Made by a program: the position numbers and the translations under genes. Of a stretch of DNA of 64,000 bases, positions 1 through 64,000 are shown one piece after another. The stretch covers positions 53,500,443 through 53,564,442 of the forward strand of contig CP136068.1 of assembly GCA_032622095.1 (NCBI GenBank), given 5' to 3'. Position 1 is the stretch's first letter. The number at the start of each line of letters is the position of its first letter. The notes under the pieces were generated by a model, which was not told the origin of the DNA, did not search any database, and saw only the letters and a list, made by a program, of their open reading frames with translations. Origin of the DNA: Siphonodentalium dalli (lineage: Eukaryota > Mollusca > Scaphopoda > Gadilida > Siphonodentaliidae).

Positions 1-585
1 ACGACCACAGGTCAAGGAGCCCAGAGGGTCTCCATTGAGCAGTGGGGTGTCCACCTTGAAATGTTCAGCTACATAGCCCTGATTCCCCCACCCAACATCG
101 TCCATAGTCTGCTTCCTCCCAACTGAAGCAAACACACTCCCAAGTTCGTAAAATTCCTTTGCACATGTATTTTACAACTGATACATGAAGCTTCCTAACT
201 GTTGCAAATTTCCAACCTGACATGCCCCTCTTTTTTTAATGGTGGACCCATTTCAAACAAATTTTGATCCCAACTCTCCATAGGCCATATACACCAAATG
301 CCATTTCTTGATTGGTCGAGCCTATTTTAACAAATCTGTAACCCAGCCCCAAGTAACACAAGGACCCTCCATGCTAGTTACTACTTATAAGCTAAATAGG
401 CCTGATGGCTCTTGAGGAGGAGCCATTTTAAAAATTACTATGGGGGAAGAATTATGTCCCTGGTCGCACACCTATTTGACCTGGTGACCCCATTTGAACA
501 AATCTGAATCCCAGTCACCCAAGGACTCTGCATACCAAATGTATGCTAAATATGCCAAATGGTTCTTGAGAAGATGTTTTAAGAA
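1..585 (+). repeat. Second dispersed family ('GTTATGGCCCTGGC' type), left part
   Basis: From about 300 the text matches a family repeated at 42060-42580 and 43905-44705: 'CATTTGAACAAATCTGAA', 'CCAGTCACCCAAGGA', 'TTCTTGAGAAGA', 'TTTTAAGAATTACTATGG'. It resumes at 3275-3590 after HINE-like copy A, which therefore landed inside it. Bases 1-300 show no recognisable gene. Confidence 0.6.
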
Positions 586-3274
586 TGAAAATGTCAGTGA
601 CACTGTAGCTCAACTTGGAAAGAGAATAATTTCATGTTTTACAGTCAATGGAGTGATTAGGAATGTGGAAAGATGAAAGGCCTAGTTATGCAAAGAGTAA
701 AATTCAAGATGGCCGCTGGCAGCCATATTTTTTTTTGCCGAATGACCCCAAAAGACTCGTTACCATTTACATGTCACTGTTAACATCTATAACAAATTTC
801 ATGATGATCCGACAAAAGATACAACCTGTAGCCTGTGTCAAAGGATTTAGTCATGTAAAGAGTAAATCCAAGATGGCAGCTGGCGGCCATATTTTTTGGC
901 CGAATGACCCCAAAATGACTCGTTCCCATCTACATGTCATTATTAACTCATTCAGTGCCAGGTTTCGTGGGGAAAACGCTAGCCAGGACCCAGGTTTCCT
1001 GGGGAAAAAGCCATAAATTACACTAGCTATATATTTAGTTTGATTATTCAATATTGGAAAGAATTGAACTGACAGCAAGAATTTATATTATAGGCCCTAC
1101 TCATGAAGTTCTTTGAAAGTCCAATTTCGGTACTATAGGGTCATCACAGGTCCAAAATTTTGTGTTGCCATGGCAACGAGTACTTCAAATTAAGACTGAT
1201 TGTGTGAAATTACAAATCTGTTTTATGTGACCATCTAACTAACCTATTCTGTGCAGTTTTAGGCATTTATTTTGCTGGTGGAATAACATAGCATTATGTT
1301 ATGGCAAGGATCGGAAGTGGGGGGGAGGTGATAAATGAGACCCTTCGAATTTTCTAAATGGGATGACGTTTAAAATAACCGATTTACTAGAGAAGCAGAT
1401 GACAAAACAGAAAACAATTTGAAAATCAATCGCTTCCGTTCGATAGGCCTACAACAATCATTCTATAACTGTGCGGCATATACTTCCAGTTCTTGTGACG
1501 TATCTACATGTACAGCGTCAATGAATCATCATTTTTGGCCATCGGAGTAACCCGGTGACAATTCTATCGAATTCAGCGCATCGAAAAACCCCTCACTACC
1601 AAATTTCAGTTCGATATATTAAAAGATATAAGAGCAAGCTTACTGTTTTCTATAGTAATTTATCATCGTAATTTGGCGAACCCTTAAGGTACATAGTTTG
1701 ATTGACGTAATGCGCACATTGTCCAAATCATCGTTCTTCGATCGTTTGGTGTTAAACCAAGTGTTCGATGGATCAGGGAATGACCGACCTGATAGTAATC
1801 GCCCTTTACGCAATCGAAATTAACAGATCTGTATGGTGTATACGTTGGCCTCTCAGAGAGTTTGAACTCTGCAAGACTTTAGTCACGCCACAAAACACAA
1901 TTTTTCACCACCTATATTCAGACGGCTCTATCTCCTGAATGCCTCAATGTACGGAGCTGCCAGATACGTTGTTTGAACGGAGACATCTTCGGCTAGGCCA
2001 TGGTTTATCAAAACTGTGAGTTTTTCGCCGGCACATGGATGGCACTTTCGGGCGATGGATATATCCGTCGCCGGCACTGAATGAGTTAAAAAGGCATTTC
2101 CACTGAAAATTTCAAATTGATTCATATGCTGTGCAATTAGTGTCAAATTAATCCGGAGTTATGACCGATTGAATTCCCCAAAAATGTATGCCTTAACATC
2201 CATGACAAATTTCATGAAGATCCCACCAAAGCTACGACCTGTAGCCCGTGCCAAAGGATTTAGTCATGCAAAGAGTAAAATCCAAGATGGCTGCTGACGG
2301 ACATGTTTTTTGGCCGAACGACCCCAAAATTACTCGTTCCCGTCTACATATCAATATTAACATCCATGACAAATTTCATGATGATCAGACAAACAGTACG
2401 ACCTATAGCCCGTGCTAATGGATTGAATTTTGAAATCCAAAATGGCTGCTGGTGGCCATGTTTTTTTGCCGTATGACCCCAAAATGACTCTTTCCCATCT
2501 ACATGTCAATATCAGCAGCCATGACAAATCTCATAATGATCCAACCAAAGGTACGACCTGTAGCCCGTGCCAAAGGATTTGGTCATGCAAAGAGTAAAAT
2601 ACAAGATGGCTGCTGGCGGCTATGTTTTTTGGCCGAACGACCCCAAAATGACTCGTTCCCATCTACATGTCAATATTAACATCCATGACAAATTTCATGA
2701 AGATCCCACCAAAGCTACGACCTCTAGCCTGTGCCAAAGGATTTAGTCATGCAAAGAGTAAAATTCAAGATGGCTGCTGGCAGCCATGTTTTTTTGCCGA
2801 ATGACCCCAAAATGACTCATTTTATGAAGATATGACCAAAGATACGACCTGTAGCCCGTGCCAAAGTATTTAGTCATGCAAAGAGTAAAATCCAAGATGG
2901 CGGCCATGTTTTTTGGCCGAACCACCCCAAAATGACTCATTCCCATCTACATGTCAATATTAACATCCATGACAAATTTCATGATCAGACGAACAGTACG
3001 ACCTGTAGCCCATGCTAATGGATTGAATTTTGATATCCAAGATGGCCGCTGGCGGCAATGTTTTTTGGCCGAATGACCCCAAAATGACTCGTTCCCATCT
3101 ACATGTCAATGTCAACAGCCATGACAAATTTCATAATGATCTGACCAAAGGTACGACCTGTAGCCCATGCTAAAGGAAATTGTTGACAAATCATGCGCAC
3201 ACACCAACACACACACGGATGACGGATACCAAGCCATGGCAATAGCTCAAACTTTATAAAGTAAAGTTGAGCTA
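586..3274 (+). mobile_element. HINE/pearl-like element copy A, interrupted by a TTAA insertion
   Basis: The left part carries TAGCTCAACTTGG near its start; the right end carries the hairpin AGCTCAAACTTTATAAAG...AAGTTGAGCTA. Between them are degenerate core units of about 160 bp containing 'CAAGATGGC', 'GACCCCAAAATGACTCG' and 'ACGACCTGTAGCCC', then a CA/GGAC-like tract near 3190-3230. Oyster pearl elements and Helentron-derived HINEs are described with the same parts: tandem core, tetranucleotide tract, subterminal inverted repeats and 3' hairpin. An insertion occupies 943-2192. No coding capacity is seen. Confidence 0.7.
943..2196. mobile_element. TTAA-flanked insertion inside copy A
   Basis: The core repeat normally reads ATGTCAATATTAACATCCATG. 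Here it stops at TTAA 943-946 and resumes with TTAACATCC at 2193-2196, so about 1.25 kb was inserted with a TTAA duplication, as piggyBac-type elements do. An inverted repeat TTAACTCATTCAGTGCC (943-959) pairs with GGCACTGAATGAGTTAA (2073-2089), so the true terminus may be at 2089 with about 100 bp extra. No transposase reading frame is present. Confidence 0.55.
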
Positions 3275-3599
3275 ATAACTATTGAGGGAAAGAATTATAT
3301 CCTGGCTCCGACGATATTTGACCCAGTGTTACAATTCTGAATCAAATCTTAATCCCAGTCATCCATACCAAATATAAGCTGAATAGGCCTGATGGTTCTT
3401 GATAGGAAGACGTTTTAAGAATTACAATGGATGGACAAGTTAGGTCCCTGGCTTCGCCCTTATTTTACCCAGTGACCTCATTTGAACATATCTGTATTCC
3501 TGTCGCCTAAGGACCCTCCATAAAAATTATAAGCTAAATAGCCCCAATGATTCTAGAAATGTTTTAAGAAAGAGTTAGGTCCCTAGCTATACCACTTTT
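3275..3599 (+). repeat. Second dispersed family, right part after copy A
   Basis: The sequence picks up with ACTATTGAGGGAAAGAATTA, the continuation of the unit broken at 585, followed by further degenerate units up to 3590. A reverse-oriented HINE-like fragment begins at 3600. Confidence 0.55.
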
Positions 3600-4067
3600 T
3601 AGCTCAACTTACTTTGTAAGTTTGAGCTATTGCCATGGGTTGGGTCCGTCGTGCGTGCGTGTGTGCATCCGTCAACAATTTCCTTTGGCGCGGGCTACAC
3701 GGAACACAAGCCTTGAAATAGGGTGTCTGTCATTTGCAGAATGAGGTCCACAGAGGGTGAATTTAGTGATGCTACCCCGCATAGCGGGCTAGCATCACCA
3801 CATTCACCCTCTGGGGACCTCATTCTGCTTACACCTCAGCAGAATGAGGTTCCCAGAGGGTGAATTTGGTGATGCTAGCCCGCTATGCGGGGTAGCATCA
3901 CTAAATTCACCCTCTGGGGACCTCATTCTGCAAATGACAGACACCCTATTTCAAGGCTTGGGGCTACAGGTCGTATCTTTGGTCTGATCTTTATGAAATT
4001 TGTCATGAATTTTGACATTGACATGTAGATGGGAACGAGTCATTTTGGGGTCATTCGGCCAAAAAAC
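3600..4067 (-). mobile_element. Reverse-oriented HINE-like fragment (right end)
   Basis: It opens with the reversed terminal hairpin TAGCTCAACTTACTTTG...AAGTTTGAGCTATTGCC and (CGTG) tract, then reversed core sequence (GACATGTAGATGGGAACGAG, TTTTGGGGTCATTCGGCC). It is split by a palindromic MITE at 3707-3960. It stops at 4067 without a left end. Confidence 0.65.
3707..3960. mobile_element. Palindromic hAT-like MITE, copy 1
   Basis: A 254-bp nearly perfect palindrome with ends CAAGCCTTGAAATAGGGTGT and its complement; each arm carries GCAGAATGAGGT and GGTGAATTTAGTGATGCTA. It interrupts a HINE-like fragment. GGGCTACA at 3692-3699 recurs at 3961-3968, an 8-bp duplication, with seven extra bases on the left. 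Three relatives are at 14947, 43143 and 55347. Confidence 0.7.
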
Positions 4068-4290
4068 ATGAAATGTTTGCAATATGGAGAAGCTAACGTA
4101 AATGTCTGACATAATACACATGAGTAAAACTTGTACAAACGTGAATACGAGATAACTTGTGGTCAGCACCCAGCAAAAACATTACATTTCCTTTGCCTGT
4201 GCCGATTATGATTTACCTCATGCAGCGTTTTTGGCATGGTTTATACCTTTAAGACCGAAACACACTATTTTCGGGTTTGTAGATAAGAAA
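4068..4290. other. Unassigned spacer with a decayed palindromic motif
   Basis: No gene is seen. GAGATAACTTGTGGTCAGCACC near 4150 is a decayed form of the CTACGAGATAACTTGTAG palindrome found at 19246-19932. Confidence 0.3.
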
Positions 4291-7219
4291 ATGAAAGTGT
4301 CAATGACACTGTAGCTCAACTTGGAAAGAGAATAATTTAATGTGTTACTGTCAATGGAGTGATTAGGAATGTGGAAAGTTGAATGTCTAATACTAGTTTA
4401 TCAACATGAAAAGATATATATATACATGTATATAAAAGTAAAATCTAAGATGGTTGCTGGCGGCTATGTTTTAATGACAAATAACCCCAAAATGACTCGT
4501 TCCCATCTACATGTCAATTTCAACAGCCATGACAAATTTTATGATGATCAGACTAAAGGTACGACCTGTAGCCCGTGCTAAAGGATTTAGTCATACAAAG
4601 AGTAAAATCTAAGATGACTGACAGCGGCCATGTTTTTTGGCCGAATGACCCCAAAATGACTCGTTCCCATCTACAAGTCAATATTAACACCCACGACAAA
4701 TGTCATGATGATCAGATGAACAGTACGACCTGTAGCCCGTGCTAATGGATTGAATTTTGAAATATGTTTTTTTTCCGAATGACCCCAAAATGACTCGTTC
4801 CCATCTACATTCCAATTTCAACATCCATGACAAATTTCATAATAATCGGTCCAAAGGTACGAACTGTAGCCCGTGCTAAAGGATTTAGTCATACAAAGAG
4901 TAAAATCCAAGATGGCTGCTGGCGGCCATGTTTTTTGGCCGAATAGCCCCAAAATGACTCGTTCCCATTTAGATGTCATTGTTAACATCCATGACAAATT
5001 TCATGATGATCTGACCAAAGGTACGACCTGTAGCCCGTGCTAAAGGATTTAGTCATGCAAAGAGTAAAATCTAAGATAGCCGCCAGCGGCCATGTTTTTT
5101 GGCCAAATGACCCCCAATATGACTCGTTCCCATCTACATGTCAGTATTAACATCCATGACAAATTTCATGATGATCAGACTAAAGGTACGACCTGTAGCC
5201 CGTGCAAAAGAATTGAATTTTGAAATCAAAGATGGCCACTGGTGGCCATGTTTTTCGACCGAATGACCCCAAAATGACTCGTTCCCATCTACATGTCATT
5301 GTTAACATCCAAGCCAAATTTCATGATGATCAGACTAAAGGTACGACATGTAGCCCGTGCTAAAAATTTAGTCATACAAAGAGTAAAATCCAAAATGGCT
5401 GCTGGCGGCCATGTTTTTCGGCCGAATGACCCCAAAATGACTCGTTCCCATCTACATGTCATTGTTAACATCCATGACAAATTTCATGATGATCGGATTA
5501 AAGGTACGACCTGTAGCCCGTGCTAAAGGATTTAGTCATACAAAGAGTAAAATCCAAGATGGCTGCTGGCGGCCATGTTTTTGGGACAAACGACCCCAAA
5601 ATTACTCGTTCCCATCTACATGTCAATATTAACATCCATGACAAATTTGATGATGATCAGACTAAAGGTACGACCTGTAGCCCGTGCTATAGAATTTAGT
5701 CATACAAAGAGTAAAATCCAAGATGGCTGCTGGCCGCCATGTTTTTTGGCCGAATGACCCCAAAATTACTCGTTCCCATCTACATGTCAATATTAACATC
5801 CATGACAAATTTCATGATGATCAGACGAACAGTACGACCTGTGGCCCGTGCTAATGGATTGAATTTTGAAATCCAAGATGGCCGCTGGCGGCTATTGTTT
5901 TTTGTCCGAATGACCCCAAAATGACTCGTTCTCATCTACATTCCAATTTCAACAGCCATGACAAATTTTATGATGATTGGACTAAAGGTACGACCTGTAG
6001 CCCGTGCTAAAGGATTTAGTCATACAAAGAGTAAAATCAAAGATGCCTGCTGGCGGCCATGTTTTTTGACCGAACGACCCCAAAATGACTCGTTCCCATC
6101 TACATGTTATTATCAACATTCATGACAAATTTTATGATGATCAGACTAAAGGTACGACCTGTAGCCCGTGCTAAAGGATTTAGTCATACAAAGAGTAAAA
6201 TCCAAGATGGCTGCTGGCGGCCATGTTTTTGGGCCAAATGACCCCAAAATTACTCTTTCCCATCTACATGTCAATATTAACATCCATGACAAATTTGATG
6301 ATGATCAGACTAAAGGTACGACCTGTAGCCCGTGCTAAAGAATTTAGTCATACAAAGAGTAAAATCCAAGATGGCTGCTGGCCGCCATGTTTTTTGGCCG
6401 AATGACCCCAAAATTACTCGTTCCCATCTACATGTCAATATTAATATCCATGACAAATTTCATGATGATCAGACGAACAGTACGACCTGTGGCCCGTGCT
6501 AATGGATTGAATTTTGAAATCCAAGATGTCCACTGGCGGCCATGTTTTTTGTCCGAATGACCCCAAAATGACTCGTTCCCATCTACATTCCAATTTCAAC
6601 AGCCATGACAAATTTTATGATGATCGGACTAAAGGTACGACCTGTAGCCCGTGCTAAAGGATTTAGTCATACAAAGAGTGAAATCAAAGATGCCTGCTGG
6701 CGGCCATGTTTTTTGGCCGAATGACCCCAAAATGACTCGTTCCCATCTACATGTCATTATTAACATTCTTGACAAATTTTATGATGATCAGACTAAAAGT
6801 ACGACCTGTAGCCCGTGCTAAAGAATTTAGTCATACAAAGAGTAAAATCCAAGATGGCTGCTGGCGGCCATGTTTTTGGGCCAAATGACCCCAAAATTAC
6901 TTGTTCCCATCTACATGTCAATATTAACATCCATGACAAATTTCATGACGATCAGACAAACAGTACGCCCTGTAGCATGTGCTAATGGATTGAATTTTGA
7001 AATGCAAGATGGCCACTGGCGGCCATGTTTTTTTACCGAATGACCCCAAAATTAATCATTCTGGTCTAAATGTTGATGTCAACAGCTATGACAAATTTCA
7101 TAATGATCCGACCAAAGGTACGACCTGTAGACTGCATTGTTGACGCCTTACGTACACACGCACACACGGACGACAAAGCCATGGCAATAGCTCAAACTTT
7201 ACAAAGTAAAGTTGAGCTA
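4291..7219 (+). mobile_element. HINE/pearl-like element copy B with about 17 core units
   Basis: It starts with ATGAAAGTGTCAATGACACTG and TAGCTCAACTTGG and ends with GCCATGGCAATAGCTCAAAC and a hairpin closing in AAGTTGAGCTA. The body holds core units of 154-167 bp. Two unit types alternate: one with GGATTTAGTCATACAAAGAG before CAAGATGG, the other with ATGGATTGAATTTTGAAATCC. From about 5530 to 6850 they form a four-unit higher-order repeat of about 650 bp. A (CACACGGACGAC) tract precedes the hairpin. Open frames here are by-products of the repeats. Confidence 0.75.
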
Positions 7220-8585
7220 ACAATGAATACTATTGTGCTGTAACATAATCTCAAATTGGCACACAGGAAGATTATACCATGGGGTGCCGGCACTCAACTT
7301 GTTCAAGCCACATGAATAGAACTAATAATATTCACTTTTGAATTTTTTCCGCTATCGAAATAAGTTGATAGATAAACCTGAACTACCTTTCATTGAGCAT
7401 TATATGTCCCAAAAAGACGCATTGAAGTCATAAAGAATACACAATTTGTAACCCAATTTTTGGGCCCCGAACATAAACTGACATTCATAGGAATTTTGGA
7501 AGCGGAAAAATGAATATCCGGAAAAGGTACACAATCCAATTTGATGGTCCCCCATATCCAGTTACAATGACGGAATTTCAATAAATGCCGATTTAGTTAT
7601 CCAAATTAGTGTATTACCAATAAATACTCATAACGATACCAAGCAGGATCTTATATTTGCCAAAAAAAGTCCTATAATAATGTTTCTTCTTGATGGTTTG
7701 TACGACGAGCGAGTGCGCTTTGCAACTTCCATATATGGTGATGCCCATAGTTTTAGTGGAAATCCCCACACGTCATGAGAAATGTAAACATTTCCACATG
7801 TAACCGACATGCTGTTATATAACAGGACTATCTGCATGACTAAAACATGCTTACCAATTCGTAAATAAGAATATGTTATATATCCGTACGTCAACTATCA
7901 AAAGTTATCTTATTTGTTGTTGCTGACGTTACTTTTAATCATGCTATATTCCGAAGTTAATTTACCATAGCATTGATCGTTATTGCAAAGTCACAGCGAA
8001 TTGTGACGGCGTCTGCACATGTCCATATATTTCTGGAAGAAGATAATTCAAATATTTGCCAGGCCGCCAAATAGTCGATGTGGTGAAAGACAACAGATTT
8101 AAAAAAAATGATATCTGATAACTTTGAGCTTTGATGGGTGGGTTCCTCGACTCAAATCAAATATTTTTTATCCCGAAGCCGATGAAATAGTATTTTAGGG
8201 ACGTTTAATTGGATTATGCATCTCTAACATGAAACTATTTAAAAACTTTACGCTCTGCTTTCTCTTCATTTTAATAAAAAATTATGTAGTACATGTACCA
8301 TAAAGCGGTTCAGAGTGACGACAGCTCTAGATTTTGTTCCCATTGTCTACTGTTGCAATTTTTACGCGACCGCTGACTAATAACATTAAACTGGCACAAA
8401 CGAAACGATCTCAAATTCATCAAAAAGCAGAAGAAACAAAACACATATTTTCAGCACTGTATCAACCTATTTGTTCGGAAATTTCCACGTAGGTATGTTT
8501 TGAGATATGCCTCTTATATAATTATATATTTACATACATCTAATATCGCTTCCCCCATAGCATTCCGTTAGACACATCCCCTGAG
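7220..8585. other. Unique-looking non-coding stretch
   Basis: No gene, strong tandem repeat or palindrome was recognised. Short minus-strand open frames (7390-7581, 7628-7894) resemble no known family. Confidence 0.3.
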
Positions 8586-8660
8586 TCAATGTGTTCATAA
8601 ACCTATGAACGTAATGTGACGTCACTTTCAATGTCGTTCATAGGTTTATGAACACATTGA
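8586..8660. repeat. Perfect 26-bp inverted repeat with a CRE-like loop
   Basis: TCAATGTGTTCATAAACCTA... at 8586-8611 is exactly complementary to 8635-8660. The 23-bp loop holds GTGACGTCAC (8616-8625), containing the consensus CREB/ATF palindrome TGACGTCA. It may be a small MITE; regulatory activity is unproven. Confidence 0.8.
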
Positions 8661-9460
8661 TCCCGGAAATCAATACCCTACCCCTAAAGCTCATCTCCTG
8701 TTTACACAACCCACATTTCGGCATTTGTTGAGAAGTACGTGTGGAGATATCTCACATCACAGCTATGTTATAACATAAAGACGACACTCTGTTTATAACC
8801 CCACACATTTCGAAACATCGCAAACAATGGTGTTTGCTCATATGCATAATTATCGTTTTTAATTTGCAATTGAAATACGTTGTGCATATATAGTGTTGCG
8901 ACCGACGTAAATTCGTTTTATGGTGTAAGGTTCGTATATTGGGTCTTCTCACATGAGCACCGTGGACCACATAGTTGCACGATAGCATTATGCTGCAGCT
9001 AATACTGAAATACCGCAGACAAATGCACAATCGAGCGACCATACAATATGTTTCGTGTTTATAACCGCGCTACTCAGTCGAGTTTGATCATTTCCTGGCT
9101 GCTACAAATATTCCCCCGACCTAACAAATATATCATTATGGTAGAACGGCATGTTGTCAATTTCCTATCCACAACCGAAACTTAATTGTTAGTTTCAGAT
9201 ATTATCATACTTGAAATCAACACATCTACATTCATTACAAGCTAAACAAGACATTTCGTCATATGTGTATACTTTACTGTGAAATTGTGTTTTCCGCTCT
9301 CCGTCAATGGATTCTCACAATGTTTGGTTTTCTAAATAGCGAGGATTCGAACTGTCCGAACTGAACTCCATGCGTTCAATTAAGTTGAATAAATAGTGGG
9401 AAAGACAGACATTTCCTAGTTCATAATGAATTTCAGTATATAAATATAAATAATAAATGG
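8661..9460. other. Unassigned non-coding stretch
   Basis: AT-rich sequence with no recognised gene or repeat. A 96-codon minus-strand frame (8752-9042) has no recognisable domain. Confidence 0.3.
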
Positions 9461-9467
9461 CAGGTTC

Positions 9468-9585
9468 AACATGGTCATGGGTTTTGACCGTGATAATAAT
9501 TCAGCAAACTCTGCATGAAACCCTTCGGGGTTCATGCAGTATGCTGAATTATTCTCGCGGTCAAAATCCCATGACCACATTGAAA
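9468..9585. mobile_element. Palindromic MITE (snapback)
   Basis: TGGTCATGGGTTTTGACCG and ATAATTCAGCA in the left half are mirrored by TGCTGAATTATTCTCGCGG and TCAAAATCCCATGACCA on the right, around a GCATGAAACC/GGTTCATGC core. A diverged half-copy lies near 41330-41400 (GAATAATTCTTGCAG, ACATTGAAACC). Confidence 0.65.
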
Positions 9586-9848
9586 CCGCCGTTCATTTCT
9601 TATGTATACATAATTTTGGGGTTCGAACAACCCATGTTCATTTAATATAACAGGGTAATAATATTCAACTTCCAAAAAATATCAACATATGAATATCATT
9701 TGGGTCAATCATTATGAATGAAACTGAACCGTATTAATTCATTGTGAATTTCCAAAGAGAAAAGAGTTGCCATGTGATGCAAAACAATTTCCTTATCCTC
9801 AATCATCAATTGGCTGAATATAATGTGAAATGTGTGCTAACTGCACAC

Positions 9849-10037
9849 AATCAGTCATGCATTGTCAAGTTCAATAATCAGTCATGCATTGTCAAGTTCA
9901 ATAATCAGTCATGCATTGTCAAGTTCAATAATCAGCCAAGCATTGTCAAGTTCAATAATCAGTCATGCATTGTCAAGTTCAATAATCAGTCATGCATTGT
10001 CAAGTTCAATAATCAGTCATGCATTGTCAAGTTCAAT
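9849..10037. repeat. 27-bp minisatellite, 7 copies
   Basis: Unit AATCAGTCATGCATTGTCAA + GTTCAAT repeated seven times with one variant copy (CAGCCAAGC). It is a multiple of three and so stays open in two frames; not taken as coding. Confidence 0.9.
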
Positions 10038-10378
10038 AATCCCAACTCGTCTTTTTTATTTTTATGAAACAAATTTATGACCTGAGATAAATTTTATGAT
10101 GACAAATAGCTAAATGTAGTCTTAACTGCTAACCATGAGTTTGCTGAACCTCTCTGGTATCTTGGATAACTGGTGGCCAACGACGGATAAAAACAAAAAC
10201 AATTCAGTCTGATAAATCATAAATGTAGTTTAATCGATACTCATATATAAATAAATAGAACAAAGCTTGAATTGATCGAAACAATCAAAGGTAATATGAA
10301 GAGGCATTAGTAACAACAATGAGCACTTTATACAGTCGACTCACAAACTCACCATGAGTACTCACTAAATAAGACACA

Positions 10379-10503
10379 TTCCCATGAGTAGACCCACAAC
10401 ATAACACATTCCATGAGTAGACCCACAACATAACACATTCCATGAGTAGACCCACAACATAACACATTCCCACGAGTAGACCCACAACATAACACATTCC
10501 TCT
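10379..10503. repeat. 29-30-bp minisatellite, about 4 copies
   Basis: Unit CATGAGTAGACCCACAACAT + AACACATTC repeated four times, one copy with CACGAG. Confidence 0.85.
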
Positions 10504-10913
10504 TGGTATGAGTTGAGCCACAAAACAGATATTGCTACTCAGCAAGTCGACTTGAGAAGTAAAAAAAAAAACTTCAAGAAACGTGGCAAGTTTAAACATC
10601 AGATATAACTGTAGGTAAAGAGTGAGGCCCGAGTATACGAGGCAATCCTTTATTCAGCTAAAAGGATCATAATCACAAGGCTCCGATCACAATCGTAGTC
10701 AATCACTTTCATAGTCATTTTTTCAAATCTCGACCCATAATAGGTTAGGATTCCATCATTACTGTCTGGTGTAGATGAAGTGGTCATGCAATCATACCCG
10801 ATATGGATGAAAGTTGGAGTTATTTTAAAATATGCTTATCAAATTAAAACAGGTAATTTCAATAAAAATTCTCAATCTGACCTGTCTAAAAATAGGTATC
10901 AATCATTTACTTA

Positions 10914-11527
10914 TTCATTGCTGGCAATACTACCACCGGATGTGCTGGCAATAATACCACTGAATGTGCTGGCAATAATACCACCCAATGTGCTGGTAAT
11001 AATACCACCGGATGTGCTGGCAATAATACCACTGAATGTGCTGGCAATAATACCACCCAATGTGCTGGCAAAGTTACCAATACCACCAGATGTGCTGCCA
11101 ATACCACCCGATGTACTGGTAAAAATACCACCCAATGTGCTGGTAATAATACCACCCAATGTGCTGGCAATAATACCACCCAATGTGCTGGTAATAATAC
11201 CACCGGATGTGCTGGCAATAATACCACTGAATGTGCTGGCAATAATACCACCCAATGTGCTGGCAAAGTTACCAATACCACCAGATGTGCTGCCAATACC
11301 ACCCGATGTACTGGTAATAATACCACCCAATGTGCTGGTAATAATACCACCCAATGTGCTGGCAATAATAGCACCCGATGTGCTGGCAATGTTACCAATA
11401 ATACCACCCGATGTGCTGGCAAAGTTACCAATAATACCACCCGATGTGCTGGCAAAGTTACCAATAATACCACCCGATGTGCTGGCAATGTTACCAATAA
11501 TACCACCCGATGTGCTGGCAAAGTTAC
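10914..11527. repeat. 24-bp minisatellite with higher-order structure
   Basis: Units of the form CTGGCAATAATACCACCCAA + TGTG, mixed with shorter variants (TTACCAATACCACC). A block of variants at 10996-11129 recurs in the same order at 11198-11314, showing a longer-period duplication. Because the unit is 24 bp, long frames are open on both strands (about 266 codons plus, 210 minus); I treat these as artefacts. Confidence 0.9.
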
Positions 11528-11559
11528 TGCAGGTATCATTCTTATTTCAAGGACTGTTT

Positions 11560-11692
11560 CTCCTCTCTGTAGAGCTGTGAATTCTGATCATATTTGACCC
11601 AAGGTTTAACTAGATCTAATTATAGTTCGCCTCTCTGTAGAACTGTAAATTCCGATCATATCTGATCCTAGGTTTAGCTAGATCAAATTATA
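11560..11692. repeat. 68-bp direct duplication
   Basis: CCTCTCTGTAGAGCTGTGAA at about 11561 recurs as CCTCTCTGTAGAACTGTAAA at about 11629, and the following bases align with several substitutions. Confidence 0.7.
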
Positions 11693-12085
11693 AGACTTGC
11701 AGCACTTGAGATTTTTCAAAATTTTTAGCCATTTTTGTTAAATTATGAAAGGAACTGAAGTCATGAAGTCATGTCACTGGGGTTAAAACATTGACATTTA
11801 ATATGTGCGGAGAGATGAGTCGCTGAGAGGAATAAAAGATGGATACTGGCCGTTTTGAAAGACATAATGGTAAGATAGCTGCATATGCTCCAGCCGATTT
11901 GACACCAAGATCGTCTACATTTCATAAAGTAAGAAATTACTTCCAATTAACGTCCCTGATAATAACCAGGCATCAAAGGGTGGAGGATAAGTATCATAAA
12001 ACTCAAAATATTCTTTTAATATTTATCATTTTGACAATGAAAAAATATATATAACATATATTTATATTAGGTGATCTTTCAAACA

Positions 12086-12251
12086 TTAACCCTTTGATGA
12101 CCAGAGCTGCGCTGGTGCAGTATTAAAGATCCTGTGCCAGTGCATTCTCTTATATATGCGAAACTCCCTATGGGAGACACGCATATATAAGAGATTGCAC
12201 TGGCTACCAAGATGGTAAAATTTCAGGAAGCTCTAGTCATGTAATGGTTAA
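12086..12251. mobile_element. TTAA-flanked palindromic MITE, copy 1
   Basis: Bounded by TTAACCCTTTGATGACCAG and a diverged right end TCATGTAATGGTTAA. The core GTGCATTCTCTTATATATGCG is mirrored by CGCATATATAAGAG. Relatives lie at 58639 and 62357. TTAA borders with CCC ends suggest a piggyBac-mobilised MITE. Confidence 0.6.
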
Positions 12252-12803
12252 TATGGCTGAGATTTAACAATCCCCCCTCCCTGCATGATGTCTCTTTCAA
12301 ATATAGAAAACACACAAATGGTAGTTTTATGGTGTCAAATCATATGGAAATTCTATAATTGATATGCTGTAAGATACTGCAATAACTCACAACTTTCCAA
12401 ATGAATTTATATTTGCCAAATTGATACATGTTGAAGTGTTTTTCATGAAATAAAACTGACTTACTTTGGGTTTCACTGTAATACTGATGATTATCTCCCA
12501 CCGGAATATCCTATGGTTTCTATTCATAATATCACTGACAAAAGTACAGATAACCTGGGCTTGAAACTGTCACTGTGCCTGGGTGATGGTTAGATTATTG
12601 TGTGACCTGTTAAATCTTAGAAAGGCAATCTTAGTTCTGCATGTCACTGTTTGGAATGTAGAATACTATCTACTTACGTCAGATGGAGAAATCTCATGGC
12701 ATGAGTTTGATATTTTCAGATCAATTTATTGCAATTTTTGTTGCCCACCAGCATCTTTAAAATTCTGAATGAGAAGGAATTCTTTGGGCGAGATTATTAT
12801 ATG

Positions 12804-12910
12804 CTCAGTCCCCAGTTTATAGCTGAATTTACAAAACAAGTCCAGTAAAGTAGGTCCAGACCTAATTTATTGGACGAGTTTTGTAAATTCCGCTATAAAC
12901 TGGGGACGAG
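12804..12910. mobile_element. Palindromic MITE, 107 bp
   Basis: CTCAGTCCCCAGTTTATAG and TTTACAAAAC on the left pair with GTTTTGTAAA and CTATAAACTGGGGACGAG on the right, with a short AT-rich loop. Confidence 0.65.
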
Positions 12911-13560
12911 TTGTAGATTTGATTTATTACATGATCCAAAACCTCGGCAAAGCATTCTTAAATCAACAAATGGGATGTGAAACTAACATCGGCTTCTATA
13001 AGGCATGCGATGATGTTTCATGTAACTATGCGTAGTTTGCCCGTGTCAAGAAATAGTCCCAGATAAATAAAGACTCTTTGACGTAATTAATGGCATATAT
13101 TTAATGACATAACTTTTCAAACTCTCCATTCATTATAGTTTGTTGGAAACATATTGGATGCCATACTATTTTGAGACATAGCGTACAGAATGTAAACAGA
13201 TGACAAACCAGAAGTCAAAGGTCACCTAGCACTATTTCCTGTTATTAAACGAATGTTTAATATCACAATTTATAGAATGGGTTTATTGAATGGAATAAGG
13301 GTAGGATCATGTAATAATTCAAAATATAGTTATACTGTATTGATCAGAAAATTATTGATATCAAATCACCTGATCTGTCCGCTCATTAAAGATGTATTAA
13401 TATCCCACACAATAAATTATCTGAATATTGATATCCAACACAATAATTCTACCTGTCTCCTGTGATAAGAAGAATTTTGAGAACATTTTGAACCGCACTC
13501 ATTTATTCTTGTCACAAACAAGTGTATCAAGTGAGAGTTGTTATATCTATATACTGTACA

Positions 13561-13769
13561 GTAATGCCCTAAGTAATCGACCTCTTAACCACAGCAGAAT
13601 TATGGGTAACTTTTCAGGATTTAGTCAGAAATATGGCTTGTTGCCATTCATCGGAAAGCTCTCCCCGTGAGCTTTCCGATGAATGGCAACAAGCCATATT
13701 TCCGACTAAATCCTGAAAAGTTACCCATAATTCTGCTGTGGTTAAGAGGTCGATTACTTAGGGCATTAC
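13561..13769. mobile_element. Fold-back MITE copy 1 (GTAATGCCCTAA ends)
   Basis: A 209-bp near-perfect palindrome: GTAATGCCCTAAGTAATCGA at the left is matched by TCGATTACTTAGGGCATTAC at the right, and the centre is GAAAGCTC/GAGCTTTC. A sister copy starts 211 bp after its end. CAGTAATGCCCTAA ends and TA-like borders suggest Tc1/mariner-type mobilisation. Confidence 0.75.
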
Positions 13770-13979
13770 GTAAGTTTGTCCTTTATAAATGAAGATTCAC
13801 AGCCTTGCATTCTGAAGTGTTTTTGATTTGTACAGGATAGATAAGAATATTTAGGAACTTGCGATAATTAGAGTTTGAAAGAATGAAATTCGGAACCCCT
13901 TTGGTTCAATGTGAATTCACCATTTGAAAGAAATTTGATTTTATGAAAGATAAATAATATAAATATGAATTTTGTTAAT

Positions 13980-14184
13980 TACAGTAATGCCCTAATTAAT
14001 CGACTGCTTAACCACAGCAGAATTATAGGTAACTTTTCAGGATTTAGACGGAAATATGGCTTGTTGCCATTCATCGGAAAGCTCTCCCCATGAATGGCAA
14101 CAAGCCATATTTCCAACTAAATCCTGAAAAGTTACCCATAGTTATGCTGTGGTTAAGCAGTCGATTAATTAGGGCATTACTGTA
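13980..14184. mobile_element. Fold-back MITE copy 2, asymmetric centre
   Basis: Starts TACAGTAATGCCCTAATTAA and ends TTAATTAGGGCATTACTGTA. It matches copy 1 but the central GTGAGCTTTCCG is deleted, so the centre is no longer symmetric, a change typical of palindrome-loop deletion. Confidence 0.75.
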
Positions 14185-14228
14185 GGTGTAGGATTTGTTT
14201 AGTAGTGATTAAATAATGGGCAAGAATG

Positions 14229-14543
14229 AAACCATTCCCAGATATGGCAAGATGAAGTATGTGCAGTTATCAGTTACCATTCCCAGATATGGCAAGATGA
14301 AGTCTGTGCAGTTATCAGTTACCATTCCCAGATATGGCAAGATGAAGTCTGTGCAGTTATCAGTTACCATTCCCAGATATGGCAAGATGAAGTCTGTGCA
14401 GTTATCAGTTACCATTCCCAGATATGGCAAGATGAAGTCTGTGCAGTTATCAGTTACCATTCCCAGATATGGCAAGATGAAGTCTGTGCAGTTATCAGTT
14501 ACCATTCCCAGATATGGCAAGATGAAGTCTGTGCAGTTATCAG
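14229..14543. repeat. 45-bp minisatellite, 7 nearly identical copies
   Basis: Unit ACCATTCCCAGATATGGCAA + GATGAAGTCTGTGCAGTTATC + AGTT. Six of seven copies look identical; the first has TATGTG. The homogeneity implies recent expansion or gene conversion. Confidence 0.95.
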
Positions 14544-14946
14544 CTTTTGTAGAACTTAAAGTGATATATATTCATTATCCATTAAAAATGACAAATAAAT
14601 TCTAGGAGGAAGGTAAGCTCAGCTCGACTGAAATACGGTCAACACAAAATAATGTATAGGTTCTCATCCCGCCCAGATTTTTGAAGCGCTCCTTGAATTA
14701 CTCCAATAAGCATAGAATAAATCATGTTGTGTATATAAAAACAAATCTGACATAAAACTGCTAATCAATTCATTCACATTCCCTCTCCAGGACAGTAGTT
14801 CATTCACAGCTATATTGTTAACAAACCTGGTATATATATTCATAAACAAATTGTTTCTGCTATATTATGCAATGAATCAGCCAGCACCCATGTTATATAC
14901 GATTGCTTTGAGTGCATGATTCAAATACAGGAAATTTACCATCAAG

Positions 14947-15392
14947 CAAGCCTGAAAATAGTGTCTCTCATTTGCAGAGAGGTTCCCCAGAGGGTGAATT
15001 TAATGATGCTATCCCGAACGGTGGGCTATCATCACCAAATTCACCCTCTGGGGACATCATTCTGCTTAGGCCTCATCTTCTGGGAAGTATCTATAGTCTC
15101 AAATTAACATTGTTTGTTTTTAGTTACTTTTTCCCTGCTCTTCAGTTTCTATAATTCCTAATTTGCAGATAATAAAATGCATAATCGAGGTGACTAATGA
15201 GTGAACATCACCAACTTCAACTGGCTAACTTCAATTTGATCCTGGGTGTCCCATAGCAGTTGAGGCCAAAGCAGAATGAGGTCCCCAGAGTGTAAATTTG
15301 GTGATGCTACCCCGCTGTGCAGGATAGTGTCACTAAATTCACCCTCCTGGGAACTCATTCTGCAAATGACAGACACACTAATTGCAGGCTTG
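14947..15392. mobile_element. hAT-like MITE copy 2 with 8-bp target duplication
   Basis: Ends CAAGCCTGAAAATAGTGTCT and ...AGACACACTAATTGCAGGCTTG. It is flanked by a perfect duplication CCATCAAG (14939-14946 and 15393-15400). The two ends each contain a smaller palindrome (GAATGAGGTCCCC, GGTGAATTTGGTGATGCTA). Eight-base duplications are characteristic of hAT transposition. No transposase. Confidence 0.8.
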
Positions 15393-15400
15393 CCATCAAG

Positions 15401-16783
15401 TTACAGCCTGTGATCTCATTAACACGTGTTCCATCATCAAACCAGCTTACATTGACTTTTAGATTGTGATCTTTGCATGTAAAATATTGTCATAAAATAA
15501 AAAAAAATTAAAAATATGCCTGCCCACCCCACTTTGCAAACAATTTGGATGACAATCTACCCATTATTTTATATTGGCCTAACCTCACATCTTAGAAATT
15601 AAGTTTTCATGATCTGCTGCTCAATGATCAGCATTCATTTGGATATTAAAGATAGAGTATCTGCTCCCAGCAAAAATTACAATGACAATGTACAATTAAT
15701 AGTCTTTCCTAAATACATGAGACTCAAATATAGAAGTTTGAGTTATTTTTAACAATTCAATCTTTGACTGTGTTAGTATTGTTTTTTTTTTGCACAATAT
15801 GAAGACATTTGGGATTTCCAGTTCCATTTATTTACAAAAAGTCTCTCGATTTTGGTGAATAAAATAAGCTTGAATGAAAAAATAGCTTTTGGAAGTGTGA
15901 TACTTTTTTAAATAGCAAAGGTAGATTTGTTGTGATTTCCACTAGTGAGCACCAGACGAGGCAGTCACAGGTTTGAACTCTGACAGAGAAATAATTTGGC
16001 ACGGTATATCAAACTTAACCTGAGTCAATGGAGACATCTTAATTTTTTTCAATCAGATTGAGGTAATGAAGCACTCATACTAAACCAGAGTCAACAATCA
16101 AATATTAACTTCAGCTAGTTTTGAAGACTTATTGGCTCAAATAAATAACCAACATTTTGTCTTTGTATTATTATCTATCCCTTAGCTAACACTCTTTCTG
16201 AGTGAGCAAAAGCCGTCACATGATAACCCGGGAAAAAGTCATATTGGACTCCCGAAAGTCATATTGGACTCGAATGAAGTCCAATATGACTTTTTAAAAA
16301 TTATCAGGACTCTGTGATGTCACGAAGTAACTCTATTGGCAAATGAATCAGTGAAATTGTGATGCGCACGCAATACTCTGGTGGATTTAGCAGACATTTC
16401 ACTTTTGCATTAAGTTTTTTTTTCAATTCCGTGTTTACTGTTCCAAATCATGCTTTCTGAGGATCAAATACAGGCTTTTATAGAGAATCAAGTGCTGACA
16501 AATACCAAAAATAAACACAAAAGTGTTATTCCCAAACATACAGATGGATAATAACAATGTAATTTTACAATGTTGTGTACATTATGTGTTTTTCTTATAC
16601 TCGTACAAGATAAACACATACTGTACACAACATTGTATAATAACTTTATAGCCGATAGAATGTATAGGTGGAGATTACATGCCATGTTCATCTTGTGGTA
16701 TAAGATAAAAGGCATTGCTATTGTCAGTGCGGATTCTATATTAAACATTGTTGTAACTGTTATCTGGGAAGATATACTCTATC
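15401..16783. other. Non-coding stretch with one small hairpin
   Basis: No gene recognised. AAAGTCATATTGGACT occurs at 16235 and again at 16255 as direct copies, followed by the inverse AGTCCAATATGACTTTTT at 16278-16295, so alternative hairpins are possible. Confidence 0.4.
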
Positions 16784-17130
16784 TTTAAAGGGGTACTCTA
16801 CGCTAAATCCGGCCATTTATGGGACCATCTCCTTTTATACTCAACAGAATATATGCAACAAATGAATAAATTTGAGCCATGGATGATGGATTAGTGCAAA
16901 ATACACTTGTGCGCTCTATGAATGATGAAACTGAATTTATGGCTGGAGTCATACATTCATTTTCATTATAATTACCATGTTGTTTGCATCATTCATAGAG
17001 CGCACAAGTGTATTTCGCACTAATCCATCATCCATGGCTCAAATTTATCAATTTGTTTCATATATTCTGTTGAGTATAAAAGGAGACGGTCCCATAACTG
17101 GCCTGATTTAGTGTACAGTACCCCTTTAAA
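16784..17130. mobile_element. Fold-back MITE, 347 bp
   Basis: TTTAAAGGGGTACT at the left pairs with AGTACCCCTTTAAA at the right. The arms continue with TTTTATACTCAACAGAATAT, GAGCCATGGATGATGGATTA and CACTTGTGCGCTCTATGAAT, mirrored on the right, for about 140 bp each. Confidence 0.75.
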
Positions 17131-17464
17131 GGTGGGTTTTTAGTTTGCAGGTGTGCCACACCTACTTAACTAGTCCACCATCATATTAAATGAATAATTG
17201 AACAAATCAACAATGAGGCCAGGATATCCTGCTCTGACTGAATGAGTGAGCCCATGTATTGATTGTACAGTCTGTGTAGTGATCTGCTCAATTCATTAGA
17301 ATTAACTGAAGTTTAAAGGGACCCAGGACCTTTGAAGTGGGTTCATGCGAATTAACATAAAATTAAGTCTGTAAAACAAATATCATTACTAGTAAGTACA
17401 TGTAAAAATATATAGACTTTGTTCTTATTTTCATAGTTAATAACTCTAATAACGAGATTTTGCA

Positions 17465-17668
17465 TATCGAACCCATTGTTATGTAAACATTACTGTTACA
17501 GTCGCATTACCGATTAAAGTCAAATAAGATACAGTTTAATCAAAACTCGATGGTAAACATTGGAAAAGGTGAAAGCATTGAAAAATATTCTGAAAATAAT
17601 ATTTAGTCTAAAATATTTTCATTTGTTGCCAACTCACTAACAGTTTTGTTTACATAACAATGGTTTCA
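17465..17668. repeat. Short inverted repeat about 200 bp apart
   Basis: AACCCATTGTTATGTAAACA (from about 17469) is mirrored by TGTTTACATAACAATGGTTT (about 17647-17666). The interior is AT-rich. Possible small MITE. Confidence 0.5.
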
Positions 17669-18440
17669 TCACACAAAATATTTAATTATTCAAGAACTAC
17701 CAATAGCATAAGAACAAATTTTATCTATTTCTCCACGTTCTTCTTGATGGTGATGTTTTTACAGACTTATCATTTGAACACATTTCTGCTTTGGGATCCT
17801 TTAACCCTAGGTGATGTATTTTTATCTTTCTCTGGCCATACCGTCAACTCACATTATTGAAAGTCGACAAACAAAATTGTATGTTAAAGGGGTAGCACTA
17901 GTTAGATTGTCATAAATAATTCAAAACTTTAGCATACACTGTTGCAAAGATTATTCAAATGGAATTCCAAATGGCAAATTAACCCAGTTGGAAAATGACA
18001 TATGGACAAATGAATAAAAGCCAATGTGCTTATATTATGTAGCAAATCAAACTAAAATTGTACAGGAATCTCTTACTCAAGATGCAGTTAATCTGATAGC
18101 ATTAGTATCTATGTGTGGATGGATTACAAGTTTGTTTGGATGTGCCCTTCTGATGAAGCAACCCTTCTACAGATTTACTGTTTGGCGAGCGGTTTATTGT
18201 TCTATGAGACAAACCACAGTAGAGAGACGAGAATTATTAATAATTACTTCCTATCGATATCAAAAGTCGTTCAAGCAGCGATTGTCAAAATATAAGACTC
18301 AATGTTGTAGAAACTGATGGCATTCGTCAACTTTTAAAATAATTTGGCAGAAAAAAAAAAAATTCATTTGGCAAAAGTAAATTTTGGGCCATCCTGGTTA
18401 AGGCATTTGGAAAGTTACAACACAACTAGAAACTTGAACA
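17669..18440. other. Unassigned non-coding stretch
   Basis: Overlapping plus-strand frames at 18024-18317 and 18113-18295 match nothing I recognise and lack a coding look. No repeat seen. Confidence 0.3.
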
Positions 18441-18560
18441 CCATCACCTCTAGCCGCCTCCCTGAGTACTGGTACATGGACCATCACCTCTAGCCGCCTC
18501 CCTGAGTACTGGTACATGGACCATCACCTCTAGCCGCCTCCCTGAGTACTGGTACATGGA
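18441..18560. repeat. 40-bp minisatellite, 3 perfect copies
   Basis: CCATCACCTCTAGCCGCCTC + CCTGAGTACTGGTACATGGA repeated exactly three times. Confidence 0.95.
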
Positions 18561-18847
18561 CAATGAAATCTGCAGTCAGAGAGGACATCTGCCACATGCA
18601 ACACTTACATAGAATCTTATATAAAAAAAATAAGCTCACAGAGCTTTAATAACAGTAACAAATATCCTCAAACACTTATCCCAACGTCGTTCACGAAGAG
18701 TTTCCTTGGGTTCATTCATAGCCTCAAACAATTTTCCCAGTCGTTCAGGGAGAGTTTCCTCTGGTACATGAAATTTTAACTGAATGAAAAGATTCACTAA
18801 CTATTCAAGTGCATCCAGACAGAAGCATTCAGTTCAGAAGCAAATGT

Positions 18848-20051
18848 ATGCAATGAAAGTGTCAATGACACTGTAGCTCAACTTAGGTAGGGAATAATTT
18901 AATGGTTGACAACAGTATATAGGAAAGGAAAGGTGCTAATTGCAATGTCTGACCTGTGCCAAAGGATTTAGTCATGCAAAGAGTAAAATCCAAGATGGCT
19001 GCTGGCGGCCATGTTTTTTGGCCAATTGACCCCAAAGGACTCGTTCCCATCTACATGTCATTGTTAACATCCATGACAAATTTCATAAACATCAGACAAA
19101 ATGTACGACCTGTAGCCCGCGCCAAAGGATTTAGTCATGCAAAGAGTAAAATCCAAGATGGCTGCTGACGGCCATGTTTTTTGGCCGAACGACCCCAAAA
19201 TCACACGTTCCCCTCTACATGTCAATATTAACACGTTCGCTGCCACTACGAGTTAACTTGTAGTAAACGGTTCCATGGGGACTGCTACTACGAGTTAACT
19301 CGTAGTAATGTTCATACCACATAAATAATAACACAATCTGCAAGCAATGTTGGTGTATGTGCCAATACATGCCCAATGATCGATTTTATATGTATAATTA
19401 CGATGGCTTGAGATACGATTCCCACAGCGTGAACAGGGGGTGGGGTCCAGATAGCAATCTTGGTAGGATACTCCAATTCACCAGGACCTCTTCTGTACGT
19501 CCCTGAACCATGAGACACATGTGCAACTAGACCATTCCCAGACACATTGTGTATATATAAAGGAATTGTCGATCAAATCCGGATCAAATGAAAGATAAAA
19601 CGTGTTATAAAGCTCCTAAAGATAACTAGTAGTCGGCACCTGGGATGAAACTCACCAGTGGTCATCGCTGGTGCCAGCTACGAGTTATCTTGTAGGTAAA
19701 TACATATTATGTTGTTGACGTCTTATTCGACGTAGTCTGTACCAATTATCATATATATATAAATTCATTTACTATGTCTTACATACGATATGCTTGTACA
19801 TGTATAGCACTCTTTGTCCTCTAAGACACTGACAAAGTAATTGTAGTTACCTACGAGATAACTTGTAGCTGGCACCAGGGATGAAACGTGAATAAATTCC
19901 GTCACAGGTGCCGACTACGAGTTATCTCGTAGTAGTCTTATAACATGTTTCAGCATCATATGACCCGATATTGGAAATTGTTGACGGACACACGGACGAC
20001 GGACGCCAAACCATGGCAATAGCTCAAACTTACAAAGTAAGTTGAGCTAAT
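18848..20051 (+). mobile_element. HINE/pearl-like element copy C, interrupted
   Basis: Begins CAATGAAAGTGTCAATGACAC and TAGCTCAACTTAGG, has one full and one partial core unit, and ends with (GGACACACGGACGACGGAC), CATGGCAATAGCTCAAAC and a hairpin closing in AAGTTGAGCTA. A TTAA insertion fills 19228 to about 19960. Confidence 0.7.
19228..19960. mobile_element. Insertion carrying five CTACGAG palindromes
   Basis: The core repeat is broken at TTAA (19228-19231), the same core site as in copy A. The inserted DNA starts ACACGTTCGCTGCC. It holds near-palindromes CTACGAGTTAACTTGTAG (19246), CTACGAGTTAACTCGTAG (19288), CTACGAGTTATCTTGTAG (19678), CTACGAGATAACTTGTAG (19851) and CTACGAGTTATCTCGTAG (19915). 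The right border is only approximate. Confidence 0.55.
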
Positions 20052-20059
20052 AACGAATA

Positions 20060-20864
20060 ATACTCAGTTCGGTAATATCAAATACACCAATAAGTTGTTC
20101 TTCGACCTGAAATTCAGCAGTATAGATATGTACCATCAAGTAGCATTGTTATCATATTGGTTATCAATGAAAATTTGTTTTACTACTGTAAAACCTTAAC
20201 ATTTAAATAAACCTTGTGACTTACACTAAATTCTGTTCACCGATTGGTCAATTTCAAATTGGGTCATACTCAATATAAAACACACTAAAAAACGCCCAAC
20301 CAAAACACAGAAATGGAATGATAATGCCAAGTAGAAATAAGTTAATACTGATTACTGAGCTAATTGATGGTGCTGCATGGAATAGTCTCCGAACAATTGA
20401 CAGATTTCAGAGAAAGAAATAACAAATATTTCAGCTGTATTATGGGAATAAACTACCAAAAAGTTGTATAAACATAAGAAATAAATGCAGTATCACTGCG
20501 TATTATTGGGGAATATGGCATTGTGTCCATTTCAGCACAATTATTGTGAACCCTTCCGCACAATGTTCTATATGACCTATAAAACACAGCGACACTATAT
20601 TCATTTCTTAAATGAGTCAAATTCATATTACATTCTGATGCAAATATTTAAATTGAATGATGTACCAGAGGAAATTCATGCGACAATGTCATGTGACCTA
20701 ATCAATCAATACCTGGATACCTCATTATGCCATATCTCTGTCCACTTTATCACGGTTAAACACATAAGTGTGTTTGACTCCTACCTAGAACATTGCCACC
20801 AGCCCTATGAACCATGTAACCATATCACATATGCTATACCATAATTCTTGGCATTTCTGAATTT
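20060..20864 (-). other. Presumed Cbl 3' UTR and downstream region
   Basis: This stretch follows the Cbl stop codon on the minus strand. It is AT-rich with no tandem repeat. A 119-codon open frame on the plus strand (20485-20844) resembles no family I know and is most simply read as chance antisense sequence. No clear polyadenylation signal was seen. Confidence 0.4.
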
Positions 20865-21087
20865 TCAATGAGGTTTGACAAAAGTTTTTAGAATATCTTC
20901 AGCAAATTTTGGGTTGTTAGTGGCGAGTCTTAAGGCATCGACTACCCGCAGTCGATCATAACCTTTTGACACTAATAGTTCGACAGCCTCCTCATCAATG
21001 CTCCCATAATCAACATTCTCCTTATCGTTAGGAACATCCCGCCGCTCTCGACGAACTGGGAGTGGAATATCATTTGGATCAGTTTTC
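20865..21087 (-). CDS. Cbl: Cbl terminal exon: UBA domain and stop
   Basis: The last coding exon starts after CATCTTACAG in phase 2 and runs to TGA at 20865-20867. It encodes [20 protein letters not shown], then a UBA domain running from [20 protein letters not shown] to FAEDILKTF, and ends KPH. The UBA three-helix pattern (acidic start, GY/GF turn, NN-x-FAEDIL last helix) matches Cbl C-termini, where it mediates ubiquitin binding or dimerisation. I saw no AATAAA on the minus strand in roughly the next 800 bases, so the 3' UTR end is undefined. Confidence 0.95.
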
Positions 21088-24000
21088 CTGTAAGATGCAA
21101 AAAAGTCTTTTTGATAATATGGTGTACATTTTATGGGTCTCAGATATTAAAGACATATTGTGGACTTACTTCAGCAAAAAAACCGGTAAGTTAGTATCCA
21201 AACACTATTTCCACTGTAAATATTTACTACTTTATTCAGGACACATTATTGGGTAATAAACGGCAATGATTCGAGCAACAATAGTCACTTTGTGTAATTA
21301 ATTTATACCAATGAGCTGTGTTCAGCCTATTTGGATATAAAATTTATGAAAATAAATAATTTTGGTGTAATTATTTGCTATTCGATTCTGAACACCTCAG
21401 CGGAGTGTTTAACATCACATTGAATATTTCCTGAGAATCAGGGATTTTGCCTCAATCGAATCACAACATCAAATCACAATTCCAAATTTGACATCCATTC
21501 GAATCTGATGGTGTCCATTAACACTCAATAAATGCAGGTGGAGAAGTGATCGGAAGCTACACATGATATGTAGCAATATAACTGTCTTCAGTTTTGTTGG
21601 AGATAGTGATTGGTCTGTGATTGACATGGCAATTTGAGAACATCCAATGTGAAACTTCTAAAAACAAGTAAATCAAGCAATTCCACATGTTTTTTGACAG
21701 TGAATAATAATTTATCATGTGCTATATAGATGCAAAGTGAGACGACACCAGATCATGTTGATTTGAAAATATCCAATTAGCTGATCGATTTGGCATCAGT
21801 CTACGATCATGTGGCCAATATCAGCATCAAAACAACTCTTGAGTATTCGCAAATCCCTATTGAACATGTTCTTAATATAAATGCTGCAATGTTTTACTCC
21901 TAAATATACTGCATTGTATACTATCACTTTGAGTGCACTAGGATACACCGGTTTCTGAAATGGTATTTGGGTACCAAGGATTGCCAAAACTTGGCCAGGT
22001 TAGTAAAATCTTGTCAGGTCATCATGTGTCAGGTCAACATGGCTGTGCCCATGGCGTTATTGAGCAGAAACCTAGTACTTCCTTTCCCAGTAGCACTTCA
22101 AATATATGTTATGATAACACTGAACTGTCATTTTGACATTAGGTTTCATCCCAATGATCCTACACCCAAATAAGGGATTTAGAGTGAGACATAACAGGGT
22201 AAATTTAAGTTCCAGAACAAGGCTCCTACACGATTTAGATAAATTATTGGTGGGGTTGTAAATTATAATTTCTAGAAGGAGGCTACAACATGATACAGGA
22301 CAAATTTCAGTGGTTTGGTGGGAATATTGTGGGTTTCAATGACAGCAGCCCCATATCATGTAGCTTTTGACCAATAATACAATATCATGCACACTAGTCA
22401 ATAGATTTAAGAACTAACTCTTGTTTCGATTAAGGTTATGCAGTTATAACCAAAAAGTTTGAAGATAAATTCTATAACCCATGTAGCAGTTATAGAAAAT
22501 TTATCTTAAAACGTTTCGGTTATAACTCATAACCTTAATCGAAACAAGAGTTATTTCTTATAATTTAATCAGTCATTTCACAAGAGAACGACCAAAAGTA
22601 GAAGTTAGAAGTATAATGAGCATTCAACATTGAGAATAAAGAGACACGTGAAGTTAAAGAGACACCTGTCACTCAAAACTTGTGCTTATTGTTGATTATA
22701 TCGCACAGCAATTCAGCATTTTTTATTGGCAACTGATCACACATTGCGAGGCAAAGGACAGCTGCGTAGCACATGTTCCCATTATATTCGACCGAGGTGG
22801 CACAAACCTTGTTAGATTTAATTTCCATGTTTCATTTCTTTGCAAATGTTCCATCTTGTTGATTTGTCTGGTTACTTGTGCACTTAATATTAGCATCTAG
22901 TACGGCTATTGTCAATACAATTATACAAGAAGGAATTATGATGCAGTACCGAAATTTCATGCTAAATGGTAGGAAGCATCGAACAGTTTCCATGCATATA
23001 TTTTTTAGGCATTTTTTTATCGAGAAGTAACCTAAATGGCAAAGTGTGTGACAGCCAATTGTTTTACAGTTTTCCGTGGATTGACAGCTTATGATTAAAT
23101 TATTAACTTACTTGCTCTCACTGGCGGGTGGCCTGTTCCTCGGTAAAGGTGGCGGATGATCATACTCGGCAGGTATTCTGTGGCTGGACGACTGTTTGAT
23201 GCTTGCTGCAGTCAACAAAAGTCTCATTCATGAATGATCTCCCCAATTTTTTAAACTCTAAGTCATACAAAATTCGTAAATAAAGTAACAGCAGGTGCAA
23301 GATACCATCTCTAAGTAATGATTTTTCATTGGAAATCAGATGTTTTCTCTTAACTTTGAAAACTAAAACATTGCAATTGGTTGTACTATGAATATATTAC
23401 TAAAACAAGAACATTAATAGTTTAAATTTTACAATCAGATATGCTTGTTCAAAAAGTTGAAATTTACTAAATTCTATCATATCCATAGGCATAATTCTGT
23501 TTGGACAGTGATATTCAAGATTTTCAATACAATGTTAAATTTGGCTTGAATATACTATACATTAAAACATTTTTATTTATTACAAAACTTGAACAAAATC
23601 TGCATCAGTTACATAAACCTATCGAGAATCACACACATGATGTTCTTTTCGTTCAAAATACTTAGACGCCGACTTTGATGACCTATACGGTAAAGTGTAC
23701 TATCTGGTGCTGGCCAGTTCGGTTCGAGATTGAATTAGATATTAACATTGGACACCTGATTCAATATCAGATTTTGAATCTGCGGAAAATTGCCGACTCA
23801 AACGGTCCTAATTAGTATCATTAGTTCATCTACGAGCCTATCATAATTGAGACAGAGGTCAGTCTTACCTCCTGAGCACTGGGTTTTGACGTAGCCATCA
23901 CTACTGTTGCTACGCACTGGATGGACACCGGGAGTCGGATTGTCATAGAACGTCTCGGGTGCACTCTCATATTTGTCATATCGAAGCTCTGAATACGAAA

Positions 24001-27000
24001 CTGAACCTGAATGTATGACAAATTGGATCAATTCACTGAAGCAAATAAAATCAGCATTATGATGAACTTAGCAAGTCTACAGCTCAAGGGTTACATTAAA
24101 CAGACATGGCTAATTTGAACCTAAAAATTATGTACATATAATATAGTAGCACGGAAAATATTTAAGAAATAACTCTTGTTTCGATTAAGGTTATGCAGTT
24201 ATAACCGAAAAGTTTGAAGATAAATTCTATAATGCTCGTAGCAGTTACAGAAAATTTATCTTCAAACTTTTTGGTTGGAACTCATAACCTTAATCGAAAC
24301 AAGAGTTATTTCTTATAATTTAATCCGTCATTTCACAAGAGAACCACCAAAAGTATAAGTTAGAAGTATAACGTGCATACAACATTGAGACTTTTTCCAA
24401 CGAAAATGACATGTGATGTTGAAAGAGACACCTGTCACTCAAAACTTGTGCTTATCATCGCGTTGGCTATTCAGCGATTTTGATTGGCTTGTCGCAACTG
24501 ATCACGTATCAGCAGGCACCGAGCAGCTGTTGATGCACATGCGATTGATTCGACTGTGGTGGCACACTAAGATTTAATTTCCATGTTTCATTTATTTTGA
24601 TTTTGTCTGGTTACTTGTGCACTGAATATTACGGTACAGTTATTGTCAATAAAGTCATATCCGAAAGGAACAAGAGGTGTGCACTCGAGTGCTAGCATAC
24701 CCCCACCGTGGCAAATTCAACCCGCATTATCCGTAAACCCAACAAAAAAGATTTTTACTTTTAAGAAAAATTTGGACTAATAATATCGATATGGTGTCAC
24801 AAGAAGCTTGTACAGAAAAAATTATTCAAATTGGTTCATATTTGTTAAAGTTATTAAGTCGGACAGAATTTTCTAAGTCAAAATAAGTCGAAAATGAAGT
24901 GTAATATTACGAAAAACAGTCTATCCCTAGCCGCATCATGTAGAGAGGGTATTGTGAGAAGCATGTATACCAAATACCAAAAATTATTGAAATCGGTTCA
25001 TATTTGTTAAAGTTATTAAGTCGGACAGAATTTTCTAAGTCAAAATAAGTCGAAAATGAGGCGTAACTTAAAAAAAAAGCATCATGCGGAGAGGCAGTCA
25101 TAAGAAGATTGCATACAAAAAATTATTGAAATCGGTTCATAGTTGTTCGAGTTATGAGGTCGGACGGACGGACAAACGGAGGGAGAAAGCGTGACGGACA
25201 GACGGACGCAGTCAATCCAGTATACCCCCCATTTTCTTCGAAAGTGTGGGTATAATTATGATGCAGCACCGAAATTTCATGTTAAATGGTAGGAAGCATC
25301 CAACAGTTTCCACGTACATTTTTTAGGCACGCGGTATATGCGTGTTCACCCGGCGTTGCTGTCATTTCTGTAGTAATCAAGAAATTTAGGTTATCGAGAA
25401 ATAACCCAACTGGCAAAGTGTGTGGCAGCCAATTGTTTCACAGTATTCCGTGGATTGATAGCTTATTATTAAATTATTGGCCGATGAATACACAAAATAC
25501 TGGTATATAAACTGTATATACAGGGCTTCAGTCAGGTAAAAAACGTTGGTGGCCAGACCTCTGTGGAAGAGAGTACGGGAGGAGGGGTACCCCCTCTCAT
25601 AGGTTGGGGTCCTTGTAATAATTTAAATTTCAACCTATCTGGGGCCTCCTGGAGCCCTGCTCTCAAATGTTTGATGCTTTGTTGAAAGTAATAGTTCATA
25701 CCTAATGAATCTGTATTTGTTGCAGAAATAATGACGGTAAGTTAGTTAATATTTGTCAACAACTAGGACTGATTATCACAAATCAAGTATTGACTTTATT
25801 GAAGTTTTGAATTGATGATCAACTTGCCAATGGACTTGATTGAAATAGTAATTTTCATTTTACTCTTGATTCTGTTCTGGCACTAGGATGAGTCAGCCAG
25901 AGGTTAAATGCTTGTAGCTAGCTGTTGTATCCCCCACTGCCACACACATCATGGATGTGTGAGCCAGAGGTGAAATGCTTGTAGCTAACTGTTGTATCCC
26001 CCACTCCCATGCACATCTTTTTGTACACATAAACTGGTTTTGCTTAGATTACCTAGAAAAACTATCATTGGTGACAATCATTGTTTTTCTTTTTAGTAGC
26101 GACATTACAGTTCAGATTTTCTTCTTTTTGAAAATTACCCCCCATCTGATTTTTGTTTACCTTAACATCTAATGGTCAGGCATAAACAAAACCTGTTTCT
26201 GCTGACGGACTGAAACAAAAATAGACAAACAATACGGAATATACCAACAATTAAAGTTCTTTATTGTTTCCTGCTGAAGAATGCCAACTTTCCTTAATTC
26301 TGTGATTTAAGTCTTTCTGCGGCGTATGTAAGTCCGTAAAAATATTTCAGGGATTTATCGACCCATTTTAATCCCCCAGAACTTGGTTTGAAATGTTACA
26401 CAAGTGAGCATTACTAGGTATTATTTGGCGTTTCAAACCGCCATGTGGCTTTAAAAGAAAGGAAGAGTTATTTCAATAGCTTCTTGATTAAGAGAACTTG
26501 GGTTACATTGTTAAAGTGAGAAACTATAAACGTCTCTACTATCGCCTGTTTCAGTCCTCGGAATTTATGACAGCATTCGGCATTGGTGCCACAAACGCCG
26601 CTATAAAATCATCTCATTAGAGGATAAACATTGTATGCTACTAAGAAGAGTTAACTATTGGCTATTTATTTTACCTGAATCCTTGTCCTGTGGCGGAGAT
26701 GACGGTGACGTCTTACTCGATTTTATTCTCGCTGGTGGAATGGGCTGTTTTGTTTCTGATTCTAATGACTGTGGTGGCGTGGGTGGTAACAACCGCCTGC
26801 TATAAACAGATTATCAATTAGTTTCTTTATACAAGATTCTATTACAATGTATGAATTTATGATATATATCTTAGTTAACATCCGATAAGCTGAGTGGCAC
26901 GGGTCTCATTTATTCTGATCAAATCGTGAGCAGGCCTGACTCAACAAATGTTCCTCCCCAGTTATGACAACGAATTTGTGGGTCAGTAAAAAAACCCTTC

Positions 27001-30000
27001 TGGAAGGAAATCTGTATCTGTGATCAATACCAGTGCGAACTCGGCACAGCAAGGTCCAAATAGTCACCTTAGAAACAATAATCTTAAATATTTATTGTTG
27101 ATGAGTAAAATATTATTCTATTTTGCCAGATATGATTTAATTAATTGTACATGAAAATGCACACTTTAGAAGAATTGCAATGGAAGTTTGTGAATGTCCG
27201 AGTCGCAGGCAAAACCACAGCATGTGTATATAATAAATAAGCTTGACTTGATCGAGTTTGGCATTACATTCAACAATTATTAAACCACTGACATGTAAGA
27301 CAAAAGTTTTTTGCTATTACTACGAAAAATAAGTTCTAAAATATACAAAGGAAACGTTTATTCTTCACTTGTAGAGATTCTCTAATAATATTAACATATG
27401 TAGGTAGAAAAACCCCCTGTGAAATCAAGATTCCCTTCATTCATTTGTAATATATAAGGATGTTCAGATAATAAGTTCAACAGCCTAGATTCTCCTTCAC
27501 TAATTATAATCTTAAACAAGTCTACATGAATTATTTAACATTGTTACAACCCATCATATTTCTGTTTATGATGGGCACAAATAAAAAAAAATAAAATTTG
27601 ATTGTGATTTAAAACTTTCAATGCCCATGTTCAAATAGAGTGTGATAAAATTGTAAATTCATTCCAAGTTACCTTGGTAACTTTGGTGATGTCTGTGGTG
27701 AGTTGGATGGTGATGGCGCAGGTGATATTCGTCGAGGAGGAACAGGAGGTGGGATATCCCTCCTTCCCATGTGGGGTGAGCTAAATGGGGATCTGTCCCG
27801 CACCTGCAATATAATAAATACATCACCATATCTGTATGATGAGATACACAAGAAGCTGTATTCATCTTGATTAAAATACAATCAAATAATTTAATTGAAA
27901 CTATGTGTAATGCACTTAAAATCAGCATCCATGTCACAAACTGAGATTTCTTTTTTTCGTAAAATTTCAGTGCATAAATCTCTAGATAAATTCCATGTTG
28001 TTACTCCAAGCAGTTCCTATTAAAGGCATGTGTAGTCGAAAACAAAGCACTTTTAAAGACATATTATGGACTTGTTCGGATGCATGAAACTGATAAGTTA
28101 GTACTCAGGTGTTATGCCAACCTGGGGTATATAGCATTCCACTAATATCACAGAAAATTTCAAAGAAATCGACCATACCACTCCATAGAAAATATCATCT
28201 GAACTACGCTCAATTGTAAATATTTACATCTGGATTTGGGATGTAAGTATCGGCAATAAACACACATAAATGATTTCGCCACCAAGAGTCATTGCATTTG
28301 ATTAATATATCAGAATGACGGTGTGTTTTATCAAATTTGATTCATATTCATAACAATAACTACTTTTAGCAAGATTATTCTCCATTTCTATTTGATCACC
28401 TTACTGGAGTGTTTCAAATCACTTTAAGGCATGTGCAGTCGAAAACATTTTATGAAATAAATCGCCCCACATTGTGTGTTCACATCCTCCTTCATGACAT
28501 TTAAAGATGCATTATCGAAATTAACACTCCTAAATTACTATTTCTTTGGCTTTGGGGGTAAAAAAATATTTGATTCGAGTCAAGGAACCCACCCATCAAA
28601 GCTCAGGGTGATCAGATATCGATTTTTGAAGTTTGTTTCTCAAAATGTGCAATTATGTGACCCAGAAACGCGTCATCAAATGAATGGTCTCGGACAAAAT
28701 TGCGGATGAAGATGGATAACTCTAAAAACAAATGGTAATACAGCCAAATTTTTTGAATACTAAAGTTATAACACAGCCATATTTAGTTTAACAAAATGTT
28801 CATAATAACACATTTTGGGAAATTTGATAACATAGTTGACCATGGTTAGCATTATTTTGTTGCAATTAATCGATTCTATAAACTAAAGCGAATTTTGATG
28901 AAATGTTGTTGTTGTATCTGATGATATTGGGACCCTCTGATAAGATTGAGTACCTTTAATAGCAAATAACATAAAATATTCAAAATTATGCCAATGTTGA
29001 ACTAAATTTTCAACCATCTAAAGATGAGCACTTCTCAACCAATCAGAATACCTGTTTTAGGGACAACTATTAAACTTTTTCGTATTTTGTATGTTTTGCA
29101 ATTTCACATCATTATGATTGACAACAAATGTCTGTATGTTACTAGCTTAATAATATTTCATACCTTATGATTTACAGCTAATGTCTGTATGTTACTAGCC
29201 GACGGAAGCCACTGCTGATCCTACAAAGAACAAAGAAGAACACTGGTTGTTATGCTCTACATTTTAGTCGTCAAAAATATGAATAATGGTTATTCACTGA
29301 AGGTAAAATGAAATGGTATTTTTTATGTCATATTCACCATACATCACTCTGGAAATTAGGAAAGATGTTAAATGGGTCATGTCACACAGTCGATATTTGG
29401 GAACCGTTATATAAATAAGTATCCATCAAATTCCCCAACTACTGGCTATTGTTGAAGTTGAAGGCATGTTGCACTCAAATGTCAGTACTATTTAGTCTAT
29501 GTTTGATGATGATTGTCTTGCGTACACATAAGAAAGTCCAAATCCTTCAACACTAAATGTTTCCAAAGTTTTGATGTGCTAACTGAAGCACACATTGCAT
29601 GATTTTGTGGAAACATGGAACTGATATTTTAAAGATTTTTTTTTTAACAAGTTACTTTTAAATGACACAATTAAAAAAAACAAAGAAAATAGAAGTAACA
29701 AACAAAACTGGGGTTATTGTGGGCTACATTTTGGGTAAAAACAAGAAATACTGATTATTCACTCTGGTTAACATGAAATAGAATGTTATTTAAATTTATC
29801 ATCATTGATCACTCTGGGGATAAGGATAGTTAAATTTTAAATTGGTTATAGGTCACTAATGATGCAGGAGAAGCATCAGAGCTATTACAAAGGGCCCACC
29901 AAAGACACTCCATTTTCCAGGATTGCCAATTGTGGAAAAACAATTTTTAATTGATCCGAATGCTCTTCAGATCTCAAAGTTTACTTGTAATATGAATCTC

Positions 30001-33000
30001 ACCTCTAAGGAATCATCATCTCCATCCCTGTGTTCTGTCCTGCTGATAACTTTACCGCAACCAGGTGTAAACGGGTCGACAATCACTTGCTCTGTGCCTT
30101 TAATCTCACACCGGCAGAAAGGGCAGCCCTGGCCATCAGAGTCCTATGAAAAAACATTACTTCTCATATATCATAATAGATATTAGAATTAATCTTATAC
30201 CAATAGAAATGGCAGCCATGGCCATCAGTCCTACGAAAAAACCATGTCTTCTCATGCATCATAATACATATCAGAATTAATCTTATACTGATAGAAATGG
30301 CACCACCGGCCACAAGAGTCCTATGAAAAAACCATGTCTTCTCATATATCATAAGACATATCAGAATTAATCTTATATGGATAGAAATGGAAGACCTGGC
30401 CAACAGAGTACTGTAAAAAGCCATGACTTCTCATACATCGTAATACATATCAGAATTAATCGTATACCGATAGAAATGGTAGCCATGGCCATCAGTCCTA
30501 TGAAAAAAACCATGACTTCTCATACATCATGATACATATCCGAATTAATCTTATACGGATGGAAATGGAAGGCCTGGCCATCAGAGTCCTGTAAAAAAAA
30601 AACATGACTTCTCATACATCATAATACATATCAGAATCCATCTTATGAAAAAACCATGACTTCTCATACATAATAATACATATCAGAATTAATCTTATGA
30701 AAAAACCATGACTTCTCATACATCAGAATACATATCAGAATTAATCTTATATGGATGGAAATGGAAGGCCTGGCCATCAAGAGTCCTGTAAAAAACTATG
30801 ACTTCTCATACATCGTAATGCATATCAGAATTAAAGTGTAACTGACACGAATTAATAAATCTAAACAATATACAATGTAAATGATGCATCTTTCATCCCT
30901 CAATGACAATACAATCATGACCAGTCATGACTGCGGCCAAATCGACTAACCCGAGACCGATAACTGTAAGGCACTATGTTTTTGTTTTGATTTTGCACGA
31001 AACATGTGGCCTTATTGTGTGACATCATAGGCAGAGAACCGGCGTGTTATTTACATTAGTTTATGACGCAATTCTCTAAATATAATGGTATTCAGGCCTT
31101 CAAATTTTCGCAATCTTTCTAATTTGTGATGTGTTTTAAGTTATTCACTGTCAGACAATGAACAAATTTGTTTATGTCGTGCGTAGACTAAGGAATTTGG
31201 AAATTCACGCAAATTTGTCACCATGGAAAATCTCGCGCTCTTTAAATTCGTTGAATAGTCAGCTGCCGATTAGTTTTATTAATATTTTAATAGATGACAG
31301 ATATGCATAGAATAAATCAAATTCTGGTGGTCTGATTGACACTTTCACTTTGAGAAATCTTCCTTGCTGAATAATAGCTATATCTCTTCTCGTCACATCT
31401 TCACAAATAATGTCATGATTCTGGGTGAAAAATAAAAACAATAACGATTCACCGGCTGGGAATGGCGAATCTTGAATGAAAATTGCTTCTCTTACAAGAG
31501 TGGGGAATCCGATTGCTCGGAATCGTAGTACTGCTATAATTTTACACATAACCTGCATGGTTACCGATAATAAATACACCAAACATTTATTTATACGGAC
31601 AATAGGCCTACATGAACACTTTGAAGAAAACCGATATTTCTCATCAACTATCACAATTTTTGTTAATCTAATATAGTTAAAAAGCCATCAGAAAAGCAGG
31701 GAATATGACTACTAATTTGTTATATGACCTCAAATATGGCAATTCATCATGTGAGTTCTGTTTCACCGGCAAATTTGGCTAAGTCCATACACTGGGACAC
31801 ATTTTGTTTGAGAATATTCTTGTCTTCTTAATCATAGAGGAATAAAGTTAACATTTTTTTGTGCATAATCTAGTGAAAAAAAATATACTATTTTCATAAG
31901 AAATTTCAACACATACTTTAATAAGGAAATATTTCTCTTGAAGTTGATTATAAACTATATTTATTCATTTTGTCCTTTGAAATTTAGAAAATCTTTGTAG
32001 ATAACATCTATTAACCTGAGGACCATTGTGGAAATAAGTCTGCCCATTCATGGGTCAGACTTTTAAATGTTATCCTCGATGCGATGGATGAGTCTTATTA
32101 CATCTGAAAGACCACTTCTTTAAATATCAATATATTTTATTAAACAAAATCTAATTAATGAAACTAAAATTAACCATTAATATTAATGTCTGACACTGTT
32201 TAAATAGATATTTTCTTTTCTGTTTTGATAACTGCTGTATACAATCTAAACTGTAACATCTTATGGTCCATTCAAACTGTAGGACCTTTTGTAATATGTT
32301 TTTACATCGCACCAAAGAAATCTATCTATCTATCTACCTATACAACAATGAAAAAGCCTTAAGTTTTCTCTACTTTTTAAACTACTTGACAATCAAATAT
32401 GGAAATGAGACAGGCAATCTTCTTATGTCACTCTAGAATGTTTATAAATAACTCGCCAGATAACCACGCCCAAAATAGTATATACTTCAGTGTCAGTGAC
32501 AGCCGATGTGCATTCGGAACAAACGCAAAACAATATAGATCCTGTGTCAGAAATGAACTACATCTATGTCGATCGGTCTTATTTTTCCCCAATGCGCAAA
32601 AATATAACTACAAAAAATCACGAGTGTTCATAAGATAAAATATGTTCCACTGTTAAAAAGACAAACGTGAAACCATTTTGTTGGTTATCGGTACCTTTGG
32701 CGGAGTGATACAAATTACAAGGCCAATACACATGGGTGCGTTGTTGAGTGAAGTTTATTGCAACACGAGTTGCAAAAATATCATGTATTCATTGTATTGC
32801 ATCGCCAGTTTTGCAGAAATAGAACTTCGTGAATCGACTGTACATCTAAGTCAATATCGGGAGGTATTTTCAGATACAACTTCATAGAGGAAAAGTGTTT
32901 TAAGTGTATGTTTTGGAAGGATTATTTTCATTTCGACACGTCGTGTTGGCTATTGTATCGCCAGTGTTTCGTGTGACCTCATAATATTTTATATACAGAA

Positions 33001-36000
33001 TTGTTTGTTTCATGCTCGGTTTATCTGGATATATTTACATACTAAGTGTGATCATCACTAAATCCAGCATTCCGATTGGTCTGCGCCCATGTGGCTAGTT
33101 GCAATTATTTCTCGGTGAACGCGCAACAGCTCATAACTGCAGCCTCATAATTACATTGACACGTCATCAGTTTCGGAAAGAAGAACGCGTAATGTTTTGG
33201 GCGCATTTGGACTCACGCAACATTGACTTAATACATCATCGGGTTTCAAAATAAAGAGAAATTGTTCCTGTTAACTTTTGCCAAGGGTGCTATGGGATAT
33301 TTTGGGCTTGTTTTGTCACGACACACTTTTCGCTTTAAATACATTTACAAAAGTGGCTTTTTCGCTAATTGTATATAAATATAAGGATTAACTGTCATGT
33401 GGACTGTTTTTATGGAGATGTAACCGTGAGGTAAGTGGTCATAACTTGTATGTAAAACCTTTGGGTTTTACACAAGTTATGACCACTTACCTCACGGTTA
33501 CATCTCCATAAAACAGTCCACATGACAGTTAATCCTTATATAGATTTTGTGGCAAAGAATTACAATACATTATGAAACTTCATGGAATTTTCGGATGGTG
33601 ATAGAGTTGATGGTGATACTACAAGTTGATAAATATGTAGTTAAAAATAAACATAAATATTTACTGCGTAAACGTCGTCAACTTGAACCAGTTAATATGC
33701 TGGTGATGTGAGTACAACACTTTTCGATTTTGTATTCAAATTTGCACATAACTTATCTTAAGTCAGTTGTCTACGATGAACAGTGTCCCCACCCATAACG
33801 TATATACAATATTATAGTTAGACTAATTTGGTAGAGTTATACAGAAATTATAAAAAAATGAAACAATTTTAATAATAATAGGGCTGGATTAGATACATGT
33901 ATATATACCAGTCACATTATTAACCCAACATATCCAGGCAGCAAAGGCTAAATATCTTGCTTGGTATATATATATATATGAATAAGTGGATGTGGGCACA
34001 CATTTAGCCCATGTTTGACCACGTACCCCCTCATTTATTTTGTGTATGTAAATTGTTTCTTTTTTTTGCACATTCGCTCACAATATTATGGAATCACGTT
34101 TTATTTGTAATTGTCATTATTTTGTACTTTAATTCAAATAATCAGTGTTCAGCCCACATGCCTACTGTTTCAGTCAGATTATTAACGCGATTAAAACACC
34201 AATGTATATTGCTATGAGTAGTACGAGTACGAGTTATCAACCCGGGGAGGTGGGGGTCACCAGTCGATCAGAAAACCCCTTCGAACTATAGTTCTCGAAA
34301 TAACCAGCTAATTTAGCTAAATGTTTATGGCATAATGGACTTGGCAGCTAGTTTAAAATATTTTCGTTCTGTGAACAGAAACCTTCTCCACTGTCGGACA
34401 AGAAGATTCTTCTCTTGCCCACAATTTTAGGCAACGCATGTCGCTAGCATATCACAGATAACAATAAAAACAACAAATTTGCAAAATGAAAACTATGAAA
34501 CAAGCTGTGGGCCAAGCACTCGGCCAATGTGTTTACATCCGCTTTCTCTGCCTATGATCTCGTGTGTAATGTGACCGCCACCATGAGACTTTCTAAAGTA
34601 TTTCGAAAATGAAAAAAACAAATGTATTTCTCACTAATTAGGCAGTTTCGTGTCGGATTTTTGACTGATTATGATAGAATAGGTAATAGTGGTTTAAATA
34701 AACGTATTTTTTATCTTTATCTTTAATCTTATGAAAAAACCATGACTTCTCATACATCATAATACATATCAGAATTAATCCTGTCCCAATAAAATGGCAG
34801 CCATGGCCATCAGTCCTATGAAAAAACCATGACTTCTCATGCATCATAATACATATCAGAATTAATCTTATACCGATAGAAATTGCACCCCGGCCATCAG
34901 TCCTATGAAAAAACCATGACTTCTCATGCATCATAATACATATCAGAATTAATCTTATACCGATAGAAATTTCACCCCGGCCATCAGTCCTATGAAAAAA
35001 CCATGACTTCTCGTACATCATAATACATATCAGAATTAATCTTAAACCGATAGAAATGACAGGCCTGGCCATCAAAGTCCTGTGAATAACTATTGACATC
35101 TTTAAAAGAACTACAACATAAAAAGTTAACAAACACATCACAAAGATTATCTTCTGAGGAACAAACCTTTATGAGAGAAAACAGAAAACAAAAGTAAGAT
35201 AAACACAGGTATAGGTAGTAAGATAAACACAGGTATAGGTAGTAAGATAAACACAGGTATAGGTAATAAGATAAACACAGGTATAGGTAGTAAGATAAAC
35301 ACAGGTATAGGTAGTAAGATAAACTAATGTGACGACACTTCATCTGGGCTTTTACCCTTAGATAGGAAGTTTGGTCGAAATCCGTCCGACAGTTTTCCCG
35401 GCCATAGCTAACAAACAAACAGAAGTCCCAAAATATATACATACTAGCAGGTGGACCCGACTTCGTCCGGGCTGTTTCCCCTCTGCTTTTCGGCGAATTG
35501 CGCGATTTGACCTTGAATTGTCCAATTTGAAGGTCAAGGTCAGGTGGGGTCACGATTTAACCCGTCCAAAACACTGCCCAGACAAAAGTACCCGACAAAA
35601 GTACCCGTCGAAATCCATCCGGTTTTATCCGATTTGACCTCGAATTGATCATTTTGAAGGTCAAGGTCAGGTCGGGGTCAGGATTTGACCCGTCCAAAAT
35701 ACTCAGTGGACAAAAGTAACCCTACGTATCAAAATTTCGTCAAAATCCCATAAAAATTCGCAATTTGACCTTGAATTGACCGATTTCAAGGTCAAGGTCA
35801 CGTCCCACGGGCAAAAGAATAGGCTTACGACACTCCCCATACGAAAGTATCCTTAGACACTAATTTTCATCGAAATCCCGTGATACTCGGGCGTTCGACT
35901 TTGAAATGACCCGATTTCAAGGTCAAGGTCACGTTGCATGGGCAAATTAATAGGCCCATGCCACTCCCCGGCCGAAAGTACCCCCACATACCAAGTTTCA

Positions 36001-39000
36001 TCGAAATCGGTTTGGCCGTTTTCGAGTCCATCGCGAACAGACAGACAGACACACACACATCCTTGTTTGTATTACATACGTTGTGAGGACTCCCGTTATT
36101 TCGTAAATATATCCAAACTCGGAGGGTACCTTTAACGAAATAACGGCCATCTTTGTAATGCATGCGTAGTCATTTCCGCCTAGTGCGGACGAACAAATTT
36201 CAAAAATTTCAAAAAATACAAATTTCCGTCGCCTTTAGGGAATTTTTTTTTAACATTGTGAGGACATTGTTTTACTATATGAATGTCTTCACAGCGTTGG
36301 GTTTACACATGCACACACACACACACACACAGATTTCCCAAAATATATAATAGATATATGGAATTCACTAACAGCCGAGTGTACCTCCAGATAAGCAGAA
36401 AATCCAGATTACAATATTTTATCATTATAAACTCATCACTAATAATTAATTAGTAAATAACTGAATTAATGTTTAGACAAATTTCACATTGTCAGCCAGG
36501 AATACTGGTTGTAATAGAGGCTTGCATCGACAAAGTACCAAGAGTCATGTTTAGGCCGAGTTTCCTTTCATTTTAGCAGTCAGAGACAGCGGTAGTTATA
36601 CAGATTATGATAGAGGCTTACAAAGATAAATAGCCAAGCCATCATCTCCTTGCACACTCTACCAATGGATGTTTAACCTGTTTGTGTACTCATATAAAAG
36701 CATGAATATAATAAAGGTATAAACTTCGAAAGAACACTAACTCAAAATATAAAATCCGATTAGAAATATTTCCTTCGTTTTCCATGGTCTCTTGCATCAG
36801 AATTTCTTGTACAGTGAAACCTCTCCAAACCAGGCCCTCTATAAAACAAATTCTTATCCACACCGAACGAAATGTCCGGTACCGAATTAATCCAAGTGCA
36901 TTGACTATAAAAATTAACTCTGACTCAGTAATCCGAAATATCTCCATTCTGAATATGAATGAAATTTTGAGTCCCGTTGTTCGTCCCATTTTCAATTTTG
37001 TCCACTGGAGTCTGAACATGTTTTATCAGTGTTGCCATACCTTTGTCTAATGTACTAGCCTAATAAATCCACCTAAACACCCGGTCCACCCATAGCGGTC
37101 CAGTACTGTACCGATTCACAAACTTTAATACAGAGAAATGTGCCTAGCTTAAGTACTGGCCCTGCTGGGGTTGACCGGTACGGAACTTCAAAGCTCCAAT
37201 CGCCAGCCAATACACAGTGTCGCAAATGTCTGGTCAGATCACATTAGCAGCTCGTGAGATACATTCTTTGGTGTCGGCGACATCAAATGACGGTGAGGAC
37301 TGCTTCTGTCTTATAATGACTTGAGTGTTGGCTGATGACAGATGGTTCCAAATAAATCATTTGTAATTCTGTAACTCTACATGACGGTCGTTTGTTTAAA
37401 ATACAGCATAACCAGTTGTTAAAGTTGAAAATAATATGTGACGGAGATTCAATGTATGTCGTGAATCATGATATACTAGCCTATAGTTGGCAATATATAA
37501 CTCCAAGTTACTACATCCAATACAGATACGGCCAATCTATCTAGAATATGTCAGTTGGCAATGTTAAGAACAAAATGTTATGAGTACTGAAAGACTTGGA
37601 GCATTTGCACTCAAACCAATCATAGCATGTGGGGTACAGTGGAGACGTGAACTATACAGACTCTAGAGTGAGTCACATTCACAAGTTTTAAGCACATTTA
37701 TTCATTCTCTAACTTCTACAGAATGATGGAGATAAGAAAATACACTACACATTTCCACAATGTGCATACAGTGTATTATATATGGTTTAATACAAGCTTG
37801 CCCGGCAGTAACTTGACACTTTCTGTAACACAACACATATACCAAAGTAAGATTTAAAACATTTCCCTCCATTTAAGGTATTTTATAATGATTGGAAATT
37901 TGAATTTGGACCAGTCCAAGCTAGAATACCAGACCACTGCGAGCTGGACTGGTCCAAACCAGACTGCCTCTTCTCTGGACCAGACCAACACTGGCTTTCC
38001 GGTCCGCATCCTTAAATAACAGGTGCCGGCTTAGATAACGCGACATTTGTTTCGCACCTTTAGTGAATAATTGGGTGTTCAGTTAGAATACATCATTGGC
38101 AGTTTGCTTTTACATCAGTTGATACACCATACTATGGTTGGCGGAGTCTCATAAGAACTTTTAACATAAACACTAGTTCTCTATAAAGTATAAATCCCCA
38201 GTGGAACATTTGTCACTAAAACATTTTCATCCAGAATGATTATTATTATCTAGTTTATTGAAGTTGCATCGTTTCATGCTTCTGATGGCAAGATTTTCAA
38301 CAAATCAAACAGAAAGGTCAGTCAGAAGAGTGTTTGGTTTGGAGAGGTTTTACTGCACTGAATTTATAAAACATATATGAACGAACTAGACAAGTGAAGT
38401 AACTGTGTATATAAGTAAAAAGAGTATGAAAGCAGAAAAATGGCATTGTTCTTCATCTGTCAATGTTCGTAGTGACTGATATCCCAGGCTGTTGGAGACG
38501 AGTTATAAGGAAACCCATGCTGAGCCCTGATGAAACCCATGCTAAGAATAATAATCATCTTACATGTACCTGCCACTGAGTGAGGCATGGGGTGCACAGC
38601 AGGTGGCCGCATGGCTCGATTCGTATATCCTTATCGTTCTCAGCACATATTTTACATAGCTGAAACGTTGAGCCCATCTCACAGTACAGTTCGTACTGTT
38701 CCTGTGTCACTGAAATGTGGTCTTCCTGTGTATCAGCAGCCAGGTAACTCAGGTCGGGATTTATACTCCGGCCATCAGGGTACAAGAAGCTGTAAAATAG
38801 AGAATCAATGTTTCCTTGTTCTGATGAAATTCAAAATGAGGAGCATGAATTGTAGATTTTTATTAAAAAATTTGATTCGAGGGTAGTGATGTGCGGTTTT
38901 GAAATTTCATTTCGGTTTTGGTTTTGGTATGGCTTTTGTAGAAAAACCAGGTTCTGGTGTTGATTGTGTTTTGACTCAATACACCAATTACTATATGCAT

Positions 39001-42000
39001 AGAGCAGATGGTATAATAGTTGACATAATATGTGAAGCATTTCCAGTGAATTCCAAATTCAATGGCAATATGTGTCATTATTTATCATATGCCACCCAAA
39101 TGTTCCAAATTGAAACTGCTACTAGTAATGGTGGCATATAGCAGCTGACAAAAGTACGTGATAACCACACGTCTTGTAAAAGCAACATTCAGCAACCAGC
39201 GGTATCAGTTAATTGAAACCAGAAGAATAGATTTTATAGAATATATCAGTTGAGATTTGGTTTTGAAATAAGAAATTTACTCGTAAGAAAACAATGTAAC
39301 CTTAAAACCACACATCAATAATCGAGGGTCCTTGTGTCATCCAGTAAGAATGGTATCTCACCAAAGCTACTTTTATAATGATCAAAATTAGTTTATTACT
39401 ATTAATAAATACTCACAATGCAAAGAATGGCCTCATTGTCACCATTTATGTTGATTCCCAATTAGAATAGAAATTTACCCAACATATCTTGCCACAAATG
39501 GAAACATACATTTATCTACACATTAAAATTGTTTTAAAAGATAGATTTCTAATAAAAAATACTGTATTAATGTTAAAATAATAACCACATTTCTGTCTCG
39601 GTTCATAGAATGTAAATAGAGAAAACAAGTATTTCCTAGTGACAGAAACAGCTGTTGCCTGTTCTCTCTGTATCAAAAATTAATGGTTTATACCCCCAAA
39701 TTTATACCGAAAGTTCAGGAAAGAGATACACCGTCTTTAACCCTTTCTATACTAAATGGATTCCCCAATTCAGTTATAAAAGTATACATTGGAATGGTAT
39801 ATTATTTATTTGGAGGGGAGTTATGGAAAAATGAGCAGACACCAGTATAAAGAATAATCAAGTGCAGAAGGAATCATTTTCTTTGATTGGAAATGTTCAG
39901 ATAAATAAGTTCAACAATCATCCAGTGGTAGATGATACCAGGGTTTCAGCTAGATGTTGGGGGACTGAGACCCCAAAAGCCGCCAGTGGAAAATCTCAGT
40001 CTATCAACGAACTGTGAATATGATCCAGTATCAGTAAATCAGTCCAAGTTACTTATAATAATAATAATAATAATAATAATGGTGCTTATATAGCGCTTAT
40101 CTCCAGTACAATGAGCGGATCCATTGAGTAATGCCGAGTCTTATGCCTGCTGCCATTATACAGGCGCTTCACTAGAGCAGCTTGCGCTTACCCAACATCC
40201 AGGTCCTTATTTCTCGTCTAGTTACAACGAAGCAAGCAAAGTACAAGTGGCCTTGTCTAAGTGTCACAACATGGCGCGACATTTGAAACAGCATGCAGCT
40301 CCAATGCACACGCACCCCTTATTCCGACCAAGCCACTGTTGCGAAGACGATAGTCCACTGGTGGGCACGAACTCATACCGGTGCGTTAACACCATTACAA
40401 GTCTGACACTCTAACTGGGCTGCCAATCTCCACTCCACTTATTATCTGAACATTTCCTAAGAGAACTACTTGTCAGTGAGCAGTTAGTTAAAGGAACAGC
40501 CAAGCTTGAATGTAAGAAATTTGTAAGTGGAACAAGACAACATCTTGCTGATATAGATGTTCAGTACTGCCGCGATTGTTGCCTTATATGGTAATACTCA
40601 CAAGCCTTCCCTTTGGCCATCCAACAAAGCTTGGCAGAGGGACTTATTCTGCGGTATTGTCTGCAGAATTTGCCCTTCTTGGGTGACGTACCCAATCGCC
40701 CACTGTCCAAGTTTTGTGCAGCTTAACCTAAATACATAGCTGTAAGGAGAACAGTTGAGCACAATTATAACAGTATTCAGTGGTTTGTCTCACTGTGATT
40801 GATTGAATGTTTAACATTGTTTAAGCTATTAACAGGTTATATCAACGAATATCATATTCATCAGAAATTAATTCAGATTGTAGGAAGCTTGGATCTAGCA
40901 GTCATTTAAATTCATGCATCCAGTAAGTTGATGTGTTCATACTCGAAAAATCACAATGATGTACTTAGAAATAATAGTGATTTGAATAATCAGAAATGAA
41001 ACCTTTCTATACTAAATGGATTCTCCCAATTATAAAAGTATATTCTGGAATGGCCTGTTATTCATCTGGAGGGATGTTCAGGAAATATAAGCAGATGGCA
41101 GATAATATAAAGTGCAGAAATATTCATATTCATTGGTGGGAAATGTTCAGATAATAAGATAAACAAATGACTTATTATGTCGTTTGTTGAACTTATTTTC
41201 TGAACAGTTCCTACATTATAACTACTCGTCAGTGAGTGTTTAGTATAGAAAGGGTTAACAATGTATTCCAAAATAATTGTAATTCTAAATCTTCCATTCA
41301 GCTGATCTCAGCAGCTTTGGTTTTATGCTGTGGGTGAATAATTCTTGCAGTTAAAATCCTATCACAACATTGAAACCTCTGTCCATATCTTAAATCAGCA
41401 ATTCAAACTAGAGGTGAGACTGTCCCAATGGGACTAAGGATACCCCCCCATGTTTTTAAAATACTAAGATGTTTCACATGTCAGTAAACATTTAGTTAAA
41501 ATAATAAAATAACAGTTCCCATTGCAGGTGCACAAACCTAACCGTAATCTTAAACCTATTGACCGAAAAATGTAGGAATAAAAGCTCGGACAAAATTATG
41601 CATTTTGCAAAAATGTTCTAAGTCGAAAAAGGGGAATAACTCCACAAAAAAAGTCGGACAGACATCATAATCGCAGGTGCACAGGTTATCATGGTACTAA
41701 ATATCAGTGCCAAGATTAAAAAACATTGACCTAAAAATGTAGAAATAAAAGCTCGGACAAAATTAGGCATGTTGCAAAAAAATGTCTAACTCAAAAAAGG
41801 GAAATAACTCCACCAAAAAATGTCGGACAGACATCATAATCGCAGGTGCACAGGTTCCCATGGTACTAAATGTCTGTGCCAAGTTAAAAAAAATTGACCT
41901 AGAAATGTAGGAACAAGACAGTCAATGACTGTGGGGTCACTCACCAGACTGCAAAGACTGATAAGACTGGGACTCTGGAGACCACAACAGTCAGAACTTT

Positions 42001-45000
42001 TCATAATCACTTTAAAAGAAGTAGATATCTAAAGAGATAAATCTAAAAAAAAAAATTTGGAGTTATGTCCCTGGCCCCGCCCACATTTGACCCAGTGACC
42101 TGATTTGAACAAATCTGAACCCCAGTCATCCAAGGATCCTTCATACCAAATATGAACCCATATAGCCTGATGGTATTTGAGAAGAAGTCACTTTAAGAAT
42201 ACTATGGAGGGAAAGAGTTATGGCCCTGGCTTCGCAACTATTTCAAGTGAACTCATTTGAACAAATCTGAATGTGAGTCACTAGGGAACATCCACACCAA
42301 ATATGAAACCATTCGGTCTTATTGTTCTGAAGAAGATGTTTAAAAGAATTACTATGGTGGGAAAGAGTTATGGCCCTGGCTTCGCAACTATTTGACCCAG
42401 TGACGGCATTTGAACAAACCTGAATGAGAATCACCTAGGGAACATCCACACCAAATATGAACCCATTTGGTCTTATGGTTCCAGAGGAGAAGATGTTCAA
42501 ATAAATGTTGTCGGACGGATGGACGGACAGACGATGGACGGACGAGGAGTGATGACTATAGCTCCGCCGGAGCACAGGTAGGGTGGCTGGTTGATAATTA
42601 AATCTCTTATCTCCGCCCCTATTTGATCAAACGTGAATCCCTATCTATGAGATCCATTCATTTGGTAATTTCAGACATTAGATTTTAAGAGTTGAACTGA
42701 ACTGATTTTCCTAAAATGACCCCAAATCTGAAAAAATCTAAACCCCAGTCACAGAAGGACCCTCCATACCAAACATAAGCTAATTAGTCCAGATGGTTCT
42801 TGAGAAGAAATTGTTTTAAGAATTACTATGGAAGGAAAGAGTTATGGCCCTGACTTCTCACCTATTTGACCTGATGAACTCATTTGAACAAATCTGAATG
42901 TGAGTCACCTGGGGGACATCCACACCTAAATATATAAACCCATTTGGTCTTTAATATGTATCTGGAGAAGAAAACAATTGATGGACGGATAGAGACATAA
43001 TGACAGATGGATGGATGGGAGAACAGTCTGACATAGAGACTGACAAATTCAATCCAATATACCCCCCAAGTTTTCTTTGCAAAATCAGGGTATAATGAGT
43101 TCAACTGGATACTGGTGGTTAAGAACATAATATTCGAACAGACAAGCCTGAACATAGTGTCTGACATTTGCAGAATGAGGTCACCAAAGGGTGAATTTAA
43201 TGACACAATCCTGCAATGCGGGCTAGCATCACCAAACTCACCCTCTGGGGACCTCATTCTGTGTAGGCCTCAACTGCTATGGGAGACATAGCATTAGATT
43301 GAAGTTCTCCAGTTAAAGTTGGTGATGTGCACTCATTGGGCACCTCAATTATGCATTTTATATTCACAATATTAGGGGATATAGAAACTAAACAGAAGGG
43401 AAAAAGTAAGTAAAAATGTCAATTTAAGTGCCTATATACTTCCCAGAAGATGAGGCCTAAGCAGAATGAGGACCATGGCTAGTGTATTTGGTGATGCTAG
43501 ACTGCTGTGCAGGGTAGCATAACTAAATTCACCCTCTGGGGACCTCATTCTGCAAATGCCAGACACACTAAATTCAGGTTAGAGAACAATACTTTATTTT
43601 AATAACACACACTGGCATGAGTGCTAGCTAAGCATTAGTTCACACCTGTCAGCCTGATAAACATCTCAATTGATGACTGTGTGTGTATTTATATTAACTC
43701 TCTCTCTCTCTCTGTCTGTAGCTAACACAATTGACTTAATCTGCTGGTGGGAGAGATCCTGTGAGTTAGGAGATGAGATAGGGTGGAATGCTGTTGGGTG
43801 GGGGCAGGGTGGGGTTCTGGGTCATGTGGGAGGAGGGTGATAAAAAAAAAAATTATATGTTAAATTGATCAAGGAGTTCCGGAATTTTTAATTTTTTTTT
43901 TTGGAATTATGGCCCTGGCTCCACCCCTATTTGACTCAGTGAACCCATTTGAACAAATCTGAACCCCAGTCATTCAATGACCCCCCATACCAAATATAAA
44001 CTAAATTGGCATAATGGTTCTAGACAAGAAGTCGTTATAAGAATTACCAAGGAGGAATATAGTTATGGCCCTGGTTTCGCAACTATTTGACACAGTGACC
44101 TCATTTGAACAAATCTGAATGACAGTCACCTAGGGAACATCCACACCAAATATGATCAAAATGCAAAAATGTAATTTTTTTGTTTTTCGAGTTATGTCCC
44201 TGGCTCTGTCCCTATTTGACCCAGTGAACCAATTTGAACAAATCTGATTCCCAGTCACCCAAGGTCCCTCAGTACCAAATATAAGCTAAATCAACCCAAT
44301 ATTTTTTTAGAAGAAGTCATTGTAAGAATTACTATGAGTTATGGCCCTGGTTTCTCAACTAATTGACCGGGTGACCTCATTTGAACAAATCTGAACACCA
44401 GTCACCCAAGGACCCTCCATACCAAATATTAGCTAAATCGGCACAATGGTTATGGACAAGAAGTTGTTGTAAGAATTACTATGGAGGAATAGAGTTATGG
44501 CCCTGGTTTCGCAACTATTTGACCCAGTGACCTCATTTGAACAAATCTGAATGAGAGTCACCTAGGGAACATCCACACCAAATATGAACCAATTCGGTAT
44601 GATGGTTTCAGAGGAGAAGATGTTTTTAAAAAAGTTGACGGATGGACGGACGATGGACGAGGAGTGATGACTATAGCTCCACCGGAGACTTCGTCTCAGG
44701 TGAGCTAATAAAAGCTCGGACAAAATTATACATGTTGCAAAAATTTTCTTAGTCAAAAAAGGGGGAATAACTCCAACAAAAAAAAGTCCGACAGACGTCA
44801 TAATGGTTCCCATGGTGGTTGATGCCTGTGCTAATTTCACGGAAATTGATCAAAAAACAGCTGAGAAAAACTCCGGACAAATTTGTGTCCACGGATGGAC
44901 GGACGGACGACTGACGGACGGACAAGCTGACTCCAGTATACCCCCCCTAACGGGGGGTATAATACAACAGTTTAGGGTCCTGCGAATTGGAAATTTTGAT

Positions 45001-48000
45001 CGAATCGAATCGATGAAATCGAATCGAATATCGAATCGAATCACACCTGTGTGTTGTATTCTCATTTAGGCATGTTTTGTCCACAAATAGACGAATTTTT
45101 AAATGTGCTATGAACTTCCATGAAGTTCCATCGGCGATCAGCCGTCGTTCGCGATACTATTAACTTCAATTGATAATTGCAAAAAATCGAGATAAAACTC
45201 CAGAGAAAAGCTTCAACATTCAGATAATCTGCAGTATAGGTCTAGCGCTTTCGTTAATGTTTAACTTCATCAGGACCGAGTTTGGCTTGTGATTTTTTGA
45301 GGATTTTGCTTGCCTTTTATACTGTTTGTTATGGGTCTCCAATTGAATTGGTCAGTGTAGAAGGGTCAAGGGGTTGTGAGAAGGATGCTCGGAAGTGCGG
45401 GTAACAAATGCAGGTAAGTGGTTCGTATTGGTGTTTAGCCTGTGTGGTGGGGGAGCATTTTAAATACGGGTAATTGGTGCGTGTAATCAACGTGGTGGTG
45501 GTGATTATGCATTTCCGAAATTGCGGGTAACAAGTGCGGGTATCAAGGGTTTATGGTGGGAAAGCACAAAGTCACTGAAGTGGAGGTAACATCGTTTGTG
45601 TGGGTATTATGGACGGTTTGGTGTGTGCGTGGTCTGTTTGAGTAGGTGTATACCTGTTTAGGTATGAGGGCAACAGTGGTTTAGATCCGTAAAATGAGCC
45701 ATTTGTTGGCGCTGGTAAGTTTTTGACGTGCGGGTAACAACGAGTTTCTGTTGTTCGAGAGGATCCAAGCAGAACGCCTTTATCACCCAAACATCATAAG
45801 GTATAGTATCCTTTTTGATTGGTCTCCTCCCACCCACATCGCCCAACTAAGCACTTCGCCAACCATGACCTTCCGGTCTGTTTCCGTACCATTCAATTTC
45901 GTACCATTAAACCTTGAACAACAGAAACGTCCAAAACTTACCAGCGCCAACAAATGGCTCATTTTACGGATCTAAACCACTGTTACCTGCATACCTAAAC
46001 AGGTGTACACCTACTCAAACAGACCACATGCACACCAAACCGTCCAAATACCCGCACAAACGATGTTACCCACACTCCCACTTCCGTGACTTAGTGCTTT
46101 CCCACCACAAACCCAAGATACCCGCACTTGTTACCCGCAATTTCAGAAATGCTTAATTACCACCACCACGTTGATTACCCGCACCAATTATCTGCATTTA
46201 AAATGCTCACACAGGCTAAACACCAATACGAACCACTTACCCGCATTTGTTACCCGCACTTTCGAGCATCCTTCTCACAACCCCCTGACCCTTCTACACT
46301 GACCAATCAAATTGGAGACCCACAACAAACAGTATAAAAGGCAAGCAAAATCCTCAAAAAATCACACGCCAAACTCGGTCCATTATGACGTTAAACATTA
46401 ACGAAAGCGCTAGACCTATACTGCAGGTTATCTGAGTGTTGAAGCTTTTCTCTGGAGTTTTATCTCGATTTTTTGCCTTGCTCGCCAACTTTAACACTCA
46501 GATATGGCCTCGAGTTTTTCACTCTCCGATGTCACTAGTGACACAGCTTAACCACAGTGGATTTTCACTCTACGAACCCTCCAACGACTGGGGTTGAACA
46601 AGAAGGACTTTTAGTCGATTCTTTTATTATTTTCAATTGATAATTGTCGAGGGAGAAAAAACAGATCAAAACGTCCATGCGGCCGTCACGACGATTAATA
46701 TATAACCACTAAACGGATTATCGGAACTACAATCATGCGAAATTTGTACAGTTTGCACGTACATGCAAAATTCAAAATCGGCATTCGGAAACACCCGTTG
46801 TTATAAACTTGAAGATGCAACAACAGTCGAAGGGTAGCCTATTTATGTAGTGCTGGATGCTTCTTGGACAGATGATACCATAGATGGGTCGCTGTCCCAG
46901 ATGCTTGCGATTTATATGTAAGTTCATGCACTGAACTATAATAAACATGAATAACGGCGACGTATTGTCAAGTATCAAGGAACGCTCTGAAATTAAAAGT
47001 CAACTTCAAAAGAAAACACCGCCCACATGCACTTCTCGATGCCGGGAACACGTGTTGTTTACATTCTCAGCGATATTACATAAAGCGGAATCTGAGACGG
47101 ATAGTTGGCGAATATAACACTAGCGGTTGCTGAGTCTCATAGCTATTATAATTTAAGCGCGTCGTCAATCTCCGAGCTTTTGGCTACCATGTTCGAAGCT
47201 AGAATTCAGACATATTTAGTCGTCCTATAGTGGCTAATTTCTGGCTGTACTTATATTTAATAGCATACAAACATTCGCGATATACAATAAGAATATTCCC
47301 TGTCACTGAATCACGGCGATATTGGATCCACCAGGTCTGGTTCCGTAGTTTTACTTAACTTTCCATATATGGAAATCATGAATAATTCAAAAGATCTATA
47401 TATGAAAATGCCACTCCAATACTTTGACCAGTAGCACTAAAACCACGGAACCAGGGCTGGATGAATCTATGAAACCACGGAACCGGACCTGGTGGATCCA
47501 ATATGGCCACGAGTTAGTGACAGGGCGTATTATAAGGTGAATATTTTCATATTTTTCAGGAATTAAATGGTACATAAGCATTTCAGCGCTGAGGCAACTT
47601 AAACAAAGCAGATGTGGACCATTTCAGCGCTGAGGCAACTTAAACATTATCTTTTTCATGATTTTGTTATGATCTTGAATCCAATATAGGACGAGAAATA
47701 TATAGTTCATCCAGATAAAGATTTTTTTTTAACTAGAAAGTGTATATGATACATTACGATTCGTATATTATACATTACGATTTGTATATGATACATTACA
47801 AATAGTTACATCACAATTTTGTTACAATACGATTTGTTTGTGATACATTACGATTTGTTACATTACAATTTGTTTATGATACATACGATTTGTTTATGAT
47901 ACATTATGATTTGTTAATGATACATACGATTTGTTTATGATACATTATGATTTGTTTATGATACTAACGATTTGTTTATGATACATAACGATTTGTATAT

Positions 48001-51000
48001 GATACATCACGATTTGTTTCATTATGATTTGTTTACGATACGTTGCAATTTCTTACATCATGATTTGTTACATTACGATTAGTTTATGATACATTACGAT
48101 TTTTTTATGATACATTACAATTTGTATATGATACATCACAATTAATGTGTTATACATTACAATTTGTTTATGATACATTACAATTTGATTATGATAAGTT
48201 TATGATACATTACAATTTGATTATGATAAGTTTATGATACATTACAATTTGATTATGATAAGTTTATTATATTTTACAATTTGTTTATTATACATTACCA
48301 TTTGTTTATTATACATTACCATTTGTTTATTATACATTACCATTTGTTTATTATACATTACCATTTGTTTATTATACATTACCATTTGTTTATTATACAT
48401 TACCATTTGTTTATTATACATTACCATTTGTTTATTATACATACAATTTGATAAGGGACAAATTTCATAATCCTTGCAGTTGCACAAAACATAAATCCAT
48501 TTCTTGATTAATAATTGTCAATTTTTTGTAATTTCAGAAATGTAGAGCTTTACAATACACACCTGCCTGGTTTACTGACATATTTTTGGAGTCGAACTTT
48601 GACCTCATCATATGTGAGGAAAGCAACATAGCCTGGGTGTGTAACAGCAACAACATTCCAGTTCCGGAGTAAGGTTAGCCAAGGCTGGAACAATCTGAAA
48701 CATCATTAAAATGATAGATATGTCATTGCAGCAAAAAAGCAAATATTTTTTTCATCCTGTTGATTACCATGACAGACCAGTTGTTTCAAGGTTTTAAAAT
48801 GATCAGACAATAGTAAACCAAAACGCAGCGCTTTGGAAACTCAAGGCTTTAATCACTTATTGTTAAATTTGCCAAGCTGCACTACACCAAGTCCACTGCT
48901 TCATAGGAGAAATGTGAAGATTTCAGAAATATAAACAGGATGAAGAAAGTCATATTATGCAGATATATACATGTGTGAATTTATGGGCTGTCAGGTGGGC
49001 AAATTGTCCAATGGCCAAATCCATTTTAGCAAACTTTTTGAACACTTCTCAAAATACCTCACTACAACCTTTTATATAGTTATTAACAGCTGCTCGTCAG
49101 TGTATGTTTCGCTAACAATTTATACCTAGTCCCTGTGCTCAATTATCAAAAGAGTGATGATTAGGTCTGATTAATACCAAGTCACCCGTGCTCAGTTATC
49201 AAAACAGTGATCATTAGGTCTGATTAATACCAAGTCACCCGTGCTCAGTTATCAAAACAGTGACGATTAGGTCTGATTTATCCCAAGTCACCCGTGCTCA
49301 GTTATCAAAACAGTTACGATTAGGTCTGATTTATACCTAGTCACCCGTGCTCAGTTATCAAAACAGTTATGATTAGGTCTGATTAATACCAAGTCACCCG
49401 TGCTCAGTTATCAAAACAGTGATGATTAGGTCTGATTTATACCAAGTCACCCCGTGCTTAGTTATCAAAAGAGTGATGATTAGGTCTGATTAATACCAAG
49501 TCACCCGTGCTCAGTTATCAAAACAGTGATGATTAGGTCTGATTTATACCAAGTCACCCGTGCTCAGTTATCAAAACAGTGACGATTAGGTCTGATTTAT
49601 ACCAAGTCACCCCGTGCTCAGTTATCAAAAGAGTGATGATTAGGTCTGATTAATACCAAGTCACCCGGGCTCAGTTATCAAAACAGTGATGATTAGGTCT
49701 GATTTATACCAAGTCACCCGTGCTCAGTTATCAAAACAGTGACGATTAGGTCTGATTTATACCAAGTCACCCGTGCTCAGTTATCAAAACAGTGATGATT
49801 AGGTCTGATTTATACCAAGTCACCCGTGCTCAGTTATCAAAACAGTGACGATTAGGTCTGATTAATACCAAGTCACCCGTGCTCAGTTATCAAAACAGTG
49901 ATGATTAGGTCTGATTAATACCAAGTCACCCGTGCTCAGTTATCAAAACAGTGACGATTAGGTCTGACTTATAACAAGTCACCCGTGCTCAGTTATCAAA
50001 ACAGTGATGATTAGGTCTGATTAATACCAAGTCACCCGTGCTCAGTTATCAAAACAGTGATGATTAGGTCTGATTAATACCAAGTCACCCGTGCTCAGTT
50101 ATCAAAACAGTTATGATTAGGTCTGATTTATACCTAGTCACCCGTGCTCAGTTATCAAAACAGTGATGATTAGGTCTGATTAATACCAAGTCACCCGTGC
50201 TCAGTTATCATAACAGTGATGATTAGGTCTGATTAATACCTAGTCACCCGTGCTCAGTTATCAAAACAGTGATCATTAGGTCTGATTAATACCAAGTCAG
50301 CCGTGCTCAGTTATCAAAACAGTGATCAATAGGTCTGATTAATACCAAGTCAGCCGTGCTCAGTTATCAAAAGAGTGATGATTAGGTCTGATTTATACCT
50401 AGTCACCCGTGCTCAGTTATCAAAACAGTGATGATTAGGTCTGATTTATACCAAGTCACCCGTGCTCAGTTATCAAAACAGTGATCATTAGGTCTGATTA
50501 ATACCAAGTCAGCCGTGCTCAGTTATCAAAACAGTGATCAATAGGTCTGATTAATACCAAGTCACCCGTGCTCAGTTATCAAAAGAGTGATGATTAGGTC
50601 TGATTTATAAACAGTGATGATTAGGTCTGATTTAGAAACAGTGATGATTAGGTCTGATTTTGGTTTCTATTCTTAACTGACAATATGTTACTGCTTTATG
50701 GATTCAGGATAACATCAGCATAAAATCATTGCATTCTATCTTGGCATTAATATAAATTATTTTATTTTTGGGTCTGCCATTTATTCTCTTGCTTTGTTTT
50801 ATTGTTTTTCATATTTTAGTTTTGATTTCCTCAATGGTCCTATAATGACCTATATTTATTTTTTTTAATTTGGCCCAAGTTTCTGAAAAATGGCCACAAA
50901 AATTCAGAAATGGCAAAAAAAATGGCCAAAATAATTTTCTGGGCGGTGCGAACCATGTATATGGGTTAGCATTTGAATATCATAATAAAATTCACGAAAA

Positions 51001-51237
51001 TTCACTTGCACAATAAATTCCTTTGTCAATTCCACAACTATTTCATAATATTACAAATGTTTCTAAAACTATGATGTATGCCATACTCACCTAGTAAATA
51101 CATCAAACTCGAACACGGAGATGTAATCGTTGCATGTTAAATCTATCGTCGACTTGAGCGCCATTGCCTCCAATGGTGAACTGATCTGATGCGCATCGTT
51201 TAACGTTCCTCGGAAAACTTTCCACGAGACGATGGTC
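20865..51237 (-). CDS. Cbl: Cbl-family E3 ubiquitin ligase, partial gene (11 exons, 3' half)
   Basis: Cbl proteins bind phosphotyrosine on activated receptor tyrosine kinases at the inner plasma membrane and, through a RING finger, recruit an E2 to ubiquitinate them. The exons 51237-51091, 48694-48563, 40739-40602, 38789-38570, 30143-30003, 29220-29164, 27803-27673, 26799-26675, 24006-23869, 23205-23112 and 21087-20865 all have GT/AG borders and join in phase to 514 residues plus TGA. In order they give: EF-hand end (1-49), SH2-like domain (50-140) with FRLSCT Arg at 97, linker with tyrosines at 171 and 174, C3HC4 RING (184-222), Pro-rich tail, and UBA (about 472-510). I recognised it from near-identity to known Cbl blocks such as [19 protein letters not shown]. 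The four-helix bundle and start codon are absent and presumably lie above 64000. The UBA makes it the long Cbl type. The frame is unbroken. Family assignment is secure; paralogue identity is not. Confidence 0.96.
21120..21440. repeat. Dispersed repeat, related to 28025-28450
   Basis: AAAGACATATTGTGGACTTA, GGTAAGTTAGTA, GTAAATATTTAC, GAGTGTTTAACATCAC here correspond to AAAGACATATTATGGACTTG, GATAAGTTAGTACTC, GTAAATATTTACATC, GAGTGTTTCAAATCAC at 28025-28450. Both lie in Cbl introns. Confidence 0.6.
22406..23104. repeat. Dispersed repeat R1, copy 1 (unoccupied)
   Basis: It opens with a palindrome at 22415-22553 (TAACTCTTGTTTCGATTAAG ... CTTAATCGAAACAAGAGTTA) and shares about 700 bp with 24158-25478. 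The homology ends at AAATTATT near 23103, about eight bases from Cbl exon 23112-23205, next to its GTAAGT donor. It carries the uninterrupted site GGAATTATGATGCAG near 22935. Confidence 0.75.
23112..23205 (-). CDS. Cbl: Cbl exon: [10 protein letters not shown] motif
   Basis: A 94-bp exon with acceptor TGACTGCAG and strong donor GTAAGT, phase 1 in and phase 2 out. It encodes [20 protein letters not shown] and [16 protein letters not shown] fits the PxxxPR pattern through which Cbl proteins bind CIN85/CD2AP-type SH3 domains, and PAEYDHPPP resembles a Cbl tyrosine motif; both are inferences from short motifs. A dispersed repeat begins within about eight bases of the donor (see 22406-23104). Confidence 0.9.
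23869..24006 (-). CDS. Cbl: Cbl exon: tyrosine-containing tail segment
   Basis: A 138-bp exon, acceptor ACATTCAG and donor GTAAGA, phase 1 at both ends. It encodes [20 protein letters not shown] and [20 protein letters not shown]. Several tyrosines lie in acidic or Pro-flanked contexts (YDKYES, FYDNP), suitable as phosphorylation-dependent SH2 docking sites; this function is inferred. Its symmetric phase makes it skippable without a frameshift. Confidence 0.9.
24158..25478. repeat. Dispersed repeat R1, copy 2 (interrupted)
   Basis: Same palindrome (24164-24314) and downstream sequence as copy 1 (CACTCAAAACTTGTGCTTAT, TGATGCAGCACCGAAATTTC, CAGCCAATTGTTTCACAGTA), but interrupted at 24671-25254 by a different element, plus about 55 extra bases near 25330. 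Confidence 0.75.
24671..25254. mobile_element. GGAC-tract element inserted in R1 copy 2
   Basis: Starts ACAAGAGGTGTGCACTCGAG, contains two tandem copies of a block with TTCATATTTGTTAAAGTTAT and AAGTCGGACAGAATTTTCTA, then a GGACGGACGGACAAACGGA tract, and ends in a hairpin TATACCCCC...GTGGGTATA. Comparison with R1 copy 1 gives its limits to within two bases and places insertion at an AA (TT) dinucleotide. Confidence 0.75.
25891..26016. repeat. Direct duplication, about 57 bp, two copies
   Basis: AGCCAGAGGTTAAATGCTTG, TAGCTAGCTGTTGTATCCCC at 25894 recurs as AGCCAGAGGTGAAATGCTTG, TAGCTAACTGTTGTATCCCC at 25963. Confidence 0.7.
26675..26799 (-). CDS. Cbl: Cbl exon: proline/serine-rich tail
   Basis: A 125-bp exon with donor GTAAAA, phase 2 in and phase 1 out. 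It encodes [20 protein letters not shown] and [25 protein letters not shown] and PIPPARIK are possible SH3-ligand cores. The acceptor is a tandem NAGNAG type (TAGCAG), so splicing three bases downstream would keep the frame. Assignment rests on phase continuity with both neighbours and on composition typical of the Cbl tail. Confidence 0.9.
27673..27803 (-). CDS. Cbl: Cbl exon: proline-rich SH3-binding region
   Basis: A 131-bp exon with acceptor TATTGCAG and donor GTAACT, phase 0 in and phase 2 out. It encodes [20 protein letters not shown] followed by [20 protein letters not shown] and KLP. The [16 protein letters not shown] block is a recognisable Cbl tail motif and matches the class of proline-rich sites bound by SH3 domains of adaptors such as Grb2. 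The rest is low-complexity Ser/Pro sequence expected to be unstructured. Confidence 0.95.
28025..28450. repeat. Dispersed repeat related to 21120-21440
   Basis: Bounded by AAGGCATGTGTAGTCGAAAA at 28023 and AAGGCATGTGCAGTCGAAAA at 28426, which are direct copies flanking the repeat. The interior aligns with the 21.1-kb copy. Confidence 0.55.
29164..29220 (-). CDS. Cbl: Cbl small tail exon (19 codons)
   Basis: A 57-bp exon, phase 0 at both ends, between TTCTTTGTAG and GTATGA. It encodes [20 protein letters not shown] assign it by position, open frame and splice sites rather than by strong homology; the post-RING tail of Cbl proteins is poorly conserved. Because it is symmetric, skipping it would not shift the frame, so it is a candidate cassette exon. 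Confidence 0.85.
30003..30143 (-). CDS. Cbl: Cbl exon: last two RING cysteines and post-RING segment
   Basis: This 141-bp exon is phase 0 at both ends, acceptor TTTTTTCATAG and donor GTGAGA. It encodes [20 protein letters not shown], then [14 protein letters not shown] and an acidic stretch. CPFC supplies the seventh and eighth zinc ligands of the C3HC4 [17 protein letters not shown] is a Cbl signature. Without this exon the RING cannot fold, although skipping it would keep the frame. Directly upstream on the minus strand lies an array of decayed copies of this exon's first 45 bp with its acceptor (see 30144-30833). Confidence 0.97.
30144..30833 (-). repeat. Exon-derived minisatellite, array 1 (about 8 units)
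   Basis: Units of about 88 bp. Read on the minus strand each has intron sequence with TTTTTTCATAG, then GACTGATGGCCATGGCTGCC and TTTCTATCGGTATAAGATTA. That aligns with the true acceptor and first 45 bases of Cbl exon 30143-30003 (GACTCTGATGGCCAGGGCTG, CCCTTTCTGCCGGTGTGAGA). So every unit is a decayed copy of the intron-exon junction. Most lack two bases after GACT and have lost the Cys codons. Two units are shortened. Confidence 0.9.
30834..33378. other. Intronic stretch without recognised genes
   Basis: Contains a 131-codon minus-strand frame (31259-31654) resembling no family I know, and a short TCTATCTATCTACCTA microsatellite near 32320. A region near 33060-33220 is relatively GC-rich with an inverted CCAAT (GATTGGTC); promoter activity is not established. 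Confidence 0.3.
33379..33541. repeat. Near-perfect palindrome, 163 bp
   Basis: TATAAGGATTAACTGTCATG, GGACTGTTTTTATGGAGATG and GTGAGGTAAGTGGTCATAAC on the left are mirrored exactly on the right, around a GTAAAACC...GGTTTTAC core. Arms are about 75 bp with almost no mismatches, suggesting a very young fold-back insertion. Confidence 0.85.
34728..35090 (-). repeat. Exon-derived minisatellite, array 2 (about 4 units)
   Basis: Same unit as array 1, 3.9 kb further into the same Cbl intron. On the minus strand it reads TTTTTTCATAGGACTGATGG and so on. The frames decode to decayed forms of the RING segment (TDGHGCHF for SDGQGCPF). Confidence 0.88.
35194..35330. repeat. 24-bp minisatellite, about 6 copies
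   Basis: Unit GTAAGATAAACACAGGTATA + GGTA repeated. Confidence 0.9.
35440..36062. mobile_element. Dispersed repeat with GACAGACAGACACACAC tail
   Basis: Starts AGCAGGTGGACCCGACTTCG and holds four degenerate units with TTGACCTTGAATTGACCGAT and TTCAAGGTCAAGGTCACGT. It ends TTTCATCGAAATCGGTTTGG + CCGTTTTCGAG and a (CAGA)n(CA)n tail. Such 3' ends resemble non-LTR retrotransposon tails, but no reverse transcriptase is present and the class is uncertain. Confidence 0.5.
36308..36332. repeat. (CA)n microsatellite
   Basis: ACATGCACACACACACACAC run. Confidence 0.9.
36812..38355. mobile_element. Possible DNA transposon remnant with 20-bp TIRs
   Basis: CAGTGAAACCTCTCCAAACC (36812-36831) is the inverse of GGTTTGGAGAGGTTTTACTG (38336-38355), 19 of 20 matching. 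CAGT-type ends are typical of Tc1/mariner/pogo elements. The interior has no transposase frame. A left TA precedes the element; the right does not show one. Confidence 0.5.
38570..38789 (-). CDS. Cbl: Cbl exon: end of SH2, linker helix and first six RING ligands
   Basis: This 220-bp exon begins after TTTTACAG with the last base of a Phe codon and ends in phase 0 at GTACAT. It encodes [20 protein letters not shown], the linker [14 protein letters not shown] and the RING start [19 protein letters not shown], then [11 protein letters not shown]. The two linker tyrosines match human Tyr368 and Tyr371, whose phosphorylation releases autoinhibition. RING ligands C1-C6 are present (CxxC, CGH, CxxC), as is the Trp of LTQWQ that contacts the E2. 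The last two Cys come from the next exon, 8.4 kb away. Confidence 0.98.
39737..40500. mobile_element. TTAACCCTTTCTATAC element, copy 1, with nested repeat
   Basis: Starts TTTAACCCTTTCTATACTAA and TGGATTCCCC, shared with 41000-41253. Inside lies (AAT)n at about 40057-40080 followed by GGTGCTTATATAGCGCTTAT, a common type of invertebrate dispersed repeat. Confidence 0.5.
40602..40739 (-). CDS. Cbl: Cbl exon: SH2-like domain, phosphotyrosine pocket
   Basis: This 138-bp exon starts after CCTTACAG and ends at GTGAGT. It encodes [18 protein letters not shown], then [20 protein letters not shown] and LDGQREG. The Arg of FRLSCT is the phosphotyrosine-binding Arg of the Cbl SH2 domain (Arg294 in human CBL), and the Gly of LGQWAI corresponds to the residue whose mutation abolishes binding (Gly306). 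Both are kept. Cys in KSLCQ and Gln in DGQREG replace residues that are Phe in vertebrate CBL. It is embedded in dispersed repeats and was easily missed because the reading frame is short. Confidence 0.95.
41000..41253. mobile_element. TTAA-type MITE, copy 2
   Basis: CCTTTCTATACTAAATGGA at the left pairs with GTTTAGTATAGAAAGGGTTAA at the right. TTAA end and C/T-rich terminus again suggest piggyBac-type mobilisation. Confidence 0.6.
41420..41935 (+). repeat. GGAC-family dispersed repeat fragment
   Basis: Degenerate units with AAAAGCTCGGACAAAATTA, GGAATAACTCCAC and AAGTCGGACAGACATCATAA + TCGCAGGTGCACAGGTT repeated at about 145-bp spacing. The same family recurs at 44700-44965. Confidence 0.6.
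42050..42580 (+). repeat. 'GTTATGGCCCTGGC' dispersed element with GGAC tail
   Basis: Units of about 150 bp containing ATTTGAACAAATCTGAATG, GTCACCTAGGGAACATCCAC and ACCAAATATGAACCCATT. Ends with GGACGGATGGACGGACAGAC, then TATAGCTCCGCCGGAGCACA, a short hairpin. Confidence 0.65.
42590..43098 (+). repeat. Related dispersed element with GGATGGATGG tail
   Basis: Diverged units of the same type, then GGACGGATAGAGACA and GATGGATGGATGGGAG, ending CAATCCAATATACCCCCC...AGGGTATAAT, a loose terminal hairpin like that at 25220-25254. Confidence 0.55.
43143..43583. mobile_element. hAT-like MITE copy 3
   Basis: Starts CAAGCCTGAACATAGTGTCT and ends near AGACACACTAAATTCAGG. Same internal palindromes as 14947-15392. 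Flanks do not give a clean duplication. Confidence 0.7.
43699..43722. repeat. (TC)n microsatellite
   Basis: CTCTCTCTCTCTCTCTCTGTC run. Confidence 0.85.
43905..44705 (+). repeat. 'GTTATGGCCCTGGC' dispersed element, second copy
   Basis: About five degenerate units as at 42050-42580, then GACGGATGGACGGACGATGG, GACTATAGCTCCACCGGAGA and CTTCGTCTCAGGTGAGCTAA. Confidence 0.65.
44706..44965 (+). repeat. GGAC-family element ending in a TATACCCCCC hairpin
   Basis: Follows the preceding repeat directly. Ends GGACGGACGGACGACTGACG + GACGGACAAGCTGACTCC and a hairpin TATACCCCCC-CTAAC-GGGGGGTATA. Confidence 0.7.
44995..45050. repeat. (ATCGA)n microsatellite
   Basis: Imperfect tandem GAATCGAATCGAT and TCGAATCGAATATCGAATCG. 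Confidence 0.8.
45180..46631. mobile_element. Fold-back element, Penelope/terminon-like, 15-bp target duplication
   Basis: Two inverted arms of about 570 bp (45180 to about 45755 and about 45911-46475) surround a spacer of about 155 bp; a 156-bp unpaired tail (46476-46631) follows. The whole is flanked by TTCAATTGATAATTG at 45165-45179 and 46632-46646. Each arm has TATAAAAG (46333-46340; reversed at 45314-45321) followed about 40 bp later by a hammerhead-like block (46378-46410; reversed at 45245-45277). Inverted terminal repeats, long variable target duplications and hammerhead ribozymes are known in Penelope-like elements. No reverse transcriptase is present, so this would be non-autonomous. 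Confidence 0.6.
45245..45277 (-). ncRNA. Hammerhead-ribozyme-like core, left arm
   Basis: On the minus strand: GGTC-CTGATGA-A-GTTAA-ACA-TTAAC-GAAA-GCGC. CTGATGA and GAAA are the two conserved hammerhead core strings, and GTTAA/TTAAC forms a 5-bp stem II with a 3-nt loop. One extra A precedes stem II, and I could not define a cleavage site, so activity is doubtful. Confidence 0.4.
47289..47527. mobile_element. Palindromic MITE with GGATCCACCAGG arms
   Basis: CCCTGTCACTGAATCACGGC and ATTGGATCCACCAGGTC at the left pair with GACCTGGTGGATCCAAT and GTTAGTGACAGGG at the right; inner CCGTAGTTTTA / ACCACGGAACC also partly pair. Confidence 0.6.
47583..47648. repeat. Short direct duplication
   Basis: CATTTCAGCGCTGAGGCAAC + TTAAACA occurs at 47579 and again at 47620. 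Confidence 0.75.
47740..48460. repeat. AT-rich 21-bp minisatellite
   Basis: Degenerate units of TTTGTTTATGATACATTACGA; from about 48290 to 48445 it becomes a homogeneous run of TTTGTTTATTATACATTACC + A. Open frames of LLYITIC type are by-products. Confidence 0.9.
48563..48694 (-). CDS. Cbl: Cbl exon: SH2-like domain, N-terminal part
   Basis: This 132-bp exon starts after TTTCAG and ends at GTGTGT; phase 2 in, phase 2 out. It encodes [20 protein letters not shown] followed by [19 protein letters not shown] and SKPG. This is the beginning of the divergent SH2 domain that, with the four-helix bundle and EF-hand, binds phosphotyrosine motifs in receptor and non-receptor tyrosine kinases. The donor GTGTGTATT is weaker than the others but the frame and homology leave no doubt. 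The upstream intron carries the 53-bp minisatellite; the downstream one the 21-bp AT-rich array and the fold-back element. Confidence 0.96.
49137..50660. repeat. 53-bp minisatellite, about 28 copies, in a Cbl intron
   Basis: Unit GTGCTCAGTTATCAAAACAG + TGATGATTAGGTCTGATTAA + TACCAAGTCACCC. Variants (TTAATACC/TTTATACC, GTGATG/GTGACG/GTGATC, CACCC/CAGCC) recur in patterned order. The last two units shrink to about 25 bp. Lies between exons 51091 and 48694. Confidence 0.95.
51091..51237 (-). CDS. Cbl: Cbl exon: EF-hand to SH2 junction of the TKB domain
   Basis: This 147-bp exon begins with the third base of a codon and ends with two bases of an Arg codon. It follows TTTTACAG and ends at GTGAGT. 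It encodes [20 protein letters not shown], then a block containing [19 protein letters not shown] and FEFDVFTR. That matches the end of the EF-hand and the start of the SH2-like part of the Cbl tyrosine-kinase-binding domain; the [17 protein letters not shown] block is almost invariant in Cbl proteins. It is the most 5' exon I can find. The partner exon upstream must end with two bases of a Lys-type codon and was not located in the remaining 12.7 kb. Confidence 0.96.
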
Positions 51238-51275
51238 CTGTAAAAGAAAGAAAAACACAAAAATAAACTCATCGA

Positions 51276-51514
51276 ACTATTGTATAAGACATATTATAAT
51301 GGCTAATTTATAAAACACCACTCAATGACAACATGACTATTGTATAAGACATATTATAATGGCTAATTTATAAAACACCACTCAATGACAACATGACTAT
51401 TGTATAAGACATATTATAATGGCTAATTTATAAAACACCACTCAATGACAACATGACTATTGTATAAGACATATTATAATGGCTAATTTATAAAACACCG
51501 CTCAATGACAACAT
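51276..51514. repeat. 60-bp minisatellite, 4 copies
   Basis: ACTATTGTATAAGACATATT + ATAATGGCTAATTTATAAAA + CACCACTCAATGACAACATG repeated four times; three copies are identical and one has a single change. Begins about 40 bp upstream of the Cbl exon acceptor at 51238. Confidence 0.95.
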
Positions 51515-52911
51515 TACATCATTTACTGGGCTGTGTCAAAGTGCATCACAATCAAAGAGTCTCTTTGTTTTACAGTACAAATATTATTGTACTATTCAAT
51601 GCATTGGCAACATTAATTATAATCCATCAAGCCCTCATCTCTCATCAAATCATTTTTATATTAAATTTGACAACATAAATAGCAATAATATTAGTTTTAA
51701 ATAGCGACTAATCCACCAATGTGCTCTAAGACATTCGATACATATTACTACCCACCCCCACAACACCAACCTGGCAATAGGGTACTATGAAACCAATTTT
51801 TTGTAGGTCAATTCTCTGAGGAAGATGCATCAAGCTGCAACACAAACATGTATGCATGCGCATTATGATAAATAATGCTTACTAAATTCAATGACACCCA
51901 GCCAAGATCTCTTTTAACTCATGAGTGGTGCGAAGCAGTCAGTGTGAACGGCCTTGCAATGTGGCACAAGATTTGAACAGTGTAAGAACCCGACAGTCAT
52001 GCATCGCTTAATTCGATCAAGCCACTGTTGTAGGAAACTCAATACTCCACCAGTAGGCAACGAACTCATCTTGCTGTGTTGACAGCAAATACAAAACTGG
52101 ACATGATAACAACTGGACCATGACCTCCCCCACCAGTATTGACTCCTTATCCAAGGATCAAACATCAATTTCAAGACAGCTAAAGACAGCTCATTTACAG
52201 TCAAAGTTAGAAACTCTGTAGACTGTAGGAGTGGTACAGATATAACTCCCTCCCCTACCCCAGTCTCATTACAACTAGGCTATTCCATCATTGAATTGTT
52301 ATTTCACTCTTCAGTGAGTCACATAAAAAAAACAGATGAATGAGGCATCAACATGGTTCACACTATCCACAACTAAATTGGCCAATGGCCAAATTTTTTT
52401 TTATATGCCACAGAAAATGTCAATTGGTCAAACTTTTGGCCAAATAATTTCAAGCCTATAGTTATCAATCACTTTTCACAATATCACCAGATCTCATTAA
52501 AACCTGAACATTCGTTAATAATTCACCAGCTTATGTTTGTGTAACAATATACCAGAAGTCACATACGCTAACATCAAAACAATGATGATTAGCCATTATT
52601 ACCCGCATTCTTTCTTAACAATGATGATTATCCGTTATTACGGCATCCGTTCTTAATCAAATCACAATCCTTTGCCGATTTATCATTTTGACACCAAATT
52701 TATGAGTTATTTTGTTTTTGTGCATGGGGTTTATTCACTAGCAGTTATTATTGTTTTTGTGCATGAGGTTTATTCACTAGCAATTGTTTTTTTATTCCAT
52801 TGTTTAACATCATTGTTCTCAATGTTGTAGAATCTTTTTTTTAATTGGAAAAAGTTTCAGAAAAATGGACAAAGAAATTCAGAAATGGACAAAAAAAAAT
52901 TCTGCTCAGCA
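51515..52911. other. Non-coding stretch with a diverged dispersed repeat
   Basis: No gene recognised. TGAACAGTGTAAGAACCCGAC to TACAAAACTGGACATG (about 51970-52100) faintly resembles 40270-40410 (AAGCCACTGTTG, CACTGGTGGGCACGAACTCA), suggesting a shared old repeat. A 35-bp duplication (TTTTGTGCATGGGGTTTATT) sits near 52715-52785. Confidence 0.35.
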
Positions 52912-54225
52912 TAAACACTGAGCATCATAAACAACCCTGGGCACCATAAACCCTGGGCATCATAAACCCTGGGCAGCATAAACCCTGGGCGTCATAAACC
53001 CTGGGCAGCATAAACCCTGGGCATCATAAACCCTGGGCATCATAAACCCTAGGCAGCATAAACCCTAGGCAGCATAAACCCTGGGCATCATAAACAACCC
53101 TGGGCAGCATAAACCCTGGGTATCATAAACCCTGGGCAGCAAAAACCCTGGGCAGCATAAACCCTGGGCAGCATAAACCCTGGGCATCATAAACAACCAT
53201 GGGCAGGATAAACCCTGGGCATCATAAACCCTAGGCATTATAAACCCTAGGCAGCATAAACCCTTGCCATCATAAACCCTGTGCATCATAAACAACCCTG
53301 GGAATCATACACCCTGGGAAGCATAAACCCTGGGCAGCATAAACAACCCTAGTCAGCATAAACCCTGGGCAGCATAAACCCTGGGCATCATAAACCCTTG
53401 GCAGCATAAACATTGGGCATCATAAACCCTGGGCATCATAAACCCTGGGCATCATAAACCCTGGGCATCATCAACCCTTGGCAGCATAAACCCTTGGCAG
53501 CATAAACCCTGGGCGTCATAAACCCTGGTAAGCATAAACCCTTGGCAGCATAAACATTGGGCATCATAAACCCTGGGCATCATCAACCCTTGGCAGCATA
53601 AACCCTTGGCAGCATAAACCCTGGGCATCATAAACCCTGGGCAGCATAAACCCTGGGCATCATAAACCCTGGGCATCATAAACCCTGGGCAGCATAAACA
53701 ACCCTGGGCATCATCAACCCTTGGCAGCATAAACCCTTGGCAGCATAAACCCTGGGCATCATAAACCCTGGGCAGCATAAACCCTTGGCAGCATAAACCA
53801 TGGGCATCATAAACCCTGGGCATCATAAACCCTGGGCATCATAAATCCTGGGAAGCATAAACCCTGGGCAGCATAAAACCTGGGCATCATAAACAACCCT
53901 GGGCATCATAAACAATCCTGGGCAGCATAAACAATCCTGGGCAGCATAAACAATCCTGGGCATCATAAACTGTGGGCATTATAAACCCTTGGCAGCATAA
54001 ACCTTGGGCAGCATAAACATTGGGCATCATAAACCGTGGGCATCATAAACCGTGGGCATCATAAATCCTGGGCAGCATATACCCTGGGCAGCATAAACCC
54101 TGGGCATCATAAACCTGGGCATCATAAACCCTGGGCAGCAGAAACAACCATGGGCAGCATAAACCCTGGGCATCACAAACCCTGGGCATCATAAACCCTG
54201 GGCATCATAAACACTGGGCATCAAT
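52912..54225. repeat. 16-bp minisatellite, about 80 copies
   Basis: Units CCCTGGGCATCATAAA and CCCTGGGCAGCATAAA interspersed, with occasional AACA insertions giving 20-bp units. Stays partly open on the minus strand (MPRVYDAQGLC type) but composition is repeat-driven. Confidence 0.95.
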
Positions 54226-55346
54226 ATGCTTGCAAAACAACATAGCTATTCTACAAATATTACTATTACCTAAATTAAATTATCATTGGCATAACAAATC
54301 TCATAAATTAAGTAGACTATGTCACTTTAAATATGAAACGAGACGAAACAGGAAATAGGGACTCATTCATGACCCACTTAATTAACTCAGTAATGAGGAT
54401 CTATGCAATTAATATGGGAAGCATGCCGCATAGCAGTAGTGGCTAACCCCAGCATCACCATAACCATGGTACTTAGCAGAAAGTAATGAGTTTCTCATAG
54501 TTACATACAGGATCAAGCTTACAGCAAATACTCACACAATTAACATGCAGCATTGGAGATCCATGGAAGTATGAATGTCCTTATGGAGGGATGGGTATAT
54601 GAAAACTACATATTATTTCTCAATAAACAATGATCAAGGCCTTCAGAAATCAATTATCCCCTTCTAATTCAACTGAGAAAATTTATTACATTTTCAAGAA
54701 GGTCACAACTTACAATCTACATGTATACCTATAACTATGTCTGATTCAGTCCAAAAATGTTACCATTTGCAGCTCTTCGGCTACAAAACACTACTACATT
54801 TTAAAATATAAAAAAAAAAGACCTTGGTGAAAAGAAGGTTCTCGACTCAACTTGTGATTCCAACTTAAGCTGAATATTTTGTTATAAACAGAAATAAATA
54901 ACTAGGTTTCATTTGATTCGAATGATTAGTAATGAGATTGTTAATTCTATCCAGAAGTAGACTTGCATTTCTCCAAAGATGGACCACACACACAATTCTG
55001 TTGAAAATATTGCTCAAATCATCGCCCGGATAATACGAATACTGTGAAAAAAAGCTGTGACTAAATTTGAACTTGATCTGTGAGTATTCTCAAATGTAAA
55101 CTACATGTAATTAGCAAACATGATATCCAATTCTTAGTAATATTGTTGAATTTATAATTCGGACAACACATACTGATATGATGATTTTTTGTTTGTTATA
55201 TCCATCCCACAAACTTGATCCATTTCTTTTTTCTAGAAGCCGTGATATGACTTTCTTGTGTTTCAAATTTTGTTGACACCACTTGAATGTTGCAGTCCAC
55301 ATACCGGTAGTCTAGAACATTCCTTTTCCCCCCCAAGGCGATCTTC
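54226..55346. other. Unassigned non-coding stretch
   Basis: AT-rich, no gene, palindrome or tandem repeat recognised. I looked here for the missing upstream Cbl exon and did not find it. Confidence 0.3.
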
Positions 55347-55805
55347 CAAACCTGAATTTAGTGTGTTTGATATTTGCAGAATGAGGCCCCCATGCAGATG
55401 GTGAATTTAGTGACGCTATCCCAAACAGTGGGCTAGCATCACCAAATTTACCCTCTGGGAACCTCATTCTGCTTAGGCCTCATCTTCTGGGAAGTATCTT
55501 TAGTCTCAAATGAACATTATTTTTAGTTACTCTTCCCCTTCTGTTGAGTTTCTATATCCCCTAATTTTGCAGAAGATAAAATGCAAATTAAATCAAGGTG
55601 ACTAATGGGTGAACATCCCAAACATTTAATAACTGGGGAACTTCAATCTGATCCTAGGTCTCCCATACCAGTTGAGGCCTAAACAGAATGAGGTCCCCAG
55701 AGGGTGAATTTGGTGATGCTAGCTCACTCTACAGGATAGCGTCACTAAATTCACCTTCTGGGGACCTCATTCTGCAAATGTTAAGACACACTAAATTCAG
55801 GCTTG
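55347..55805. mobile_element. hAT-like MITE copy 4
   Basis: Starts CAAACCTGAATTTAGTGTGT and ends AGACACACTAAATTCAGGCTTG, with the usual internal palindromes. Flanks CGATCTTC / GTATCTTC match at six of eight bases, consistent with an aged 8-bp duplication. Confidence 0.7.
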
Positions 55806-56279
55806 GTATCTTCCTCCCTGTGGTATCAACATCCCTTCTCCCAGAGGGGGTTGGGGTGGGGGAAGATACTGTTACACTAGTATACCACTACTGCCATAAA
55901 CTCATAACTCAGTGAATACTGGCTCATACATGTACCTGTGTAGGTGCTCACCACCATTTGATTTCCTTATCATATATGCGACATCTGCAATGAGTTCAAT
56001 AGAATAGGGGATGGCAGTAAGACAGCCTTCTTGTTTATGCTGTCCCCATAACTCATTATTGTCAAATTATATGTTTTCATTGTTATGTACATGTATCGAG
56101 TTATATAATACTAAATATTCATAGTCATAGAAGATTTGAGATTTTGTCAACACTAAGTAGTTCCTGCTTGTATTCAACATGTGGTATACAACAAATGTCT
56201 TCAATGGCTGTGATTTTGGAAAATACATGTGTCTCACACTAACAGGTGTGGAATAATAAAAGGTCGTCGACAATGTGTC

Positions 56280-57045
56280 CCCCGAAAAGGTGGCTTTTTA
56301 GTTAGGATAGATTTTTATTAACTCTGTCATCGGACCATGACCAAATAGTAAAGTTATCATCCGGAAATCAAATAAGCAGCAAATTTTTAGTCGACAAGGA
56401 CCATAACTCCAGCAAAAATGGGCCGACCAAACCCAAATTTTAACTTGACCTGTAACTTCATGTGATTAATCCACATACCAAATTAAAAAACAATCAGATT
56501 ACAAAAACTCAAGTTATCATCTGGAAACCAAAAAAAATAGGCAAATTCTAAGGACAATAACTCTGGCATAAATGAGTGGGCCGAACCCATGTTCAAACTT
56601 GACCTGTATTTGGAACTGATAACCTGATATAACAAATATGGTTCAGATCCGATCATCCAGAACCTCAAAACGACAAAATTTTAAGTTGAAAAGGGAGCCA
56701 TAACTCTGGCAAAAATGGGCGAACCAAACCCATATTCGAATGTGACCTGTATTTTGAGCTCATAAACTCATACCAAATTTGGTTTCGATCTGATAACCCA
56801 GAATAAAGTTATCATCCCGAACCTTTACGAACAAACAGACAGATTCTAAGATGAAAAGGGAGCATAACTCCGGCAAAAATGGGCGGACTGAACCCATTTT
56901 CAAACTTGACCTGTGTTTTGATAAACTCACATTCGATCTGATAACCCAAAATAAAGTTCTCACCTGGAAACATTCTGCACGGACGGCTAGATGCACGCAC
57001 GCACGAACACCGGCTATTTTAATAGTCCCCCCAAATAAATTTTGG
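56280..57045 (+). repeat. GGAC-family dispersed repeat, degenerate
   Basis: About four units with CATAACTCCGGCAAAAATGG, CGAACCCATATTC, CTTGACCTGTATTT and GATAACCCAGAATAAAGTTA. Ends GCACGGACGGCTAGATGCAC, GCACGCACGAACACCGGCTA and TTTTAATAGTCCCCCC. Relatives at 59340, 60160 and 61510. Confidence 0.6.
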
Positions 57046-57674
57046 TGACAAAAAGGTGTCTGTCATACACATGTAAGTATATATATAGAGGTGTAAGTAT
57101 ATATAAATAGAGGTGCATGTATTTACTAACTGTTGACTGTAGTTATGTTTTTGTGAGACCTCTCTAATGTCCACAGTCAGTGCACTTTTAATTATTCCTG
57201 GACAGATGTCAGATGTTTGCAGACCAGATGACATTTGCATAAAGAGTTGGGTTTGTTGCCACAAGTCTGCACACTCAATGATCTCTGATCACCCTCAATG
57301 CTCACTTAACAGGAGAAAGTCAGTCCTTACAAACTCTGGCGGAGTTAAAGACCAAGCACGATTATAATTTTCTGATTGGCTTAGGTAAAAATGTGAAATC
57401 GGTGACTCAATGACATTTCTAAACTGGTGCCGTAATCTTTAAGTGTTGATACCACCACCACTGTGCACTTGGTATGTAAGAACTTGGTACAAGGAACTAT
57501 AGATGCAGAGATTCATCAGCCCCTAAGGAAAGTTTCAGTAAGGGTTAAAAAAGTAAGTTTCCAGTACACCAACCTGTAAATTCTGGTCACTAGAGGTCCT
57601 GCATTGTACATCGCTCTGACACATAACTCTGTACTGACACATACCCCCTTCACCCTGACACATAGCCTTGTACT

Positions 57675-57700
57675 GCAAGTGTACCCCCCCCCCCCCCCTC
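57675..57700. repeat. Poly-C run
   Basis: An uninterrupted C tract of about 15 within a C-rich segment. Confidence 0.9.
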
Positions 57701-57739
57701 ACCCTGACACCTCTCCATGCTTACACTACCGGTACTGTA

Positions 57740-58465
57740 AGATAGATAATGGGATAACTGAAGGAAGATAGACCCCGCAGCGATTCTCAGCCCCATACAC
57801 CTTCAGTTGCACACCTCTGACAGCACTCCATAGTAAACACAGATTAACTGAAGGGAGATATACCCCCACCCCCTCCGTGATTCACAGCCCCATACACCTT
57901 CATTTCCACCCCTCTGACAGAGCTCCATAGTAAACATTGAATGGAATCCCAGGTTGAATGAGATGATGTAACGCCATCAGATAGATAATGGGATAACAGA
58001 TAATGAAGGAATATATACCCCCCCCCACTACATCCGCGATTCTGAGCCCCATATGCCTTCATTTCTACACCTCTGACACTCCATAGTAAACATTGAATGG
58101 AATCCCAGGTTGAATGAGATGACGTAACACCAGCAGATACATGTAGATAATGGGATAACAGTTACTGAAGGAAGATATACCCCCACCCCCCTCTGCGATT
58201 CACAGCCCCATACGCCTTCATTTCCACACCTCTGACACTCCATAGTAAACATTGAATGGAATCCCAGGTTGAATGAGATGAGGTAACACCAGCAGATAGA
58301 TAATGAGATAACAGTTACTGAAGGAAGATATACCCCCTCCACGATGCCTTCATTTCCACACCCCTGACAGAGCTCCATAGTAAACACAGATTGAATGGAA
58401 TCCTGGGTTGAATGAGATGATGTAACACCAGCGGATAGATAATGAGATAACTGAAGGAAGATAGA
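57740..58465. repeat. Degenerate tandem repeat of about 150-165 bp, 4-5 units
   Basis: Each unit holds GATAGATAATGGGATAAC, TGAAGGAAGATATACCCCC, CACAGCCCCATACGCCTTCA, CTCCATAGTAAACATTGAAT and GGAATCCCAGGTTGAATGAG. A 183-codon minus frame through it has no other support. Confidence 0.85.
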
Positions 58466-58638
58466 GAATGAAAACATGATCTGCTCATTATTTACTGACA
58501 CATAAATGCGTGGGTGAATGAGCAGCATGATCCAGCACAATAGTGTGGATATTAATATGTGCACAATGAAGCCGCTCATATGAGGAAGTTTGTCTTTTCA
58601 CATATAGTATACAAGCTTGCTTGCATTCGAGGAGAGGC

Positions 58639-58745
58639 TTAACCCTTTACCCAACAGAACAGCCCTGTGCCAATGCATTCTCTTATATATGCGACTCGAC
58701 CATAGGTCGCCTCGCATATATAAGAGAATGCATTGGCTTAACACA
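58639..58745. mobile_element. TTAA-type palindromic MITE, copy 2 (partial)
   Basis: Begins TTAACCCTTTACCCAACAG and has the palindromic core CATTCTCTTATATATGCGAC...GTCGCCTCGCATATATAAG. The right half stops after GCATTGGC. Confidence 0.65.
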
Positions 58746-59339
58746 TATTAACGAGAGGCCGATCACGATCGGCAGATGTTTAACCCATACCTTGGCGATA
58801 CCGATTAGCTATAACTGATAATTGGTCAAAGATATGATCACAGTGATACACATATCAGTACCTAACTTAAAATCAAAAGCTCAAATTATTTGTCTTAAGA
58901 AGAGGTTAAGGTAATTGGGGTGGGGAGGAGTCGTTTTAAATCTCATAACTCTGTCCCTATTCAACCAATGACCTCTCATTGTGAGATCCAATTGTTTAGC
59001 CATTAATCAATTTGACAGATAGGACAAACAATTATCCAGCCAGCAGGTTCATCTTTACCTTCATACAACCACCCCCTAGAGCTATGTAACATATGTCACC
59101 ACTCAATTAATAACAGATTTCACTTGGAATGACATCTATTAAAGGTATTCGCATGTGCTCTGGATATTGGATGTTCACATGGCAATTTATTGATATCATT
59201 ATATTACATGCAACTATTTATTTTTTTTAACTCAATAATTTTTTTTATTATTATAAAAGTTTTTAAATATTTTTTATGTTAAATCGAGCGAGGAAATTCA
59301 ATCTAAACAAATATGAAAAATCAAAATTTTAAATTTAAA

Positions 59340-59600
59340 AAAAAGAAAGAAGGGTCATAACTGCTTTAAGATAAATCGGATCGAACTCATATTCACTCGA
59401 ACTGTATTTTGGGATGAGAAACCTATACACAAAATTTGGTTCCGATCAAATAGAAAATGTTAGAGATATCACATTATGCCTAAAGTGTCTAAGAACTGAC
59501 AGACAGACAGATAGAGACGGACGGACAGACGAGTGGTCAATCTGGACATTGACACTATGTGTACCATACTATGGTATAGGTACACATAAACAGTTTTATC
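59340..59600 (+). repeat. GGAC-family fragment with TGTGTACCATA hairpin
   Basis: GTCATAACTGCTTTAAG, TTTGGTTCCGATCAAATAG, then GACAGACAGACAGATAGAGA + CGGACGGACAGACGAG, then hairpin TGTGTACCATACTATGGTAT + AGGTACACA. Confidence 0.65.
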
Positions 59601-60149
59601 TCATGCAGAGTACAGGAAAAATACATCAAACTGGTGTGCCCCTTTAATATTTCAATTCACATTTGTAAACAATTGAAATCAATGTCGAAAAAGCTTTTGA
59701 TTAATATATAGATAAAACAAACTAGACCTACAGTTCTAAGAGTGTTATGAACAATTATTTTGTTCCCATAGACTGATACAGAGCTCTCGTTTTTTAAAGT
59801 TTGAAAACCAAAGTTGTCTTCCCATGCAACCAACAAAATTCCAATGGTAATGCTTTTAAACAATGAAACCAGATTATGCCTTTAAGGTGAAATTTAAATA
59901 ACCATGAATATAAAATATAAACATTCCACCTATGATATGGCCAGAGATACTTATAGAGTATAAAGTATATCTGATATAGCCAACACAACTCCTAGCAGTT
60001 AATTAACTCAATACCAGTACAAGAGAGAGAGAGAACTTCATGGCATTGTAACTGGATAGTATCTCTTGTCTCCATAGCATTGTGAAACTGATTTATTAGA
60101 TATTATCTAGACAGTGCCACCTGTGTATCTTTGATATATTTTAGCGATG

Positions 60150-60460
60150 AATAAAATAATCAAAGGGCCATAACTCCAGTAAATAGTACCGGATCAAACC
60201 CATATTCGAACTCGATCTGTATTTTGAGTTGAGAAACTCACATACAAAATTTGGTTCCTATCAGTTGAAAACTTGTTGAATTATCGAAGCATTCATGAAT
60301 TCTATGTCAAAGGGCCATAACTCCATTAAAAAATATCGAATCAAACCCATATTCGAACTCGATATGTATTTTGAGTTGAGCAACTCACATACCAAATTTG
60401 GTTATGGTCAGATAATTTCTTTTTGAGTTATGGCAGCATGCATAAATTCTAAGTTGAAAC
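60150..60460 (+). repeat. GGAC-family core units without tail
   Basis: Two units of about 145 bp: GGGCCATAACTCCAGTAAAT, ACCCATATTCGAACTCGAT, TTTTGAGTTGAGAAACTCAC, ACAAAATTTGGTTCC. Confidence 0.6.
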
Positions 60461-61509
60461 ATAGCAGCTCTATTACAATTACCAACAGGACATTCATTGC
60501 CATTTTATATTGGTCTATATATTTATAAAATAGAAACTCATAAAAATTATGCAATCTTCATCATAAAATTTTTTTTGGAACATGAACATATTTGGGCATA
60601 CCTCCCGCAAAAATCTCACGGATTGACATTTTCAAAACTTAACAGGTCTGGTATAGACCTTGATATTAAATATGATTGATAATGGTTGGATATAAAATAT
60701 TTTAACACAGAATTATCAGATAACTAAAGGAGAGATATGAGAAGGGTCAAATTGAAAATATTAGAGTCATAACATTGGATTGCGTACAGTATACATGTAC
60801 CTATGGTTAATTTTATTCTAAGCTGATCATTGGAAAGATACAATGTCTGTAACAGCAGAAATATTCAAGAATACCAGAACCATTATTATTATCCTGCAGC
60901 CCAAATGCAATAGAGGGAATTTCAAACCAAGATATTTCCTCAAATGATGAATATTCAATTGGTGGCTTATAGAAATTCTTAGTGAACCTGGCCCAAGGCG
61001 AAAGAGATAATTTAAAATCTTCCTATCAGATATCATGTGTCTATGGAATAGGTTAATTTTAATCATGAAATACATGCAAGTGAAAAGTGGATCACAATCA
61101 ACCTGGACATAGAATAGGAGAATGAACATATAATGTGTGGAGAGGGTTAATCATTTCCAATGACATCATATGATGGAACTAATGTGTGGATTAATTTTTT
61201 TCTCAAGATAAGACAACAGTGTCTCTGTAAACAACAATTCTCTAAACAGCCATGCTCCAGAACATCCTTCAGATGGACAATGGACTATTTGTATTAATGC
61301 CACGAACATGTTTCAACAGGTTGGGTTAAATTACTATTGCACACAAACTGGAGTAAATTATCATCAATCACTGTCAGCCTCTGGGAGCAGCAGTGGTTTG
61401 GCAAAGAGTATCCAGTGTCATTTTCTGATTCCAATAATGCAGAAGATTACTGTGTAAAGTTGTTTGTCTTAAATTCTCACAGGGCATATACAATAGGTAG
61501 TAAATTACT

Positions 61510-62242
61510 TGAATTATAAAGGGCCATAACTCTGTTAAAATATACCGGATCAAACTCAAATTCGAACCTGATCTGTATTTCGGGGTGAGGACCACATGTA
61601 CCAATTTTGGTGTAGATCAGATGAAAAATGTTTTGAGTCATAGCAGCTTGCATGAGTACTAAGTAAACATAAGAGTGAAAAGGGTTAACAAAACGATACC
61701 AAAATCGATACAGATAAAGAACGTGCTAACAAAGACCTAGGTAAGAAATATGAGGCAGATCATAAGCAAATTGTTTGACTTAGATGCATCAGATAGAATT
61801 TGTGAGTGGGGTTAATTATTTTCTAAATCGATCAACTGATCGATACCAAAAACTATACAGGTGAGGGGTGTGTCATCATAAACCTACATTTTAAATATGA
61901 ACACAATCGGACAAAAAACACTTGGGTTATTGCATCGGATAGCACATGCCCATGTGTGGATGCAAAGTGTTAATAATTTCTAAACCGATCAACCGATCGA
62001 TACCAAAAACTATACAGGTGAGGGGTGTGTCATTGTAAACATGCACATAAAATTTGAACATGATCCGATAAAAGATACTCCAGTAATCGAATCGGATAGC
62101 AAATGTCTACGGACAGACGGACGGACGGACAGACGGACAGACGGACAGACGGACAGACGGACAGACGGACGGACGAACGACGGATGGTTGATCCGGACGT
62201 CAGCATTATGTGTACCATACATGGTATGGGTACACATAAAAA
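61510..62242 (+). repeat. GGAC-family element with long (GGACGGACA)n tract
   Basis: Core fragments (GGCCATAACTCTGTTAAAA, CAAACTCAAATTCGAACCTG), then two related 145-bp blocks (ATCGATACCAAAAACTATAC + AGGTGAGGGGTGTGTCAT), then a GGAC/AGAC tract at 62110-62175 and the hairpin TGTGTACCATACATGGTATG + GGTACACA. Confidence 0.65.
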
Positions 62243-62356
62243 TGATAAAATTGTCAAAGATTGTAGAAAAATATTATAAAAATCGTTAAAAAAGTAAGAA
62301 AAAATTATAAGATTGTTAAAGAATGTAAGAAAAAATGGTAAAAAAAGATTTTTTTA

Positions 62357-62579
62357 GGCCAATGCATTCTTTTATATATGCGAGGCGACCTATGGTCGAC
62401 TCGCATATATAAGAGAATGCATTGGCACAGGGCATAACTGTAACCATCACAATGTGGTCAATGAGCCGGTTCCAATGATATCCATATTTGTATGGTTTTA
62501 TTGAGACAGACCCAAGATAATTTAGGCTGTTGCAGCTTTATTTGGCCGTTTTTGGCCGGTTTGTTGGGTAAAGGGTTAA
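62357..62579. mobile_element. TTAA-type palindromic MITE, copy 3 (partial)
   Basis: Core CCAATGCATTCTTTTATATA ... TATATAAGAGAATGCATTGG and right end TGTTGGGTAAAGGGTTAA, the exact inverse of the left end of copy 2. The left end is missing. Confidence 0.7.
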
Positions 62580-62815
62580 GTGTGTTAAATAATGGAAAGT
62601 TGGTAAAAAGGTCAGACTCATGACTTTCCACTGGTTTATAATTTTCTATATTATTCAGCGGCTGTTGGGTAATTTACAATACAATAATGAGCTTGTAGGA
62701 GGTGGAGGGGTGTTAAACTGGGGATACATTATGGAACAATTTTCAGAGTCAAGTGCAAATGATGGAATTTCTGAAAGCGAGTGAGTATTATGGACACAAA
62801 TGTCATCAAAGTTCC

Positions 62816-64000
62816 ATAGCTGAGAGCTAAGATAGGATAGCTGAGAGCTACGATAGTATAGCTGAGAGCTACGATAGGATAGCTGAGAGCTACGATACGA
62901 TAGCTGAGAGCTACGATACGATATCCGAGATCTACGATAGGATAGCTGAGAGCTATGATAGAATAGCTGAGAGCTATGATAGGATAGATGAGAGCTATGA
63001 TAGGATGGATGAGAGCTATGATAGGATAGTTGAGAGCTACGATAGGATAGCTGAGAGCTACGATAGGATAGCTGAGAGCTACGATAGGATAGCTGAGAGC
63101 TACGATAGGATAACTGAGAGCTATGATAGGATAGCTGAGAGCTACGATAGGATAGCTGAGAGCTATGATAGGATAGCTGAGAGCTATGATAGGATAGCTG
63201 AGAGCTATGATAGGATAGCTGAGAGCTACGATAGGATAGTTGAGAGCTACGATAGGATAGCTGAGAGCTACGATAGGATAGCTGAGAGCTATGATAGGAT
63301 AGCTGAGAGCTATGATAGGATAGCTGAGAGCTACGATAGGATAGATGAGAGCTACATGTATAATAGGATGGATGAGAGCTATGATAGGATAGTTGAGAGC
63401 TACGATAGGATAGCTGAGAGCTACGATAGGATAGATGAGAGCTACGATAGGATAGCTGAGAGCTATGATAGGATAGATGAGAGCTACATGTATAATAGGA
63501 TAGCTGAGAGCTATGATAAGATAGTTGAGAGCTACGATAGGATAGCTGAGAGCTACGATAGGATAGCTGAGAGCTACAATAGGATAGCTGAGAGCTATGA
63601 TAGGATAGCTGAGAGCTACGATAGGATAGCTGAGAGCTACGATAGGATAGCTGAGAGCTACGATAGGATAGCTGAGAGCTACGATAGGATAGCTGAGAGC
63701 TACGATAGGATAGCTGAGAGCTACAGTAGGATAGCTGAGAGCTACGATAGGATAGCTGAGAGCTACAGTAGGATAGCTGAGAGCTACGATAGGATAGCTG
63801 AGAGCTACAGTAGGATAGCTGAGAGCTACGATAGGATAGCTGAGAGCTATGATAGGATAACTGAGAGCTATGATAGGATAACTGAGAGCTAGGATACGAT
63901 TGCTGAGAGCTGATAGCATAGCTGAGAGCTACGATAGGATAACTGAGAGCTACGATAGGATAGCCGCGAGCTATGATAGTATAGCTGAGAGCTATGATAG
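62816..64000. repeat. 21-bp minisatellite, more than 55 copies, runs off the window
   Basis: Unit GATAGCTGAGAGCTACGATAG with CG/TG and GCT/GTT/GAT variants; two copies carry a GAGAGCTACATGTATAATAGG variant (63350 and 63483). Open on both strands over hundreds of codons because the unit is 21 bp. I do not call a gene. Confidence 0.95.

Follow-up and report, generated by a model that had tools for sequence, protein, structure and literature searches.

A mirage-type minisatellite, probably formed across an intron-exon junction, precedes the second RING exon of a Cbl gene in Siphonodentalium dalli

The window analyzed here, a 64,000-nucleotide stretch of the Siphonodentalium dalli genome, contains a gene of the Cbl family, with a tyrosine-kinase-binding region and a RING of Cbl sequence. 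The RING exon and four upstream exon matches were located in the window by tblastn, query residues 1 to 147 being unmatched there. Pfam RING models recognize the RING in the Cbl exons, and the best PDB match of two joined Cbl exons is CBL-B (E 2e-54). On the minus strand, the second RING exon is immediately preceded by 10 exon-bearing decoy copies of the intron-exon junction (u1-u4, u6 and u9-u13), together with three short copies of 52 bp that lack the exon part (u5s, u7s and u8s). The real junction is the last unit of this row and adjoins u13 without a gap. A unit consists of about 45 intron bases and about 44 exon bases, GATTAA being counted with the exon part. The acceptors of the decoys, from u1 to u13, are at 35079, 34989, 34902, 34815, 30785, 30588, 30497, 30410, 30320 and 30230; the real one is at 30143. 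An earlier note on this DNA had described about 12 units of roughly 88 bp, an observation that holds: the nine full units measure 87 to 92 bp (u1 is partial), and the strand, the intron and the upstream exon ending at 38570 are also as it claimed. The features are as follows.

30003..30143, minus strand, second RING exon of Cbl (tblastn), 141 bp, ending in ...SLE, donor GAG/GTGAGA
30106..30194, minus strand, real junction, the terminal unit: intron end and first exon bases
30195..30282, minus strand, decoy u13, two-base loss after the acceptor, TGA at codon 2
30283..30372, minus strand, decoy u12
30373..30461, minus strand, decoy u11, acceptor scoring below the real acceptor
30462..30550, minus strand, decoy u10, two-base loss
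30551..30642, minus strand, decoy u9, T10ACAG acceptor with the top score of 432 AGs in 38700-29990
30643..30694, minus strand, short copy u8s, without exon part
30695..30746, minus strand, short copy u7s, without exon part
30747..30834, minus strand, decoy u6, which supplies the right TTAA target-site copy for the element (30831-30834)
30835..34722, no strand assigned, dispersed TTAA-flanked element (from genome matches of both ends, termini and empty site)
34723..34726, no strand assigned, left TTAA target-site copy; the adjoining left end of the element is partly deleted
34729..34780, minus strand, short copy u5s, without exon part
34781..34867, minus strand, decoy u4, two-base loss
34868..34954, minus strand, decoy u3, two-base loss
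34955..35041, minus strand, decoy u2, two-base loss
35042..35089, minus strand, u1, partial copy at the outer edge, with a clear exon part and a strongly diverged intron part
38570..38788, minus strand, Cbl exon upstream of the array (tblastn), first half of the RING, phase 0 end at ...TQWQ

The window as a whole is repeat-rich, with about 22% of its length under tandem arrays (sum of the TRF intervals).

What had been taken for two separate arrays is a single one, split by an inserted TTAA-flanked element. The element is dispersed: its two ends have at least 45 and at least 46 genome matches, its own copy and fragments included, with 40 candidates scored out of 113 for the one end and out of 98 for the other. 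TTAA is present at both ends in the window copy and in all five fetched relatives, which represent four distinct sites (L011 and L015 share flanks). The termini of the relatives, AGTGGAGCTGTCA and TGTCAGTTACACT, are imperfectly inverted, and the window copy has lost part of its left end. Joining the flanks restores CATAAGATTAATTCTGATATGC, a normal unit junction in which one TTAA is kept. This shows that the element inserted into one pre-existing array and split it later; two independent arrays were rejected, as what separates them is dispersed in the genome and leaves a clean empty site. The longest reading frame is 142 codons in the window copy and 97 to 139 codons in three of the five relatives (frame lengths only), and the element is perhaps non-autonomous. 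The insert at 30835-34722 is a candidate TTAA-specific DNA transposon, perhaps piggyBac- or Kolobok-like.

The derivation of the units from the exon junction is supported by formal alignment, under which the resemblance reported earlier between the units and the real acceptor and exon start holds. Exon and intron parts were scored separately against 1,000 dinucleotide shuffles, pooled across all 13 copies. In all 10 exon-bearing copies, the local alignment of the exon part (22 to 34 columns) was never equaled by the shuffles, and the same holds for the intron part in 12 of the 13 copies. The exception is u1, whose intron part was equaled by 971 of the 1,000 shuffles, so that the left breakpoint is uncertain. 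In an anchored test, 15 of the last 24 intron bases of u1 match the array; among 1,541 other 24-mers of the gene region that end in AG, 2 reach this value. As a control, six other Cbl junctions were searched, and none of them recurred in the window at E 1e-3. The AG is kept in all 10 exon-bearing copies; the two-base loss after the acceptor, ascribed to most copies, was found in 5 of 10.

The exon might instead owe its likeness to a dispersed repeat, either by chance or with the repeat as the source of the exon sequence, a reading that we regard as extremely improbable. Tandem arrays do fill about 22% of this repeat-rich window, and our genome DNA search misses diverged copies: with the real exon as the query, it returned the exon alone and missed the units. 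Within that limit, a two-unit query gave 10 matches, all of them at the array locus (window 30100-35047), and no better-matching repeat elsewhere, which opposes a dispersed source, as do the exon-part scores never reached by shuffling. In addition, the exon sequence is shared with mammals, and the alignment to mammalian Cbl proteins runs on through the exon boundary at the array. Exon 9 of human CBL presumably starts two codons past W408. This residue lies within exon 8, and an acceptor is located at the end of intron 8, as described in PMC3797696. Since mammalian Cbl aligns across the boundary and human CBL has a corresponding acceptor, the exon preceded the array. The same source lists this intron 8 acceptor, the counterpart of the array's real acceptor, as mutated in a myeloid sample (PMC3797696); therefore, it matters which acceptor is chosen here.

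The copies also carry traces of their history. All nine full copies differ from the real junction at exon positions +23, +30, +35, and +37 and at intron positions -15, -36, and -41. Pairwise differences among the full copies range from 0.03 to 0.23, with u2 and u3 differing by 0.03, while the real junction is 0.15 to 0.26 away from the copies, which scarcely exceeds the divergence of u6. The most divergent copy is u1, at 0.22 to 0.32 from the others, and edge divergence is clear at this end of the array only. The last copy alone continues into the remainder of the exon, so that selection holds no other. From this one sequence, we infer an order of duplication, decay, and amplification. In the first duplication, exon base ~44 (GAGATTAA) would have been linked to intron sequence through a TTAA common to both. 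One copy, free of selection, would then have decayed, as suggested by the four exon-part and three intron-part differences common to the nine full copies, and the decayed copy would have been amplified by unequal exchange or slippage. Three copies would have lost the exon part, probably between ATA repeats.

This arrangement is known from amphioxus, where “mirage” minisatellites were described in the globin genes BflGb6 and BflGb9 and in Adh3 (PMC3087553). Like those of the Cbl array, the BflGb6 units combine the 3' end of an intron with the 5' part of the next exon; two haplotypes hold six and three units that are 81 to 100% identical (PMC3087553). Similarly, the Cbl units span an authentic boundary of their own gene, and the array adjoins that boundary. 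It is thus very probably a mirage-type minisatellite that arose when the 3' end of the Cbl mid-RING intron and the adjoining exon start were tandemly duplicated, with decoys that are mostly passed over. The array was fairly called unusual, although its kind had already been described in amphioxus (PMC3087553), and it adds a new gene to that kind. Compared with the mirages as PMC3087553 presents them, the Cbl units are shorter (87 to 92 bp versus 150 to 160), the identity spans 68% (u1/u4) to 97% versus 81 to 100% in BflGb6, 10 exon-bearing copies are accompanied by three short ones, a TTAA-flanked element splits the array, and the host genome measures 2.2 Gb. The 2010 amphioxus paper saw in mirages a possibly general phenomenon (PMC3087553). 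With the arrangement now seen in a genome that, from its size and a mitochondrial COX1 copy readable with the invertebrate mitochondrial code, does not resemble amphioxus, the process may be wider than cephalochordates; judged by titles and the beginnings of abstracts, the matches listed in the literature included no further mirage-like case. A molluscan haemocyanin model gave no hit here, nor in any of 14 controls.

Other systems share parts of this organization. In the RNA-dependent RNA polymerase gene of potato, a tandem duplication likewise crosses the intron 1/exon 2 boundary and copies the acceptor, the pyrimidine tract, and the exon start; there, one extra copy created a new intron according to RNA-Seq, whereas the Cbl array has many copies and a decayed donor-like site (PMC4974935). 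The intronic variable-number tandem repeat (VNTR) of ABCA7 is also a minisatellite whose unit contains a splice signal, and its length goes with altered splicing, but its 25-bp unit has a donor in place of an acceptor and coding sequence (PMC5954066). The interferon-induced 6-16/IFI6 minisatellite, going by its title, holds multiple splice donor sites, while the Cbl array lies on the acceptor side.

The idea that the units are potential decoy acceptors stands at the level of sequence: besides the AG in all 10 exon-bearing copies, 8 of the 10 outscore the real site, by approximate Shapiro-Senapathy percentages that were not trained on the host species and are a rough aid. The last acceptor is the only one with the complete exon and a strong donor (30002) behind it, so the others are probably mostly passed over. 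Low-level use of a decoy would yield premature stops: splicing from 38570 into any of the 10 and reading toward the real donor meets a stop after 1 to 29 codons, at codon 2 in 5 of 10. The decoys might thus be poison acceptors, diverting part of the Cbl transcripts into stop-bearing or half-RING forms and so setting the Cbl dose. Together with these stops, the high decoy scores, headed by u9, and a real acceptor (6.33) below three of the four other Cbl acceptors scored (13.26, 11.42, 9.21, and 1.19, with exon starts set by eye) fit this proposal, as does the ABCA7 VNTR, whose length goes with exon skipping (PMC5954066). However, the same facts are expected from descent without function, and the matrix is unspecific, since 13 AGs outside the array also beat the real site. 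Column conservation in the nine full copies gives no sign of selection on the decoy acceptors, the mean majority of the acceptor core (0.889) not exceeding that of the preceding intron part (0.949; exon part, 0.852). In amphioxus, the Adh3 data and globin RT-PCR suggested that mirages leave regular splicing undisturbed (PMC3087553). We therefore consider a poison role unlikely, and it is very unlikely that the copy number would tune the amount of full-RING Cbl, with half-RING products able to oppose the normal protein.

Even less probable is a role as micro-exons, spliced in between a unit's own acceptor and a GTATAAG donor. AG/GAC...TCG/GTATAAG in u2 and u3 could bound such an exon. Yet exact CGGTATAAG, the potential donor said to occur in many copies, is present in 2 of 10; TCG/GTATAA of u2 and u3 scores 0.27 (ranks 189 to 190 among 560 GT sites), and no GT in any unit exceeds 4.29, versus 10.16 and 6.62 for the real donors (all by Shapiro-Senapathy percentages). 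The exon's own cryptic donor, CCG/GTGTGA (6.90), is altered at +35 and +37 in all nine full copies, +37 being donor position +5, and u2 and u3 have a stop at codon 2 regardless. By score and by presence, this candidate is weak.

If the poison reading were true, the row would represent self-amplified 3' splice sites before the catalytic exon of a ubiquitin ligase. The Cbl array also offers a natural case in which to learn how the spliceosome settles on a single acceptor out of about ten that resemble each other. For the favored reading, a mirage whose decoys are mostly passed over, the 8 of 10 decoys that outscore the real acceptor make silence less obvious.

Most of the conserved part of Cbl lies in the window on the minus strand; query residues 1-147 found no match within it by tblastn.

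51251-51090, minus strand, Cbl upstream exon match (tblastn)
48696-48565, minus strand, Cbl upstream exon match (tblastn)
40747-40589, minus strand, Cbl upstream exon match (tblastn)
38788-38570, minus strand, Cbl upstream exon match (tblastn)
30143-30003, minus strand, Cbl RING exon (tblastn)
30835-34722, dispersed element, flanked by TTAA at 34726-34723 and 30834-30831

When joined, the two RING exons match PDB chains of CBL-B and CBL, with a best E of 2e-54, as well as Pfam RING models. The intron between them (38569-30144, 8426 bases) splits the RING after ...TQWQ, a point through which the mammalian Cbl alignment runs, and human CBL exon 9 presumably starts two codons past W408. A passage of PMC3797696 places W408 in exon 8 of human CBL and describes a mutated acceptor in intron 8. 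Given the alignment and this human layout, the RING exon boundary is probably old and the Cbl exon is the source of the neighboring array, not its product.

This array consists of 13 head-to-tail copies of the intron-exon junction immediately upstream of the RING exon, from u1, the farthest, to u13. Ten copies (u1-u4, u6, and u9-u13) carry the exon part, while the three short ones (u5s, u7s, and u8s, 52 bp each) lack it and end in CATAA. The nine full units measure 87-92 bp, of which about 45 bases come from the end of the intron and about 44 from the start of the exon. The junction array proposed in the earlier note is real: no score among 1000 pooled dinucleotide shuffles equalled that of the exon part in any of the ten exon-bearing copies, or that of the intron part in 12 of 13. 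The intron part of u1 was equalled by 971 of 1000 shuffles; in an anchored comparison beside the acceptor it shows 15 of 24 matches, a value reached by 2 of 1541 AG-ended 24-mers, so that this copy is probably, though not firmly, what erosion has left of the array's original edge.

Among seven Cbl junctions tested, only that of the RING intron has further copies in the window. Moreover, a 181-base two-unit query against the 2.2-Gb genome gave 10 matches, all at window positions 30100-35047, so that no dispersed repeat elsewhere emerged as a better match for the unit; diverged copies may nevertheless lie elsewhere, since words of very high frequency are passed over in this search, and the 141-base exon as query to the same engine returned the exon alone and none of the units.

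Two separate arrays are ruled out, because the 3.9 kb between the two parts is a dispersed element and the flanks joined without it (...TTTTTTCATAAGATTAA followed directly by TTCTGATATGC...) form a normal unit junction. The two ends of the element gave 45 and 46 genome matches, counts that take in the window copy and a number of fragments; 40 candidates were scored out of 113 for one end and out of 98 for the other. TTAA adjoins both ends in all five fetched relatives, which occupy four distinct sites, L011 and L015 having common flanks. Within the array, GATTAATTC, hence a TTAA target, is present at all unit starts except u1 and u9 (u6 being counted after flank joining). Judging from the restored junction and these targets, the array predates the insertion. 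The left end of the element is partly missing in the window, where its longest open frame spans 142 codons. A stretch of 513 bases within it (33034-33546), missing from all five relatives, is probably a nested insertion; within it, 33379-33449 and 33472-33541 form the arms of an almost perfect palindrome.

The exon (...GAGATTAA) also has TTAA in common with the unit junction (GATTAATTC), in keeping with an initial tandem duplication that would have arisen where the two share a few bases. Relative to the real junction, every one of the nine full copies carries differences at exon positions +23, +30, +35, and +37 and intron positions -15, -36, and -41; these seven shared differences suggest that a single founder copy decayed first and was amplified afterwards. 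Read by eye, the codon changes replace Pro with His at +23, Cys with Tyr at +35, and Glu with Lys at +37, +30 alone being silent, and the last zinc cysteine (CPFC) stands opposite Tyr or His in nine of ten copies. The exon-junction origin claimed earlier holds to the extent that a single genome can show it. Full copies differ pairwise by 0.03 (u2/u3) to 0.23, and u1 differs from all other copies by 0.22-0.32. Since the real junction (0.15-0.26 from the copies) is barely more divergent than u6, an edge effect of repeat turnover appears clear at one end only.

The copies had also been proposed to act as decoy acceptors or micro-exons. With a rough Shapiro-Senapathy matrix, u9 scores 12.11, u13 7.92, u10 7.80, u2, u3, u4, and u12 7.19, and u6 6.43, against 6.33 for the real acceptor, 5.12 for u1, and 4.40 for u11; other Cbl acceptors score 13.26, 11.42, 9.21, and 1.19. 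Among 432 AGs, u9 ranks first and the real site 24th. The 23 above it comprise eight unit acceptors, two other AGs within u6 and u11, and 13 outside the array, the last showing that the matrix is unspecific. Reading from the upstream exon into the decoys towards the real donor meets a stop after 1-29 codons in all ten cases, and a two-base loss in five of ten creates a TGA at codon 2. The micro-exon idea is weak: the donor candidate CGGTATAAG is exact in two of ten copies, where it scores 0.27 by the same rough scoring, and the highest value for a GT within the units is 4.29, versus 10.16 for the real exon's donor. Column conservation of the array copies does not point to selection for a decoy role, as the acceptor core (0.889) is kept no better than the intron part before it (0.949). 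Since the last acceptor alone is followed by the whole exon with its strong donor, we think that the decoys would mostly be passed over. Within the real exon, a cryptic donor at 30111 (CCG/GTGTGA, 6.90, 8th of 560 GT sites) is weakened or lost in the copies.

The Cbl array shows the structure that defines a mirage, a minisatellite whose units span an authentic exon-intron boundary of the same gene, and is therefore filed as this kind. Going by a paper title, the IFI6 minisatellite is reportedly donor-side. The ABCA7 VNTR is also a donor-side minisatellite, according to a section of PMC5954066. The closest known case is the amphioxus mirage minisatellite, and the paper on it (PMC3087553) also puts mirages forward as a way in which new introns may arise. 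With its 2.2 Gb and a COX1 copy in the invertebrate mitochondrial code, the present genome does not appear to be that of an amphioxus. In a potato gene, a single duplication across the same type of boundary became a new intron, as part of PMC4974935 relates; apart from this, mainly open-access literature yielded no acceptor-side case outside amphioxus. The arrangement is thus already known, though rarely described.

Tandem arrays, about 33 after merging, occupy ~22% of the 64 kb (1-64000), several within Cbl introns. One (51276-51514, a 60-bp unit x 4, 99% alike) stops ~38 bases short of a different Cbl acceptor (51237), whose junction has no second copy within the window. Another (14231-14543, a 45-bp unit x 7, 99% alike) has two plus-strand open frames and one minus-strand and may encode a 15-residue repeat. 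Elsewhere, a COX1 copy lies on a large contig (L016, G000:C1:108127492-108128832), with 527 codons open in the invertebrate mitochondrial code.
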